A stretch of DNA of 64,000 nt from a bacterium (GTDB lineage Bacteria; Pseudomonadota; Gammaproteobacteria; Burkholderiales; Thiobacillaceae): positions 62,001 through 126,000 of the forward strand of contig WOUQ01000002.1 in NCBI GenBank assembly GCA_009772925.1, given 5' to 3'. The first letter of the stretch is position 1; each line of letters starts with the position of its first letter. Of the stretch, positions 1 through 64,000 are shown in pieces. The notes beneath the pieces were generated by a model. That model ran no database searches and was not told the origin of the DNA. It was given only the letters and a program-made list of their open reading frames with translations. The position numbers and the translations under genes were made by a program.

Positions 1-28
1 CGGCCCGCGTTGCGGGCCGTTTTCTTTT
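1..28 (+). terminator. Rho-independent terminator of the gene upstream of the window
   Basis: cggcccgc-gtt-gcgggccg hairpin followed by ttttctttt. Confidence 0.8.
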
Positions 29-34
29 CCGGAC

Positions 35-2029
35 ATGCTCGCCGACCTCAACCCCCAGCAGCGCGAAGCCGTGCAGTACCTGGACGGTCCCCTGCTGGTG
101 CTGGCCGGGGCGGGCTCGGGCAAGACCCGGGTGATCACGCGCAAGATCGCCTGGCTGGTGAACCAGTGCGGCATCGAAGCCCGGCATGTCGCCGCCATCA
201 CCTTCACCAACAAGGCGGCGCGGGAGATGCGCGAGCGCGTCGGCGAGCTGCTGCCGGGCAAGCGGGGGCACGGTCTGACCGTCTCCACCTTCCACTCCCT
301 GGGCCTTTCCATCCTCCGCGCCGAGGCGGGAAGGCTGGGCTACAAGCCGCGTTTCTCGGTGCTGGACGCCACCGATGCCCAGCAGATCCTGTCCGACATC
401 CTGAACAACCCGGACAAGGCCGGCCTGCGCCAGGCCGCCGCCCTCATCTCGCACTGGAAGAACGCCCTGCTCGACCCCGCGGCCGCGCGGCAAGCCGCCG
501 GCGACGAGGGCGAGCGCCAGGCGGCGGCGGCCTACCAGGCTTACCAGGACACCCTGCGCGCCTACCAGGCCATGGATTTCGACGATCTCATCCGCCTGCC
601 GGTCGGCCTCTTCCGCGAACACCCGGAGGTGCTGGCCACCTGGCAGGGCCGGCTGCGCTACCTGCTCGTCGACGAGTATCAGGACACCAATGGCGCCCAG
701 TACGAGTTCCTCAAACTGCTGGCCGGACCCATGGGCCGCTTCACCGCCGTGGGCGACGACGACCAGGCCATCTACGCCTGGCGCGGCGCCGACGTGGAGA
801 ACCTGCGCCGTCTGCAAGAGGACTGGCCGCGCCTGAAGATCATCCCGCTGACGCAGAACTACCGCTCCAGCCAGCGCATCCTGCGCGCCGCCAACAGCGT
901 CATCCGCAACAATCCTCGGCTCTCCGACAAGAACCTGTGGAGCGAGCTGGGCCTGGGCGACCACGTCGAACTGGTGGAATGCCGCGACGACCGCCACGAA
1001 GCGGAATGCGTGGTGATGCGCATTTCCGCGCACAAGTTCGAGCACCGCACCCGCTTCGCCGACTACGCGATTCTCTATCGCGGCAACCATCAGGCGCGGT
1101 TGTTCGAAGAGGCCCTGCGCGAGGCGAAGATGCCCTACCAGATCTCCGGCGGCCAATCCTTCTTCGACCGCACCGAGATCAAGGACCTCACCGCCTACCT
1201 GCGCCTGATCGCCAACCAGGACGACGATCCCGCCTTCATCCGCGCCGCCACCACGCCGCGCCGCGGCATCGGGCCGGGCACCCTGGAAAAGCTCGGCGAA
1301 CAGGCCGGAAAACGCCATGTCAGCCTGTTCGCCGCCGCTTTCGAGGCCGGCTTGCAGTCCCTGCTGCCGGCGCGGCAACTGGAGCCGCTGCTGGAGTTCT
1401 GCGCCTTCATCCAGCGCATCGCCGATCGCGCCGAGAAGGAACCCGCCGGCCGTCTGCTCGAGGAGCTGCTGGCCGCGATCCGCTACGAGGAATGGCTGTA
1501 CGACAGCGAGGACGACCGCGCCGCTCGTACAAAATGGGAGAACGTGCGCGACTTCGTGGACTGGCTGGCGAAGAAGGGCGAGGACGAGGAGCGCAGCCTG
1601 ATCGAGCTCACCCAGACCGTCAGCCTGATGAACCTGCTGGAGGGTCGCGAGGAAGCCGAGCCGGACGCGGTGCGCCTGTCCACCCTGCACGCCGCCAAGG
1701 GCCTGGAGTACCCCCACGTCTTCCTGGTGGGCGTCGAGGAGGACATCCTGCCGCACCGGGAATGCCTGGAAGGCGCGCGGCTGGAAGAGGAACGCCGGCT
1801 CATGTATGTGGGCATCACCCGCGCCCGCCGCGGGCTCACCATCACCTGGTGCGGCAAGCGCAAGCGCGGCGGCGATCTCGTCGTCTGCGAGCCCTCCCGC
1901 TTCCTGATGGAACTGGACCCGGCCGAGGTGAAACGGGCCGGCGCCCAGAGCGAAAGCCAGGCCAGCCGGGAAGACGGCCGCAAGAAGCTGTCGGCCCTGA
2001 AAGCCATGCTGGGCGGCCACGCCAAATAA
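35..2029 (+). CDS. rep: ATP-dependent DNA helicase Rep (UvrD/Rep superfamily I)
   Basis: MLADLNPQQREAVQYLDGPLLVLAGAGSGKTRVITRKIAWL; VDEYQDTN; TLHAAKGLEY; helicase motifs throughout. Confidence 0.95.
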   Translation: MLADLNPQQREAVQYLDGPLLVLAGAGSGKTRVITRKIAWLVNQCGIEARHVAAITFTNKAAREMRERVGELLPGKRGHGLTVSTFHSLGLSILRAEAGRLGYKPRFSVLDATDAQQILSDILNNPDKAGLRQAAALISHWKNALLDPAAARQAAGDEGERQAAAAYQAYQDTLRAYQAMDFDDLIRLPVGLFREHPEVLATWQGRLRYLLVDEYQDTNGAQYEFLKLLAGPMGRFTAVGDDDQAIYAWRGADVENLRRLQEDWPRLKIIPLTQNYRSSQRILRAANSVIRNNPRLSDKNLWSELGLGDHVELVECRDDRHEAECVVMRISAHKFEHRTRFADYAILYRGNHQARLFEEALREAKMPYQISGGQSFFDRTEIKDLTAYLRLIANQDDDPAFIRAATTPRRGIGPGTLEKLGEQAGKRHVSLFAAAFEAGLQSLLPARQLEPLLEFCAFIQRIADRAEKEPAGRLLEELLAAIRYEEWLYDSEDDRAARTKWENVRDFVDWLAKKGEDEERSLIELTQTVSLMNLLEGREEAEPDAVRLSTLHAAKGLEYPHVFLVGVEEDILPHRECLEGARLEEERRLMYVGITRARRGLTITWCGKRKRGGDLVVCEPSRFLMELDPAEVKRAGAQSESQASREDGRKKLSALKAMLGGHAK

Positions 2030-2030
2030 A

Positions 2031-2052
2031 AACGCGGCCCGCGGGCCGCGTT
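2031..2052. terminator. Bidirectional terminator between convergent rep and cytochrome c genes
   Basis: Perfect 22-bp palindrome aacgcggcccgcgggccgcgtt. Confidence 0.8.
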
Positions 2053-2068
2053 CTCGACCAGGGCAGGC

Positions 2069-2887
2069 TTACTTGGCCTGGGCCGCTTGCTTGGCGGGCT
2101 GTTTCGCCGCCGCTTCGATGGCCAGTTTGGCTTCCGCCACCATGTAGTCGACCGCCAGGCGGGTATCGGCGTCGGACAGCTTCTCGTTGCCGCCCTTCGC
2201 CGGGCCGCCGAAGCTGCCGTTGATGGCGGCGGCGTACAGATATTCTTTGCCTTCCTTGATCAGCGCGGCCCAGGCCTTCGCGTCGCTGAGTTTCTGCGCG
2301 CCAGTGACGCCGGTGTCATGGCAGCTCGCGCAGTTGTCGGCGTACACCGCCTTGCCGCGCGCCAGTTCGGCGGCGGTGGGTTCCGGTTCTTTCTTCAGGG
2401 TCGCCTCGAAACTGGCGCCGACCGCGTTGGTCATGTAGACCACGCCACGTGCCACTTCCAGATCGCTGAGGTCGGGATCGCCGCCGCGCGCGGGCATCTT
2501 GTTGAAGCCCTTGATGGCATGTGTGAGCAGGGTGTCATAGCCGCCGGCCAGGCGCTTGCCCCAGTCCGCACGCTCCTTGTGCTTGGGCGAGCCGAGCGCG
2601 CCGGAGGCATGGCAGCCGGCGCACACCTCGTTGTAGACCTGTTCGCCGGTGCGCTCGACCTTGGGCGCGTTGGGGTCGACGGCGATGGACTTGCCGAAGG
2701 GCTGGATGCGTTCACGCACCGCCTGGTCGGACAGCGGCGCCGCATCCGGCTGCCCCATGCGGCCCTGGATGCCGAGCAACAGCAGGACGATGAGGACGAT
2801 CGCCAGACCGGGCGCGAACAGACCGCCCAGGGTGGCGTACAAAAATTCCTTCGGGGTGGTCTTGGTCATTTCGACGTGCTCGGCCAT
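2069..2887 (-). CDS. Diheme c-type cytochrome (cytochrome c5 family), membrane anchored
   Basis: Two CxxCH motifs (CAGCH, CASCH) after an N-terminal TM helix; start at MAEHVEMTKTTPKEF. Confidence 0.9.
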   Translation of the reverse strand: MAEHVEMTKTTPKEFLYATLGGLFAPGLAIVLIVLLLLGIQGRMGQPDAAPLSDQAVRERIQPFGKSIAVDPNAPKVERTGEQVYNEVCAGCHASGALGSPKHKERADWGKRLAGGYDTLLTHAIKGFNKMPARGGDPDLSDLEVARGVVYMTNAVGASFEATLKKEPEPTAAELARGKAVYADNCASCHDTGVTGAQKLSDAKAWAALIKEGKEYLYAAAINGSFGGPAKGGNEKLSDADTRLAVDYMVAEAKLAIEAAAKQPAKQAAQAK

Positions 2888-2983
2888 GGTGCGGTCCCTG
2901 CGGCTTGGATTGAAAAATCGTGTGATTATAAGGGTTATCCTCTGCAAGCCGAAAGCGGCCTGTGCTATTCTCCGGCCCCCGTG

Positions 2984-3060
2984 GCGCCCGTAGCTCAGCT
3001 GGATAGAGTACTGCCCTCCGAAGGCAGGGGTCGTGCGTTCGAATCGCGCCGGGCGCGCCA
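2984..3060 (+). tRNA. tRNA-Arg (anticodon CCG)
   Basis: 77-nt cloverleaf; acceptor GCGCCCG/CGGGCGC, anticodon loop ..ctCCGaa.., TTCGAAT arm, encoded CCA. Confidence 0.95.
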
Positions 3061-3094
3061 GTCAATCAAGGGGTGTCTGCTGATACCCTTTTCT

Positions 3095-4576
3095 TCAGGC
3101 TGCCCTCCCCGGCTTGCGGTTGCCGCCCGCCACCAGACGATACTCATACAGCCGGCACTCCAAGGGTCCGTTGAACAAGGGCGTGCGTCGGCTCGCGCTG
3201 AGGCCGATCTGCCTGGGAAGCTCCGGGTCGGCGGACAGCAGGTAGGCGGACCAGCCCGGGAAATGCTGCTTCAGGTTGTCGCCGATGTCCCGGTAGAACG
3301 TGGCCATGTCCTCGGTCGACAGGCGCACGCCGTAGGGCGGGTTGCTGACGATGAGGCCGCCCGGCGTCGGCGGATTCACGTTGAGGAAGTCGGCCTCCAT
3401 GATGCGCACGCAGTCCAGCAGGCCCGCCGCCTTCAGGTTGAGGCCGGCGGCGCGCACCATGAGCGGGTCGATGTCGGAGCCGAAGATGGGCAGGGGATGC
3501 GGCCCCGCCATGGCGGCCTGGGCGTCCTTGCGCAGGCGCTGCCATTCCACCATGTCGAAATTCTTCAGGTTCTCGAAGGCGAAATGCCGCTTCAGGCCGG
3601 GGGCGATGTTGAGGGCCATGAGTCCCGCTTCCAGCAACAGGGTGCCGCCGCCCATCATGGGATCGTAGAGGGGGATGCCCGGCCGCCAGCCGGCCAGCTT
3701 CAGGAGGCCCGCCGCCAGGTTCTCGTTCAGCGGCGCTGCGGCGGCCTGCACCCGGTAACCGCGCCGGTTGAGGGGCTCGCCGGAGAGATCCACGTAGATC
3801 GAGTAGCGCTCGTCGGTGAGATAGGCCACCAGGGGCACGGCCGGTTCGCGGGTATCCACGCTGGGCCGCTGGCCGGTGGCTTCGCGGAAGCGGTCGCAGA
3901 CCGCGTCCTTGATCTTCAGGCTGACGAAGTTGAGGCTCTTCAGGGGGCTGTTGCGGCCCACGGTGGTGACGGCCAGGGTGCGGGAGACGTCGAACAGGTC
4001 CGGCCAATCCACGCCAAGGGCGCCGCGATAGAGGTCGTCCTCCATGCGGTAGCGGCCCTCCGTCAGCCGCCACAGCACGCGGACGGCCAGCCGGCTCCAC
4101 AGATTCACCTTCCAGCCCAAAGCCATGCCGCCGCGGAAGGCGACGCCGCCGGCGGCCGGCAGCGCCTCGTCGGCGCCCAGGTCGACGATTTCCTTGAGCA
4201 GTTCGGCTTCCAGGCCCTTCGGGCAGGGCGCGAAGAAATGTTCCCGCCGGGCGGCGCGGGGCAGCGGCTTGTCCGCCCGGCGCGTGGCTTTCTCCGTGCG
4301 TGGCGGCCGCTCGCCGCGCAGCACCCCTCGCGTGGGAACGGGCTCGCCGGCAGGCGCGGGCCTGGCGCGCCGACGCGGAACCGGAGGCGCCACTTCGGTC
4401 ACGGCCGCGGCCTTGGCGGCGGGCGCCGGTTGCGCGACCTTGTCCGCCAGGCTGGGACGCTTGGGAGCGCGGTGACGACCGCGAACCGGCGGTCGATCGC
4501 CGGGAACTTGCTTCTCCCCCCCCGTATCAGGTTTGATGGAAAGAATGCTGCGTTTGGGTTTATCCGATGACGACAC
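3095..4576 (-). CDS. rlmL: THUMP-domain class I SAM-dependent RNA methyltransferase (RlmL-like 23S rRNA guanine-N2 methyltransferase)
   Basis: HFFAPCPKGLEAELLKEI; LYDPMMGGGTLLLEAGL; IVSNPPYGVRL; long low-complexity basic N-terminal extension. Confidence 0.85.
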   Translation of the reverse strand: MSSSDKPKRSILSIKPDTGGEKQVPGDRPPVRGRHRAPKRPSLADKVAQPAPAAKAAAVTEVAPPVPRRRARPAPAGEPVPTRGVLRGERPPRTEKATRRADKPLPRAARREHFFAPCPKGLEAELLKEIVDLGADEALPAAGGVAFRGGMALGWKVNLWSRLAVRVLWRLTEGRYRMEDDLYRGALGVDWPDLFDVSRTLAVTTVGRNSPLKSLNFVSLKIKDAVCDRFREATGQRPSVDTREPAVPLVAYLTDERYSIYVDLSGEPLNRRGYRVQAAAAPLNENLAAGLLKLAGWRPGIPLYDPMMGGGTLLLEAGLMALNIAPGLKRHFAFENLKNFDMVEWQRLRKDAQAAMAGPHPLPIFGSDIDPLMVRAAGLNLKAAGLLDCVRIMEADFLNVNPPTPGGLIVSNPPYGVRLSTEDMATFYRDIGDNLKQHFPGWSAYLLSADPELPRQIGLSASRRTPLFNGPLECRLYEYRLVAGGNRKPGRAA

Positions 4577-5079
4577 GGGAATTCCTCAAGAAACTGACCC
4601 CCAGTCCGGTCACGGCCATCCTCATCGGCCTGATCGTGTACCTCTGGTTCCGCCCGCCGGCCTTCGTTGACGAGTTGCGCCAGCCGGCCCCCGACCTGCC
4701 CGAACTGTCCGCCCTGCGCGGACAGGTCGTGCTGGTGAACTTCTGGGCCACCTGGTGCCCCTACTGCCGCCATGAAATGCCGGCCATGGAGACGTTCTAC
4801 CGGCAACACCGGGAGAAGGGCTTCGCGATTGTCGCCTACAGCCTGGATAAATCCCAGGCCGAGGTGGATGCCTTCATGCGCGAGGAGGGCTACACCTTTC
4901 CGGCGCCCCTGGCCGATCAGGCCGCCACCAGCGCTTTCGGCGGGGTGAACCGGGTGCCCCTGTCCTTCGTGGTGGATCGCGACGGCATGCTGCGCCACAA
5001 GGTGGCCGGCCAGGTACACGCCGGCCGCCTGGACGACCTCATCACGCCTCTGCTGGCGGTGCCTGCCGCGGCTCGCTGA
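4567..5079 (+). CDS. TlpA-like membrane-anchored thioredoxin-fold protein (WCPYC)
   Basis: VVLVNFWATWCPYCRHEMPAMETFY after one TM segment. Confidence 0.85.
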   Translation: MTTREFLKKLTPSPVTAILIGLIVYLWFRPPAFVDELRQPAPDLPELSALRGQVVLVNFWATWCPYCRHEMPAMETFYRQHREKGFAIVAYSLDKSQAEVDAFMREEGYTFPAPLADQAATSAFGGVNRVPLSFVVDRDGMLRHKVAGQVHAGRLDDLITPLLAVPAAAR

Positions 5080-5584
5080 GCAGGCGCTCCATCTCGCGTT
5101 TGTAGAGGACGAAATCCATTTCCGGGCAGGGTGCGCCCAGACGCGTGGCAACCGCGGACACCTGGCCACGATGATGCGCGTAATGTGTGAACAGGTGCGT
5201 CAGGGCATCGCGCGTCCACATCGTGCGCGTCTTGCCGTCCCCGCCCAGGAACTGGATCTGCGCGTCGAAGAACTCCACCGGCTGGGCTTCCAGCCAGGCT
5301 TGCAGGCGACGGGTTTCGCGGCGCAGGGCGGTCTTCAGCTCGCGCCAGTCCGGGTTGTGGAGGATCCGGTAGTTGATCGCCAGATGCTCTCCTGTCAGCC
5401 GCGCCTGCCAGGACTGGCTGACCACCAGGATGTGGTCGACGGTGTGGTGGATGCTGCGGAAAAACAGGCCCTGGTCGCTGGCGAGGACCTCGGCCTGGAG
5501 GCGGTCCAGGGCGGAAAACATGACCTCGTTGGCCCAGTGCTGGTAATCGGCCTGCACGACGAAATAGCTTTTCCACGCATACAT
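5042..5584 (-). CDS. DinB family protein
   Basis: MYAWKSYFVVQADYQHWANEVMFSAL; HHTVDHILVV; THLFTHYAHHRGQV: DinB-type metal-binding His pattern. Confidence 0.85.
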   Translation of the reverse strand: MYAWKSYFVVQADYQHWANEVMFSALDRLQAEVLASDQGLFFRSIHHTVDHILVVSQSWQARLTGEHLAINYRILHNPDWRELKTALRRETRRLQAWLEAQPVEFFDAQIQFLGGDGKTRTMWTRDALTHLFTHYAHHRGQVSAVATRLGAPCPEMDFVLYKREMERLLSEPRQAPPAEA

Positions 5585-5593
5585 GATCTGGTT

Positions 5594-5660
5594 CCCTCAC
5601 CCCCAGCCCCTCTCCCGCCGGCGGGAGAGGGGAGCTTCGAGAAGTCGCTGCGCGACTTGC
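5594..5660. repeat. Dispersed palindromic intergenic repeat (copy 1)
   Basis: ccctcacccccagcccctctcccgccggcgggagaggggagcttc..; reverse complement matches the element at 10031-10078. Confidence 0.75.
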
Positions 5661-5684
5661 ACGCTAAGCTACCCCCAAGCGCGC

Positions 5685-6788
5685 TCACTCGACAAGCGTG
5701 GCGGGCGGAAGGTCCTTTTCCCAGGACAAGCGGTCGTTCAGCCCGCGCGTCACCCAGACCTGACCCGTATCGTCGATGCGCAGAACCTCTTCGATGCCCA
5801 GACGCGCGGCCAGGCGCCGCCAGTCTTGCGGGCCGGCGATGAACAGCGGCTTGCTGGCCACGTCCGAGAGGGTGCCGGCGCGCTCGCCGCGGGCGATGAC
5901 GGTGAGCGCGCGGGTATGCTCGACCGGCCGGCCGCTGCGTGGGTCGATGAGGTGGCAGTAGCGCCGGCCTTCCAGCTCGAAGTAGCGCTGGTAGTCACCC
6001 GAAGTGCCGATGGCCTCGCCGTCCTTCAACTCCAGGGTGGCCAGGGCCCCGGCCCGGCGCGGATGCTGGATGCCGACCCGCCAGGGCGTGCCTCCCTTCG
6101 ATCCCAGCGCGAGGATGTTGCCGCCGATGTTGACGAGGGCGTTCTTCACGCCCTGGCTGCGCAGATACGCCGCCGCCCGGTCCAGGGCGTAGCCCTTGGC
6201 GTAGCCGCCCAGGTCCAGGCGCACGGCGGGATTCGTGCCGGTGACATGGCTGCCGTCGATGACCAGGTCGGTCATGCGCGGATTCGCCCGCACCAGATCC
6301 TCGATCGCCCTGGCGTCGGGCAGGCGGGGCTCGAAGCTGTCGGTATGAAAGCCCCACAACCGCACCAGATTGCCGATGGCGGGGTTGAACAGCCCCTCCC
6401 CCAGTTCGGCAAGGCGGGCGGCATCCTTCAGCATGGCCGCCAGTTCCGGTGCGACTTCCGCCCGGGCCGGCGCGCCGGGGCGGGCCGCCGCGAGGACGCC
6501 GTTGAGCTCCTCCAGGTCGCTCGGCTGCCAGGCATGCAGGGACCGGTGCATGGCGTCGAAGTCCCGCAAGACCTGGTCCGTCACGCGTCGGGCTTTGTCC
6601 TCGGCCTCGCCGTAGACGGTCACCTCCACCAGGGTGCCGAAGACGTAGGACTGCTGGCGATGGCTGGTGGGACCGCAGGCAGTGAGGCTGATGCCGGCGA
6701 TGATCACCAGGGTGAGGCGTGAGATGTGAGTTGTGAGGAGAAGACCCCATCCGGCCAGCACCCCGACGCTTACCCCTTCACGCCTCAC
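5685..6788 (-). CDS. apbE: FAD:protein FMN transferase (ApbE family lipoprotein)
   Basis: YVFGTLVEVTVYGE, RLDLGGYAKGYALDRA, GNILALGSKGG; lipobox-like LTAC; exact start uncertain. Confidence 0.9.
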   Translation of the reverse strand: MRREGVSVGVLAGWGLLLTTHISRLTLVIIAGISLTACGPTSHRQQSYVFGTLVEVTVYGEAEDKARRVTDQVLRDFDAMHRSLHAWQPSDLEELNGVLAAARPGAPARAEVAPELAAMLKDAARLAELGEGLFNPAIGNLVRLWGFHTDSFEPRLPDARAIEDLVRANPRMTDLVIDGSHVTGTNPAVRLDLGGYAKGYALDRAAAYLRSQGVKNALVNIGGNILALGSKGGTPWRVGIQHPRRAGALATLELKDGEAIGTSGDYQRYFELEGRRYCHLIDPRSGRPVEHTRALTVIARGERAGTLSDVASKPLFIAGPQDWRRLAARLGIEEVLRIDDTGQVWVTRGLNDRLSWEKDLPPATLVE

Positions 6789-6802
6789 GCCTCACGCCTC
6801 AC
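6779..6802. repeat. Heptamer tandem repeat (CACGCCT, about 3.4 units)
   Basis: cacgcct-cacgcct-cacgcct-cac at the gshB 3' end / apbE 5' end. Confidence 0.85.
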
Positions 6803-7732
6803 GGCATGTTCCAGCGCATCCATGAACCTCCCCGCCACGTTGAAACCGGTCTGCTCGGTGATTTCCCGGAAGCAGGTGGGGCTGGTGACGTTGACCTCGG
6901 TGAGGCAGTCGCCGATCACGTCCAGGCCCACCAGCAACAGGCCGGCGGCCTTCAATTCCGGGCCCAGGGCGCGGGCGATCTGCCAATCCCGCTCCGACAG
7001 CGGCCGGGCCACGCCGGTGCCGCCGGCGGCCAGGTTGCCGCGGGTTTCGCCTTGCTTGGGGATGCGCGCCAGGCAATAGGGCACCGCCTCGCCATCGATG
7101 ACCAGGATGCGCTTGTCGCCCTGGCTGATCTCCGGCAGGTAGCGCTGGGCCATGACGGTTTCGGCACCGTGACGGGTAACGCTCTCCAGGATCGCGCCCA
7201 GGTTCGGGTCGCCGGGCCTCAGGCGGAAGATGCCGGCGCCGCCCATGGCGTTCAACGGCTTCACCACGATGTCGCCCTGCTCGGCCAGGAATTCGCGGAT
7301 CAGGCCGGCTTCGCCGCTCACCAGGGTGGGCGCGATGAACCCGGCAAAGCGGGCGATGGCCAGCTTCTCGTTCCAGTCGCGCAGGGCCTGTGGCCGGTTG
7401 AACACCCGGGCACCCTGGCGTTCCGCCATGTCCAGCAGCCAGGTGGCATAGAGGTAGGCCTGGTCGAAGGGCGGGTCGCGGCGCATGAGGACGGCGTCGA
7501 AATCAGCCAGGTCGCGCCATGCGTCGTCACCCCGCATGAACCAGGGATCGCTACCGGTCAAGCCGATCGACTGGCAGCGGCCCGTCACCCGCCCGTGCTT
7601 CCAGGCCAAATCCTCGCTCACCATGGCCCACGTTTCATGCCCGCGCCCCGCCGCTTCCAGCATCATGGCGTAGGTGGAGTCCTTGTGGATCTTGAAGGTC
7701 TCCAGGGGATCGGCGACGAACAGCAGCTTCAC
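6785..7732 (-). CDS. gshB: Glutathione synthase
   Basis: VKLLFVADPLETFKIHKDSTYAMMLEA; VVKPLNAMGGAGIFRL; GTG start at 7732. Confidence 0.95.
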   Translation of the reverse strand: MKLLFVADPLETFKIHKDSTYAMMLEAAGRGHETWAMVSEDLAWKHGRVTGRCQSIGLTGSDPWFMRGDDAWRDLADFDAVLMRRDPPFDQAYLYATWLLDMAERQGARVFNRPQALRDWNEKLAIARFAGFIAPTLVSGEAGLIREFLAEQGDIVVKPLNAMGGAGIFRLRPGDPNLGAILESVTRHGAETVMAQRYLPEISQGDKRILVIDGEAVPYCLARIPKQGETRGNLAAGGTGVARPLSERDWQIARALGPELKAAGLLLVGLDVIGDCLTEVNVTSPTCFREITEQTGFNVAGRFMDALEHAVRREA

Positions 7733-9027
7733 GGCGCCGTGCGCTCCAGTTCGATGGCCGCGGCGAGGGCGGCAAGGCGGGCAATGACGCCGTAGGTGTA
7801 GAAGCGGTTCACCGGGGAATCCGGGCGCGCGCCGCAGTCGCAATAGCTGCAACTGGTATCGAAGGCCAGCGGCACGAAGTGCATGCCCGGTGAATTCAGG
7901 TTCTCGTCGGCGCCGCGGCCGGTGTGCACCCGGTAGAAGCCGCCGATGACGAAGTGGTCGATCATGTAGACCACCGGCTCGGCCACCGCTTCATGGATGC
8001 TCTCGAAGGTGTGTACACCCTCCTGCACCAGCACGTCGCTGACCGCCAGGCCCTCCTTCACCACCGCCATCTTGTTGCGCTGCTTGCGGTTGAGGTCGCG
8101 CACGTCGTCCGGCGACTTCACCGTCATGATGCCCATGCCGTAGGTGCCGGCGTCGGCTTTGACGATGACGAAGGGCTCCCGGTCGATGCCGTGCTCGGCG
8201 TACTTGGCGCGGATCTTCTTCAGCACTTCCTCGACGTGGAAAGCCAGGCATTCCTCACCCTCCCGCGCCTGGAAATCCACCTCGCCGCAATTGGCGTGGT
8301 AGGGGTTGATGAACCAGGGGTCCATGCCGATGAGGCCGCAGAAATCGTGGGCCACCTGGTCGTAGGCGGCGAAATGCTTGGACTTGCGGCGGACGGCCCA
8401 GCCCGCGTGCAGGGGCGGCAGCATGCCCTGGGCCGGGTTGAGGTCCTTGAGGATGTCCGGCACGCCGCCGGACAGGTCGTTGTTGAGCAGGATGGCGCAG
8501 GGGTCGAAGCTTGTCCCGGACTCCGGTCCGGGATCCAGCCTGATGCGATCGCCCTCGCGGCGGATGGGCTCCAGGGTGATGCGGCCGCCTTCCGGCAGAT
8601 CCAGAACCAGGGGTTGCTCCAGGCCGGGGATGAGGCTGCCGAAGCGCACCGTCAGGCCGACCTTGCGGATGATGTCGGCCAGGGCCGCCACGTTCTGCAG
8701 GTAGAACAGGTTGCGGGTGTGGTTCTCCGGCACGATGAGGAAACGGCGCGCGTCACTGCACAGCTTCTCCACCGCCACCTGGGCCGCCTGCACCGCCAGC
8801 GGCAGGAAATCCGGGTTCAGGTTGTTGAAGCCGCCGGGGAACAGGTTGGTGTCCACCGGCGCCAGCTTGAAGCCGGAATTGCGCAGATCCACCGAGCTGT
8901 AGAAGGGGGCGTTGTGCTCCAACCATTGCCGGCGGAACCAGTGCTCGATGTCCGCCTGCGCCTCGATGACGTGCTTTTCCAGTTCGCGCAGGGGACCGGT
9001 GAGGGCGGTGGTGAGGTGGGGAACCAT
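7729..9027 (-). CDS. gshA: Glutamate--cysteine ligase (proteobacterial GshA type)
   Basis: HNAPFYSSVDLRNSGFKLAPVDTNLFPGGFNNL; FVIVKADAGTYGMGIMTV; overlaps gshB by 4 nt. Confidence 0.93.
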   Translation of the reverse strand: MVPHLTTALTGPLRELEKHVIEAQADIEHWFRRQWLEHNAPFYSSVDLRNSGFKLAPVDTNLFPGGFNNLNPDFLPLAVQAAQVAVEKLCSDARRFLIVPENHTRNLFYLQNVAALADIIRKVGLTVRFGSLIPGLEQPLVLDLPEGGRITLEPIRREGDRIRLDPGPESGTSFDPCAILLNNDLSGGVPDILKDLNPAQGMLPPLHAGWAVRRKSKHFAAYDQVAHDFCGLIGMDPWFINPYHANCGEVDFQAREGEECLAFHVEEVLKKIRAKYAEHGIDREPFVIVKADAGTYGMGIMTVKSPDDVRDLNRKQRNKMAVVKEGLAVSDVLVQEGVHTFESIHEAVAEPVVYMIDHFVIGGFYRVHTGRGADENLNSPGMHFVPLAFDTSCSYCDCGARPDSPVNRFYTYGVIARLAALAAAIELERTAP

Positions 9028-9132
9028 GGCGGGAAGGTACCCGGCGCAGGCCGCCGGGTTCAAGTCGGAGTCGAATTGTCCTGATATTAGACCGGATCGC
9101 CCGTCTGTCGTCCGGCTCCCGGATGGCCGAAA

Positions 9133-9606
9133 ATGCCGGACATGTTCGACATCGTCCTGTTCCAGCCGGAAATCCCGCCCAACACCGGCAATGTCATCCG
9201 CCTTTCCGCCAACACCGGCTGCCGGCTGCACCTGGTCAAGCCCCTGGGCTTCGAGCTCACCGACAAGCAGATGCGCCGGGCCGGGCTGGATTACCACGAG
9301 TACGCCGAGATGAAGGTGCACGAAACCTGGGACGGGTTGAAAGCCGCCCTCGCCGGCCGCCGCCTGTTCGCCTTCACCACCAAGGCCTCCGCCGATTTCA
9401 GCCAGACGCGCTTCCAGTCCGGCGACGTCTTCGTTTTTGGCCCGGAAACGCGGGGGCTGCCGGCTGCGATCCTCGACGAGTTCGCGCCGGACCGGCGCCT
9501 GCGCCTGCCCATGTTGCCCGGCCAGCGCAGCCTGAACCTCTCCAACTCGGTTGCCGTGGCGGTCTACGAGGCCTGGCGCCAGAACGGTTTCGCGGGGGCC
9601 CGCTGA
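9133..9606 (+). CDS. trmL: tRNA (cytidine(34)-2'-O)-methyltransferase, SPOUT family
   Basis: MFDIVLFQPEIPPNTGNVIRLSANTGCRLHLVKPLGF; FGPETRGLP; LNLSNSVAVAVYE. Confidence 0.95.
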   Translation: MPDMFDIVLFQPEIPPNTGNVIRLSANTGCRLHLVKPLGFELTDKQMRRAGLDYHEYAEMKVHETWDGLKAALAGRRLFAFTTKASADFSQTRFQSGDVFVFGPETRGLPAAILDEFAPDRRLRLPMLPGQRSLNLSNSVAVAVYEAWRQNGFAGAR

Positions 9607-9663
9607 ACTTGGTTTTCGCGGCATTGCCCCCATGCTGACCTCATCCCCCCCGAAAGCCATCCC

Positions 9664-9990
9664 ATGAGCGCCCTGGAAAACTTCGAGAAACTCCTCGCCC
9701 AAGGCAAGGACAACACCCTGTTGCGCTACTCGCTGGGCAACGAATGCCTGAAGCTGGGGCGGACCGACGACGCCGTCGCCCATCTCCGCGCCGCTCTCGC
9801 TTTCGACCCCGGCTATTCCGCCGCCTGGAAGCTGCTGGGCAAGGCCCAGGCCGAGGCCGGGGCCACGGCCGAAGCCCTCGACACCTACCGCCAGGGCATC
9901 GACAAGGCCGAGGCCAAGGGCGACATCCAGGCCGCCAAGGAAATGCGGGTGTTCGCCAGGCGCATCGAGAAACAACTGGCCGGCGAGTGA
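9664..9990 (+). CDS. Small tetratricopeptide-repeat protein
   Basis: LLRYSLGNECLKLGRTDDAVAHLRAALAFDPGYSAAWKLLGKAQ. Confidence 0.8.
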   Translation: MSALENFEKLLAQGKDNTLLRYSLGNECLKLGRTDDAVAHLRAALAFDPGYSAAWKLLGKAQAEAGATAEALDTYRQGIDKAEAKGDIQAAKEMRVFARRIEKQLAGE

Positions 9991-10030
9991 CCGGAACCCC
10001 CGAGCCGATTTCCGTCGTGAAGCGACGCTT

Positions 10031-10078
10031 GAAGCTCCCCTCGCCCGCAAGCGGGAGAGGGGTTGGGGGTGAGGGGAA
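10031..10078. repeat. Dispersed palindromic intergenic repeat (copy 2, opposite orientation to copy 1)
   Basis: gaagctcccctcgcccgcaagcgggagaggggttgggggtgagggg. Confidence 0.75.
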
Positions 10079-10168
10079 ACGGGCCTCCCTTGACGCTTTC
10101 CATGTGGCAGCCATGCCCGTTTCGGCTACCATCTCCCCTCATTGGATTCACAGACTTAGGAGCAGCAC

Positions 10169-10435
10169 ATGGCGCGTATGGTGCAATGCGTGAAACTCGG
10201 CCGCGAGGCCGTAGGCCTGGACTTCCCGCCCCTGCCCGGCGAACTCGGCAAGCGGGTGTTCGAGAGCATCTCCAAGGAGGCCTGGCAGGGCTGGATCAAG
10301 CTGCAGACCATGATCATCAACGAGAACCGCCTCAATCTTGCCGACGCCCAGCACCGCAAGTATCTGATGGAACAGGCCGAGAAGTACTTCTTCGGCGAAG
10401 GCGTCGGCAACCCCGAGGGCTTCCGCCCGCATTGA
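10169..10435 (+). CDS. yggX: Fe(2+)-trafficking / oxidative damage protection protein (YggX)
   Basis: [42 protein letters not shown]. Confidence 0.95.
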
Positions 10436-10454
10436 CGTCCACACCGAGCCCGCC

Positions 10455-11195
10455 GTGAGCGAAGACAAGCAAACCCACTTCGGCTTCAAGACCGTCGCCG
10501 AGGAAGAAAAGGCCCGCAAGGTGGCCGAGGTGTTCCATTCCGTGGCCAACCGCTACGACGTCATGAACGACCTCATGTCCATGGGCCTGCACCGCGTCTG
10601 GAAGCGTTTCCTGGCCCTGCACGCGCGCCTGCGCCCCGGCCACAAGGTGCTCGACATCGCCGGCGGCACCGGCGACATCGCCCGCCTGCTGGCGGAGGAA
10701 ACCGGCCCCACCGGCGAGGTCTGGCTCACCGACATCAACGGTTCCATGCTGGGCGTGGGCCGCGACCGCATGCTCGACCAGGGCCTGATGCTGCCCGTGG
10801 CGCAGTGCGACGCGGAGAAACTGCCCTTCCCGGGCGACTACTTCGATCTGGTCACCGTCGCCTTCGGCCTGCGCAACATGACGCACAAGGAAGACGCCCT
10901 GGCCGAGATGCGCCGGGTGCTGAAGCCGGGCGGCAAGCTCATGGTGCTGGAGTTCTCCAAGGTCTGGAAGCCGCTGCAACCCCTGTACGACCTCTACTCC
11001 TTCCAGATGCTGCCGCGCATGGGCCAGGCCGTGACCAAGGACGCGGAAAGCTACCGCTATCTCGCCGAATCCATCCGCATGCACCCGGACCAGGAAACCC
11101 TGAAGGGCATGATGGAAAGCATCGGCTTCCGGAAAGTGGACTACTTCAACATGACCGCCGGAGTGGTGGCGCTGCACGTGGGGTACAAGCTGTAA
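10455..11195 (+). CDS. ubiE: Bifunctional demethylmenaquinone/2-methoxy-6-polyprenyl-benzoquinol methyltransferase
   Basis: [61 protein letters not shown] start. Confidence 0.96.
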
Positions 11196-11245
11196 GCGGT
11201 ATGGTCGGGCGCCAGGCCCGGGCAGTTGTTCTCCCGATAATCCGC

Positions 11246-11262
11246 GTATATCCTGTATATAC
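11246..11262. promoter_or_regulatory. Palindrome upstream of vapB (candidate autoregulatory operator)
   Basis: GTATAT-cctgt-ATATAC, perfect 6-bp arms, 17 bp upstream of the vapB start codon. Confidence 0.55.
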
Positions 11263-11279
11263 AAACAAGGGGACACAGC

Positions 11280-11516
11280 ATGCTTACACGTGTATTTAAA
11301 AGCGGTAATTCGCTCGCTGTTCGCATTCCCAAGGAATTGGTATTCGCGGACGGCCCGCAGGATGTGGAAATCGAGCGTAAGGGCAACTCGCTGGTCATCC
11401 GCCCCGTCGAGAGTCAATCCCTAGCCGGCATCATCGATGCGTTCCAGGCCTTTCCCGCAGGATTCATGGGCGAAGGGCGCGAATTCAACGAGCAGAAGGA
11501 TCGTGACTGGCGTTGA
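11280..11516 (+). CDS. vapB: AbrB/SpoVT-type antitoxin (VapB-like)
   Basis: MLTRVFKSGNSLAVRIPKELVFADGPQDVEIERKGNSLVIRP. Confidence 0.85.
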   Translation: MLTRVFKSGNSLAVRIPKELVFADGPQDVEIERKGNSLVIRPVESQSLAGIIDAFQAFPAGFMGEGREFNEQKDRDWR

Positions 11517-11531
11517 TATCGGGAGGGCACC

Positions 11532-11939
11532 ATGCGCTACATGCTGGATACCAACATCTGTATCCACCTCATCCAGAATCATCCACCGGAGGTGCTCGAC
11601 CGCTTTCGCGGCCTGCGCCAGGGCGATGTGGTCATTTCCGCGGTCACGCTGGCCGAACTACGCCATGGCGTGGAACGCGCCCCGGCCGTTAGAGATCTTG
11701 CCGCGCGCGCCCTGGACAATCTGCTCGCCTACCTGCCCGTCATGCCCTTCGACGAAGCCGCCGCCACCCGCTATGGCGTGTTGGCTGCCCTGGTGAAAGA
11801 CCGCAAGCGGGATGCCCTGGATCGCCTCATCGCCGCCCATGCCGTCAGCCTGGAACTCATCCTGGTCACCAACAATGAGGTGGACTTCAAGGACTATCCC
11901 GGCCTCACCCTGGAAAACTGGTGTAAGCCCGCCCTATAG
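11532..11939 (+). CDS. vapC: PIN-domain ribonuclease toxin VapC
   Basis: MRYMLDTNICIHLIQNHPPEVLDRF; AELRHGVE; KDRKRDALDRLIAAHA; LILVTNNEVDFKDYPGLTLENW. Confidence 0.92.
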   Translation: MRYMLDTNICIHLIQNHPPEVLDRFRGLRQGDVVISAVTLAELRHGVERAPAVRDLAARALDNLLAYLPVMPFDEAAATRYGVLAALVKDRKRDALDRLIAAHAVSLELILVTNNEVDFKDYPGLTLENWCKPAL

Positions 11940-11945
11940 AACGCG

Positions 11946-12836
11946 CTATTTCTTCTTCGCCCGCGGATGCGCCTGGTCATACACCTGGGCCAGGCGCTGG
12001 AAATCCAGATGGGTGTAGACCTGGGTGGTGGAAAGGCTGGCGTGGCCCAGCATCTCCTGCACCGCCCGCAGATCCCCGGATGACTGCAGCACGTGGCTGG
12101 CGAAGGCGTGGCGCAGGGCGTGCGGATGCACGTGGGCGGTGATGCCCTGACGCTGGGCCAGGTGCTTCAGGGCCATGCCCAGCACACTGGGAGAGATGCG
12201 GGCGCCACGAGCGCCGACGAACAGGGCATCCGGGTCGCGGGCCACCGGGTCGCGCACCGCCAGCCAGCATTCCAGGGCCGCCAGGGCCCGACCGCCCACC
12301 GGCACCACACGGGTCTTGGCGCCCTTGCCGGTCACCTTCACCTCCGCCGCCTGGCGGTCCACGTCCCCCAGGTTCAGGCCGATGAGTTCCGCCCGGCGCA
12401 GGCCGGAGGAATACATGAGTTCGAACATGGCCGCGTCGCGCCGGGACCAGACGTCGTCGCCGGGGTGTTCCAGGAGGTGGGCCATCTCGTCCACAGAGAG
12501 GGCGTTGGGCAGTTTCTTTTCCCCCTTGGGCGGACGCAGGCCCAGGCAGGGGTTGGCCTCCACCGCGCCCTGGCGGGCCAGGTAGTGGAAGAAGCTGCGC
12601 CAGGCGGACAGGGTGCGGGCCAGCGTCTTGGCTTTCAGGCCCGCACCGTGCAGGCCGGCCAGGGCGCGGCGGATGTCGTGCGAAGTGAGTTGCGCCGGCG
12701 GCCGCTCGCCGACCCGTTCCAGCAGGTGGCGCAAGTCGAAGGCGTAGGTGGCGACGGTGTTGGGGCTGTAGTGGCGCGCCGTCAGGTGGGCGAGGAAGGC
12801 GGCGACGGGCTGGGAGAGGATGCCGGCGTCGACCAT
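11946..12836 (-). CDS. xerC: Site-specific tyrosine recombinase XerC
   Basis: YSSGLRRAELIGLNLGDVD; HPHALRHAFASHVLQSSGDLRAVQEMLGHASLSTTQVYTHLDF. Confidence 0.95.
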   Translation of the reverse strand: MVDAGILSQPVAAFLAHLTARHYSPNTVATYAFDLRHLLERVGERPPAQLTSHDIRRALAGLHGAGLKAKTLARTLSAWRSFFHYLARQGAVEANPCLGLRPPKGEKKLPNALSVDEMAHLLEHPGDDVWSRRDAAMFELMYSSGLRRAELIGLNLGDVDRQAAEVKVTGKGAKTRVVPVGGRALAALECWLAVRDPVARDPDALFVGARGARISPSVLGMALKHLAQRQGITAHVHPHALRHAFASHVLQSSGDLRAVQEMLGHASLSTTQVYTHLDFQRLAQVYDQAHPRAKKK

Positions 12837-12862
12837 GGCGGATCAGTCCGGCCCGCGAAAAA

Positions 12863-13002
12863 CACCCTCTCCCGCACTGCCGCGCACCCCTCCCCCGCAG
12901 GCGGGGGGCGAAGGCGGGAATTCGGCAAGCATCGCTTGCCGCCGCCGCAGCCGGACGGCTGTGCAAAGCCGTCCGTGGACGGGGCTGGGGGAGAGGGAAT
13001 TC
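12863..13002. repeat. G/C-rich imperfect palindromic intergenic repeat related to copies 1 and 2
   Basis: caccctctcccgc...cccctcccccgcaggcggggggcg...ggggctgggggagaggga. Confidence 0.55.
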
Positions 13003-13018
13003 ATCACGCCGCCGCCGG

Positions 13019-13666
13019 TCACAAAAACCGGGATACGGCCGCGCCGGACAATTCGGCCAGCCAGGACAGGTAGAGGGTGCCCATCTCCGGATAGAAGCGT
13101 TTCGCGTCCTCCGAGGCCAGCACCAGCAGGCCGTTCAGGTTGTCCTCGCGCAGGGGAGCGAGGGCGAAGGACTTCTGGTTGCCGCCGACGGCGCCGAACC
13201 AGCCGCGCACCTCGTCCGGCACCTCGGCCCCGCAGCGGGGCTGGGTGAGGCCGGTCATGAGCACCTTGACGTCGGCGCTGACCGCTGAGAATTCAGGCAT
13301 GTCCGGCGCGCTGTCGGCCCATACCCGCAGCGTGGCGTGCGGCACGGCGAAACTCTCCGACAGGGAAAGGTGCAGCGACTGGAACACCGCCTCCAGGCTG
13401 CGCGCCCGCATCAGGCCCAGTGACAGCTGGTGCAGCTTGTCGCCGATGGCGTCGTTCTCCTCGGCGAACTGGATGAACTCGCGCAGCTTCAGTTCCAGGC
13501 CGCGGGACTTGTCGCGCAGGGCCAGCACCTGGCGCTCGCCCAGGGAAATGGCCTGGCCGCTGTAGGGATGGGGCACGCTGATGTCGGTCAGCAACTCGGG
13601 GTGGCCGACGAAGAACTCCGGGTTGAGCCTGAGGAATTCGCTGATCTGTTCGGGGGAAATGTTCAT
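13019..13666 (-). CDS. DUF484 family protein
   Basis: [53 protein letters not shown]; dapF-DUF484-xerC gene order. Confidence 0.92.
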
Positions 13667-14505
13667 AGATCGATCTCGCCTTCGAAAACGGTGACGGCCG
13701 GGCCGGTGAGGAATACGGAATGGGTAGCACCGGCCCAGAAAATGGACAGGTCGCCGCCGCGGGTGTGGACGCTGACGGTATCGTCCAGCAGCCCGCGCGT
13801 GATGCCGGCCACCACGGCGGCGCAGGCGCCGGTGCCGCAGGCCAGGGTCTCGCCGCTGCCGCGCTCGAACACCCGCAGCCGCACCGCGCGCCGGTGCAGC
13901 ACCTGCATGAAGCCGACGTTCACCCGCTGCGGGAAGCGGGGATGGTGTTCGATCCTCGCGCCCAGTTCGCACACCGGGGCGTCGTCCAGGTTGCACACCA
14001 CCCGCACGGCGTGGGGGTTGCCCATGGACAGGGCGGAGATCTCCACCGGCTCGATGCCCCGCGGGCCTTCGACGTCGATGACGTAGGTAAGGGCACGGGC
14101 ATCGGCGATGAAGGGGATGTCGGCGGGCTCGAAACGGGGCGGCCCCATGTCCACGGTGACACGGCCGTCGTCCTCCAGCTTCGGCACGATGATGCCGGAG
14201 GCGGTCTCGACGCGGATTTCCCGCTTCGGCGTCAGGCCCTTGTCATGCACGAAGCGGACGAAGCAACGGGCGCCGTTGCCGCACTGCTGCACCTCGCCGC
14301 CGTCGGCGTTGAAGATGCGGTAGCGGAAGTCGGTGTCGGGCCGGGTGGGCGCTTCCACCAGCAATATCTGGTCGCAGCCCACGCCGAAATGGCGATCGGC
14401 GATGGCCCGGTACTGGTCCGGGCTGAGGTCGACGCGTCGGCTGATGCCGTCGAACACGACGAAGTCGTTGCCGGCGCCCTGCATCTTGGTGAAGGGAAGT
14501 CTCAT
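13663..14505 (-). CDS. dapF: Diaminopimelate epimerase
   Basis: [55 protein letters not shown]. Confidence 0.97.
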
Positions 14506-14512
14506 GCGGGGA

Positions 14513-14995
14513 TTATCCCGTTGTCGCCTCTTCCTGAGCCAGCCTCAGGATGTAATGGGCGAAATCCGGGTCCTCGCCGCGCAACAGCTCGGGCAGGCGT
14601 TCGCGAAACTCCTCGCGCTGGCACCACTCGCGCATGTAGTCCTCCCAGGAATGCCAGCGGCGCAGTTGCTTTTCGCTCATGCCCGGCTCCCAGACCAGGA
14701 GATAGGCGCGCTCGAACAGCGAGATGAGCATGTCGAAGATGACCCACATGCGCTCGCGCTGCTCTTCGCTGAGGTCGGGCGTCGAGGTCTGGCTGCGCAG
14801 CTTCAAGTCGGGATTGGCGAGCACCACTTCGAGGAAGTCGATGTAGGCGTCGGAAAGCTGCTGCCAGGTGGCCTCCTCCTCGTTCTCCCGCTCCTTGCGC
14901 TGGTCGAACAGGAAGACGCCGATGGCGAAGGGCAGACCCACCACGGTGACGACGTAGGACAGCAGTTCCCAGGTTTCCAGTGCCACGCGCGTCAC
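14513..14995 (-). CDS. Hypothetical membrane-anchored protein
   Basis: [41 protein letters not shown]; one TM helix then a helical soluble domain; GTG start assumed. Confidence 0.6.
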
Positions 14996-15408
14996 CCCAT
15001 CAAGGCCACGTAGTCCTTGAAGATGCAGCGGTCCATCACCACGCACAGGCCCGCCTCGCGCGCTTTCTCGGCGGCCTCCTCGTGGACGATGTCCTCCTGG
15101 ATCCAGAGGGCCGGGGCGTTGATGGCCAGGCACTCATCGACGATGCCGGGGATGGCGGATGACTCCCGGAAGACATTCACCAGGTCCACAGGGAAAGGGA
15201 TGTCGGCCAGACGCGCGTAGGCTTTTTCGCCCAGCACCTGCTCCACCGCCGGACGCACCGGCACGATGCGGTAGCCGAAGCGCTGCATGGCCTGCGACAC
15301 GCCGAAGCTGGGGCGGTCGGGCTTCGGCGAGAGGCCAACCACGGCGATGGTTTTCACCCGTGTCAGCAGGGCTTTGAGGTCTTCGGGTCCGGGGTTCTGA
15401 AAACTCAT
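14992..15408 (-). CDS. CoA-binding domain protein (YccU-like)
   Basis: IAVVGLSPKPDRPSFGVSQAMQRFGYRIVPVRP; ALWIQEDIVHEEAAEKAREAGLCVVMDRC. Confidence 0.9.
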   Translation of the reverse strand: MSFQNPGPEDLKALLTRVKTIAVVGLSPKPDRPSFGVSQAMQRFGYRIVPVRPAVEQVLGEKAYARLADIPFPVDLVNVFRESSAIPGIVDECLAINAPALWIQEDIVHEEAAEKAREAGLCVVMDRCIFKDYVALMG

Positions 15409-15431
15409 GGCTTCTCCTTCGATGCTCAGCG

Positions 15432-15944
15432 TCATCCCGGCATGGCCGCGGGCAGATCCATGCAGAGGACGTAATCATCCATCACAAAGCCCCCACCGAT
15501 GTCCTCGACAATGAGGGTGGCGACCGTGAAACCGTGCTTCAGGTAGGCCTCGATGGCCTGCCGGTTCTGCCGGTTGACGCGCAGCACCAGGCGGCTGAAG
15601 CCGTGTTCGCGCGCGCGCCGGGCCACCTCGGCGATGAGTGTGCCGCCGATGCCGCGGCGCTGCCAGCCGGTGTCCACGTAAAGCTTGTCGAGCTTGTAGT
15701 CGCCGGCTTCCAGCGTGTGCCCGTGCGCGAAGCCGACCAGGGTTCCCGCCGCGCGCGCCGCCAGCCACAGATCGCCGCGCGCCAGCAGCTGCCGCACCAG
15801 GCCGGGCTTGTAGCGCTGGCCCAGCATGTACTCGATCTGTTCCGGGCTGATGATGCCGGGATAGTGGGCGCGCCAGACCCGCCCGGCCAGTTCAACCAGG
15901 GCTTCCGCCTCGTCCAGGCGCAGGGGGGCGACCTCAATCGTCAT
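15432..15944 (-). CDS. GNAT family N-acetyltransferase
   Basis: LDKLYVDTGWQRRGIGGTLIAEVARRAREHGFSRLVLRVNRQNRQAIEAYLKHGF. Confidence 0.9.
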   Translation of the reverse strand: MTIEVAPLRLDEAEALVELAGRVWRAHYPGIISPEQIEYMLGQRYKPGLVRQLLARGDLWLAARAAGTLVGFAHGHTLEAGDYKLDKLYVDTGWQRRGIGGTLIAEVARRAREHGFSRLVLRVNRQNRQAIEAYLKHGFTVATLIVEDIGGGFVMDDYVLCMDLPAAMPG

Positions 15945-16821
15945 AGAGTGCGCCCTTGGCGCCTTCCGGTTGGGTCTTGAAGCGCCGGTGCAGCCAGAAA
16001 TACTGCTCCGGCATTTCCCGCACCCGCTCCTCGATGAAGGCGTTCATGCGCCGGGTGTCGGCTTCCACGTCCTGCGTCGGGAAATCCTCCCAGGCCGGAT
16101 AGAACCGGGTGGCCCAGCCCGAACCTTCGCGGCGCGTGATGCAGGGCACCACCACCGCGCCGGTGGCCTTGGCCAGGCGCGATAGGCCGGTGACGGTGGC
16201 GGCGGGGACGCCGAAAAAAGTGTCGAAGATGGCGTCTTTGGGCCCGAAGTCCATGTCCGGCAGGTAGTAGAACGGCAGCCCCTTGCGGATGGCGCGGATG
16301 ACCGGCTTGATGCCGTCGCGGCGCGAATACATCTCGGAATGCCGCCCGCCATGGCTGAACCGGGTGCGGGCATGCAGCATGACGCGGTCCAGGTGGGGAT
16401 TCTTGATGCGTGCGTAAAGCGAAACACAGGGGGCAAAATCGACGCTGACCCGAACGCCGCCGACGTTCAGGCCGACGAAATGCGGCGCCAGCCAGATGAC
16501 CGGCTTGCCAGCGTGAGCCGTGAAGTGTTCCAGGCCTTCCAGGCGGGTCAGCTGTTCCACCTGTCTGCGGCTGCCCCACCAGGACACCGTGTCCTGCATG
16601 AACGCCCGCCCCAGCAAGCGGAAATGGGCCTTGAGCACACGCTCGCGCTCGGCCTCGGACCACTCCGGGAAGCACAGGCGCAGGTTGGTCCCCGCGATGT
16701 GGCGCCGGCTCGCCGCAAGGAAATAGAGCAGCCGCCCCAACAGCTCGCCCAATGAGCCGAGGGCGGCGGCCGGCAGCAGGGCATGCGCCAGGCGCAAGAG
16801 CAGGATGCCGAGACGTTTCAT
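15934..16821 (-). CDS. Lysophospholipid/lipid A acyltransferase (LpxL/HtrB family)
   Basis: MKRLGILLLRLAHALLPAAALGSLGELLGRLLYF; LAPHFVGLNVGG; YYLPDMDFGPKDAIFDTFFGVPAATVTGLSRLAK. Confidence 0.9.
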   Translation of the reverse strand: MKRLGILLLRLAHALLPAAALGSLGELLGRLLYFLAASRRHIAGTNLRLCFPEWSEAERERVLKAHFRLLGRAFMQDTVSWWGSRRQVEQLTRLEGLEHFTAHAGKPVIWLAPHFVGLNVGGVRVSVDFAPCVSLYARIKNPHLDRVMLHARTRFSHGGRHSEMYSRRDGIKPVIRAIRKGLPFYYLPDMDFGPKDAIFDTFFGVPAATVTGLSRLAKATGAVVVPCITRREGSGWATRFYPAWEDFPTQDVEADTRRMNAFIEERVREMPEQYFWLHRRFKTQPEGAKGALYDD

Positions 16822-17110
16822 CGACGGACCTTGTCGGAAGGCATGGGGCGCCCGGCGAGCGCGACCACCTCGCGCCCGATGGGCGGAGAAGCGGCGTGAA
16901 CCGTGGAAGCGGAAGCCAGACGCATGCGGATGGCAGGAAAGTTGACCCGATAACCCATGCAAGGCTAGCATGCGCCTGCCGCCGAGTTAATTGCAGCGAT
17001 GCATTCAGACAAATTGCGGGCGGGGTACAAATCCAGCTAAAGCGTCCCGCTCCTGTTCCCCGGAGCCGGTTCGCCGGTCTAGATGGGGAAAACGTTTACA
17101 GGAGCTTTTC

Positions 17111-18304
17111 ATGAGCAGGGACTACCTCTTCACCTCGGAATCCGTTTCCGAAGGCCATCCTGACAAGGTCGCCGACCAGATCTCCGACGCCATCCTCGAC
17201 GCCATCCTGACCCAGGATCCCACCGCCCGCGTCGCCGCCGAGACCCTGGTGACCACCGGCCTGGTGGTGCTGGCGGGCGAGATCACCACCCACGCCCAGG
17301 TCAACTACGCCAAGGTCGCCCGGGAGACCGTGCGCTCCATCGGCTATGCCGACCCGCACCTGCGCTTCGACGCCGACGGCTGCTCGGTGCACGTCTGCTA
17401 CGGCCAGCAGAGCCCGGACATCGCCCAGGGCGTGGACCGGGCCTCCGACGACTACCTGAACCAGGGCGCCGGCGACCAGGGCCTGATGTTCGGCTACGCC
17501 TGCGACGAGACGCCGTCGCTGATGCCCCTGCCCATCTACCTGTCGCACCGGCTGGTGGAACGCCAGGCCATGCTGCGCAAGGACGGCCGCCTGCCCTGGC
17601 TGCGCCCGGACGCGAAGTCCCAGGTGACCCTGCGCTACGTCGACGGCAAGCCCCACAGTATCGACACCGTGGTGCTCTCCACCCAGCACCATTCGGAAAT
17701 GGCCGAGGAGATCGACGGCAACAAGCGCATGAAGCAGGCCGCCATCGACGCCATCATCGAGGACATCATCCAGCCCGTGCTGCCCAGGGAACTGGTCAAG
17801 GGCGACATCAAGTACCTGGTGAACCCCACCGGCGTCTTCGAGATCGGCGGCCCCCACGGCGATGCCGGCCTCACCGGCCGCAAGATCATCGTCGACACCT
17901 ACGGCGGCGCGGCCCCCCACGGCGGCGGCGCCTTCTCCGGCAAGGATCCGTCCAAGGTGGACCGCTCCGCCGCCTACGCCGCCCGCTACGTGGCCAAGAA
18001 CATCGTCGCCGCCGGCCTCGCCAGCAAGTGCCTGGTGCAGGTCAGCTACGCCATCGGCGTCGCCCAGCCCACCTCCATCATGCTGGAGACCTACGGCACC
18101 GGCAGGATCGCCGACGAGAAACTCACCGAACTGGTGAAAGCCCACTTCGACCTGCGCCCCAAGGGCATCGTCGCCATGCTCGACCTGCTGCGGCCCATCT
18201 ACCGCAAGACCGCCGCCTACGGCCATTTCGGCCGGGACGAGCCGGAGTTCACCTGGGAAAACACGAACAAGGCGGAAATTCTCAAGGCCGACGCCGGTCT
18301 GTAA
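17111..18304 (+). CDS. metK: S-adenosylmethionine synthetase
   Basis: [67 protein letters not shown]. Confidence 0.98.
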
Positions 18305-18316
18305 GCCATTTGACCC

Positions 18317-18386
18317 CGCCGAGGGGCGCTGCGACCCATGCCCATGGGCCAGGCTCGGATGGGGTTACCTGATGGAACCGCGCCCG
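18317..18386 (+). promoter_or_regulatory. S-adenosylhomocysteine (SAH) riboswitch upstream of ahcY
   Basis: CCGAGGGGCGCUGCGACCCAUGCCCAUGGGCCAGGCUCGG: P1 ccgag(18319-18323)/ctcgg(18354-18358), P2 cccatg/catggg, 6-bp pseudoknot gggcgc(18324-18329)/gcgccc(18380-18385), P4 ggtt/aacc; ahcY start 21 nt downstream. Confidence 0.93.
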
Positions 18387-18406
18387 TTCATGCAAGGAGT
18401 TGTTCA

Positions 18407-19807
<1,401 letters not shown>

Positions 19808-19832
19808 CAGTCCTCCGGGCGGGTTCCATATT

Positions 19833-19860
19833 GGCTCCATAACGCATCCGTTGTGGAGCC
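19833..19860. promoter_or_regulatory. Inverted repeat just upstream of the RHH antitoxin (candidate operator or mRNA hairpin)
   Basis: GGCTCCA-t-AACG-catc-CGTT-g-TGGAGCC; 7-bp outer and 4-bp inner perfect arms. Confidence 0.5.
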
Positions 19861-19864
19861 CATC

Positions 19865-20254
19865 ATGCCCAACCTGTCCATCAAATCCGTGCCCGAGGAG
19901 CTGGCGGAAAGCCTCCGCCAGCGGGCCGCTCGCAACCATCGCTCGCTGCAAGGCGAATTGATGGCCATCCTGGAGGCAGCCGTGGCGGAGGCCGCCGCAC
20001 CCTCCACATCCCAAATCACGGCTGAACGCACCGCATCCAGACCAAGCTTCAGCGAGGCGGCGTCGGCGTTCAGGCAACGCTTCTCGACCCCCTTAGGTGA
20101 AAAGCTGGATTCGACCGCGATCGTTCGCGAGATGCGCGACACCCACTACGGCGAGGCTTGGGTCATGGCCCGCGTCAAGGACGGGCATTGGCCCCCACAA
20201 GAGGGTGATTCCGAGCCCATTCCCAAGGACGGTCCGGTCCATAAAGCCCCATGA
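19865..20254 (+). CDS. FitA/Arc-like ribbon-helix-helix antitoxin
   Basis: MPNLSIKSVPEELAESLRQRAARNHRSLQGELMAILEAAVAEA; overlaps the PIN gene by 4 nt. Confidence 0.85.
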   Translation: MPNLSIKSVPEELAESLRQRAARNHRSLQGELMAILEAAVAEAAAPSTSQITAERTASRPSFSEAASAFRQRFSTPLGEKLDSTAIVREMRDTHYGEAWVMARVKDGHWPPQEGDSEPIPKDGPVHKAP

Positions 20255-20688
20255 AGCTGATCGTCGCCGAACCGCCCGCCACGTATCGCCGGAACCCACC
20301 CGCCGTCGTCGATTCCAGCGTACTCGCGGCCTTCATCTATCTGGAGCCGGAGGCCGCCGAGGTCGAGGCGCGCGTGAGCCCTTGCACGTTGTTCGCCCCC
20401 AACATCCTGCCTCTGGAAATCGCCAATGTCGCCATGAACAAGCTGCGGCGCGGCATTGCCAGCGCGCCCGAATTGGGCGAGCGGCTGGCCGGTTTCGATT
20501 TCGCCTGCGTCAATTTGCGTGAAGTCCCGGCGGTGGAAGCCTTCGCGCTCGCCGCCCATTACCGCCTCTCCGCCTACGACGCCGCCTACCTCTGGCTGGC
20601 CGGCGAACTGCGCGCGCCACTGCTCACCTTTGACAACCGGCTGGCCGAGGTGGCCCGGGATTACCTGGCCCGGCTGCCGCCGCCGTGA
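20251..20688 (+). CDS. PIN-domain toxin (FitB/VapC-like)
   Basis: AVVDSSVLAAFIYLEPEAAEVEARV; LPLEIANVAMNKLRRG; YRLSAYDAAYLWLAGELRAPLLTFDNRLAEVA. Confidence 0.88.
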   Translation: MKLIVAEPPATYRRNPPAVVDSSVLAAFIYLEPEAAEVEARVSPCTLFAPNILPLEIANVAMNKLRRGIASAPELGERLAGFDFACVNLREVPAVEAFALAAHYRLSAYDAAYLWLAGELRAPLLTFDNRLAEVARDYLARLPPP

Positions 20689-20762
20689 TACGGGCGCTGT
20701 TAAAGCCAGCTTTGATTTGCCAGGCCGCTATTAAAAGTTGGGGCCGTTTTCTTGAGTAAGTC

Positions 20763-20787
20763 TGCAATACGACCCCAGTCTATTGTA
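20763..20787. promoter_or_regulatory. Candidate Fic operator, distal copy
   Basis: TGCAATA-N11-TATTGTA (one mismatch from a perfect palindrome). Confidence 0.5.
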
Positions 20788-20802
20788 CTAATCGTATATT
20801 TT

Positions 20803-20829
20803 ATGCAATATCTTGAAACATTATTGCAT
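20803..20829. promoter_or_regulatory. Candidate Fic operator, proximal copy
   Basis: ATGCAATA-N11-TATTGCAT, perfect 8-bp arms, ending 10 bp upstream of the fic ATG. Confidence 0.6.
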
Positions 20830-20839
20830 CCATCCGCCC

Positions 20840-22015
20840 ATGCGACCCGAGGACTTCCCCAGCAATCGTGCCGGTCAGGTCATCAAGACCCGGACCAGTT
20901 ATTGGGCATTCATCCCCAATCCGCTGCCTCCGGAGTTGGTCTACGACACTGCATTGGTTCGCTTGCTTGGCGAAGCAGAGCGCGCCATCGGCGAACTGGC
21001 CGGCGCGAGCCGGCTGCTGCCCGACCCGCATCTGCTGATCGCCCCCGCGGTGCGCCGTGAAGCGGTGCTTAGCTCCAAGATCGAAGGCACCCATTCGGGG
21101 CTGGACGACCTGTACTTCTTCGAGGCCGCGCCCGATGAAGTGCAGGACAGCGCCGATGTGCGCGAGGTCTCCCATTACGTCACCGCCCTGGAGTACGGCC
21201 TGGCCCGGCTGGACGAATTCCCGCTTTCCCTGCGCCTGATTCGCGAGATCCATGAACGGCTGATGCGCAACGTGCGCGGTGATGCCGCCCGAGCGGGCGA
21301 ATTCCGCACCACCCAGAACTGGATCGGTCCGCCCGGCGCCACGCTCCTGGAGGCCACCTTCGTCCCGCCCCCCGTGCCGGACATGGAAGCGGCCCTGGAC
21401 GCCTTCGAGAAATACCTGCATGCGGAAAACGATCAGACCCCGCCGCTGATCCGTCTCGCGTGCATTCACAGCCAGTTCGAGATGATCCACCCCTTCGCGG
21501 ACGGCAACGGTCGGGTGGGCCGCCTCCTGATCGTATTGCTGTTGGTGCACTGGGGCTTGTTGCCCGCGCCATTGCTCTATTTGTCCGCCTTCTTCGAACG
21601 ACACCGGGATGCTTACTACCGACACCTGCTCGCGGTCAGCAGCGAAGGCGCATGGGAATCCTGGGTCGTCTTTTTCCTGCGCGGCGTGCGCGAGCAGGCC
21701 CAGGATGCCGCCCTCACCGCCACGCGCCTGCTCGATCTGCAACAGGATTACCGCCAACGACTTGCCGCCAAGCGTCTATCCAAGATCACGCTGCCCCTGC
21801 TGGACGCCCTCTTCCTCAACCCGTTCACTACGGCGCCGCGCGTGCGTGATCGTTTCCAGGTCAACTTCCGCACCGCCCAGGGTGCCATCGACGACTTGGT
21901 CGATATCGGCGTCCTGCGCGAAATCACCGGCCAGCGGCGCAATAGGGCCTGGTTGGCGGATGGGATATTGGCTGCGATATCCGGGCAACCCGAAACACAA
22001 AGGGAGGCAACATGA
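20840..22015 (+). CDS. Fic family protein (AMPylase fold; N-terminal inhibitory motif; C-terminal winged-helix-like segment)
   Basis: HPFADGNGRVGR Fic core; SSKIEG = [S/T]xxxE[G/N]; C-terminal FTTAPRVRDRFQVNFRTAQGAIDDLVDIGVLREITGQRRNRAW. Confidence 0.92.
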   Translation: MRPEDFPSNRAGQVIKTRTSYWAFIPNPLPPELVYDTALVRLLGEAERAIGELAGASRLLPDPHLLIAPAVRREAVLSSKIEGTHSGLDDLYFFEAAPDEVQDSADVREVSHYVTALEYGLARLDEFPLSLRLIREIHERLMRNVRGDAARAGEFRTTQNWIGPPGATLLEATFVPPPVPDMEAALDAFEKYLHAENDQTPPLIRLACIHSQFEMIHPFADGNGRVGRLLIVLLLVHWGLLPAPLLYLSAFFERHRDAYYRHLLAVSSEGAWESWVVFFLRGVREQAQDAALTATRLLDLQQDYRQRLAAKRLSKITLPLLDALFLNPFTTAPRVRDRFQVNFRTAQGAIDDLVDIGVLREITGQRRNRAWLADGILAAISGQPETQREAT

Positions 22016-22432
22016 GCCAAGACGCCAAACCAAAGACTCCGCAAGCCACACCCATTCCAGCCGTAGGTTCGTAGGTTCGTACCGCGACGGCGTCCGCTCT
22101 GGCTTCCCCTACGCACTGGCCAGCCGTCTGTAACCGCGATGGCTAGACGGTGGCGGTTATCTGACAGGTAACGTAACGCATTGCTGCCTATCAGCTTTGG
22201 CCAACCAGAAGCCACACATGACGTGGAGGGCGAACGTCTCCACATGACCCCGACCTGCCCGACGCAGGCTGCTTCCCAAGGACAGCAACGAGGCGTTCTC
22301 GGCCATTAGCTGATCTCGGGAAAATGGTCGGGAACTTCGCCATCGCCGCGTCACGGCGTGGAATCCGGCTGGCCCGCCGCGCCTGATAAGCTTTCACACT
22401 CGCACCGAAAAACTCCAATCCAAGACCCCAGC

Positions 22433-24247
22433 ATGGAACCCTACAGCGCCCCCCCTACCGATCCGGCCGCCTTCGACTTCGCCCTCTCCCTGGCCACCCG
22501 CATCGCCCTGAGCCACGACGACCCGAACAAATTCCTCGACTGGCTGCGCCAATACGGCCTGGAGTTCTTCATCAAGGCGGAGGCGATTCCGGCCATCCCC
22601 AAGGAGGACTGGCCGGCGCTGGGCTCGGTGTTGGGGCGCGCGATCCTCAACCATCTGCCGGATCCGCGCAACGACTTCAAGCCGCGCAAGCTGCCCGAGC
22701 CGGGCCGCAATGATCCCTGCCCCTGCGGTTCCGGGCGCAAGTTCAAACAGTGCTGCGGCGGGGTGGGCATGCCGCCCATGGACTTTCCCGCGGAATTGCT
22801 GCTGCCCCACGTGCTGCGCCTGCTGAGCAAGAAGGACTTGCCGGCCGTGCCCCATCGCCGCTTCAACCCGGAACTGCTGGCGGCCGTTGCCCGGGACTGG
22901 GCGGAGAAGGGCGAGGCGGATCGGGGCCGCCTGCTGCTGGAGCCCATGCTGGCCGACTCTCGCCATCTGGACGGGCGCCATGCCGAGCCTTTCGACGCCC
23001 TGATGGATATCTACCTGACCCTGGACAAGCCTCGCAAACGCAAGGAACTGCTTGCGGTCGGCCTGGCCGCGGCCGACCCGGTGTTGCGCAGCGCGGCGCG
23101 CCAGCGCCAGGCGGTGATGCTGCAGGACGCGGGCGATCTGGCCGGCGCCTGGGAGGCCTTCCACGCGGCCATGCTCGACAACCCGGACGATCCCAGCCTG
23201 GCCGCCCTGGAAGTTTCCATGTTGCAGGGCATGGACGAGTCGGAACGGCTGCGCGAGCGCGCCCGCTTCTGGGCCGCGAAACTACGTCGGCGCGAGGACG
23301 CGGAGGAGCTGGGCGACATGATCGCCATGCTGGAGAACGCGGCGGCCGATCCCGACAGCTTCGCCGAGCGCTTCATGAACGTCTCCATGCCGGACATGGT
23401 GGCGCTGGCGGGCCTGTTGGCCGGAATGCCGGCCGTGGCGAACCCGCCCCGCATCGAGGTGTTGGATGACGGCGTGGGCGTCGTCCACGACCCCATGGAC
23501 GACGCGGCCTATGAAGCGTGGGCGGCGGTGCTCGACGAGGACGACGACGAGGCGATCCACGCCTGGCTGGGTGGACACCCCGAAGCCTGGGATTCCCTGC
23601 GCGTCATCGAAGACCTGCTGGGCGATATCCGTGAAATCGAGCCCACCCGTTGGCTCGACGACCACGTCCACAGGCCGTTGCTGGAGCGGGCGCGGCGGCT
23701 CATGCAGGCCGCCGTGGCCGGCGCCGCGCCGAAGACGCTGCCCTGGGGCTTCCCGGACAACCGGCCCTGGCACCTGCTCGCTTTCTGGCGCCTGGAAATG
23801 CTCGCCACGTCTGGCCGAAACGAGGAGGCCATCGACGCCGGCAAGGAAATGCTGGCCTGGAATCCGGGCGATAACCTGGGAGTCCGTTTCACCCTGGCGA
23901 ATCTGTACGCTCGGTCCGGCCGCCAAGCGGACCTGCTCGCGCTGGCAGAATCGGGCGAGCCCGAGGCGGGTGCGATGGCCTTCAACCGGGTGTTCGCCCT
24001 GCACGGCCTCGACCGCAAGGGTGACGCCCTGAGCGCCCTGGCCGATGCCCACCGCGACTCGCCGAAATTCCTCAAATACCTGCTGCCCGAAAATCCGCGC
24101 CCACCCAAGCCGGACCGGTTCGGCGTGCGACTCGGCGGTGATTACGAGGCCTGGCTGTACCGCGCCTCGATGCGCGCCGCGTGGGACGATTCCGGCGCCC
24201 TGGCCTGGGCGCGCGCCTGCCAGCCGGCCCTCAAGCGCCTGGGCTAA
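22433..24247 (+). CDS. SEC-C metal-binding motif / TPR-like protein
   Basis: [25 protein letters not shown] motif followed by a helical repeat-like C-terminus. Confidence 0.8.
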
Positions 24248-24266
24248 GGCTGCCCGGTCACCGCCG

Positions 24267-25166
24267 ATGCCGGCTCCCTATCGCGGACGCTTCGCTCCCA
24301 CCCCATCGGGACTGCTGCATTTCGGTTCCCTGGTGGCGGCCCTGGGCAGCTACCTGGATGCGCGCGCCCACGACGGCGCGTGGTTGCTGCGCATCGAGGA
24401 CGTCGATCCGCCGCGGGTGGTAGCCGGTGCATCCGACGCGATCCTGCGCGGCCTCGACGCCTTCGGTTTCGAGTGGGACGGGCCGGTGGAATCCCAGAGC
24501 GGCCGGGGCGCGGCCTATCAGGCTGCCCTGGACCGGCTGGACGTCCTCGGCCTGGTCTACGGCTGCCATTGCAGCCGCAAGGAGATCGCCGAGGTGGCGC
24601 GGCGCGGCGTCGACGGGCCGGTCTATCCCGGCACCTGCCGGGAGCTTGGCTGGCGCGGCGACCCGAGGCGGGAACCGGCCTGGCGCTTGCGGGTGCCCGA
24701 GACGCGCGTGGATTTCCGCGACCGGCTGCTCGGCCGGGTGGCCTGCGACATCGCGCGGGAGTGCGGCGATTTCGTGCTGAAGCGGGCGGACGGGGTGTTC
24801 ACCTACCAACTGGCGGTGGTGGTGGACGACGCCGAACAGGGCATCACCCACGTAGTGCGCGGCGCCGACCTGCTCGCCTCGACACCGCGCCAGATCGTGT
24901 TGCAGCGGGCGCTGGGCTATCCCACGCCGGTGTACCTGCATCTGCCGGTGGTGCTCGACGCGGCGGGCGACAAGCTGTCGAAGCAGACGCTGGCGGCGCC
25001 GCTGGAGGACAACGATCCGCTGCCCGCCTTGCTCGCCGCGGCGCGTTTCCTGGGCCAGGCGCCGGCGCCGGACATCGGCTCCCCGGCGGAATTCTGGGAT
25101 TGGGCGAAACGAAACTGGCGGCCAGAGTGGCTGCCGATGCTGCGCGCGAAAAAACTGGCGGGTTGA
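24267..25166 (+). CDS. gluQ: Glutamyl-Q tRNA(Asp) synthetase
   Basis: [47 protein letters not shown]. Confidence 0.95.
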
Positions 25167-25178
25167 CGGCGGCCGGCT

Positions 25179-26153
25179 TCAGCCGCCGGTCATGTTCATG
25201 AAGCGCACCAGCTTCTGCGGCGCTTCGATGAATTCGTGGCGTTCCGGCTTCAGGTCGATGGCCCGGCGGATGGCTTCGACGATGTCGCTGTCGCTGGCGC
25301 CGGCGCGCATCAGGGCGCGGAAGTCCATGCGCTCCTCCTGACCCAGGCACAGGTGCAGCACGCCGTCGACGGTGAGTCGGACCCGGTTGCAGGTCTCGCA
25401 GAAGTGCTGCGAGATGGGGGTGATGAAACCCACGCTGAAGCGTCCGTCGGGGGTGCCCAGGTAACGGGCCGGGCCGCCGCCGGGCATGACCGTATCGACC
25501 AGGCCGAAGCGTTGCTTGAGTTGCGCCTTCACCGGTTGCAGATCGACGTAGCCCATCTTGCGGGCGGTGTCGCCCATCGGCATGACCTCGATGAGGCGCA
25601 GCACGAAGCCCTGGTCCATGCAGTAGGCAACGATGTCGTCGATCTCGTCGGCGTTTTCCCGCATCGCCACCATGTTGACCTTGATGGGATTGAATCCCGC
25701 CGCGCGGCCGGCTTCCAGGCCGGCGAGGATCTTGTCCAGCACCGGCCGGCCATTGATCTTTTCGACGCCCTCGGCGCGCAGGGAGTCGAGGCTGACGTTG
25801 AGGCGGGTGACGCCCGCCGCCTTCAGGTCCGTCGCCATCTCGGCGAGCTGGGTGGCGTTGGTGGAGATGGACAGGTCGTCGATGCCGGGGATGGCCGCCA
25901 GACGCCGGCTCAGCCCGACGATGTCCCGCCGCAGCAGGGGCTCGCCGCCGGTCAGGCGCAGGCGCTTCAGGCCCAGCCCGGCGAACAGGCCCATGAGCCG
26001 CTCGATCTCGTCGAAGGTCAGCCAGTGCTCGGGCTCCTCGAAGCCCTTGAAGCCTTCCGGGATGCAGTAGGCGCAGCGCAAGTCGCAGCGATCCGTAACG
26101 GATAGCCGGAGGTATTCGATGCGTCGTCCGAAGCGGTCAACCAGGGTGTGCAT
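25179..26153 (-). CDS. moaA: GTP 3',8-cyclase MoaA
   Basis: LVDRFGRRIEYLRLSVTDRCDLRCAYC; RLTGGEPLLRRD; HFCETCNRVRLT; C-terminal MTGG. Confidence 0.97.
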   Translation of the reverse strand: MHTLVDRFGRRIEYLRLSVTDRCDLRCAYCIPEGFKGFEEPEHWLTFDEIERLMGLFAGLGLKRLRLTGGEPLLRRDIVGLSRRLAAIPGIDDLSISTNATQLAEMATDLKAAGVTRLNVSLDSLRAEGVEKINGRPVLDKILAGLEAGRAAGFNPIKVNMVAMRENADEIDDIVAYCMDQGFVLRLIEVMPMGDTARKMGYVDLQPVKAQLKQRFGLVDTVMPGGGPARYLGTPDGRFSVGFITPISQHFCETCNRVRLTVDGVLHLCLGQEERMDFRALMRAGASDSDIVEAIRRAIDLKPERHEFIEAPQKLVRFMNMTGG

Positions 26154-26267
26154 GGGTTTTCTCGGCGGGAGGTTTTCTCGGCGGGTGTAGCGCGGCAGAA
26201 TGTCGACGATTGCCCACAACCAGTGAAGCACGGGTCTTGATCTTCGACAAGTCGGCATGGACTCGCC

Positions 26268-26281
26268 TTGATCTGGATCAT
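26268..26281. promoter_or_regulatory. FNR/ANR/Dnr-type box between divergent moaA and mobB
   Basis: TTGATctggATCAT, 9/10 match to TTGATNNNNATCAA. Confidence 0.6.
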
Positions 26282-26345
26282 GAACCGGTGTCATGCGCAG
26301 CCGCGCCCCACGTCGACGTACCCCGCATTCCTGCATACGAACGCC

Positions 26346-26837
26346 ATGAAAACATTGGGCTTCGCCGGCTACAGCGGCGCCGGCAAGACCACCCTGATCG
26401 AGCGCCTGCTGCCGCGCCTGGCGGCGGCGGGCTTGCGCGTTTCCGTCATCAAGCAGAGCCATCACGATTTCGCGGTGGATACGCCCGGCAAGGATTCCTG
26501 GCGCCACCGCCAGGCCGGCGCGCGCGAGGTGCTGCTCACCTCGCCGCACCGCTGGATGCTGGTGAACGAGTTGCGCGGCGCGCCGGAACCCGGTCTCGCC
26601 GAGCACATCGCCCGCCTCTCGCCCTGTGATCTGGTGCTGGTGGAGGGCTTCCGCCACGCCGAACTGCCCAAGATCGAGGTCTGGCGCGAGGCCAATGCCC
26701 AGCCCTGGCTGCATCCGGGCGATGGGCGGGTGATCGCGGTGGCGGCGGACCGCGACCCCGGCGGCGCCTTGCCCTATCTGCCGCTGCAAAACGATGCCGC
26801 CGTCGCCGCCTTCATCCTGGCCTGGACGCGAAGCTGA
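26346..26837 (+). CDS. mobB: Molybdopterin-guanine dinucleotide biosynthesis protein MobB
   Basis: MKTLGFAGYSGAGKTTLIERLLPRLAAAGLRVSVIKQSHHDF; DLVLVEGFRHAELPKIEVWR. Confidence 0.95.
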   Translation: MKTLGFAGYSGAGKTTLIERLLPRLAAAGLRVSVIKQSHHDFAVDTPGKDSWRHRQAGAREVLLTSPHRWMLVNELRGAPEPGLAEHIARLSPCDLVLVEGFRHAELPKIEVWREANAQPWLHPGDGRVIAVAADRDPGGALPYLPLQNDAAVAAFILAWTRS

Positions 26838-26891
26838 ACGCCGACCCGGCCGGCAAACTGCTAACCTAGCCGCCTCCGAGGAATCGACATC

Positions 26892-27149
26892 ATGCAGATC
26901 CGCGTTCTCTACTTCGCCCGCCTGCGCGAGACGCTCGGCCTGGACCGGGAGACCCTGGCCCTGGACGGCGATGCGCCCACCCTCGACGACCTCCTCTCCG
27001 TCCTGCGCGCGCGCGGCGGCGCCTGGGCCGAGGTCCTGGCGCCCGGCCGCAACTTCCGCATGGCGGTGAACCAGGACATCGCCGCCGCCGGCACCGCGCT
27101 GCGCGAGGGCGACGAGGTGGCCCTGTTTCCGCCGGTGACGGGTGGCTGA
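26892..27149 (+). CDS. moaD: Molybdopterin synthase sulfur carrier subunit MoaD
   Basis: MQIRVLYFARLRETLGLDRETLAL...LREGDEVALFPPVTGG (C-terminal GG). Confidence 0.95.
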   Translation: MQIRVLYFARLRETLGLDRETLALDGDAPTLDDLLSVLRARGGAWAEVLAPGRNFRMAVNQDIAAAGTALREGDEVALFPPVTGG

Positions 27150-28605
27150 ACAAGACCCGGGCCTGCTACCTTCCGCGCCCGGCATGACCACCGAGTTTCC
27201 GCGCACCCCTCCGGCGGAGCACGACGACACCCTGTCGCTGCGCCAGCAGCTGGTCAACTGGCTGTTCACCCCGCTGTTCCTGCTGCTGCTGTTTTCCACG
27301 GTGACCGGCTACATGGCGGCGGTGACCCTGGCCAACAAACCCTACGACCTGGTTCTGCTGGAACGCGCTCGCCTGCTGGCCAGCCGTCACGTCCTCGCGC
27401 CCGGCGACCACCTGGCGGAGACCTACCGGCTATTCCCCGGCCAGGCAGACGATTTCCGCTTCTCCTTGCACGACATGGCCGGCAACGGCATCGTCGCCAT
27501 CGGCCGTCTGCCGAGGCCGCGTCCCCTCGACTACCAGATCCAGGCGCCGCAGTGGCGCGACACCCAGTACCAGGGCCGCAAGCTGCGCCTGGTCACCTTC
27601 CGCTTCGCGGTCGCCGGCGGCGAGGCCCTGCTGGCGCAGGCGGCGGAGCCCATCGATGCCCGCCAGAGCCTGGGGCGCAGCATCCTGGGCAACATCGTCA
27701 TTCCCCAGTTCATGTTCATCGTCATCGCCGGCATCGCCGTGTGGATCGGCCTCAAGCGCGGCTTCGAACCCCTGGAGCGGTTGCGCCGAGAGGTGGCGGC
27801 GCGTCCGCGCGACGACCCGCAACCGCTGGACGAGACCCGCGCGCCGGACGAGGTGCGTCCACTGATCCTGGAAGTGAACGCCCTCATCGAGCGGCTGAAG
27901 ACGATGATGGAGGCGCAACGCCGCTTCGTCGCCGACGCCGCGCACCAGTTGCGCACCCCCTTCGCCGGTCTCAAGGCGCGCGCCGAACTGGCCCGGCGCG
28001 AACCGGTGGCGGAACCGGTGCGCGACGCCCTCGAACGCATCTGCGACAGTGCGCAACGTTGCAGCCACCTGGTCAACCAGCTCCTCACCCTGGCCCGCAA
28101 CGAGCCCGGCGCCCGCCCAGGCGCGCCCATGCATGTGCTCGACCTGCGCCGGGTGGCGCAGGACACCGCCGCCCACTGGGCGCCCGAGGCCCTGCGCCAG
28201 GGCGTCGATCTGGGTTTCGAGGGCATCGACATGCAGCTCCCCGTGCGCGGCCATGAACCCAGCCTGCGCGACCTGCTCGACAACCTGCTCGACAACGCCG
28301 TCCGTTACACCCCCGCCGGCGGCCACATCACGGTGCGCGTGGGCTACGGTGACAGCGCCTGGCTGGAGGTGGAGGACGACGGTCCCGGCATCCCGGCCGA
28401 ACAGCGCGGCCAGGTGTTCGAGCGTTTCCACCGCATGCCCGGCACCGAACAGTCCGGCAGCGGCCTGGGCCTGGCCATCGTGCAGGAAGTCGCCAGGCGG
28501 CACGGCGCCGTCGTGCTGCTGGAGGAGGGCCGCGACGGCGCCGGCTGTCGCTTCACCATCCGCTTCCCGCACCACGGCGCGGCGGAAGGCGGGGAACCGG
28601 GCTGA
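27142..28605 (+). CDS. Sensor histidine kinase (TctE/QseC type), no adjacent response regulator
   Basis: RRFVADAAHQLRTPFAGLKARAELA; LLDNLLDNAVRYTP; DDGPGIP; GSGLGLAIVQEVARRHGA; two TM helices. Confidence 0.9.
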   Translation: MAEQDPGLLPSAPGMTTEFPRTPPAEHDDTLSLRQQLVNWLFTPLFLLLLFSTVTGYMAAVTLANKPYDLVLLERARLLASRHVLAPGDHLAETYRLFPGQADDFRFSLHDMAGNGIVAIGRLPRPRPLDYQIQAPQWRDTQYQGRKLRLVTFRFAVAGGEALLAQAAEPIDARQSLGRSILGNIVIPQFMFIVIAGIAVWIGLKRGFEPLERLRREVAARPRDDPQPLDETRAPDEVRPLILEVNALIERLKTMMEAQRRFVADAAHQLRTPFAGLKARAELARREPVAEPVRDALERICDSAQRCSHLVNQLLTLARNEPGARPGAPMHVLDLRRVAQDTAAHWAPEALRQGVDLGFEGIDMQLPVRGHEPSLRDLLDNLLDNAVRYTPAGGHITVRVGYGDSAWLEVEDDGPGIPAEQRGQVFERFHRMPGTEQSGSGLGLAIVQEVARRHGAVVLLEEGRDGAGCRFTIRFPHHGAAEGGEPG

Positions 28606-28622
28606 GCACCCAGTCCCTGGCT

Positions 28623-30059
28623 TCAGAACTGGAAGTAACTCTCCAGCCTGCCCTGCAGCTTCTTCGCCTGGCGCAGGGATTCCTTGAGGAAGGTGCGGTC
28701 CAGGGTCGACAGGTCGTCCGGGGTCACCCGGTTGCCGAGCGGCTGCTCCTGCGCCAATTGCTGCAGGTGCAGGCGCAGACGCAGGCCCTGGATGAGGTGG
28801 AAGGCGACGATCCAGCCGCCCACCTCCGCCTCGTCCAGCTTCCAGGCCGCGGCGGCGGCTCGCAGGCGGCCGGCGGTGGTGGTCTCGGCGCTGCCGGCGG
28901 CGAGGGCGAAGATACGCGCCGCGTCGACAAAAAGGGTGGCGCCGTTGATCTTCAGATCGAGGGTGCCGGCGGCCTCGCCCTCGCCATCGCTGACGAAATC
29001 CCTTACCAGCCCCAGTGGCGGGCGGTTGCCCAGGGCGTTCAGGGTCATCAGCTTGAGGAAGCGGCGGTTGCCCTTGATCTTTTCGTTGAGCCATTCGCGC
29101 AAGGCGACGGCGAGATTGGCGTCGCCGGCGAGGGGGCGGAAGTCGAAGAAGATGCTGGCGTTCAGCAACACCGGCGCGTCGCCGCGGAACAGCCAGTCGG
29201 AGAAGGTGTTCTGCCACTCCTCCAGGGACAGGCACCACTTCGGGTTGCCGGCCATGATCTCGCCCTTGCACAGCGGGAAACCGCAGGCCGCGAGCCATTC
29301 GTTGACGCGCCGCGCCACCGGCAGCAGGCGCTCGCGCAGGGACTCGGCATCGGTCCCCGCGGGCGGCACGAAGATCAGGCCGTTGTCCTGATCGGTGAGC
29401 AGGGTCTGCTCGAAACGTCCTTCCGAGCCCAGCGCCAGCCAGCACCACGACACGTCCTCCAGGCCGGTGTCGGCGAAGGCCAGATAGAGAATGCGCTGGG
29501 CGAGCTGGTCATTGAGCTCGGAGACCAGGCGGGTGAGCTGCTCGGCCTCCAGGCCCTGGGCCATGAACATGCGGGCCAGCCGGCGGATGTCGGCGGCGGC
29601 GCCCACCAGCGCATCCAGATTGTCGGCCTCGGCCAGGGTAGCGGCGATGTGGCCCACCCCCAGGCGTTGCAGGGCGAACAGGTCCTTCTCCGAGACCACG
29701 CCGAGAATGCGGCCTTCGGCCGAAGTCACCACCACGTGGTGAATCAGGCGCTGCGCCATGGCCAGGGCGGCTTCCAGGGCGGTGGCGTCGCCATCCAGGC
29801 AGAACGGGTTGGGCGTCATCACCGTGCTCATGGGCCGGTCGAGATCGCATTCCTCGGCCGCCACACGGTCGCGCAGGTCGTTGAGGGTGAACACCCCGGC
29901 CGGCCGCCCGTCGGCGTCCACCAGCAGGATCGAGCCCACCTTGTCGCGGCGCATCATGCCCAGCGCGGCGCGAATCGGGGTGTCCGGCGGACAGGTCACC
30001 GGCGCCCGGCGCAGCAGGGAGGAGAGGGGCGTGGTGAGGGTTTCCGGCAGGGGCGGCAT
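28623..30059 (-). CDS. CBS-domain / DUF294 nucleotidyltransferase-like protein
   Basis: Paired CBS domains (DKVGSILLVDADGRPAGVFTLNDLRDRV; RILGVVSEKDLFALQ), then WCWLALGSEGRFEQTLLTDQDNGLIF. Confidence 0.9.
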   Translation of the reverse strand: MPPLPETLTTPLSSLLRRAPVTCPPDTPIRAALGMMRRDKVGSILLVDADGRPAGVFTLNDLRDRVAAEECDLDRPMSTVMTPNPFCLDGDATALEAALAMAQRLIHHVVVTSAEGRILGVVSEKDLFALQRLGVGHIAATLAEADNLDALVGAAADIRRLARMFMAQGLEAEQLTRLVSELNDQLAQRILYLAFADTGLEDVSWCWLALGSEGRFEQTLLTDQDNGLIFVPPAGTDAESLRERLLPVARRVNEWLAACGFPLCKGEIMAGNPKWCLSLEEWQNTFSDWLFRGDAPVLLNASIFFDFRPLAGDANLAVALREWLNEKIKGNRRFLKLMTLNALGNRPPLGLVRDFVSDGEGEAAGTLDLKINGATLFVDAARIFALAAGSAETTTAGRLRAAAAAWKLDEAEVGGWIVAFHLIQGLRLRLHLQQLAQEQPLGNRVTPDDLSTLDRTFLKESLRQAKKLQGRLESYFQF

Positions 30060-30086
30060 GGCAGGCAGGGAAATTTGTGCAGTGCA

Positions 30087-30917
30087 TCATAGTGCCATGT
30101 CGCGCAGCACCCGCCAAGCCCCCTGACGCGCCGCCCACTCGCGCGCCAGGGCAAGGAAACGGTCGGCCTCGCGCAGTGCACCGCCGGCCTCGAGGGCGCG
30201 GGCCTTGAGGTGGAGCAGGCGGACCTTTAGGTGATGCTGGCCGAAACGTTCGCCCTGTTCCAGGGCCTCCTCCAGCCAGACCAGGGACAGGGCGGGCGCG
30301 AGGTGGAAAGCGGCTTCGGCGTATACCGCCGCGGCGTGCGCTGCCTCGGCCGGCGCCTGTCGGCGCAACGCGGCGAGCGCCGCATGGGCGTCGGTGGCGG
30401 ACGCCGGCTGGCCGACGCGCAGGCGCGACCAGTACACCAACAGGGTGAGCCACGCGCCATGGAAGTCGTCTGCGGCCAGGGCCGCCTGCCAGGCAGTGTC
30501 CTCCGGCGGCAGCGGCCGGTCGCTGAGAAAGTGGAAATAGGCACGCCGCAGCAACGCGGCGGGAGCCGGGGGGCAGCCGGGCGGCGACACGTCGGGTGGC
30601 GGCGCGATGTCCTCGCCCATCCACCAGAGACAGCGGCGGCGCAGATCGTCGACGGCGGCCGCCAGCTCGGCGTCATCCTCCTCCAGAAATAGATCGGGCG
30701 ACAGATTGCGCAGGGCTTCCGGGAAGCGCCCCAAGCCGTACAGCGTCAGGCTCAGGGCCAGCGCCGCGCGAACGCTGGCGAGCCGGCCCTCGCCCCGCGC
30801 CAGCTCGGGCAGGCGCCAGGCGTAGGGATAGGCGCGGGCGGGGCCGAAGCGGGCATGCAGTTCCGTCCAGCGGGCGTGGCGCGCCGCGAACGGACTCGGT
30901 TGTGGCTGCCGGGGCAT
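30087..30917 (-). CDS. Hypothetical helical-repeat (TPR-like) protein
   Basis: Alanine-rich TPR-like sequence; lies between gpsA and the DUF294 gene. Confidence 0.65.
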   Translation of the reverse strand: MPRQPQPSPFAARHARWTELHARFGPARAYPYAWRLPELARGEGRLASVRAALALSLTLYGLGRFPEALRNLSPDLFLEEDDAELAAAVDDLRRRCLWWMGEDIAPPPDVSPPGCPPAPAALLRRAYFHFLSDRPLPPEDTAWQAALAADDFHGAWLTLLVYWSRLRVGQPASATDAHAALAALRRQAPAEAAHAAAVYAEAAFHLAPALSLVWLEEALEQGERFGQHHLKVRLLHLKARALEAGGALREADRFLALAREWAARQGAWRVLRDMAL

Positions 30918-30945
30918 GGGCGGCGTGGCCGGCTGCCCGGACGCG

Positions 30946-31935
30946 TCAGGCGCCTTCGTCCTTGAGGTCGCGCGCGAGCAGGGCGGCCACCGCCTCGCGC
31001 GGCGGCAGTTCCTGCCCGAGCACCCGTGCCACCGCCTCGGTGATGGGCATGTCGACGCCCAATTCGCGCGCCAGGGCGTCCACCTCGACGGCGGTGGTGG
31101 CGCCCTCGGCCACGTGCCCGAGTTCGCGCAGGGCACCTTCCGGGCTTTCGCCGGCGGCCAGGCGCTGGCCCAGTTGCCGGTTGCGCGAGAGGTCGCCGGT
31201 GCAGGTGAGGATGAGATCGCCCATGCCGGACAGACCCATGAAGGTTTCCGGACGCCCGCCCAGCTTGAGGCCGAGCCGGGTCAGCTCGGCCAGACCGCGC
31301 GTGATCAGCGCGGCGCGAGCGTTGAAGCCGAAGCCCAGGCCGTCGGAAATTCCGGCGGCGATGGCGATGACGTTCTTCACCGCGCCGCCCAGTTCCACGC
31401 CCACCACGTCGCTGCCGGAATAAAGGCGCAGGCGGGAATCGTGCAGCCGGCGCGCGACCTGCCGGGCGAAATCCGCGTCGTCGCTGGCCACGCTGAGCGC
31501 GGCGGGCAGGCCCTGCGCCACTTCCTTGGCGAAGCTGGGCCCCGACAGCACGGCAGCCGGCGGATGCTCGGGCCAGGTTTCCGCCAGCACCGCGTGCGGC
31601 AGCTTGCGCGTGCCGGTCTCCAGGCCCTTGCACAGCCACACCAGGGGCTGCCGCGCGCCGCAACGGCGCAACTCCAGGAGCAGGGCACGGAAGCCGTTGC
31701 TGGGCACGGCGGCGATGATCAGGTCGGCGTCCGCCAGCGCGGCGCCCAACTCGCCAGTCGGCGCCAGCCCCGCGGGCAGGGCGAAGCCCGGCAGATAGCG
31801 GTGATTCTCGCGGTCGCGCGCCATGGCCGCCGCGTGCTCGGCGGAACGCGTCCACAGCCTCACCGCATTGTGCCCGGCCAGGCGGATGGCCAAGCCGGTC
31901 CCCCAGGCGCCGGCGCCGAGAACGGCGATGCTCAC
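30946..31935 (-). CDS. gpsA: Glycerol-3-phosphate dehydrogenase [NAD(P)+]
   Basis: MSIAVLGAGAWGTGLAIRLAGHNAVRLWTRS; VGVELGGAVKNVIAIAAGISDGLGFGFNARAALITRGLAE. Confidence 0.97.
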   Translation of the reverse strand: MSIAVLGAGAWGTGLAIRLAGHNAVRLWTRSAEHAAAMARDRENHRYLPGFALPAGLAPTGELGAALADADLIIAAVPSNGFRALLLELRRCGARQPLVWLCKGLETGTRKLPHAVLAETWPEHPPAAVLSGPSFAKEVAQGLPAALSVASDDADFARQVARRLHDSRLRLYSGSDVVGVELGGAVKNVIAIAAGISDGLGFGFNARAALITRGLAELTRLGLKLGGRPETFMGLSGMGDLILTCTGDLSRNRQLGQRLAAGESPEGALRELGHVAEGATTAVEVDALARELGVDMPITEAVARVLGQELPPREAVAALLARDLKDEGA

Positions 31936-31992
31936 CGGGCCACCCGCTCGTCGCCGCGCGCTGGGCTCATGCGGACCATGCCCGGCGCGGGG

Positions 31993-32469
31993 TCAGTTCG
32001 GTTGCTGCGTTTGCTGCTGCTGCAGGGCCTGCTGCTGCTGCATGTACATCACCTCGAAATTGACGGGTTGCAGCATCAGCGGCGGGAATCCCGCCTTCAG
32101 CACGGCGTCGGACACCGCCTCGCGGGCGTAGGGGAAGAGGATGTTGGGGCAGCCGATGCCGAGGGCCGGCTCCATCGCCTCCTGCGGCACGTTCTGGATG
32201 CGGAAGATGCCGGCCTGTTGCAGTTCCACCAGGAAGGCGGCCTTGTCCTTGATCTTGGCGTTGATGGTCAGGGTCAGGATGGTCTGGTAGATGCCGTTGG
32301 CGGCATCCACGGGCGCGCTCTGGGTGTTGAGCTGCATGTCGATCTGCGGCTGGTCCCTTTCCAGGAAGATGGCGGGCGCGTTGGGCACCTCGACGGAGAG
32401 ATCCTTGACGTAGATCTTCTCGATCTGGAAGACGGGCAGGGCTTGTTGTTGCGGTTGCTGATCGGTCAT
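31993..32469 (-). CDS. secB: Protein-export chaperone SecB
   Basis: PVFQIEKIYVKDLSVEVPNAPAIFLERDQPQIDMQLNTQS; IGCPNILFPYAREAVSDAV. Confidence 0.96.
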   Translation of the reverse strand: MTDQQPQQQALPVFQIEKIYVKDLSVEVPNAPAIFLERDQPQIDMQLNTQSAPVDAANGIYQTILTLTINAKIKDKAAFLVELQQAGIFRIQNVPQEAMEPALGIGCPNILFPYAREAVSDAVLKAGFPPLMLQPVNFEVMYMQQQQALQQQQTQQPN

Positions 32470-32537
32470 GACGGGATCCGGGTTGGAAAGAAGGCCGGGA
32501 ATTATAGCCTTTCACCATTACGGCTTCGCGGACCCCT

Positions 32538-32957
32538 TCAATACCGCGCCAGCCAGGCCTGCAACTGTTGCGGCGGCAACGCGCCAGCCACACGGTCCAC
32601 TTCCTGCCCGCCCTTGAACAGGGCCAGCGTGGGAATGCTGCGGATGCCGTGGCGGGCGGCCAGCCCCTGTTCCGCCTCCGTGTTCACCTTGGCGAAGCGC
32701 ACCCGGTCCAGGTACTGGCCGGCCATCTGCGCGAAGGTGGGGGCGAACATCTTGCAGGGGCCGCACCAGGGCGCCCAGAAATCCACCAGCACGGGCAGTT
32801 CGTTTCTGGCGATGAACTTGTCGAAGTTCGCGGCAATGAGTTCGACGGGATGGGCGGGCAGGACTTCGGCGCCGCATTTGCCGCACTTCGGTTGCTGCTT
32901 CAGGCGATCGTCGGGCACGCGGTTGACCGCGCCGCAGTGGGGACAGACGAGTTCCAT
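32538..32957 (-). CDS. trxC: Thioredoxin 2 (N-terminal zinc ribbon)
   Basis: CPHCGAVNRVPDDRL...CGKCG; VDFWAPWCGPCKMFAPTFA. Confidence 0.93.
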   Translation of the reverse strand: MELVCPHCGAVNRVPDDRLKQQPKCGKCGAEVLPAHPVELIAANFDKFIARNELPVLVDFWAPWCGPCKMFAPTFAQMAGQYLDRVRFAKVNTEAEQGLAARHGIRSIPTLALFKGGQEVDRVAGALPPQQLQAWLARY

Positions 32958-33030
32958 GACTGGGCTCCGTGCATCAGGACACTGCAACCAAAATGGCGGC
33001 GCACCGCCGCGAATTCAAGCGCCTTGAGAC

Positions 33031-33288
33031 TCAGGCGGCGAGCAGGGGATCCAGTTCGCCGGCCGCGTCCAGCGCGGAAATGTCGTCGAAGCCGCCGACG
33101 TGACGGTCGCCGATGTAGATCTGCGGCACCGTACGGCGGCCGGTGATGCGGATCATCTCGTCGCGCTGTGCCGGATCGAGGTCGATGCGGATCTTCTCGA
33201 TCTGGCTGACGCCCTTCTTGTTCAACAGCTTCTCGGCCATGATGCAGTAAGGGCATACGGCGGTGCAGTACATCTTCACGGGGGGCAT
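33031..33288 (-). CDS. grxC: Glutaredoxin 3
   Basis: VKMYCTAVCPYCIMAEKLLNKKGV; RRTVPQIYIGDRHVGGFDDI. Confidence 0.95.
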   Translation of the reverse strand: MPPVKMYCTAVCPYCIMAEKLLNKKGVSQIEKIRIDLDPAQRDEMIRITGRRTVPQIYIGDRHVGGFDDISALDAAGELDPLLAA

Positions 33289-33331
33289 TGCGTGTCCTTT
33301 CCAGTGGGGCCGAGAAACCACCTGCTCGCGT

Positions 33332-33742
33332 CTACTTTTCTCTCGGCAGTCCGGCCTGTTCCCAGGCCTGCATGCCGCCGGCCAGGTTGTGCACGTTCTC
33401 GAAGCCGGCCTTGCGCAGCAGGCCGCAGGCGTGCCGGGAGCGGTTGCCGCTGCGGCATACGGCGACGATGGGCTTGTCCTTGAACTTGTCCAGATCGCCC
33501 ATGCGGTTCTTCAACTGGCCGAGGGGCACGTGCTTGGCCTTGGCGATATGGCCGTCGGCCCATTCGGATTGCTCGCGCACGTCCAGCACCAGGGCATCCT
33601 CGTGGTTGAACAGCAACACCGCCTCCTGCGGGCCCACCTGCTTGATGCCCGAGAGCCGGCCGAACAGGCCGCCGCCGAACAACATGAAGCCGGAAACCAC
33701 GACCAGCAGGATGAGCCAGATGTTTTGCAGTACGAATTCCAT
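33332..33742 (-). CDS. Membrane-anchored rhodanese-like protein (YibN-like)
   Basis: N-terminal TM; LVLDVREQSEWADGHI; active loop VCRSGNRS. Confidence 0.92.
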   Translation of the reverse strand: MEFVLQNIWLILLVVVSGFMLFGGGLFGRLSGIKQVGPQEAVLLFNHEDALVLDVREQSEWADGHIAKAKHVPLGQLKNRMGDLDKFKDKPIVAVCRSGNRSRHACGLLRKAGFENVHNLAGGMQAWEQAGLPREK

Positions 33743-33782
33743 GGGTTACGGCGGCAAGAAAGTGAAGGCCGCGATTCTAACC

Positions 33783-34007
33783 TCAGTTGCAGGAGGCGCC
33801 GGCTTCCTTGAAGCCCATCTTCTTGAGAATGCCGACCAGCGGACAGAAGTTGGTGAAGCCGGACTGAAACAGATTGAGGCCGACGAAGGCGGTGAACCAC
33901 ATCCAGCTCACCTGCGTCAGGTCGGCCTGACCCATCATGTGGGCGAGGCCCAGCGACAGCAGGATGAAGAAACCGGCGACGATGCGGACAATGTTCTCGA
34001 TGCTCAT
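33783..34007 (-). CDS. DUF2892 (YgaP transmembrane-type) membrane protein
   Basis: NIVRIVAGFFILLSLGLAH...WMWFTAFVGLNLFQSGFTNFCPLVGILKKMG. Confidence 0.9.
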   Translation of the reverse strand: MSIENIVRIVAGFFILLSLGLAHMMGQADLTQVSWMWFTAFVGLNLFQSGFTNFCPLVGILKKMGFKEAGASCN

Positions 34008-34043
34008 GGGAAGCTCCTTACAGGTCAGTTGAGAGTGGGGGGG

Positions 34044-37000
34044 TCATGCGGCGGCGGACGGCTGGCGGCGCTGCCACAGCAGGTACAGCAAGGGGATCAC
34101 CACCAGGGTCAGCGCCGTCGAGGCGAAGGTGCCGAAGATCAGCGATACGGCGAGACCGCCGAACACCGGGTCGGTGACCATGATCGCCGAGGCGGCGATG
34201 ATCGCCAGCGCGGTGAGCAGGATCGGGCGGAAGCGCACGGCGCCGGCCTCCATCACCGCCTCTTCCAGCGAGTAGCCCTGGCGGCGGTAGTCGAGGATGA
34301 AGTCGATCAGGAGCAGCGAGTTGCGCACCACCACGCCGGCCAGGGCGATGACGCCGATCATCGAGGTGGCGGTGAAGGCCTGACCCATCGCCCAGTGGCC
34401 GGGGAAGACGCCGACCAGGGTGAGCGGGATGGCGCCCATGACGATGATCGGCAGCATGAACGACTTGTAGTAGGCGGTGAGCGTCAGGTAGATCAGCACC
34501 AGGGCGACGATGAAGGCGGAGCCGAGGTCGCGGAACACGTCGAGGGTGAGGCGCATCTCGCCGCCCCACAGCAGCGTGTAATCCACCACATCCTTCGGCT
34601 GCGCCTCGGTGAAGCCGAGGTTGCCGGTGGTGAAGGTGGCGCCGCCGGGCAGGGGCTTGCCGTCCAGCATCTGGTCGAGCGCGAGCACCGCATAGACCGG
34701 GCTGGATTTCAGCATCTCGCCGCCGACCATGACGTTGGCGTGCAGGTCGCGCGCGTGGATCGGCTTCGCCTCCGTTTCCCGCTCCACCGTGGCGATGGCG
34801 GACAGCGGGATCTGCGCGCCCTGCGCGTTGGCGACGCGCAGGCTGAGCAGGGCGGCCGGGTCGGCGCGCTGTGCGCGCGGCAGGCGCACGCTGATGTCGA
34901 TCGGTTCACGCGCGTCGACCACGTGCAGGGTGCCCATCTTGAAGCCGGACACGAAGTCGCGCAGCAGCTTGGCGACCTGCGCCGGAGCGACGCCGGCGAG
35001 CATGGCCTTCTCGGCGTCGACGCGCACGCGGTAGCCGTGGACGTCGGCGGTGACGCTGTCGTCGACGTTGATCAGGCCGTAGACCTGCTCGAAGGCGTCG
35101 CGCACCTCGCCGGCGGCGCTGCGCAATGCGTTGTAGTCGGGTCCGTACAGTTCGGCCAGCACTTGCGAGGGCACCGGCGGTCCGGGCGGCGTTTCGTAGA
35201 TCTTGATGCGCGCCTCCGGATAAGCCGCGCGTACGTCGCGCAGCGCCGTATAGAACTCATCGGCAATTTCGTGCGAGGACAGCGAACGGTCGTGCTTGTC
35301 GCTCAGATTGACGCGGATCTGCGCCAGGTTTTCGCCGCGCTTGAGCATGTCGCCGCGCACCAGGGCGGCGAAGTCGATGGGCGCGGCCATGCCGACGAAG
35401 GCCTGGTAATCGGCCACCTCGGGGTGGCGCGCCAGGGTATCACCCAGGGCGCGGGCGACGCCGTCGGTGGCGGCCAGCGCGGTGCCGGCCGGCATGTCCA
35501 CCTGCAGCAGCATGGAGTTGGTGTTGTCGTTGGGCAGCATCTTCAGCTCGACGCCCAGCGGCGACAGCGGTCCGTTCATGCCGGCGGGACGCATGAACTG
35601 CCAGGCCGGCATGAGCATGGCGCCGATCAGCAGGCCGAGCACCACCAGGAAGAGCAGGTTGCGCTTGGCCGCGCTCTCCATCAACGGACGCGCCACCGCC
35701 AGATACATGCGGCGCAGCGGATCCGCCTCGGCGTGGCCGTGGTCCTCCAGGCTTTCCCGCTTCTCCATCTCGCGCAAGGCCTTGCCGCGCAGCGCCCGGC
35801 GCGCCGCCCAGGGCACCACCGAGTAGGCGATGAGCAGCGAGGCCAGCATGGCCACCGGCACGTTGATGGGAATGGGCCGCATGAAGGGGCCCATCATGCC
35901 GGTGACGAAGGCCATCGGGATGAAGGCGAGGATCACCGCCAGGGTGGCGACGTTGGTGGGGTTGCCGATCTCGTTGGTGGCGTTGACCAGGGTCTTGCCG
36001 AACTCCTCCATCTTCACCTTGCCGTGGTGCAGGTGGCGGTGGATGTTCTCGATGACGACGATGGAGTCATCCACCAGCAGACCCAGCGCGAGGATCAGAG
36101 CGAACAGGGTGATGCGGTTGATGGTCTGGCCGAGCACCAGGCCGACCGCCAGGACGATGAACAGGATGAGCGGGATGGTCAGGGTGACGATGCCCGCCTC
36201 GCGCCAGCCGAGAAACCACCACATCAGCAGGATCACCGTGAAGATGGCGATGCCGAGGTGCTCGACCAGCAGGTTGACGGCGGCGTCGGCGCGCTCGCCG
36301 TCGTCGCGCGTGATGGTCACCTCGATCCCTTCGGGGATGGCCTGGCGCTTGAGATCATCCAGTTTGCCCTGCACGGCGGCGGCGACGTCGACCGCGTTGG
36401 TGCCGGCCTTCTTGGCGATGGCCAGGGTCACCGCTGCCGAGGTACCGTCGCGCGCGGCCTTGCCGGCGGCCGGACCGAAACCGATCCAGGTCGCCTCTTC
36501 CACCTCGGCGCCGCCCTGCTCGACGCGCGCGATGTCACGCAGATACACCGGGCGCCCCTGGGAGACGCCGACGACGATGGCGCCCACCTCCTCGGGACTA
36601 CCCAGGAAACCGTCCAGGCGCAGTGGCGTGGCGCGGTTGTCGCGCGTCAGCGTGCCCAGCGGCGCCGACACGTTGGCGCCGCGCAGGGCCTGGTCGACGC
36701 GGTCAAGGCTGAGGCCGGCGCCCGTCAGGCGCTGCGGGTCGATCCATACGTTGAGGGCCGGCGCACGGCCGCCGATGAGCTGGGTGAACGACACGCCCGG
36801 CGCGTTGCGCAGGTGTTCCAGCAGGCGCGCACCAATCTCGCGCAGGACGCGGTCGTCGTGCTCGCGCGAACTCAGCGTGACGGTCAGGATGGGCACGTCG
36901 TCGACGTTGATCGGCTTGATGATGGGCTCGTTGGCGCCGGGCGGAATGCGATCCATGTTCTGCACGAGCTGGTTGTAAAGCTTCACCAGGCTCTGTTCCT

Positions 37001-37331
37001 GATCCTCGCCCACCTCGAACTGCACGGTGACCACGCCGTAGTCGTTGGCCGCGTAGCCATAGCTGTGGTCGACGCCGGACTGGGCGTGCATGATCGCCTG
37101 CAGCGGCTTGACGATCAGGTTGTTGACCTCCTCGGCGGAGGCGCCCGGCTTGGTGACGACGATGTTGGCCGCCGGCACCACGATCTGCGGGTTGTATTCG
37201 CGCGGCGTCAGGCCCAGCGCCAGCATCCCCAGCATGAACAGGCCGAGGATGACCAGGGGCGTGATCTTGGATTCGAGGAAGGCGTCGGCCAGCTTGCCGG
37301 CGATGTTGATCTGCGAACCATTCATGGACAT
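34044..37331 (-). CDS. RND efflux transporter permease subunit (AcrB/MexF superfamily)
   Basis: 1095 aa; two TM bundles; TPREYNPQIVVPAANIVVTKPGASAEEVNNLIVKPLQ; GLLVDDSIVVIENIHRH. Confidence 0.95.
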   Translation of the reverse strand: MSMNGSQINIAGKLADAFLESKITPLVILGLFMLGMLALGLTPREYNPQIVVPAANIVVTKPGASAEEVNNLIVKPLQAIMHAQSGVDHSYGYAANDYGVVTVQFEVGEDQEQSLVKLYNQLVQNMDRIPPGANEPIIKPINVDDVPILTVTLSSREHDDRVLREIGARLLEHLRNAPGVSFTQLIGGRAPALNVWIDPQRLTGAGLSLDRVDQALRGANVSAPLGTLTRDNRATPLRLDGFLGSPEEVGAIVVGVSQGRPVYLRDIARVEQGGAEVEEATWIGFGPAAGKAARDGTSAAVTLAIAKKAGTNAVDVAAAVQGKLDDLKRQAIPEGIEVTITRDDGERADAAVNLLVEHLGIAIFTVILLMWWFLGWREAGIVTLTIPLILFIVLAVGLVLGQTINRITLFALILALGLLVDDSIVVIENIHRHLHHGKVKMEEFGKTLVNATNEIGNPTNVATLAVILAFIPMAFVTGMMGPFMRPIPINVPVAMLASLLIAYSVVPWAARRALRGKALREMEKRESLEDHGHAEADPLRRMYLAVARPLMESAAKRNLLFLVVLGLLIGAMLMPAWQFMRPAGMNGPLSPLGVELKMLPNDNTNSMLLQVDMPAGTALAATDGVARALGDTLARHPEVADYQAFVGMAAPIDFAALVRGDMLKRGENLAQIRVNLSDKHDRSLSSHEIADEFYTALRDVRAAYPEARIKIYETPPGPPVPSQVLAELYGPDYNALRSAAGEVRDAFEQVYGLINVDDSVTADVHGYRVRVDAEKAMLAGVAPAQVAKLLRDFVSGFKMGTLHVVDAREPIDISVRLPRAQRADPAALLSLRVANAQGAQIPLSAIATVERETEAKPIHARDLHANVMVGGEMLKSSPVYAVLALDQMLDGKPLPGGATFTTGNLGFTEAQPKDVVDYTLLWGGEMRLTLDVFRDLGSAFIVALVLIYLTLTAYYKSFMLPIIVMGAIPLTLVGVFPGHWAMGQAFTATSMIGVIALAGVVVRNSLLLIDFILDYRRQGYSLEEAVMEAGAVRFRPILLTALAIIAASAIMVTDPVFGGLAVSLIFGTFASTALTLVVIPLLYLLWQRRQPSAAA

Positions 37332-37356
37332 GGCGCGTTTCCCTCTCGTCGGGCGC

Positions 37357-38418
37357 TCAGGCGCCGGCCTTGTCGCCGGATTCCAGCTGCTCCAGGGCGC
37401 CGCCGGTTACGACGCGCTCGCCGGCGGCAAGTCCCGCCTGCACCTCGACCGCGCCGTCCTGGCGGGTACCGGCGCGCACCATGCGGAAACGCGCGATGCC
37501 GTCGGCGCCGACCACGAACACACCCTCGATGCCGGCCCGACGCACCAGGGCGGCGGCCGGCACCGTCAGCACCTCGCGTTCGCCGGCGGGGAAGAGGACG
37601 CGCGCGAACAGGCCGCTCTTCAGGCCGGCGCCGGCGATGTCGAGCTTGACCAGGAAGGTGCGGGTGACCGGATCGGCGGCGGGCGACACGCGCGCCAGGC
37701 GGGCGGACAGCGGGCGCTCCTGGCCCTCCACCTCGACCAGAATCTGCGCGCCGGGCTTGAGACCACCCAGCACCGGTTCGGGAACCTGGGTCTCCACCTG
37801 AAGGCGGCCGGGATTCTCCACCACCAGCACCGGACGTCCGGGCGCCGCCAGATCGCCCGCGTGCGCCAGCTTGCGCGTGACCACGCCGGCGATGGGCGAG
37901 GTGACGCTGGCGTAGCGCAACTGGCCGGTGGCGGTGTCGAGCCCGGCGCGGGCCTGGTTCAGACGGGATTCGGCGATGTCGTGCTGCAGCTTCATCTTTT
38001 CGAACTGCTGGCGGGTGACCGCCTCTTCCTTGTACAGGGCCTCGAAGCGCTTGTACTCCAGGCTGGCGTCGGCCAGCGCGTCCTCGGCCTGCTTGACGCC
38101 GGCGCGGGACTGCTGCACCTGGCCCTGCAGATCGACGGGATCGACGCTGAACAGGCGCTGCCCGACTGCCACGCTCTGTCCTTCTGCCACGTCGATGGAA
38201 CGGATGTAACCCATCAGGCGGGAAGCCACCTGGACCTGCTGTTCCGCCACCAGCGTGGCGGGCGCGGGCTGATAGGCGGCGACGCGCAGGAGCGCCGCCG
38301 GCGCGGTTTCCACCGGCACGACGCGCGGCGCGGCGGCCTGGCCGGAGGCCGGGTCCTGGTTGCCGCAGCCGGCGAGGAGCGCAGCGATAAAAAGGGAAAT
38401 GGGCAATTGTTTCAACAT
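37357..38418 (-). CDS. RND periplasmic adaptor (membrane fusion) lipoprotein
   Basis: LLAGC lipobox; VQVASRLMGYIRSIDVAEGQSVAVGQRLFSVDPVDLQGQVQQSRAGV. Confidence 0.93.
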   Translation of the reverse strand: MLKQLPISLFIAALLAGCGNQDPASGQAAAPRVVPVETAPAALLRVAAYQPAPATLVAEQQVQVASRLMGYIRSIDVAEGQSVAVGQRLFSVDPVDLQGQVQQSRAGVKQAEDALADASLEYKRFEALYKEEAVTRQQFEKMKLQHDIAESRLNQARAGLDTATGQLRYASVTSPIAGVVTRKLAHAGDLAAPGRPVLVVENPGRLQVETQVPEPVLGGLKPGAQILVEVEGQERPLSARLARVSPAADPVTRTFLVKLDIAGAGLKSGLFARVLFPAGEREVLTVPAAALVRRAGIEGVFVVGADGIARFRMVRAGTRQDGAVEVQAGLAAGERVVTGGALEQLESGDKAGA

Positions 38419-38431
38419 GGTCCGATCCCCA

Positions 38432-39778
38432 TCAAAGTTGGTCCAAATCCAGCAGGCCGGCGGCGTGCAGCACCTGCCCGCGGCTCACCGAAAGGTCGAA
38501 GCGCGCGGTGGCCAGGTCGGCGCGCGCCCGGTCGAGCAGCGTCTGCGCGGAAAGCAGGTCGACCAGGGTGGTGACGCCGTTCTCGTAGCGCAGCTTGGTG
38601 AGGCGCTGCACCTCCTCGGCCTCCCTCGCCGCCTCCTCGCGCGCCGCCAGCCGCTCTTCGGCCTCCAGCGCGCGGCGGCGCGCCTCGGTCAGGCCGAAGA
38701 TGACGCCATCCTCGGCCTGGCGCAGGCGCGCGACCTGCTCCATGCGCGCCGCCTGGGCTCGGTCAATGGCAGCGTTGTTGGAGCCGCCATCGAACAGATT
38801 CCACGACACGCTGCCACCCAGGGTGTAGGACGAGGCATCGAAGCCGAGATTTTCGTCATTCCAGTCCTGGCGTGCCATGACGTTGACCTGCGGCAGCTTG
38901 GCGCCCCGCGCGGCCAGTGCCGCGGCCTGCATCGCCTCGACCTGGGCGCGCAAGGCGCGCAGCCCGGGATGCGTGGCCAGGGCCTGCTCGCGCAACGACT
39001 CCAGGCCACCCTCCGGCAATTTCAGCCGCGCTTCGTCGCCCACATCGACCGTCTCGGCGAGACCGCGGCCCATCAGCAGCTTCAGACGGTCCAGGGCGGT
39101 GGCCTCATGGCGCCGTGCTTCGCTGACGCGCAACCGGGCGTTCTCCAGATTCACCCGCGCCGACAACACATCGCTGCGCACCGCCATGCCCTGCTTGTGC
39201 AGATTGCCGGCGGCGCGCGCGTATTCCGTCGCGGCCGCCTGCGCCCTTTCGCTGACGCGCAGGTTGGCGCGGGCCAAATGCACGCCCTGGTAGGCCTCCA
39301 GCACGTCCAGCAGCACGCTCTGCCGCGCCGCCAGATCGCCGTCGCGGGCAGCGCGGGCGTAGGCGCGGGCCTCATCCTGACGAGCGCTGATCTGGCCGCC
39401 GCTATAGACGGGAGCGGTGACCTCGACACGGCTATTGAAATTGCTTATTGATGAAGGGTCGTTCAGCGTCGCCGGATTGAAATCCGACGCCTTGATCCGT
39501 TCCTGCCCCAGCCTCAGGCCAAAAGCGGCGAGGGGGTCATTGGTCTGCGTGGCATTGAGGGAAACGGTGACACGCGGCAGACGCGAGCCATCGACCTGAC
39601 GTGTTCCCGCCTCGGCCTGCGCCACCCGCGCCTGGCTGGCCGCCATGTCGGGGTTGCCCGCCAGCGCGGCCTCGGCCGCCCGACGCAGAGTCAGGGTCTC
39701 CGCCGCCGCCACGCCCCAGGCCAGGGCCAGGGCCAGGCTGACGGCGAGCATGTTGCCGATCAATCGTGCAATCCGCAT
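38432..39778 (-). CDS. TolC family outer-membrane efflux protein
   Basis: Signal peptide; LTLRRAAEAALAGNPDMAASQARVAQAEAGTRQVDGSRLPRVTVS. Confidence 0.93.
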   Translation of the reverse strand: MRIARLIGNMLAVSLALALAWGVAAAETLTLRRAAEAALAGNPDMAASQARVAQAEAGTRQVDGSRLPRVTVSLNATQTNDPLAAFGLRLGQERIKASDFNPATLNDPSSISNFNSRVEVTAPVYSGGQISARQDEARAYARAARDGDLAARQSVLLDVLEAYQGVHLARANLRVSERAQAAATEYARAAGNLHKQGMAVRSDVLSARVNLENARLRVSEARRHEATALDRLKLLMGRGLAETVDVGDEARLKLPEGGLESLREQALATHPGLRALRAQVEAMQAAALAARGAKLPQVNVMARQDWNDENLGFDASSYTLGGSVSWNLFDGGSNNAAIDRAQAARMEQVARLRQAEDGVIFGLTEARRRALEAEERLAAREEAAREAEEVQRLTKLRYENGVTTLVDLLSAQTLLDRARADLATARFDLSVSRGQVLHAAGLLDLDQL

Positions 39779-39819
39779 GTCACACCTCTTGCATGCCGAC
39801 CCGGGGGCGGGCGCTGAAG

Positions 39820-39837
39820 TATTAGAGGACGCTAATA
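39820..39837. promoter_or_regulatory. Inverted repeat in the RND operon promoter
   Basis: TATTAG-aggacg-CTAATA, perfect 6-bp arms, 6-bp spacer. Confidence 0.5.
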
Positions 39838-39852
39838 TTAAAGATAAAATAA

Positions 39853-39870
39853 ACTTATGGCAAGATAAGT
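39853..39870. promoter_or_regulatory. Second inverted repeat in the RND operon promoter
   Basis: ACTTAT-ggcaag-ATAAGT, perfect 6-bp arms, 6-bp spacer; center 33 bp from the first. Confidence 0.5.
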
Positions 39871-40035
39871 GCCACCGGATATTGTATAGCCTCGCTTCAG
39901 GGGAAAAATACGCAACATGCGAGGGCTAGCCGCGGGGGAGCCTGTCTCCGACCTGTCATCTGATACCGACAGGGCGCCTCCGGCACACCTAGCGTGCGCC
40001 GGCACTCGGGAGTTGATGCCTGTTAAAGCAGCGGC

Positions 40036-40350
40036 TTATTTGGCAAAGGCACAGAAGACGTCGCGCATCATGCCTATGAGTTGCAGGGTACGGGTGTCAC
40101 CCACGCGGTAATAGACACGGTTCGCGTCCTTGCGCGTGCGCAGTACTCCCTTGTCGCGCAGGATGGCGAGGTGCTGCGAGATGTTGCTCTGGGAGGTGCC
40201 GACATTCTCGACGATGTCCTGCACGCTCACCTCCTTGTCCCCGAGCACGCAGAGTATCTTCAGCCGCAGGGGGTGCGACATGGCCTTGAGGGCCCGTGAC
40301 GCCTGCTCGATGTGTTCGTCCTTGTCGATGAGTTCAATGGACTCGGTCAT
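40036..40350 (-). CDS. ArsR-family repressor, YgaV/BigR/SqrR-like (candidate persulfide sensor)
   Basis: ALKAMSHPLRLKILCVLGDKEVSVQDIVENVGTSQSNISQHLAILRDKGVLRTRKDANRVYYRV...MMRDVFCAFAK; only two Cys (34 and 100); no ELCVCDL metal motif. Confidence 0.9.
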   Translation of the reverse strand: MTESIELIDKDEHIEQASRALKAMSHPLRLKILCVLGDKEVSVQDIVENVGTSQSNISQHLAILRDKGVLRTRKDANRVYYRVGDTRTLQLIGMMRDVFCAFAK

Positions 40351-40439
40351 GCTGTCTCCGTACTGCCAGATAATGTTGTGCCAGTGGCCGGCGGCCGGGC
40401 TCCTAGCGCCACGATCCGCTCGTGCCAGTATACCCCTCC

Positions 40440-40455
40440 AGTATTCAAATATACT
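40440..40455. promoter_or_regulatory. Inverted repeat between arsR-family gene and gpmI
   Basis: AGTAT-tcaaat-ATACT, perfect 5-bp arms, 6-bp spacer. Confidence 0.4.
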
Positions 40456-40502
40456 AAAATACCGAGCGAAATTTACGTCCTGAATAAAGATAAAATAGAC
40501 CG

Positions 40503-42065
40503 ATGCCGAATCATCCCGCCGTCAAGCCCGTTCTGCTCCTCATTCTGGACGGCTTCGGCTGCCGCGAACCCGACCACCACAACGCCATCGCCCTGGCCCG
40601 CAAGCCGAACTGGGACCGGTTGTGGAACACCTATCCGCATACCCTGATCCAGGCCTCGGAAGCGGCGGTCGGCCTGCCCGCCGGACAAATGGGCAACTCC
40701 GAGGTGGGACACCTCAACATCGGCGCGGGTCGCGTGGTGTACCAGGAATTCACGCGCATCGACCGCGCCATCCAGGAAGGTCATTTCGCCGGCAACATGA
40801 CGCTGCTGGACGTCATCGATCAGGTCAAGCGGCGCGACTCCACCCTGCACCTCTTCGGCCTGTTGTCCGACGGCGGCGTGCACAGCCATGAGAACCACTT
40901 CCACGCCATGCTCGGCATGGCGGCGCAGGCCGGTCTGCGCAATGTGTACGTGCACGCCTTCCTGGACGGTCGGGATACGCCGCCGAAAAGCGCGGAAGCT
41001 TACCTGCGTTGTTTGCAGGACAAGGTCGACGGCCTCGGCGTGGGCCGCATCGCCTCCATCGTCGGCCGCTACTTCGCCATGGATCGGGACCGCCGCTGGC
41101 CGCGGGTCAAGCTCGCCTATGATCTGTTGACCCTGGGCCACGCCGAATTCAGCGCGCCTTCCGCCAATCTCGGCCTGGAAATGGCCTATGCCCGGGGCGA
41201 GACCGACGAATTCGTCAAACCCACCGTCATCACACCGGCCGGCGAGGCGCCTCCGCGCATGCGCGACGGCGACGCCGTGGTGTTCATGAACTTCCGTTCC
41301 GACCGCGCGCGCCAGTTGACGCGGGCCTTCACGGCGCCGGACTTCGCCGAGTTCGAGCGGGAATACGTGCCGCAACTCTGCCGCTACTGCACGCTCACCA
41401 GCTACAGCGAGGAATTCGACCTGCCGGTGGCCTTCCCGCCGGACCGGGTGCGCAACGGCTTCGGCGAATACATCGCCAACCTCGGCCTGCGCCAGTTGCG
41501 CATCGCCGAAACCGAGAAATACCCGCACGTCACCTATTTCTTCAACGGCGGCGAGGAAACCGTCTATACGGGCGAAGACCGCATCATGGTGAAGTCGCCG
41601 CCGGTCGCCACCTATGACCTGAAGCCGGAAATGAGCGCCTTCGAGGTCACCGACAAACTGGTCGAGGCCATACTCAGCCGTAAATACGACGCCATCATCT
41701 GCAACTTTGCCAATACCGACATGGTCGGCCACACCGGCATCCTGGAGGCCGCCATCCAGGCGGTGGAAGCGGTGGACGTCTGCATCGGCCGGGCGGTCGA
41801 GGCCATGCAGTCGACGGGCGGGGAAGTGCTGATCACCGCCGACCATGGCAATGCGGAAACCATGCTGGATCCGCTCACCAAGCAGCCCCACACGGCGCAC
41901 ACCACCAATCTGGTGCCCTTCGTCTACATCGGCCGCGCCGCCGACATGCAGGACAGCGGCGCCCTGGAAGACATCGCCCCCACCCTGCTGAGGATGATGG
42001 GCCTGCCACAGCCGCCGGAAATGAGCGGCCACCCACTCATCCACTTCAGGCATTCGCCGGACTGA
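40503..42065 (+). CDS. gpmI: 2,3-bisphosphoglycerate-independent phosphoglycerate mutase
   Basis: KPVLLLILDGFGCREPDHHNAIALARKPNWDRLWNTYPHTLIQASEAAVGLPAGQMGNSEVGHLNIGAGR. Confidence 0.97.
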   Translation: MPNHPAVKPVLLLILDGFGCREPDHHNAIALARKPNWDRLWNTYPHTLIQASEAAVGLPAGQMGNSEVGHLNIGAGRVVYQEFTRIDRAIQEGHFAGNMTLLDVIDQVKRRDSTLHLFGLLSDGGVHSHENHFHAMLGMAAQAGLRNVYVHAFLDGRDTPPKSAEAYLRCLQDKVDGLGVGRIASIVGRYFAMDRDRRWPRVKLAYDLLTLGHAEFSAPSANLGLEMAYARGETDEFVKPTVITPAGEAPPRMRDGDAVVFMNFRSDRARQLTRAFTAPDFAEFEREYVPQLCRYCTLTSYSEEFDLPVAFPPDRVRNGFGEYIANLGLRQLRIAETEKYPHVTYFFNGGEETVYTGEDRIMVKSPPVATYDLKPEMSAFEVTDKLVEAILSRKYDAIICNFANTDMVGHTGILEAAIQAVEAVDVCIGRAVEAMQSTGGEVLITADHGNAETMLDPLTKQPHTAHTTNLVPFVYIGRAADMQDSGALEDIAPTLLRMMGLPQPPEMSGHPLIHFRHSPD

Positions 42066-42082
42066 CCGGTCCGGCTGTCCCC

Positions 42083-43255
42083 GTGCGCGCGCTGCTGGTT
42101 TCTCTGATGGCCCTGTTCGCGTCGGCGGCGGCGGCCTCCCCGGACAGCGGCAAACAGCAGGAGCTGAAGGAACTGCGCGGCCGCATCCAGGCCCTGCAGG
42201 AAGAAATGGAGCAAGCCCGCGAGGACCGTTCCGAGGTATCCGACGCGCTCAAGAAATCAGAACGGCGCATCTCCGACGTAAACCGTGGCCTGCGTGATCT
42301 GGAACTGCGCAAACGCCGGCTTTCCCGCGATCTGCAGCAGCTCAACGAGGACACCCGCGTGACCCAGAGCGAGATCGCCGAGCAGCAGAAACGCCTCGCC
42401 GAACTCCTGCGCGAACGCTACATGCAAGGGGGCGGCGACGCCATGAAACTCTTGCTGAACGGCCAGAACCCGTCCGAGGTGGCGCGTAATCTCGAGTATT
42501 ACGGCTACATTGGCCGCGCCCGGGCGGATCTCATCCGCGCCCATCGCGAGTCCCTGGCCCGCTTGCGCGGCCTGCACGAGAAAACCCAGCAACAGAACGA
42601 TGACCTGACACGGGTGCAGCAGGACAAGGTGGCACAACGCAAGACCCTCGAGGCAGAGAAGGGCGAGCGCCAGCAGGTGCTCTACAAACTCTCCGAGCAG
42701 ATTCGCAAGCAGCGCAGGGAAATCGACACCCTGGCGCGCGACGAAAAACGCCTGGCCACCCTCATCGCCCGGCTGGCGAAAATCACGCCCGCCCGCCCAG
42801 CCGCCGCCACCAAGCCCGGCCAGAAGGTGGAACGCGTGGCGGATGCGAGTCTCGCCGGCCTGGATTTCGCGCGCCTGCGCGGCAAGCTGGCCTTGCCCGT
42901 GGCCGGCGAAATCCGGCACAAGTTCGGGCAGGGCCGCGAGGGCGGCGGCCCTGCCTGGAAAGGGCTGTTCATCCGCGCGCGCCAGGGCCAGGAGGTACGC
43001 GCCGTGGGCAGCGGCCAGGTCGCCTTCGCCGACTGGCTGCGCGGCTTCGGCAACCTGCTCATCGTCGATCATGGTGCCGGCTACCTCAGCCTATACAGTA
43101 ATAATGAAAGCTTGTATAAACAGCCGGGCGAGTCTGTGCGCGCGGGCGACGTGGTGGCCGCGGTGGGCGCCACGGGGGGTCAGGATGAACCCGGCCTCTA
43201 TTTCGAACTACGCCACCAGGGCAAACCTTTCGACCCTCTCACCTGGGTCCGTTGA
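42083..43255 (+). CDS. envC: Murein hydrolase activator EnvC (M23 family)
   Basis: Coiled-coil region then C-terminal LytM domain: KFGQGREGGGPAWKGLFIRARQGQEVRAVGSGQVAFADWLRGFGNLLIVDHGAGYLSLY; GTG start. Confidence 0.93.
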   Translation: MRALLVSLMALFASAAAASPDSGKQQELKELRGRIQALQEEMEQAREDRSEVSDALKKSERRISDVNRGLRDLELRKRRLSRDLQQLNEDTRVTQSEIAEQQKRLAELLRERYMQGGGDAMKLLLNGQNPSEVARNLEYYGYIGRARADLIRAHRESLARLRGLHEKTQQQNDDLTRVQQDKVAQRKTLEAEKGERQQVLYKLSEQIRKQRREIDTLARDEKRLATLIARLAKITPARPAAATKPGQKVERVADASLAGLDFARLRGKLALPVAGEIRHKFGQGREGGGPAWKGLFIRARQGQEVRAVGSGQVAFADWLRGFGNLLIVDHGAGYLSLYSNNESLYKQPGESVRAGDVVAAVGATGGQDEPGLYFELRHQGKPFDPLTWVR

Positions 43256-43287
43256 ACTCGGAGCGATCCGCGGCATCAAGAGGCAGT

Positions 43288-44688
43288 ATGACAAGCAAAT
43301 TCAAACAAATCAGTCTGGTCGCTGTCGGCATCCTGCTGGGCGCCGGGCTGACCCTGAACTATTCGGCGGTCGCCAACCGCGAACCGCAGCCGCTGCCCAT
43401 CGAGGATCTGCGCGCGTTCAGCGAGATCTTCGGCAAGATCAAGAGCGACTATGTCGAGACGGTGGAGGACAAGAAGCTCATCACCGAGGCCATCAACGGC
43501 ATGCTCTCGGGTCTGGACCCCCATTCCGCCTACCTGGACAGCGAAGCCTTCAAGGAACTCCAGGTCGGCACCCAGGGCGAGTTCGGCGGACTGGGCATCG
43601 AGGTGGGCATGGAGGACGGCTTCGTCAAGGTGGTGGCGCCGATCGACGACACTCCCGCCTTCAAGGCCGGCATCAAGAGCGGCGACCTCATCATCAAGCT
43701 CGACGACACGCCGGTGAAGGGCCTGACCCTGGGCGACGCGGTCAAGAAGATGCGCGGCAAGCCCGGCACCGACATCACGCTGACCGTGGTGCGCAAGGGC
43801 GAGGCCAAGCCCCTGACCATCACCCTGACGCGCGCCGTCATCAAGATCCGCAGCGTGCGGCACAAGCTGGTGGAAGCCGATTTCGGCTATGTGCGCATCT
43901 CCCAGTTCCAGGAGCATACCGGCGAGAATCTGGTCGGGGCGCTGAAGGACTTGCAGGAACAGAACAAGGGCGCCGCCCTCAAGGGTCTGGTGCTCGACCT
44001 GCGCAACGACCCGGGCGGCCTGCTGAATACCGCCGTGGGAGTGGCCGGCGCCTTCCTCAAGTCGGGTGAACTGGTGGTCTACACCGACGGCCGCACCGAG
44101 GACGCAAAAATGCGCCTCACCAACAACCGCGAGAACTACCTGCGCCCCACCGAGAGCGATTACCTCAAGAGCCTGCCGGCCTGGGTCAAGACCGTGCCCG
44201 TGGTCGTGCTGGTCAACGGCGGCTCCGCCTCCGCCTCGGAAATTGTCGCCGGCGCCCTGCAGGACCACCGGCGGGCCCTGGTGGTGGGCACGCAGACCTT
44301 CGGCAAGGGCTCCGTGCAGACCATCCTGCCGCTCAACAACGGCACCGCCATCAAGCTCACCACGGCGCGCTATTACACCCCGAACGGCCGCAGCATCCAG
44401 GCCAAGGGCATCGTTCCCGACATCGTCGTGGAAGAAGCCACCATCTCCCCCACCGACGGCGCCAAGCTGGAGGTGCGTGAGGCCGATCTGGACAAGCATC
44501 TGTCCAACGGCCAGGGCGACGACCCCGCGAGCAAGCCGGTGGATGGCAAGGCCGACAAGCCCGGTGCGAAGAAGGACGGCGGACCTCGGCTGGAACCGGG
44601 CGAGGTGGTGAGCAAGCACGACTACCAGTTCAACCAGGCCCTCATCCTGTTGAAGGGACTATCGTTGCTGAAATCGGGCAAGGACTAG
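43288..44688 (+). CDS. ctpA: S41 family C-terminal processing peptidase
   Basis: INGMLSGLDPHSAYLD; PDZ domain; RNDPGGLLNTAVGVA; NGGSASASEIVAGALQDHRRALVVGTQTFGKGSVQT. Confidence 0.95.
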   Translation: MTSKFKQISLVAVGILLGAGLTLNYSAVANREPQPLPIEDLRAFSEIFGKIKSDYVETVEDKKLITEAINGMLSGLDPHSAYLDSEAFKELQVGTQGEFGGLGIEVGMEDGFVKVVAPIDDTPAFKAGIKSGDLIIKLDDTPVKGLTLGDAVKKMRGKPGTDITLTVVRKGEAKPLTITLTRAVIKIRSVRHKLVEADFGYVRISQFQEHTGENLVGALKDLQEQNKGAALKGLVLDLRNDPGGLLNTAVGVAGAFLKSGELVVYTDGRTEDAKMRLTNNRENYLRPTESDYLKSLPAWVKTVPVVVLVNGGSASASEIVAGALQDHRRALVVGTQTFGKGSVQTILPLNNGTAIKLTTARYYTPNGRSIQAKGIVPDIVVEEATISPTDGAKLEVREADLDKHLSNGQGDDPASKPVDGKADKPGAKKDGGPRLEPGEVVSKHDYQFNQALILLKGLSLLKSGKD

Positions 44689-44699
44689 AAAGGGATGGC

Positions 44700-45095
44700 A
44701 TGACGTCTCCCTGCGACATCCAGAAGCGCCGCGAGATCGTCTTCCATCCCACGCCACCCGGCCAGGTGGACCGCGCCCTGGCCCTGCTAAGCGGACTGCC
44801 CGGGCTCGCCGCCCACCCCACCGGCCCGCGCACGCTGCTGCTCGAATATTGCGTGGCCGAGTACACCCTGCAGGACATCGAGACCGCTCTTTCCGACCAG
44901 GGCTTCCATCTGGAATCCACCCTGCTCATCCGCATCCGGCGTTCCCTGGCTTACTACAGCGAGCGGGTGCAGCGCGAAAACATGGTGAAGCCCGAGCATC
45001 GCACGAAGAATTACCAAGCCCACATGGAGGCCTGGAACAAGCATCCGCACGGCGATCACGACGAAACCCCCGCCGAATGGCGGCAATACAAGTAG
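44700..45095 (+). CDS. Conserved hypothetical protein
   Basis: ORF with ATG immediately after ctpA; QKRREIVFHPTPPGQVDRALALLSGLPGL. Confidence 0.75.
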   Translation: MTSPCDIQKRREIVFHPTPPGQVDRALALLSGLPGLAAHPTGPRTLLLEYCVAEYTLQDIETALSDQGFHLESTLLIRIRRSLAYYSERVQRENMVKPEHRTKNYQAHMEAWNKHPHGDHDETPAEWRQYK

Positions 45096-45109
45096 GCGGT
45101 CAATCCGGG

Positions 45110-45700
45110 TCAGGCGGCCGCGCCCAGCCCCTGCCGCAACAGCGCCCATTGGCTGTCCCAGCGCTGCATCGGCGGTTGCCGGAAACCGCTTTTCACGAAC
45201 AGCTGCCAGCGCCCCAGCACCCAGCACAGCAGCAGATTCGCGGCCGCCGCCGGCTCCAGCCCGGAGGCGACTTCGCCCTGGCTGGCGGCGATGCGCAGCG
45301 ATTGCTTGAGACTGGCTTCCACCCGCTCCAGCAACTGGTTGACGCGCGCCTGCAGGCGTTCGTGCTCGTTCACCAACGCCTCGCCGATGAGCACGCGCGT
45401 CATGCCGCGGTTCTTCTCCGCGAAGCCGAGTAGCAGCTGGAGCATGGCCTGCGCCTGCAGGAGGCCGCGCGGCTCCTCGGCGAGGATGCGGTTGATGAGG
45501 CCGAACAGAGTCTGTTCGATGAACTCGATGAGGCCCTCGTACATCTGCGCCTTGCTGGCGAAGTGGCGGTAGAGCGCCGCTTCCGAGACCTCGACGCGGG
45601 CGGCGAGGGCCGCCGTGGTGATCTTTTCCGCCTGGGGCGTCTCCAGCATGCCCGCCAGGGTTTGCAGGATCTGGATCTTGCGTTCGCCGGGTTTGCGCAT
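45110..45700 (-). CDS. slmA: Nucleoid occlusion factor SlmA (TetR family)
   Basis: RKIQILQTLAGMLETPQAEKITTAALAARVEVSEAALYRHFASKAQMYEGLIEFIEQTLFGLINRI. Confidence 0.93.
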   Translation of the reverse strand: MRKPGERKIQILQTLAGMLETPQAEKITTAALAARVEVSEAALYRHFASKAQMYEGLIEFIEQTLFGLINRILAEEPRGLLQAQAMLQLLLGFAEKNRGMTRVLIGEALVNEHERLQARVNQLLERVEASLKQSLRIAASQGEVASGLEPAAAANLLLCWVLGRWQLFVKSGFRQPPMQRWDSQWALLRQGLGAAA

Positions 45701-45707
45701 GGGAAGT

Positions 45708-46061
45708 TCAGGATTCGACCGCGCAAGCGGTAATCACGGGCGCATCGGCGAGGAAGCACTCGGTACGACGCGGACCGTCGAGAAACATCTCCACGTCGAA
45801 TTCGTCGACAACCTGGGCAAGCCGCCGCTCGAAGGTCGCGGCGTCGGTGACGCCCACGTAGACCTCCATCCACAGGCGCGGCTCGTCCGCCTTCCTGTTG
45901 AGGACGCCGGTAACGCCGGAGCGACAGGCCAAGCGCGCCATCATGCCGCGCACGGCGGTTTCCGTGTCCCGGTCGGCGCTGGCGACCCGGTACCAGACGT
46001 AATAGTCGCGGCGCTCAGGCAACGGGATAAGGCAGGGGTGCGAAGCTGAGGCGGGCGCCAT
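45708..46061 (-). CDS. DUF4936-like small protein
   Basis: RRDYYVWYRVASADRDTETAVRGMMARLACRSGVTGVLNRKADEPRLWMEVYVGV; exact start uncertain (overlaps ygfZ). Confidence 0.75.
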   Translation of the reverse strand: MAPASASHPCLIPLPERRDYYVWYRVASADRDTETAVRGMMARLACRSGVTGVLNRKADEPRLWMEVYVGVTDAATFERRLAQVVDEFDVEMFLDGPRRTECFLADAPVITACAVES

Positions 46062-47040
46062 CCCGGCTCTTCAGGCGGATATCGCCGGCTTCCACGCTGG
46101 GGCTCAGGGCCACCGCCAGCACATCCCAGCCACCGCCGGGGGCGGGGGCGGCGTTGGCGATGAGGCCGGCGGCCTGGTCGGCGGGCTCGGGCGCGAACAG
46201 TTCGTCGCCGGGCCGCGCCTCGGCATCCACATGGGCCAGATACAGGCGGCGCTTGACCTTGCCCAGGTACTGGCTGCGGGCGACGATTTCCTGGCCGGGG
46301 TAGCAGCCCTTGTTGAAGCTGATGCCGCCGAGGATTTCCATGTTGGCCATCTGTGGCACGAAGTGGTCCTGGGTGGGCGGCAACACCACCGGCACACCGG
46401 CCCGCACCATCAGCCAGTCCCATGCCGGGGCGCCCACCGGCCGGGCGCGGGCGGCGAGTTGCTCCCAGACGGCGGCGGCCCGATCCGGGGCGACAAACAG
46501 GTCATAACGCGCATCGCCCAGGCACAGCGCGAAAGCGGCTGCGGACTGGGTCATGCTCATGATGCCGACGGGCGCGTCACGGCCGAGGACCTCCGCCACC
46601 CGTGCCGCGGCCGCGGGACCGTTCACCCCCAGCCGCACCCATTCCGCACCCGCATCGCGCGCCTTGACCTGGCTGCGCAGGATGAACATGGACAGGCGTT
46701 TCTGGATGCCCTCGCGCAGGGATTCGGGCAGCATCACCAGCAGTTCGCCGGCCCGCCGCATGACCAGGAAATTGGCCAGCATGCGGCCTTTCGCGGAAAG
46801 GTAGCCGGCGAATATCGCCTTGCCGTCGGACAGGGCGCGCAGGTCGTTGGTGATCTGGCCGTGCAGGAAGGTCTCGGCGTCCTCGCCGGAAAAACCGATC
46901 AAGCCGAAATGGGACAGATCGGCCAGCACATCACCGCTGGCAGCGGCGGCGAGTTCAGCCTTGGGATCGCCGAAGTCGGCAACCCCGCCGTGTTCGAAAC
47001 GGGCGCCCCGGGAGGCGAGGAAGTCGGTCCAGGCAGTCAT
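46015..47040 (-). CDS. ygfZ: tRNA-modifying / folate-binding protein YgfZ
   Basis: LIGFSGEDAETFLHGQITNDLRAL; NKGCYPGQEIVARSQYLGKVKRRLY. Confidence 0.93.
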   Translation of the reverse strand: MTAWTDFLASRGARFEHGGVADFGDPKAELAAAASGDVLADLSHFGLIGFSGEDAETFLHGQITNDLRALSDGKAIFAGYLSAKGRMLANFLVMRRAGELLVMLPESLREGIQKRLSMFILRSQVKARDAGAEWVRLGVNGPAAAARVAEVLGRDAPVGIMSMTQSAAAFALCLGDARYDLFVAPDRAAAVWEQLAARARPVGAPAWDWLMVRAGVPVVLPPTQDHFVPQMANMEILGGISFNKGCYPGQEIVARSQYLGKVKRRLYLAHVDAEARPGDELFAPEPADQAAGLIANAAPAPGGGWDVLAVALSPSVEAGDIRLKSRDGARLSFAPLPYPVA

Positions 47041-47144
47041 GGTCAATCCAGGAAGATGGCAGCCGGAGGCAGATGGGGAAGCCTCCGGCGAAAACAAGTG
47101 GGCGCTAACTTAGCGGCCTGCGCGCCGTCTGGCAAGGTGAGTAT

Positions 47145-47372
47145 TCACTTTCGTTCCCGATCAGGCGGCAGGCAGCTTTCCCGGCAACCCAGGATGGAGA
47201 AATACCTGAGCCACAACCAGGCCAGCATTGGGAAAGCGAGTACCCCCAGCCAGTCCCAAAACGCCATGGCTTCGCCCCGCAGCCAGGTGGCAACGCTCCC
47301 TATGGCGGGAAACAAAGCCAGCAGGAGGAGAAACAGCAGGACCGGTTTCCAGCGTCGGTCCGGGGCCATCAC
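47145..47372 (-). CDS. Small hypothetical membrane protein
   Basis: Two TM helices; stop/start overlap with the corC-like gene. Confidence 0.6.
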   Translation of the reverse strand: MMAPDRRWKPVLLFLLLLALFPAIGSVATWLRGEAMAFWDWLGVLAFPMLAWLWLRYFSILGCRESCLPPDRERK

Positions 47373-48208
47373 AACAGGCTGGCCTGTGGCAGACGGCTCA
47401 CGCTCAGGGTGTGCAGGCGCCGGCTGTCGGCGCGCAACACCAGGAAGCGGAAGTCGCCAATCTCCACGCTTTCGCCGCGCTTGGGCAGGCGCCCGAAGGC
47501 GTTGGCGACCAAGCCGCCGACGGTGTCGAACTCGTCATCGGCGAAGCTCGCGCCCAGGGTCTGGTTGAAATCAGCGATCTCCGTCTGCGCCTTGACGCGG
47601 AACACCGCATCGGCCTCGGCCAGAATGTTGTCCTCGGCCTCGTCGTAGTCGTACTCGTCCTCGATGTCGCCGACGATCTGTTCGAGCACGTCCTCGATGG
47701 TGACCAGGCCGGCGACGCCGCCGTATTCGTCGACGACGATGGCGATGTGGTTGCGCGAGGCGCGGAAATCGCGCAACAGCACGTTCAGCCGCTTGGATTC
47801 GGGAATGAACACCGCCGGCCGCAACTGCTCGCGCAGGTTGACCTCCTCGCCGTTACAGAGCCGCAGCAGATCCTTGGCCAGCAGGATGCCGACCACGTGG
47901 TCGCGCTCACCGTCCACGGCGGGAAAGCGCGAGTGGGCGGTTTCGATGACGTAGGGCAGCAACTTCTCGGGCGGATCGTTGATGTCGACCACGTCCATCT
48001 GGGCGCGGGGAATCATGATTTCGCGCGCCTGCATCTCGGACACCTGCATGACCCCCTCGATCATGGACAGGGCGTCGGCATCCAGAAGGTTGTTGGCGTA
48101 GGCGGCGTGGAGGAGTTCGAGCAACTCCTCGCGGTTGTCGGGCTCGCGGGAGAGCCAGGAGGTGAGACGTTCGATGAGACTCGGTCGCGGACTACTGTCG
48201 TCGTTCAT
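47369..48208 (-). CDS. corC: CorC/HlyC family CBS-domain transporter-associated protein
   Basis: MIPRAQMDVVDINDPPEKLLPYVIETAHSRFPAVDGERDHVVGILLAKDLLR; IVVDEYGGVAGLVTIEDVLEQIVGDIEDEYD. Confidence 0.95.
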   Translation of the reverse strand: MNDDSSPRPSLIERLTSWLSREPDNREELLELLHAAYANNLLDADALSMIEGVMQVSEMQAREIMIPRAQMDVVDINDPPEKLLPYVIETAHSRFPAVDGERDHVVGILLAKDLLRLCNGEEVNLREQLRPAVFIPESKRLNVLLRDFRASRNHIAIVVDEYGGVAGLVTIEDVLEQIVGDIEDEYDYDEAEDNILAEADAVFRVKAQTEIADFNQTLGASFADDEFDTVGGLVANAFGRLPKRGESVEIGDFRFLVLRADSRRLHTLSVSRLPQASLL

Positions 48209-48211
48209 AAG

Positions 48212-48664
48212 TTATTGATAAGGGTCGGGAAATCCCAACGCCCGCATGATAAAGCTTTCCACGGCTTCCATGGCGATCGCGTCCGCCTTGCCGGTCTCGT
48301 GGTCATAGCCCTGGAGATGCAACATGCCATGGATCGTAAGGTGGGCGTAATGGGCGGCGAGGGGCTTGCCCTGTGCGGCCGCCTCCTGCTCCACCACCGG
48401 CGCGCACAGCACGATGTCGCCGCTCCGCGCGCCGCTGTCCGGATCGGGGCCGTAATCGAAGGTGAGCACGTTGGTGGCGTAGTCCTTGCCCCGGTAGTCG
48501 CGGTTCAGGGCCCTACCCTCCTGTGCATCGACGATGCGCAGGGCGGCGGCCACCTCACCCCGCAGGCTGGCCTTCGCCCAGCGGCGGAAGTCGGCGCGGG
48601 TGGGCAGCCCCTCCCTGCCGCAGACGTACTGCACGCTGAGGTCCAACCCCGCCGCACGCTTCAC
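48212..48664 (-). CDS. ybeY: rRNA maturation RNase YbeY
   Basis: [47 protein letters not shown]. Confidence 0.95.
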
Positions 48665-48667
48665 GCC

Positions 48668-49624
48668 TCAGCCCTCACGCTTTGAATAGGCGTCATAGGC
48701 ATCGATGATGCGGGCCACCAGCGGGTGGCGCACCACATCGTCGTTGCGGAATTCGGTGAAGGCAATGCCGCGCACTTCCTTCAGCACTTCTCTGGCCTCG
48801 ATGAGGCCGCTCTTCTGGTGGCGCTGCAGGTCGATCTGGGTGACGTCGCCGGTGACCACGGCGCGGGAGCCGAAGCCGATGCGGGTGAGGAACATCTTCA
48901 TCTGCTCCGGCGTGGTGTTCTGCGCCTCGTCGAGGATGATGAATGCGTGGTTCAACGTCCGGCCGCGCATGAAGGCGAGCGGCGCCACCTCGATCATCTG
49001 TCGCTCGAAGGCGCGGTTGGCCTTGTCGAAACCCATCAGGTCCCAGAGGGCGTCATAGAGGGGACGCAGGTAGGGGTCGACCTTCTGCACCAGGTCGCCG
49101 GGCAGGAAGCCCAGGCGCTCGCCGGCCTCCACCGCCGGGCGCACCAGGACGATGCGCTTGACCAGATCGCGTTCCAGGGCATCGACCGCCCCCGCCACGG
49201 CGAGATAGGTCTTGCCGGTGCCGGCCGGGCCGACGCCGAAGGTGATGTCGTATTCCTGGATCTGGCGGATGTAGGCGTTCTGCCGCGCGGTACGGCCGTG
49301 CAGGCCGGCGCGCCGGGTCATCAGCACCGGGATGTTGTCTTCTTCAGGAGAACCGCCCTGGCCCGGCGGCGGCTTGTGGGCGACCTCCACCAGGGCAAGC
49401 TGGACGTCGTCGATGTCCAGGGGCTTGCGTGCCCGCTGGTAGAAATCCTTGAGCAGGCGCGCGGCCTCGGCGGCCTTGTCGCCTTCCACCTGGAACACCT
49501 CGCCACGGCGGGCGATGCTGACGTTCAGCGCCGTCTCGATCTGGCGCAGGTTCTCGTCCAGCACGCCGCACAGGTTGGCCAGGCGGCTGTTGTCGGCATC
49601 GTGGAAGCTGACGGTTTCGCTCAT
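48668..49624 (-). CDS. phoH: PhoH family ATPase (YbeZ)
   Basis: [63 protein letters not shown]. Confidence 0.95.
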
Positions 49625-49625
49625 C

Positions 49626-50969
49626 TCAAGCGGCGATGCGCACTTCGCCGCGCAGGGAATGCGGGTTGGCCTGGGTGATGGTGACCTCGGCGAACTGTCC
49701 GATCAGGCGAGGGGGTGCGGGAAAATTGACGATGCGGTTGTTCTCGGTGCGACCCATCAGTTCCTTGGCATCTTTCTTCGAAGGTCCTTCCACCAGCACC
49801 CGCTGCACCGAGCCCACCATGGCCGCGCTGAGGGCCGCGGCCTGGGCGTTGATCAAGTCCTGCAGACGGTACAGACGCTGCATCTTCTCGTCCTGCGGGG
49901 TATCGTCGGCCAGGGCGGCGGCCGGCGTGCCGGGCCGGGCGCTGTAGACGAAGCTGAAGGAAGCGTCGAAGCCGACGTCGGCGATGAGCTTCAGGGTGGC
50001 CTCGAAGTCCGCCTCGGTCTCGCCGGGAAAGCCGACGATGAAATCCGAGGCGATGCTGATACCGGGCCGCGCCGCCTTGATGCGGCGGATCAGGCTCTTG
50101 TATTCCAGCGCCGTATAGCCACGCTTCATGGCCGCGAGGATGCGGTCGGAGCCGGACTGCACCGGCAAATGCAGGTAGGACGCGAGCTTGGGCAGGCGGG
50201 CATACGCCTCCACCAGGCGCGGCGTGAATTCACGCGGGTGCGAGGTGGTGAAGCGGATGCGCTCGATGCCGGGAATCGCATGCACCAGCTCCAGCAGCAG
50301 CGCGAAATCGGCGAGTTCACCCGTCTGAGCCGCCCCCTCCATGGCGCCGCGGTAGGCGTTCACGTTCTGGCCCAGCAGGGTCACCTCGCGCACCCCTTCC
50401 GCGGCGAGATGCGCCACTTCGGCCAGCACGTCGGCGAGGGGACGCGACACCTCCTCGCCGCGGGTATAGGGCACCACGCAGAAGGTACAGTACTTGGAGC
50501 AGCCTTCCATGACCGAGACGAAGGCGGTGGGGCCCTCGACGCGGGCGGGCGGCAGGTGGTCGAACTTCTCGATCTCGGGGAATTCGATGTCCACCTGGGG
50601 ACGCCCGGTACTGCGCCTGCGCTCCATCATGCGCGGCAGGCGGTGCAGGGTTTGCGGGCCGAAGACGAGATCCACGTAGGGCGCGCGCCGTACGATGGCG
50701 GCCCCTTCCTGGCTGGCGACACAACCGCCCACGCCGATGAGCAGGTCCGGATTCTTCTGCTTGAGGTGGCGCACCATGCCCAGGTCGGTGAACACCTTTT
50801 CCTGAGCCTTTTCCCGCACCGAGCAGGTGTTGAAGAGGATGACATCGGCCTCCTCGGGGCGGTCTGTCTGCTCAAAGCCTTCCCCGGCGGCCAGCACATC
50901 GGCCATCTTGTCGGAGTCGTACTCGTTCATCTGGCAACCGAAGGTGCGGATGAAGACTTTGCGGGCCAT
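49626..50969 (-). CDS. miaB: tRNA-2-methylthio-N6-dimethylallyladenosine synthase MiaB
   Basis: [49 protein letters not shown] domain at C-terminus. Confidence 0.97.
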
Positions 50970-51001
50970 GCGCGGGAATTGCCGAGGGGGGAGGGAGAAG
51001 G

Positions 51002-51078
51002 TGGTGGTGATGGGCAGAATCGAACTGCCGACCTGTGGGTTATGAATCCACCGCTCTAACCGTCTGAGCTACATCACC
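51002..51078 (-). tRNA. tRNA-Met (CAT anticodon; elongator-like)
   Basis: Reverse complement ggtgatgtagctcagacggttagagcggtggattCATaacccacaggtcggcagttcgattctgcccatcaccacca; encoded CCA. CAT could also be tRNA-Ile2. Confidence 0.93.
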
Positions 51079-51297
51079 ACGGCAGAAAAGAGGCGCGGAT
51101 TATCCCGGCCACCCCCCAGCTATGTCAATGATTGGGCGAGGGAAAGCCAGGCGAGACAAGGTAAATAGAAAAACCCTATGGCTATCGCAGTTGAATTTAT
51201 CTGACTATTTCACTAAGGTATTAGCCAGGCGCCGACATCAGCGCCTTTCATTGGCCCCCATATATCAGTATTTGCTTATTTACTTGAGGAGTTCACC

Positions 51298-51753
51298 ATG
51301 TCCACTCTCATCAACGGCTTCAACAGCGACGGCGTCGTCACCATCAACCGCGTCATCCTGCGTCCCGAATACAGCACCGACGACCTGGAAATGCGCGTGG
51401 CGGAACTGTGCGAGAACGTAAAAACCTACCACTCCGACACCGGCTTCGTGGGTGGCTTCGTGGCCATGAATTCCGGTCAGGTCTCGAACGAGGGTTCGAC
51501 CATCGGCCAGCCGGTGGACAACCCCCTGAAAGGGCGCGAAGCGCTCATCGTCACCTTCTGGCAGTCCTTCGACGACCACGAGAAGAGCCACCGTTCCGAG
51601 ACCTTCCAGCCCCTGTTCGCCAAGGTGCTGGAGTTGTGCGAGAACGGCAACGAGGAGGTCGCCTACAACATGCTGTGGTCCGGCAAGGCCTACAGTCCCG
51701 AGGAAGCCCGCGAGGCGCGTGCCGCCAAGGAACGCTACCTGAAGGCGGCCTGA
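51298..51753 (+). CDS. Hypothetical protein resembling ABM/dimeric alpha-beta-barrel (sulfur oxygenase reductase-like) domain
   Basis: TGFVGGFVAMNSGQV...LIVTFWQSFDDHEKSHRSETFQPLFAKVLELCENGNEEVAYNMLW; strong gaggag RBS; monocistronic. Confidence 0.7.
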   Translation: MSTLINGFNSDGVVTINRVILRPEYSTDDLEMRVAELCENVKTYHSDTGFVGGFVAMNSGQVSNEGSTIGQPVDNPLKGREALIVTFWQSFDDHEKSHRSETFQPLFAKVLELCENGNEEVAYNMLWSGKAYSPEEAREARAAKERYLKAA

Positions 51754-51780
51754 GGGCCCCCGGGGAGATCCCCAGCAGAC

Positions 51781-51839
51781 TTGTACTGGCCGCGAGCACG
51801 CGGCCAGTACAAAACACGACACCCCGCGAGCGGTGTCGA
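51781..51839. terminator. Tandem hairpins between convergent genes
   Basis: TTGTACTGGCCGCG-agca-CGCGGCCAGTACAA (14-bp perfect stem) followed by CGACACC-N8-GGTGTCG. Confidence 0.75.
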
Positions 51840-51844
51840 TGTAC

Positions 51845-52294
51845 TCACTTTTTCCTGGAGATGTACTTCTCCACCGCCTCCCGCTTCAGCGCCCCCACGT
51901 TGTACGCCACCATCTTGCCCTCCGGGTTGTATAGGTAGGTGGTCGGCAAACCAGGTACGGAGCCGATCTGAGCAGCCATGCTCTTGTCACCGAGAATGAT
52001 CGGATAGCTGACCATCATCTGCTCGGCGTATTGCAGAACCTGCTTGGGATCCTTGTAATCCAGGGCGATGCCCAGTACTACCAGGTTGTTCTTCTTGTCC
52101 TCGTGCAGGGCGATCAGGTCGGGAATTTCCTCCAGACAGGGGGGACACCAGGTGGCCCAGAAATTGACCAGCACCCATTTGCCCTTGTATTGGGCCAGGC
52201 TGTGGCTCTTGCCCTTGCTGTCCACCAGGGTGAAGGCAAGCGCCGGGAAGGCCAGCAGATAGAGCAGGGCGACGAGGACAAGGCGACGGATCAT
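51845..52294 (-). CDS. Periplasmic TlpA/ResA-like thioredoxin-fold protein
   Basis: Signal peptide; WVLVNFWATWCPPCLEEIPDLIALHEDKKNN. Confidence 0.9.
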   Translation of the reverse strand: MIRRLVLVALLYLLAFPALAFTLVDSKGKSHSLAQYKGKWVLVNFWATWCPPCLEEIPDLIALHEDKKNNLVVLGIALDYKDPKQVLQYAEQMMVSYPIILGDKSMAAQIGSVPGLPTTYLYNPEGKMVAYNVGALKREAVEKYISRKK

Positions 52295-52444
52295 GGCGGG
52301 CTCCGGATAGGGGTCGGAAATGGAGTCGAAGTAGACGGCGAAGTTCAGCCTAATGGTGCGAACGCGGTGATTTCCACGCCGTCCGGGCAAACGCCTATGC
52401 GCCGCCGCGGTGCAAAAGTAGAATCCGGCCCGAGGAGTGACGGA

Positions 52445-54019
52445 ATGTCCATACTGCCCAGATATGCCCTGCCGGACCGCGAATCGGCCAGGAATATAAA
52501 CGTGGAGACGAAACCCAGGCAAGTCGAGGCCTGGCTGGGACGTCTGCCGCTGTCGAATCCGCTCGAGGCGGCCGAGGAACTGTCGGACTATCTGGCCACC
52601 CTCAACGCCATCGAGGTTAGCCACGACACCCGCGCGAAGATCGTCGAGCGCCTGGCGCCCGTCGCCGAGGAAATCGTTGCCTCGCTCTACGAGCAGTATG
52701 GCAACGCCCCCCTCCCCCTGCAGCCAAAATCGCATCGCAACGCCATGCTTGCGCAGAAGCTGTTACGCGGCATGGCGGACGCCTACAAGGTGCTGCTGGT
52801 GGACTGGCTGCGCCGACGCTTTCACCTGTTCGGCGGCAATCCGGCGCCGGTCTACCTGCAACGCATCCTGCTCGCCCTGCAGGCGGTGCTGGAAATCAGT
52901 TTCGAAATCCACGATCCCGTCCCCGAGGGCGTCTGGGTCGACCTGCACCAGACCTACAACTACGCGCTGCGCAGCGGTCTGAAGGACGTGATTCCGGAGG
53001 GCGCCGCGAAGATGCTGGCACCCGAGCAGATCTACAAATCCTCGCTGCTCATGGCCCTGGCGGATCCATATCGCCTGCCCCAGGTGGAAATCCCCTGGGC
53101 GCGCGACATCATCGCCCGCTTCTCCAACCTGGTAGGGCTCAACCCGGCCGAGGAATCGGTGCAGGCCCGTTCCGGCCTGTTCCTCGTCGACGTCAACACC
53201 GACTCGCCGCCCAAGCCGGTGACGCGCGAGGCCCACCCCACCAATCCGCGCTGGGACCTGCTTCTCAACACGGCGGAGCTGGTCAAGCACCTGGCTCTCA
53301 TCGCCACGCAGATCAAGGGTCGGGAGGATCTCGACAAGCTGGGCCTGCCGGAAGCCGCGCGCGATCCCGCCTATCCGGCGATGCTGCATCGTCTCAAACA
53401 GAATCTGGGCGCCTCCCTGCAACGCCAGTCGCAACGGAGGCGGCACCAGGACGGCCGGGATGTGGAAGTCTGCTTCGGCCTCAAGTCGGTGCACCACCTG
53501 ATCGCCCCGCCCAGTCGCGGCGACACCATCCATTATGGTCTGGCGGGCAACGAGCCACCGCCCGTCGTGTTGCGCTGCAAGACCCTGAATGACAGCATGG
53601 GCGGCCTTTCCCTGGGCAAGCGGGGTACCCAGGGCATGCAGATCCGCGTCGGCGACGCGGTGGGTACCCGCCAGGGCGGCCCAAGCTGGAGCGTGGGGCT
53701 GGTGCGCTGGTTTCGCTCGCCCGCCGAGGGTGAGGTTTCCTTCGGCGTACAGTTGCTCTCCCCGCAGGTGCAGGCCATCCAGTTGCGCCGCCCGGACAAC
53801 GGCCGCCAGTGGCCCTGCCTGCTGCTGCACCCCAGCCCTGCGGGGCCGCAGGGCATGCTGTTGATGGCGCAACCCGGCTGTTTCCTGCCCGAGGGCCCCG
53901 TGGAAATGCGCGCCCCGAAAGGCACCCTGGAGGTGTACATCGGCAAGCGCATCGAAGCCACCCCCAGCATCGAGATCTTCCGCTTCCAGCCGGAAGTGCC
54001 CGCACCGACCTCCGGCTGA
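52445..54019 (+). CDS. Conserved hypothetical protein with PilZ-like C-terminal barrel signature
   Basis: Long helical N-terminal region; C-terminal VGDAVGTRQGGPSWSVGLVRWFRSPAEGEVSFGVQLLSP. Confidence 0.65.
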   Translation: MSILPRYALPDRESARNINVETKPRQVEAWLGRLPLSNPLEAAEELSDYLATLNAIEVSHDTRAKIVERLAPVAEEIVASLYEQYGNAPLPLQPKSHRNAMLAQKLLRGMADAYKVLLVDWLRRRFHLFGGNPAPVYLQRILLALQAVLEISFEIHDPVPEGVWVDLHQTYNYALRSGLKDVIPEGAAKMLAPEQIYKSSLLMALADPYRLPQVEIPWARDIIARFSNLVGLNPAEESVQARSGLFLVDVNTDSPPKPVTREAHPTNPRWDLLLNTAELVKHLALIATQIKGREDLDKLGLPEAARDPAYPAMLHRLKQNLGASLQRQSQRRRHQDGRDVEVCFGLKSVHHLIAPPSRGDTIHYGLAGNEPPPVVLRCKTLNDSMGGLSLGKRGTQGMQIRVGDAVGTRQGGPSWSVGLVRWFRSPAEGEVSFGVQLLSPQVQAIQLRRPDNGRQWPCLLLHPSPAGPQGMLLMAQPGCFLPEGPVEMRAPKGTLEVYIGKRIEATPSIEIFRFQPEVPAPTSG

Positions 54020-54068
54020 CCGCCGGTCGGCGCGACGGTTCAGACCGCCTGCCCGGCAACTTGCCCCG

Positions 54069-54920
54069 TTATCGGGCCGCCGGCGGTGCCACCGTGCTCG
54101 GCGAAGCCGGCGCCGGCGAGTCGGCCAGCGGCAAGCCCAGTGCGATTTCCTGAGTGACCCCTCCGACCTCGTTGAGGATGAGCACGTTGACGCGGCGATT
54201 GCGGCCGCGCCCATCGGCCGTGGCATTGGTATCGATGGGCCGGTTGTCGGCGTAGCCGATGGCCACCATGCGCATCGTCGGCACGCCTTCTTCGGCGAAC
54301 AGCCGCACCACGCTGCCGGCCCGCGCGGAAGACAGCTCCCAGTTGGAAGGAAAGCTGGGATTGCGGATGGGGACATTGTCGGTATGCCCTTCCACCTGCA
54401 CCGGGTTGTCCACCTGCGCCAGCACTCGCGCCACCGCCGCCAGGGTATCGGTGGACTGCGGCTGGAGTATGGCCTCGCCGCTCTTGAACAGCACGCTGGC
54501 GTTGATCTCCACCGTCACCCCGCGCGGCGACTGGGTGACGCGCACATGGCCGTCGCGCACCAGCGGCTGCATGACGTCGAGGACGTTGCGCGCCACCTGC
54601 TTCATGCTCTCGGCGGCCCGCTTGCGCTCCGGCGTGTCGGCGTCGCCGTGCGGCTGCTGCTGCATCTTGCCGATCGGCTTGCCACTTCCCGGAAGGATTT
54701 CCCCCTGCTTGCTGGTCAATTCGATGAGCTTGTCCGAACGCGGCGTTTCCTTAAACGCGCTGACCAGGGAATCCGACAGCACCCGATATTTACCCTCGTT
54801 GATGGACGAAATCGCGTACATCACCACGAAGAAGGCGAACAGCAGGGTGATGAAATCCGCGTAGGAGACGAGCCAGCGTTCCAGGTTCTCGTGTTCCTCG
54901 GGCGGTTTCCGGCGTGCCAT
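54069..54920 (-). CDS. motD: Flagellar motor protein MotD (MotB family, OmpA peptidoglycan-binding domain)
   Basis: RWLVSYADFITLLFAFFVVMYAISSINEGKYRVLSDSL; VEGHTDNVPIRNPSFPSNWELSSARAGSVVRLF. Confidence 0.93.
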   Translation of the reverse strand: MARRKPPEEHENLERWLVSYADFITLLFAFFVVMYAISSINEGKYRVLSDSLVSAFKETPRSDKLIELTSKQGEILPGSGKPIGKMQQQPHGDADTPERKRAAESMKQVARNVLDVMQPLVRDGHVRVTQSPRGVTVEINASVLFKSGEAILQPQSTDTLAAVARVLAQVDNPVQVEGHTDNVPIRNPSFPSNWELSSARAGSVVRLFAEEGVPTMRMVAIGYADNRPIDTNATADGRGRNRRVNVLILNEVGGVTQEIALGLPLADSPAPASPSTVAPPAAR

Positions 54921-54937
54921 GGATGCCTCTCAGCAAG

Positions 54938-55678
54938 TCATGCCAGATAGCCCTGCAGCTTGGCCTCGATGATGCGCGGGTTATCGCCGTTGGCGATGGA
55001 AACCAGGCCCTGGATGAACAATTCCTTGTCCGCCACCTGGCGGCCCACCCAGTAGCGTAGCTTGCCCGCCACCGGCAGGAAGAACAGGTTGGCGCCGCCG
55101 ACGCCGTAGATGGTGGCGACGAAGGCGACGGCAATGCCCGCGCCCAGCTTGGACGGATCCGAAAGGTTCTCCATGACGTGGATGAGCCCCATCACAGCGC
55201 CCAGGATGCCGATGGTAGGCGAGTAGCCGCCGGCCGCCATCCACACCTTGGCGGCCTCCAGGCGATGTTGTTCGTAGGCCTGCAAGTCGAGTTCCAGGGT
55301 TTCCCGCAGGATTTCCGGCTCGGCGCCATCCACCAGCATCTGCAAGCCGCGCCGGTGGAACAGGTCCGGCAACTGCTCGATGTAGGGCTCCAGCGCGAGC
55401 AGACCGCCACGCCGCGCCTTCTGGCTCCACTCCAGGATCATGTCCAGGGTTTCCCGGCTGGCGACGCGCGGCGGCTGGAATACCCAGCGCAGCATGGACA
55501 GCCCGTCGAGGAACACCTTCAGGCTGGTTTGCAGCATCACCGCGCCCAGGGTGCCGCCGATGACGATGAGGAAGGCGGTGAACTGCAAGAGGGAACCGAC
55601 ATGCCCCCCCTCCAGCATCTGCCCGACCAGGATCGCAACCAGGCTGAGGGTGATACCGACCAGACTGATGATGTCCAT
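54938..55678 (-). CDS. motC: Flagellar motor protein MotC (MotA family)
   Basis: MDIISLVGITLSLVAILVGQMLEGGHVGSLLQFTAFLIVIGGTLGAVM; GYSPTIGILGAVMGLIHVMENLSDPSKLGAGIAVAFVATIYGVGGANLFFLP. Confidence 0.93.
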   Translation of the reverse strand: MDIISLVGITLSLVAILVGQMLEGGHVGSLLQFTAFLIVIGGTLGAVMLQTSLKVFLDGLSMLRWVFQPPRVASRETLDMILEWSQKARRGGLLALEPYIEQLPDLFHRRGLQMLVDGAEPEILRETLELDLQAYEQHRLEAAKVWMAAGGYSPTIGILGAVMGLIHVMENLSDPSKLGAGIAVAFVATIYGVGGANLFFLPVAGKLRYWVGRQVADKELFIQGLVSIANGDNPRIIEAKLQGYLA

Positions 55679-55696
55679 GGCGCGGGAGGGCGATGT

Positions 55697-56422
55697 TTAT
55701 TCGGGATTCGCCGACCAGTCCCGCAGGCGTCCGCGCAAGCGGGCGATGGCCTGGCTGTGCAACTGGCAGACGCGGGATTCGGAGACGCCGAGCACGGCGC
55801 CGATCTCCTTGAAGTTCATTTCCTGCTCGTAGTACATGCCCATGAGTTGCTTCTCGCGCTCCGGCAGGATGCCCACCGCCTGCGCCAGGGCGCCCTTGAA
55901 ATGGCGCGAGGCGAGGACGTCGAAGGGCGCCTGGGTGTGGTTGTCGGCGAAGCGTTCGAGGAAATCGTCGCCGTCCGAGTCGTGCAGATCCTCGTAATAG
56001 ACCAGTTGCGCGCCGCGGGCATCGCTGAGCAGTTCGAAATAGGCCTGGATGTCCATGCCCATTTCCTCGGCGATCTCCTGCTCCGAAGGAGGCCGCTTGT
56101 GCCGCTGCTGCAGGACATGGATGGCGTTCTCGATCTGGCGGCCGGCGCGGCGCACGTTGCGCGAGGCCCAGTCGGCGTCGCGCAGCTCGTCCAGCATGGC
56201 GCCACGCACGCGCTGGGTGGCATAGGTCTCGAAATGAGCACCCTGCTCGTCGTCGAAACGCTCCACCGCGTCCAGCAGTCCCAGCAAGCCGGCCTGCACC
56301 AGATCGTCCACCTCCACGCAGGCGGGCAGGCGGGTCATCATGTGATAGGCGATGCGCTTGACCAGGGGGAGGTAGTTCCTCACCAGGTCGTCTTTATCGC
56401 TACCCTGAACTCCAGCGTACAT
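55697..56422 (-). CDS. fliA: RNA polymerase sigma factor FliA (sigma-28)
   Basis: LVRNYLPLVKRIAYHMMTRLPACVEVDDLVQAGLLGLLDAVERFD; EIGAVLGVSESRVCQLHSQAIARLRGRL. Confidence 0.96.
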   Translation of the reverse strand: MYAGVQGSDKDDLVRNYLPLVKRIAYHMMTRLPACVEVDDLVQAGLLGLLDAVERFDDEQGAHFETYATQRVRGAMLDELRDADWASRNVRRAGRQIENAIHVLQQRHKRPPSEQEIAEEMGMDIQAYFELLSDARGAQLVYYEDLHDSDGDDFLERFADNHTQAPFDVLASRHFKGALAQAVGILPEREKQLMGMYYEQEMNFKEIGAVLGVSESRVCQLHSQAIARLRGRLRDWSANPE

Positions 56423-57266
56423 TCCGCGGCCCCTCGCTTGCTGATTCCCTGCTTCCGGATTCCGCCATCAGACGGCTGTGCAGCCACATGCGCTGCCAAT
56501 ACTGCTCGAAATCCACCCGTCCCGCTTCCACGGCGGCGTCCGGCTCCTCCACCAGCCGCTCCATGAGGCCGGCCTCGGCCGGCGAGGCGGCGCGTTCCCG
56601 CGGCAGATGTCCGAGAAATTCCGGAACGATACCGAGGAAGCGCCGCGCTGTCTCCGCCAGGGAATCGAACAGCGCGCGCGCGCGCGCGGCGTCGCCGTCC
56701 TCCACCAGCACACGCCAGGCCCGCGCCGGCCGGAAGGCATGCGCCGCTTTCATCAGGGCATAGGCCTCCGCCAGGCGCGCGCGCGAGGCGGTCAGCACGA
56801 GGACGCGCTCGTCCGCGGTCACCGCCAGGCCGCTCTCCGGCAAAGCCGGGCCGCTGTTCAGCAACAGCCATTCCGGCGTCTCCTCGCGGGCGCGCCAGTC
56901 GTCGGCCAGGCGTCGCAGGGCGGTCTCGGACAGACCGCGCAGGGCGGCCAGGCCATCGACCGCGGAGAGCAGGACGACGCCCTCGCCGGCGGGCTGGACG
57001 ATGTCCAGCAGTCCGCGCTGGCGCACCTCGTTCAGACCATGCCGGACGAGCACGCCCAGGAGTCCGCCGGCATGCCGCGGCGGCGGCACCTCGTCGACCA
57101 GCATCACCCGCTCGCCGCGCTTGCCGAGGCCGCGCGCCAGGGCGACACAGGCCCGCGTCGCGGCCGCGGCGTCCGCTCCGAGCACAGCCAGGGCGCGGAA
57201 CGGCACCTCGGGCGTGAACAGCCGGCGCAGCCCGGTGGCCTGGTCGACGGGTTCAGCCAGCCGCAC
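56400..57266 (-). CDS. FlhG/FleN-position MinD-like protein with degenerate P-loop
   Basis: Between flhF and fliA; FRALAVLGADAAAATRACVALARGLGKRGERVMLVDE where the KGGVGKT motif is expected. Confidence 0.75.
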   Translation of the reverse strand: MRLAEPVDQATGLRRLFTPEVPFRALAVLGADAAAATRACVALARGLGKRGERVMLVDEVPPPRHAGGLLGVLVRHGLNEVRQRGLLDIVQPAGEGVVLLSAVDGLAALRGLSETALRRLADDWRAREETPEWLLLNSGPALPESGLAVTADERVLVLTASRARLAEAYALMKAAHAFRPARAWRVLVEDGDAARARALFDSLAETARRFLGIVPEFLGHLPRERAASPAEAGLMERLVEEPDAAVEAGRVDFEQYWQRMWLHSRLMAESGSRESASEGPRNVRWSSG

Positions 57267-58665
57267 CCAATGCTCCCTCGACCAAATCCTGCGCGATCGC
57301 GCTCTGCTGGGCCGCCGCCATGAGGATGGGATAGTCGCCCTCGTCCTGGGTGAAGGGCGACTCCGGCTGGTGGATGCGGAAGGCCCGGTCGGCCAGGTAG
57401 GTGGCGTTGGCCAGGTGCAGGTCCTCGGGCACGCGCTGGCCGTTGGTGACGTAGTGCACCGGCAGCTCGTGGCGGATGGCCACGTCCAGCACCGGCCCGT
57501 AGGTGAGGGCCTCGTCGATCTTGGTGAGGATGCAGCCGATCAGGCCGGGGCCGCTGTAGGCGCGCGCCACCTCCTCCAGGGTCACCCCCTGGCTGGGCGC
57601 GCCCAGCAGCAGCAGGCGCTTGACGTCGCGCTGCTCGCCGCAGAGCATGGCCACCTGCTCGGCCACCCGCTTGTCGCGCTGGCTCATGCCGACGGTGTCG
57701 ATCAACACCAGATGGCGGTTGGCCAGATCGGAAAGAGTCAACTCCAGGTCGTTCTCGTCACGCACCGCGAACACCGGCGTACCCAGAATGCGGCCGTAAA
57801 TGCGCAACTGGTCCTGGGCGCCGATCCGGTATGTATCGGTGGTGACCAGCGCCACCTTGGCGGCGCCATGGCGGAGGACGGCGCGGGCGGCCAGCTTGGC
57901 CACGGTGGTGGTCTTGCCGACACCGGTGGGTCCCACCAGGGCGAACACGCCGCCCTGCTCGACGATGTCGTCGGCGCTGCCGGCGATCTTGAGGTTGTGC
58001 GTGATGGTGGTCTTGAACCATTTCATGGCGCGCGTCAGCTCGGCCTCCTCGCGCGGCAGGCGCTCCAGCAGCTGCCTTGCGAAAGCAGGGGAAAAGCCGG
58101 CCGCCAGCAGCCGCTTCATGGCCTCAGCGCGCAACGGATCGCGCCGGGTGAGGTCGTTCCAGGCGAAACCGGCGAGCTGGCCTTCGACCAGGCCGCGCAA
58201 CATGCGGACCTCGCGCGCCAGTTCCTGCACCGCCGCCGGCGGAGCGGCCGGCGCCTCGGCGGCGGGCTCAGCGCCGTTGCCGGCAGCCTGGGCATGCGCC
58301 GCGCGCGCCGGGGAAGGCCGGATCAGACTGGCCTCCTCCTTCTGCGCCAGATAGTCGGCGAGGGTCGCCAGTTGCGGCCGGGCCGCCTCGGGAATGACAT
58401 CGGCTTCGGGCCGACGCGGCGGCGGCGCCGGTCTTTCAGCCACCGGCGGACGCGCGGCGGGAGCGGGCCGCGGCGTCTGCGCGGCGGCCCACAGGGCGGG
58501 CTCGGCTTGGGCGGTGAGGGCGGCCATGTCCATGTCGGCCACGGCGATGATCTCGATGCCGCCGGCCACCTGCCGGTTGGACAGGATGATGGCGCTCGCG
58601 CCCAGCGCATCGCGCACCTGGCGCAGGGCGTCGCGGGCGTTCTGGGCGTGGAACTTCTTGATCAT
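57253..58665 (-). CDS. flhF: Flagellar biosynthesis GTPase FlhF
   Basis: MIKKFHAQNARDALRQVRDALGASAIILSNRQVAGG; FALVGPTGVGKTTTVAKLAARAVLRHG; LIDTVGMSQRDKR. Confidence 0.97.
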   Translation of the reverse strand: MIKKFHAQNARDALRQVRDALGASAIILSNRQVAGGIEIIAVADMDMAALTAQAEPALWAAAQTPRPAPAARPPVAERPAPPPRRPEADVIPEAARPQLATLADYLAQKEEASLIRPSPARAAHAQAAGNGAEPAAEAPAAPPAAVQELAREVRMLRGLVEGQLAGFAWNDLTRRDPLRAEAMKRLLAAGFSPAFARQLLERLPREEAELTRAMKWFKTTITHNLKIAGSADDIVEQGGVFALVGPTGVGKTTTVAKLAARAVLRHGAAKVALVTTDTYRIGAQDQLRIYGRILGTPVFAVRDENDLELTLSDLANRHLVLIDTVGMSQRDKRVAEQVAMLCGEQRDVKRLLLLGAPSQGVTLEEVARAYSGPGLIGCILTKIDEALTYGPVLDVAIRHELPVHYVTNGQRVPEDLHLANATYLADRAFRIHQPESPFTQDEGDYPILMAAAQQSAIAQDLVEGALGAAG

Positions 58666-60743
58666 GCTCCGCTACCGATGAGGGTGACGATGCGGATGGT
58701 CTTGCCATCCGGCACCTCGGCATGGGAGAGCACCTTGAGGCCGGGCGCGGAGCGGCGCAGGAAGCGCGCCAGCACCGGGCGAATGGCGGGCGGAGACAGC
58801 AGGACCGCGGGCATGCCCGCCGTTTCCTGTCGCTCCACGGCCTGGACGGTTTCCCTCACCAGCCGCTCGGCCAGCCCGGGCTCCAGTCCGACCCCCGTGT
58901 CGCCACGCGAGGCCAGGGCCTGCATCAGGATGTGCTCAAGGTTTGGCTCCAGGGCCATCACCTGCAATTCCTGCGCTCCTCCAAAGGTTTCGTGGATGAT
59001 AGCACGGCCCAATGCGGTTCTCGCCGCGGCGGTCAGTTCGTCGGCGTCCTGCGTGCGGCCGGCATGTTCGGCCAGGGTCTCGAGGATGGTGCGCATGTCG
59101 CGGATGTGTACCTGCTCCTCCAGCAGGTTCTGCAGGATCTTCTGCACGGTCGCCACCGGCAGCTGCTTCGGCGTCAGGTCCTCCACCAGCTTCGGATGCT
59201 GCTTGGCCACGTGGTCGAGGAGTTGCTGGGTTTCCTCGCGCGCCAGCAGTTCCGGCGCGTGCTCGTTGATGACCTTGGTGAGATGGGTCGCCACCACGGT
59301 GCCGGCGTCCACCACGGTATAGCCGTAGGTCTGCGCCTGATCGCGCTGGTTGCCGTCGATCCACACCGCCGGCAGGCCGTAGGCGGGGTCGGTGGCGGCC
59401 TGACCGGTCAGAGTGCCCAATACGCGGCCCGGATTGATGGCCAGGTACTTGCCCGCCACCGACTCCCCCTCCGCCACCGCGACCCCCTTGAGGGTGATGC
59501 GGTAGGCGTTGGGCTTGAGCTGCAGGTTGTCGCGGATGTGCACGGCGGGTACCAGGAAGCCCAGATCCTGGGCGATCTTCTTGCGGATGCCGCGAATGCG
59601 GCGCAGCAATTCCCCGTCCTGATGGCGATCCACCAGGGGCACCAGGCGGTAGCCTACTTCCAGCCCCAGGCGATCCACCGGCGCGACGTCGTTCCAGCCC
59701 ACCTCCAGGGGTTCCTCCGGCGCCGCGGGTGCCACTTCCGCCAACGCTGCCGCCGCTTCCTGCCGCCGCGCGCTCTGCGTCAGCCACCAGCCGGAGGCGG
59801 CCAGCACGCTGCCGATGAACAGGAAAACGGCGTTGGGCATGCCGGGAACCAGGCCGAGCAGGCTGATGATGCCGGCGGTCATGAACAAGGCCTGGGGCCG
59901 GCCGAACACCTGCGAAAGGAATTGCTGGTTGAGATCCTGTTCGCTGGAAACCCGGGTGACGACGATGCCGGCGGCGGTGGAGATGACCAGCGCGGGAATC
60001 TGCGCCACCAGGCCGTCGCCGATGGCCAGCAGAGTGTAGTTGCTGGCGGCGCTGGCGAGGCTCATGTCGTGTTGCACGACGCCGACGATGAGGCCGCCGA
60101 AGACGTTGATGAGCATGATCAGGATGCCGGCGATGGCGTCGCCACGCACGAACTTCGAGGCGCCGTCCATGGCGCCGTAGAAGTCGGCCTCCTGCGCGAT
60201 CTCCGCACCCCTCCGGCGGGCCTCGTCCTCGCCGATGAGGCCGGCGTTGAGATCGGCGTCGATGGCCATCTGCTTGCCGGGCATGGCATCCAGGGTGAAG
60301 CGGGCGGACACCTCGGCGATGCGGCCGGCACCCTTGGTGATGACCATGAAATTGATCAACACCAGGATCAGGAAGACCATCAGGCCGACCGCGTAGTTGC
60401 CGCCCACCAGGAAGTGGCCGAAGGCCTCGATCACCTTGCCGGCGGCGTCCGTGCCGGTGTGTCCATCCATCAGCACGACGCGCGTCGAGGCAACGTTGAG
60501 GGACAGCCGCATCAGCGTGGTGATCAGCAGCACCGTCGGGAAGATCGAGAATTCCAGCGGCTTCAGGGTGTTTAGGCTGATCAGCAGGACGATCAGGGAC
60601 AGGGCGATGTTGAAGGTGAAGAGGACATCCAGCAGCACCGGCGGCAGCGGCAGGATCATCATCGACAGCACCAGCACCACCAGGACTGGCGCCGCCAGGC
60701 GCTGCCAGACCATGGCGCTGGGAACGGGAAGAGCGGCCGCCAT
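58662..60743 (-). CDS. flhA: Flagellar biosynthesis protein FlhA
   Basis: LNVASTRVVLMDGHTGTDAAGKVIEAFGHFLVGGNYAVGLMVFLILVLINFMVITKGAGRIAEVSARFTLDAMPGKQMAIDADLNAGLI. Confidence 0.97.
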   Translation of the reverse strand: MAAALPVPSAMVWQRLAAPVLVVLVLSMMILPLPPVLLDVLFTFNIALSLIVLLISLNTLKPLEFSIFPTVLLITTLMRLSLNVASTRVVLMDGHTGTDAAGKVIEAFGHFLVGGNYAVGLMVFLILVLINFMVITKGAGRIAEVSARFTLDAMPGKQMAIDADLNAGLIGEDEARRRGAEIAQEADFYGAMDGASKFVRGDAIAGILIMLINVFGGLIVGVVQHDMSLASAASNYTLLAIGDGLVAQIPALVISTAAGIVVTRVSSEQDLNQQFLSQVFGRPQALFMTAGIISLLGLVPGMPNAVFLFIGSVLAASGWWLTQSARRQEAAAALAEVAPAAPEEPLEVGWNDVAPVDRLGLEVGYRLVPLVDRHQDGELLRRIRGIRKKIAQDLGFLVPAVHIRDNLQLKPNAYRITLKGVAVAEGESVAGKYLAINPGRVLGTLTGQAATDPAYGLPAVWIDGNQRDQAQTYGYTVVDAGTVVATHLTKVINEHAPELLAREETQQLLDHVAKQHPKLVEDLTPKQLPVATVQKILQNLLEEQVHIRDMRTILETLAEHAGRTQDADELTAAARTALGRAIIHETFGGAQELQVMALEPNLEHILMQALASRGDTGVGLEPGLAERLVRETVQAVERQETAGMPAVLLSPPAIRPVLARFLRRSAPGLKVLSHAEVPDGKTIRIVTLIGSGA

Positions 60744-60816
60744 CAGTGCGTGCCTCCCTGCCTGGCGGTAGGGAACTCGCGCCCCACCTCAAGCGCGCCG
60801 CATCGCAGCCACGCGT

Positions 60817-61950
60817 TCACACGGCCTCCCGCGCGGCGGCAGGATCCAGATTCGGCGGTACTTCCCAATGCTCGGGCAGCACCGGGTTCAGCGAGCGGTT
60901 GAGCTGATGCACATAGGCCAGCAGCTGGGCGACGGCGGTGAACAGGGCGCCCGGGATGGTCTCGCCGATTTCCGCGTGGCGATGCAGTGCGCGCGCCAGC
61001 GGCGGCGCCTCGACGATGGGTACGCGGTGCTCGCGCGCCAGTTCCTTGATGCGCTCGGCCACCAGTTGGCTGCCCTTCGCCACCACCTGCGGCGCGGACA
61101 TGCTGCGTTCCTCGTATTTCAGGGCCACGGCGAAGTGCAGGGGGTTGGTGACCACCACGTCGGCCTTGGGCACCGCCTGCATCATGCGCCGGCGCGCCGC
61201 TTCGCGTTGCAGCGAGCGGATGCGCGCCTTGATCTGGGGGTCGCCCTCCATCTCCTTGCCTTCCTGGCGCACCTCCTGCTGGGTCATGCGCATGCTGCGC
61301 TGATAGTTCCACAGCTGGAAAGGCACATCCAGCAGGACGATGAGCCCGAAGGCGGCGGCGGCGGCCAGGAAGGTAAGCAGGGTGATCTGGCCGAAATGGA
61401 CCATGGCGGCTTCCAGAGGCTCGGCCGCGAGTCCGAGGATGCCCTCGCGCTGAACCCAGATCATCCAGCCCGCGACGCCGGCGATGAGGCCACCCTTCAG
61501 CAGGGCTTTCACCAGTTCCGCCAGGGACGACCAGGAGAAGATGCGGGCCAGGCCGGTGATGGGGTTGAGCTTGCTGAAATTGAATTCCAGGGCCTTCGGC
61601 GAGAACACCCAGCCGGACACCATCAGGTTGGCCACCACGGCCGCCACCACCACGGCGGCGGCCAGGGGCAGGAAGAGCAGGACGCCATCCATGCCGGCCT
61701 GCATCAGGTTGCGTCCCATCATGGCGGGGGTAGAGATGTCGACGGCGTTGAAGGACAGCGTGCTGTGCATCACCCCGTACAGGCCGCGCAGCATATGCAG
61801 GCCCATGAAAGCGATCACACCGACGCTGGCGAGCAGCACCGCCAGGGTGGCCAGCTCGCGGGAGCGGGGCACATTGCCCTGTTCCCGCGCCTGTTCCAGC
61901 TTGCGCGCGGATGCTGGTTCCGTGCGTTCGAGGTCACTGTCTTCCGCCAT
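60817..61950 (-). CDS. flhB: Flagellar biosynthesis protein FlhB
   Basis: ERTEPASARKLEQAREQGNVPRSRELATLA; ADVVVTNPLHFAVALKYEE (NPTH-like autocleavage site is NPLH). Confidence 0.96.
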   Translation of the reverse strand: MAEDSDLERTEPASARKLEQAREQGNVPRSRELATLAVLLASVGVIAFMGLHMLRGLYGVMHSTLSFNAVDISTPAMMGRNLMQAGMDGVLLFLPLAAAVVVAAVVANLMVSGWVFSPKALEFNFSKLNPITGLARIFSWSSLAELVKALLKGGLIAGVAGWMIWVQREGILGLAAEPLEAAMVHFGQITLLTFLAAAAAFGLIVLLDVPFQLWNYQRSMRMTQQEVRQEGKEMEGDPQIKARIRSLQREAARRRMMQAVPKADVVVTNPLHFAVALKYEERSMSAPQVVAKGSQLVAERIKELAREHRVPIVEAPPLARALHRHAEIGETIPGALFTAVAQLLAYVHQLNRSLNPVLPEHWEVPPNLDPAAAREAV

Positions 61951-62040
61951 CCCCGGGTCCGGCGGCGAGCCGGCGCAAGGTTATGAAATGCGCGCGAGTT
62001 TAGCACGCCACCCGCGGCCGCCCGGCCGTTGAATATAAGC

Positions 62041-62066
62041 AAAAGGCCGCCCGCGGGCGGCCTTTT
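62041..62066. terminator. Bidirectional rho-independent terminator
   Basis: Perfect 26-bp palindrome aaaaggccgcccgcgggcggcctttt with A/T tracts. Confidence 0.9.
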
Positions 62067-62083
62067 CAAGATACCGGAAACGC

Positions 62084-63934
62084 TCAGTGCGCCTGCACGC
62101 CGGGCCCGAAAAAGCGATAACCCATGCGCATCTGGCGGCTGCGCTCGAAACGCTTCCTATCGGCTTCCGCGGCGAAGCTGGCGGCGATGCCGGCGTAGGC
62201 TTTCTCGGCCCAGGCAGCGTCCAGTAACAGGTCGGCCACGCCCTCGGCCCAGCGCAGCTTGTCGCCCGCGTTGCCCAGGCGGCCGCCGCAGGCGTTCATC
62301 AGCGGCGCGATTTCGGAAGCCGGCAGTTCGTAGGCCTTCAAACGGGTGGCCAGTTGCACGCACTGGTCGCCGTTGGCGCAGGCTTCCACGGCCTTGGCGA
62401 ACAGGGCGTTGGCGGCGGCGTGGTCGCCGATGTCGCGGTACAGCTTGGCGGTGTGGGCCAGGGCGTAGTGGTCCTTCGCCCGGTTCGCGGCGTCGTTCAG
62501 GAGCTTCGCGGCCAGCGCGGAATCGCCCAGCGCGGTCTGCACGGTCTCGGCCATCTTCGTGTAGTCGTAGGCGTTGTCGCCCAGGGCGCGACCCTCGGCG
62601 TAGGCGCGGGCGCGGGCCTTGCCGTAGTCGGCGTCGGTGAGCTCGGTGGCGCAGGTCATGACGATCTCGCGGAACCAGACAAAATCGGTGGCGTTGGCCA
62701 CGCTCTCGTCGAGCAGCTTGCCTAGCCATGTCTTGTCGCCCAGACGGTCCACGCCCAGGATCAGCGACTTGAAGCGGGCGAAGTGGAAGGCGCCTTCCTC
62801 GCGCATCCTGCCCTCCGCCACGCCCAGCACCTTGCCGGCGTACGCGGCATCGTCCAGTTCGGCCATGATGCGGCCGGCCAGGGCGATGAACTGCTTGGTG
62901 GTGGTGCACTTGCCCTCTTCGTTCTGCATCGCCACGTACTTGGCCTGGTTGGCCTCGCGCTTGGCCAGCTTGCCCTTGACACGCTCGACGCGGGCCACGT
63001 CAGCGGCGGCGTGCTTCTCCACCGCCTCCACCACCTTCCGCATCTCGTCGAGGTTGGCCACGCCCTCCTCGGCCTTGTCCAGCATGTCGGTAACGCCTCT
63101 GGCATCGCCCAGGTCGGCATAGACGCCCACCAGCTGGATCAATTCGCCACTGGCGGTAGCGACGGCGCCTGCCTTCGCCAGCACGGTCTTGGTGAACTCG
63201 GCGTTGCCGGCGGCGGCGGCCAGCACCTGCATGAGGGCGGTGAAATCCTTGGCGGACTCCAGGGCCTTGTCGTAGAGCGCGCCGGCGGCGGCCGGGTCGA
63301 TCTCGTTCATGGCGCCGGACAGGGCGATGAGGTCGGCGGGGCTGCCATACTTGGCCGCGCCCTCATTGATGGTTTCCACCGCCTTGGCCTGGTTGCCGCC
63401 CTTGGCCAGCAGCTTGGCCAGGCGCGCGAAGTCGGCGGCGCGGCCGGCCTTGGTCTTGATCTTGTCGGCGATCTGGCCGAACAGCTCGGCGTTGTTCAGC
63501 TCGGCCACGACGCCGGCCAGGCCGTACAGCTCCTCGGTGGCGGAGACTTCCTTGAGCGCCCCGGCCAGGGCCTTGCCGGCGGCGGCCGCATCCGCCAGAG
63601 CCAGCCACTGGCCCATGCCCACCGACACCTTCTCGCCGCCGTCCATGGCGAAGTCGGCGCCCTGCCCCAGCATCTCCTTGGCCTTGCCGGCGTCGCCCAG
63701 GGCCGCGTAGCCGATGGCCAGGGTGACGAAATCCTTGGTGAACATGGCGTCGCCCGCCACCTTGTCGAGGGCGGCCTTGGCGTCGGCGGCGCCGGCAAAG
63801 GCGGCGGACGTCAGGATGTCCTTGGCATAGGCCATGTCCGCCGGCTCGTCGAAGCACTCGCGGGCGAGGGCGAAGAGATCGGCCGCCTTGGCAGCCGCGG
63901 CGACTTTGGGTTCGAGGGTGGAACGGTTGGCCAT
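62084..63934 (-). CDS. Hypothetical alanine-rich alpha-helical repeat protein (616 aa)
   Basis: Continuous ORF with RBS and own terminator; repeated helical units such as DFARLAKLLAKGGNQAKAVETINEGAAKYG. Confidence 0.75.
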   Translation of the reverse strand: MANRSTLEPKVAAAAKAADLFALARECFDEPADMAYAKDILTSAAFAGAADAKAALDKVAGDAMFTKDFVTLAIGYAALGDAGKAKEMLGQGADFAMDGGEKVSVGMGQWLALADAAAAGKALAGALKEVSATEELYGLAGVVAELNNAELFGQIADKIKTKAGRAADFARLAKLLAKGGNQAKAVETINEGAAKYGSPADLIALSGAMNEIDPAAAGALYDKALESAKDFTALMQVLAAAAGNAEFTKTVLAKAGAVATASGELIQLVGVYADLGDARGVTDMLDKAEEGVANLDEMRKVVEAVEKHAAADVARVERVKGKLAKREANQAKYVAMQNEEGKCTTTKQFIALAGRIMAELDDAAYAGKVLGVAEGRMREEGAFHFARFKSLILGVDRLGDKTWLGKLLDESVANATDFVWFREIVMTCATELTDADYGKARARAYAEGRALGDNAYDYTKMAETVQTALGDSALAAKLLNDAANRAKDHYALAHTAKLYRDIGDHAAANALFAKAVEACANGDQCVQLATRLKAYELPASEIAPLMNACGGRLGNAGDKLRWAEGVADLLLDAAWAEKAYAGIAASFAAEADRKRFERSRQMRMGYRFFGPGVQAH

Positions 63935-64000
63935 GGAAATCTCCGGGAATGAGGGAAATCAGAAACTTGCAAAGTTTACAGGCGCACAGGCAGGACAGGG

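Follow-up and report, generated by a model that had tools for sequence, protein, structure and literature searches.

Predicted control of RND efflux and sulfur trafficking by a probable sulfane-sulfur-responsive ArsR repressor in a Thiobacillus-like bacterium

The arsR gene (40036–40350, minus strand; start ATG 40350–40348, stop 40038–40036) encodes a 104-aa winged-helix protein of the ArsR/SmtB family. It is the regulator of the system described here, and we conclude that it is probably a repressor that responds to sulfane sulfur and controls both RND efflux and sulfur trafficking, acting through predicted operators of the form ATTAG-N6-CTAAT. Coordinates refer to the window, the whole 64-kb stretch of DNA that was analysed, unless another contig is given. 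The host genome (3.2 Mb) is Thiobacillus-like, and its named relatives are Hydrogenophilus and Thiobacillus assemblies. An earlier note had assigned the protein to the persulfide sensors of the YgaV/BigR/SqrR/HlyU type and proposed that it responds to reactive sulfur; the assignment holds, and the functional proposal probably does too.

The ArsR protein and its relatives

The open reading frame contains exactly two cysteines, as the earlier note had read. Cys34 lies in α2 (LKILC; codon 40249–40251, minus strand) and Cys100 in α5 (VFCAFAK; codon 40051–40053, minus strand), 66 residues apart, and both align with the sensor cysteines of BigR, SqrR and HlyU. The metal motif of ArsR is indeed missing: α3 reads EVSVQDI, without a CxC. 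The family assignment is clear from PF01022 (HTH_5; 47.9 bits, cut-off 22), and NF033788, an HTH_metalloreg-type model, is also above its cut-off (88 bits versus 55). The NCBIfam BigR equivalog model NF040642 gives only 80.5 bits against a cut-off of 155, and we therefore regard the protein as a relative of BigR, not as BigR. Its best PDB relatives by sequence are BigR (1e-18), YgaV, HlyU, NolR and SqrR; metal sensors score far below the BigR-type proteins (SmtB, 5e-8). Between the two cysteines the alignment with BigR (3pqj), HlyU (4k2e, 3jth) and SqrR (6o8k) is free of gaps. The spacing of 66 that had been claimed for BigR, SqrR and HlyU thus holds; YgaV has one extra residue (67).

An AlphaFold2 model built from 45 orthologues was poor (pLDDT 53, pTM 0.36), probably because the orthologues are too similar to each other. 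Viral contigs were scanned for diverse ArsR relatives that could enrich the alignment, and almost none were found. A wide Cys–Cys distance in such a model would in any case argue only weakly against persulfide sensing, because the two cysteines of reduced BigR are > 9 Å apart (PMC4330345).

Orthologues (E ≤ 1e-25) are present in 182 of 369 sampled genomes of the host's class, about half, and they are mostly 70–85% identical, an unusually high level for this family. None of the 123 distinct orthologous proteins first collected departs from the two cysteines or from the recognition-helix core, QSNISQHL. A further 16 orthologues, more divergent (58–75% identity), all keep the pair, with a spacing of 66 except for one that has an insertion (67). 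Judged from these alignments, the conservation of the pair is not due to chance. Four genomes of only 1.0–1.1 Mb (L297, L298, L301, L302) retain arsR, with a perfect site upstream of arsR itself; the regulator therefore survives genome reduction.

In a maximum-likelihood tree the orthologues form a single clade (support 100/99), which groups with BigR, SqrR, HlyU, YgaV and NolR (99/95) and stands apart from SmtB, CzrA, NmtR and the host genome's own ERCVCDL-type ArsR. The RSS sensors do not form one clade exclusive of NolR, and because the branches are long the exact branching order among them is uncertain. The earlier note had named phylogeny as a test of its assignment, asking whether the protein would fall among metal sensors; the tree places it with the RSS sensors instead and, together with the invariant cysteines, supports the persulfide-sensor subfamily. 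The protein has sequence and genomic features expected of the RSS (persulfide) sensors (SSN cluster 4: BigR, SqrR, HlyU, YgaV): a Cys pair in α2 and α5 some 66 residues apart, a closer relation to characterized RSS sensors than to metal sensors, and a link to sulfurtransferases, dioxygenases or sulfur transport, here through rhodanese and glutaredoxin neighbours and an operator-like site before rhd-tusA-dsrE2. The host genome encodes no other Cys-pair ArsR: its two further ArsR proteins are the ERCVCDL arsenic type and an ArsR-rhodanese fusion.

The locus and its operator candidates

The tripartite RND operon that had been noted beside arsR is indeed there, on the same strand. It comprises an outer-membrane efflux protein of the TolC family (OMF, 38432–39778, minus), the first gene of the predicted target operon, a periplasmic adaptor (RND membrane-fusion protein, MFP; 37357–38418, minus) and a 1095-aa AcrB/MdtB-like permease (34044–37331, minus). 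With these three components encoded together, this is an RND system of the drug type (HAE); the permease matches MdtB/AcrB best, and its TM4 contains VDDSIVVIE, the Asp-Asp motif that characterizes drug-type pumps. Downstream of the RND gene are two genes that were overlooked before, encoding a YibN-like rhodanese-domain protein (33332–33742, minus) and glutaredoxin 3 (33031–33321, minus). On the other side, gpmI (phosphoglycerate mutase; 40503–42065, plus) is divergent from arsR; it is a flanking gene and not a proposed target.

Most loci in the class have a divergent gpmI followed by arsR, the rhodanese gene and the glutaredoxin 3 gene. Within the Thiobacillus-like group the OMF-MFP-RND operon sits between arsR and the rhodanese gene, and at other betaproteobacterial loci the same place is taken by a different MFP-RND pair (26–33% and 36–41% identical). 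Different pumps within one conserved gene order indicate that the RND genes are insertions and that the ancestral partners of arsR are sulfur/thiol proteins. It is misleading to say that the pump stands here ‘instead of’ the sulfur genes usually found: rhodanese and glutaredoxin are the ancestral neighbours, the predicted regulon includes sulfur-trafficking genes, and in one relative (L170) a site precedes a persulfide-dioxygenase-like gene, with the gene for a YgaP-like rhodanese behind it. The adjacency of such regulators and RND genes is as such already known, since the survey by Li et al. (2025) records both rhodaneses and RND pumps in the neighbourhood of ArsR regulators that respond to sulfane sulfur (PMC12423496).

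Upstream of the OMF gene lies a perfect palindrome, TATTAG-N6-CTAATA (39820–39837), whose core ATTAG-N6-CTAAT (39821–39836) is our operator candidate. With at most one mismatch, the core occurs once in the window (0.09 expected). It overlaps the −10 element (TAATAT, 39840–39835) of a predicted σ70-like OMF promoter (39835–39863, minus; −35 TTGCCA, 39863–39858); such promoter predictions numbered two, versus 0.4 expected. An operator-like palindrome over a predicted promoter supports control of the adjoining RND operon by the protein. A second perfect palindrome, ACTTAT-N6-ATAAGT (39853–39870), covers the predicted −35 element. Its CTTAT..ATAAG core is conserved in many Thiobacillus OMF promoters, with its centre 33 bp from that of the operator candidate, and it could serve as an additional binding site or belong to another regulator.

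The arsR promoter holds a further operator candidate, TTTAG-N9-AT (40443–40458, minus; TTTTAGTATATTTGAATACT), which is conserved in Thiobacillaceae. It is only a half-match to the palindrome, in the form of the NolR consensus (A/T)TTAG-N9-A(T/A) (PMC12445080) and of the footprinted HlyU operator, which also contains TTTAG-N9-AT. The NolR consensus matches the window three times, always in the two promoters beside arsR: on both strands of the 39821–39836 palindrome and at 40443–40458. Such half-matches occur in 65/127 arsR promoters versus 17 in shuffles. The full palindrome (≥ 9/10) is found in only 9/127, so that the evidence for autoregulation is weaker, and general autoregulation through the full palindrome was dropped. 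At gammaproteobacterial loci (e.g. L034, L035, L038) the arsR promoters share a different element, approximately TTATTATTGTATAATGTTT, which the ATTAG palindrome does not explain.

Distribution of the sites and alternative readings

Sites were sought by pattern search, and promoters were counted as positive at a match of ≥ 9/10 to ATTAG-N6-CTAAT. OMF promoters carry such a site in 29/38 cases (shuffles, 0.26), the second, different RND type in 22/23, and loci without an RND pump in 0/12. In 23 genomes of the genus TATTAG-N6-CTAATA occurs 31 times, compared with one copy of the reversed control. Besides OMF, the recurrent target in the genus is rhd-tusA-dsrE2, a sulfur-carrier operon encoding a rhodanese, TusA and DsrE2. 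Its promoter has the site in 29/35 cases (shuffles, 0.27), mostly 13–35 bp before the rhd start; in the host genome, which is among them, the site (G000:C62:1699–1714) ends 22 bp before it. The same palindrome at this operon supports a sulfur role for the protein. The host genome also has a one-mismatch copy before ATP sulfurylase (L151). In single relatives the site is upstream of a secreted rhodanese (L183) and a DsrC-like gene (L186), and in the wider class it precedes an SQR-like gene (L275), a rhodanese with DUF4395 (L269), YgaP-type membrane proteins (L276, L284), a PhsA-like molybdoenzyme (L283) and OMF genes (L258, L259). Against the sulfur reading, several sites in the class genomes stand before genes with no obvious sulfur role, for instance those for inorganic pyrophosphatase and an acetolactate-synthase-like protein.

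Two further observations concern individual loci. The site recurs before a small secreted protein (L158, L164, L184, L189) and a membrane protein (L153, L173, L176, L188), neither of a known family; these genes are candidates for new sulfur genes. At one locus (L292, genome G052) a perfect copy of ATTAG-N6-CTAAT lies 85 bp upstream of the matched start of a BigR-like paralogue (38% identical), which an RND adaptor gene adjoins on the opposite strand. The operator form is the same there; the regulator and the pump are different.

Could the protein instead form a Cys34–Cys100 disulfide upon thiol oxidation in general, by H2O2 or disulfide stress, so that the pump belongs to an oxidative-stress response? 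A Cys pair is also able to form a disulfide, an earlier proposal saw a redox switch in the oxidation of the HlyU cysteines (PMC4330345), and in one relative (L182) the site precedes an AhpC/TSA peroxiredoxin gene. However, the operon predicted as the main target is devoted to sulfur carriers, the peroxide sensors form a separate ArsR cluster with their cysteines in α3, and HlyU does not react with H2O2 or GSSG (PMC10509353). We consider this reading unlikely, although it is the strongest of the alternatives.

A slightly less likely possibility is that another transcription factor binds ATTAG-N6-CTAAT and that the arsR product controls something else. The pairing of site and regulator is a prediction from sequence, and the host genome encodes the ArsR-rhodanese fusion as a second regulator that could be considered (225 aa, without the α2 cysteine; contig C30, L003:1081–1758, minus); a quarter or so of the sampled class genomes have such a fusion. 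Across the 369 genomes, those with an orthologue have 1.40 sites versus 0.18 controls per genome, a 7.7-fold excess, compared with 0.44 versus 0.16 where there are only other ArsR matches and 0.32 versus 0.22 where there is no ArsR match at all (permutation P of about 5e-5, with genomes uncorrected for shared ancestry). The excess follows the orthologue and not the fusion: it is 1.31 versus 0.21 in genomes with the orthologue only, 0.10 versus 0.10 in those with the fusion only and, near the control level, 0.36 versus 0.21 in those with neither. The fusion is therefore disfavoured as the binder. Moreover, the sites adjoin arsR before two unrelated RND types, and their form fits NolR and HlyU, which have the recognition-helix core SQS..SQHL in common.

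The closeness of NolR in sequence and operator, without a Cys pair, would suit a regulator that has no chemical switch and in which the cysteines are structural; this is very improbable, given that no orthologue examined, even at 58% identity, lacks either cysteine. A metal- or arsenic-responsive ArsR controlling a metal-export RND pump, as the superfamily and the HTH_metalloreg score might suggest, was rejected as the least credible reading, because the tree separates the protein from the metal sensors, it has no CxC in α3 or other known metal site, and the permease is of the drug type.

Proposed mechanism and known systems

Our preferred reading remains a sulfane-sulfur-responsive repressor, with DNA binding, persulfide signal and tetrasulfide chemistry modelled on HlyU, BigR, SqrR and YgaV. 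The protein would be a dimer whose reduced form binds the ATTAG-N6-CTAAT palindromes overlapping the promoters of two operons, OMF-MFP-RND beside arsR and rhd-tusA-dsrE2 elsewhere in the genome, as well as the related half-perfect site before arsR, and so would block RNA polymerase. Oxidation of sulfide or thiosulfate would raise cytoplasmic persulfides, which are expected to form a polysulfide (tetrasulfide) bridge between Cys34 and Cys100 within one protomer. The bridged repressor would then leave the DNA, and rhodanese, TusA, DsrE2 and the RND pump would be produced. The pump may export surplus sulfur compounds or molecules modified by them; our guess is excess sulfane sulfur or thiol compounds that it has modified.

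More tentatively, and at slightly less than even confidence, we suggest that sulfane-sulfur trafficking has this protein as a core regulator, with a sequence that has hardly changed across sulfur-oxidizing beta- and gammaproteobacteria, that it acts through ATTAG-N6-CTAAT on rhd-tusA-dsrE2 and other sulfur genes, and that two different RND pumps came under its control independently. If so, RND export would be part of the persulfide response. Little is known of how Thiobacillus-type sulfur oxidizers sense internal sulfane sulfur and induce its carriers; the analysis offers predictions on this point, with a named regulator, an operator of 16 bp and a few targets, and the tie between RND efflux and reactive sulfur is now predicted at the level of a motif, beyond adjacency.

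Among the known systems, HlyU (Vibrio cholerae, V. vulnificus) has the same Cys positions, a SQSxxSQHLA recognition helix and an operator element like that of the arsR promoter, and it forms a tetrasulfide with persulfides (PMC10509353). It differs in being an activator at hlyA, on its own branch of the tree, and is not linked to gpmI, rhodanese and grx or to an RND operon. BigR (Xylella, Agrobacterium, Acinetobacter), the best PDB match with the same Cys spacing, is a sulfide-responsive repressor of sulfur genes (PMC5823870), but adjoins Blh (a rhodanese-dioxygenase) and the transporter TauE. SqrR (Rhodobacter capsulatus) shares the Cys pair and the fold; its recognition site, as quoted in PMC9774250 (ATTC-N8-GAAT), differs from ATTAG-N6-CTAAT, and its recognition helix is less similar. 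YgaV (Escherichia coli) shares the Cys pair and the pattern ALLKAMSHPxRLxILC...SQHLAxxRDxG, but has the longer Cys spacing and ygaP as a neighbour, and according to the tree is not an orthologue. NolR (Sinorhizobium) has the operator consensus form and the helix SQSALSQHL, but lacks the Cys pair and controls nodulation genes. sHdrR and SoxR of Hyphomicrobium denitrificans are likewise ArsR proteins and sulfane-sulfur-responsive repressors of sulfur oxidation; they are alphaproteobacterial and target sox and shdr, and the part of PMC12423496 that we draw on describes no ATTAG-N6-CTAAT regulon for them. The kind of regulator is thus known; what is new is the operator candidate, the sulfur-trafficking regulon predicted with it and the way in which RND pumps have repeatedly come under it.
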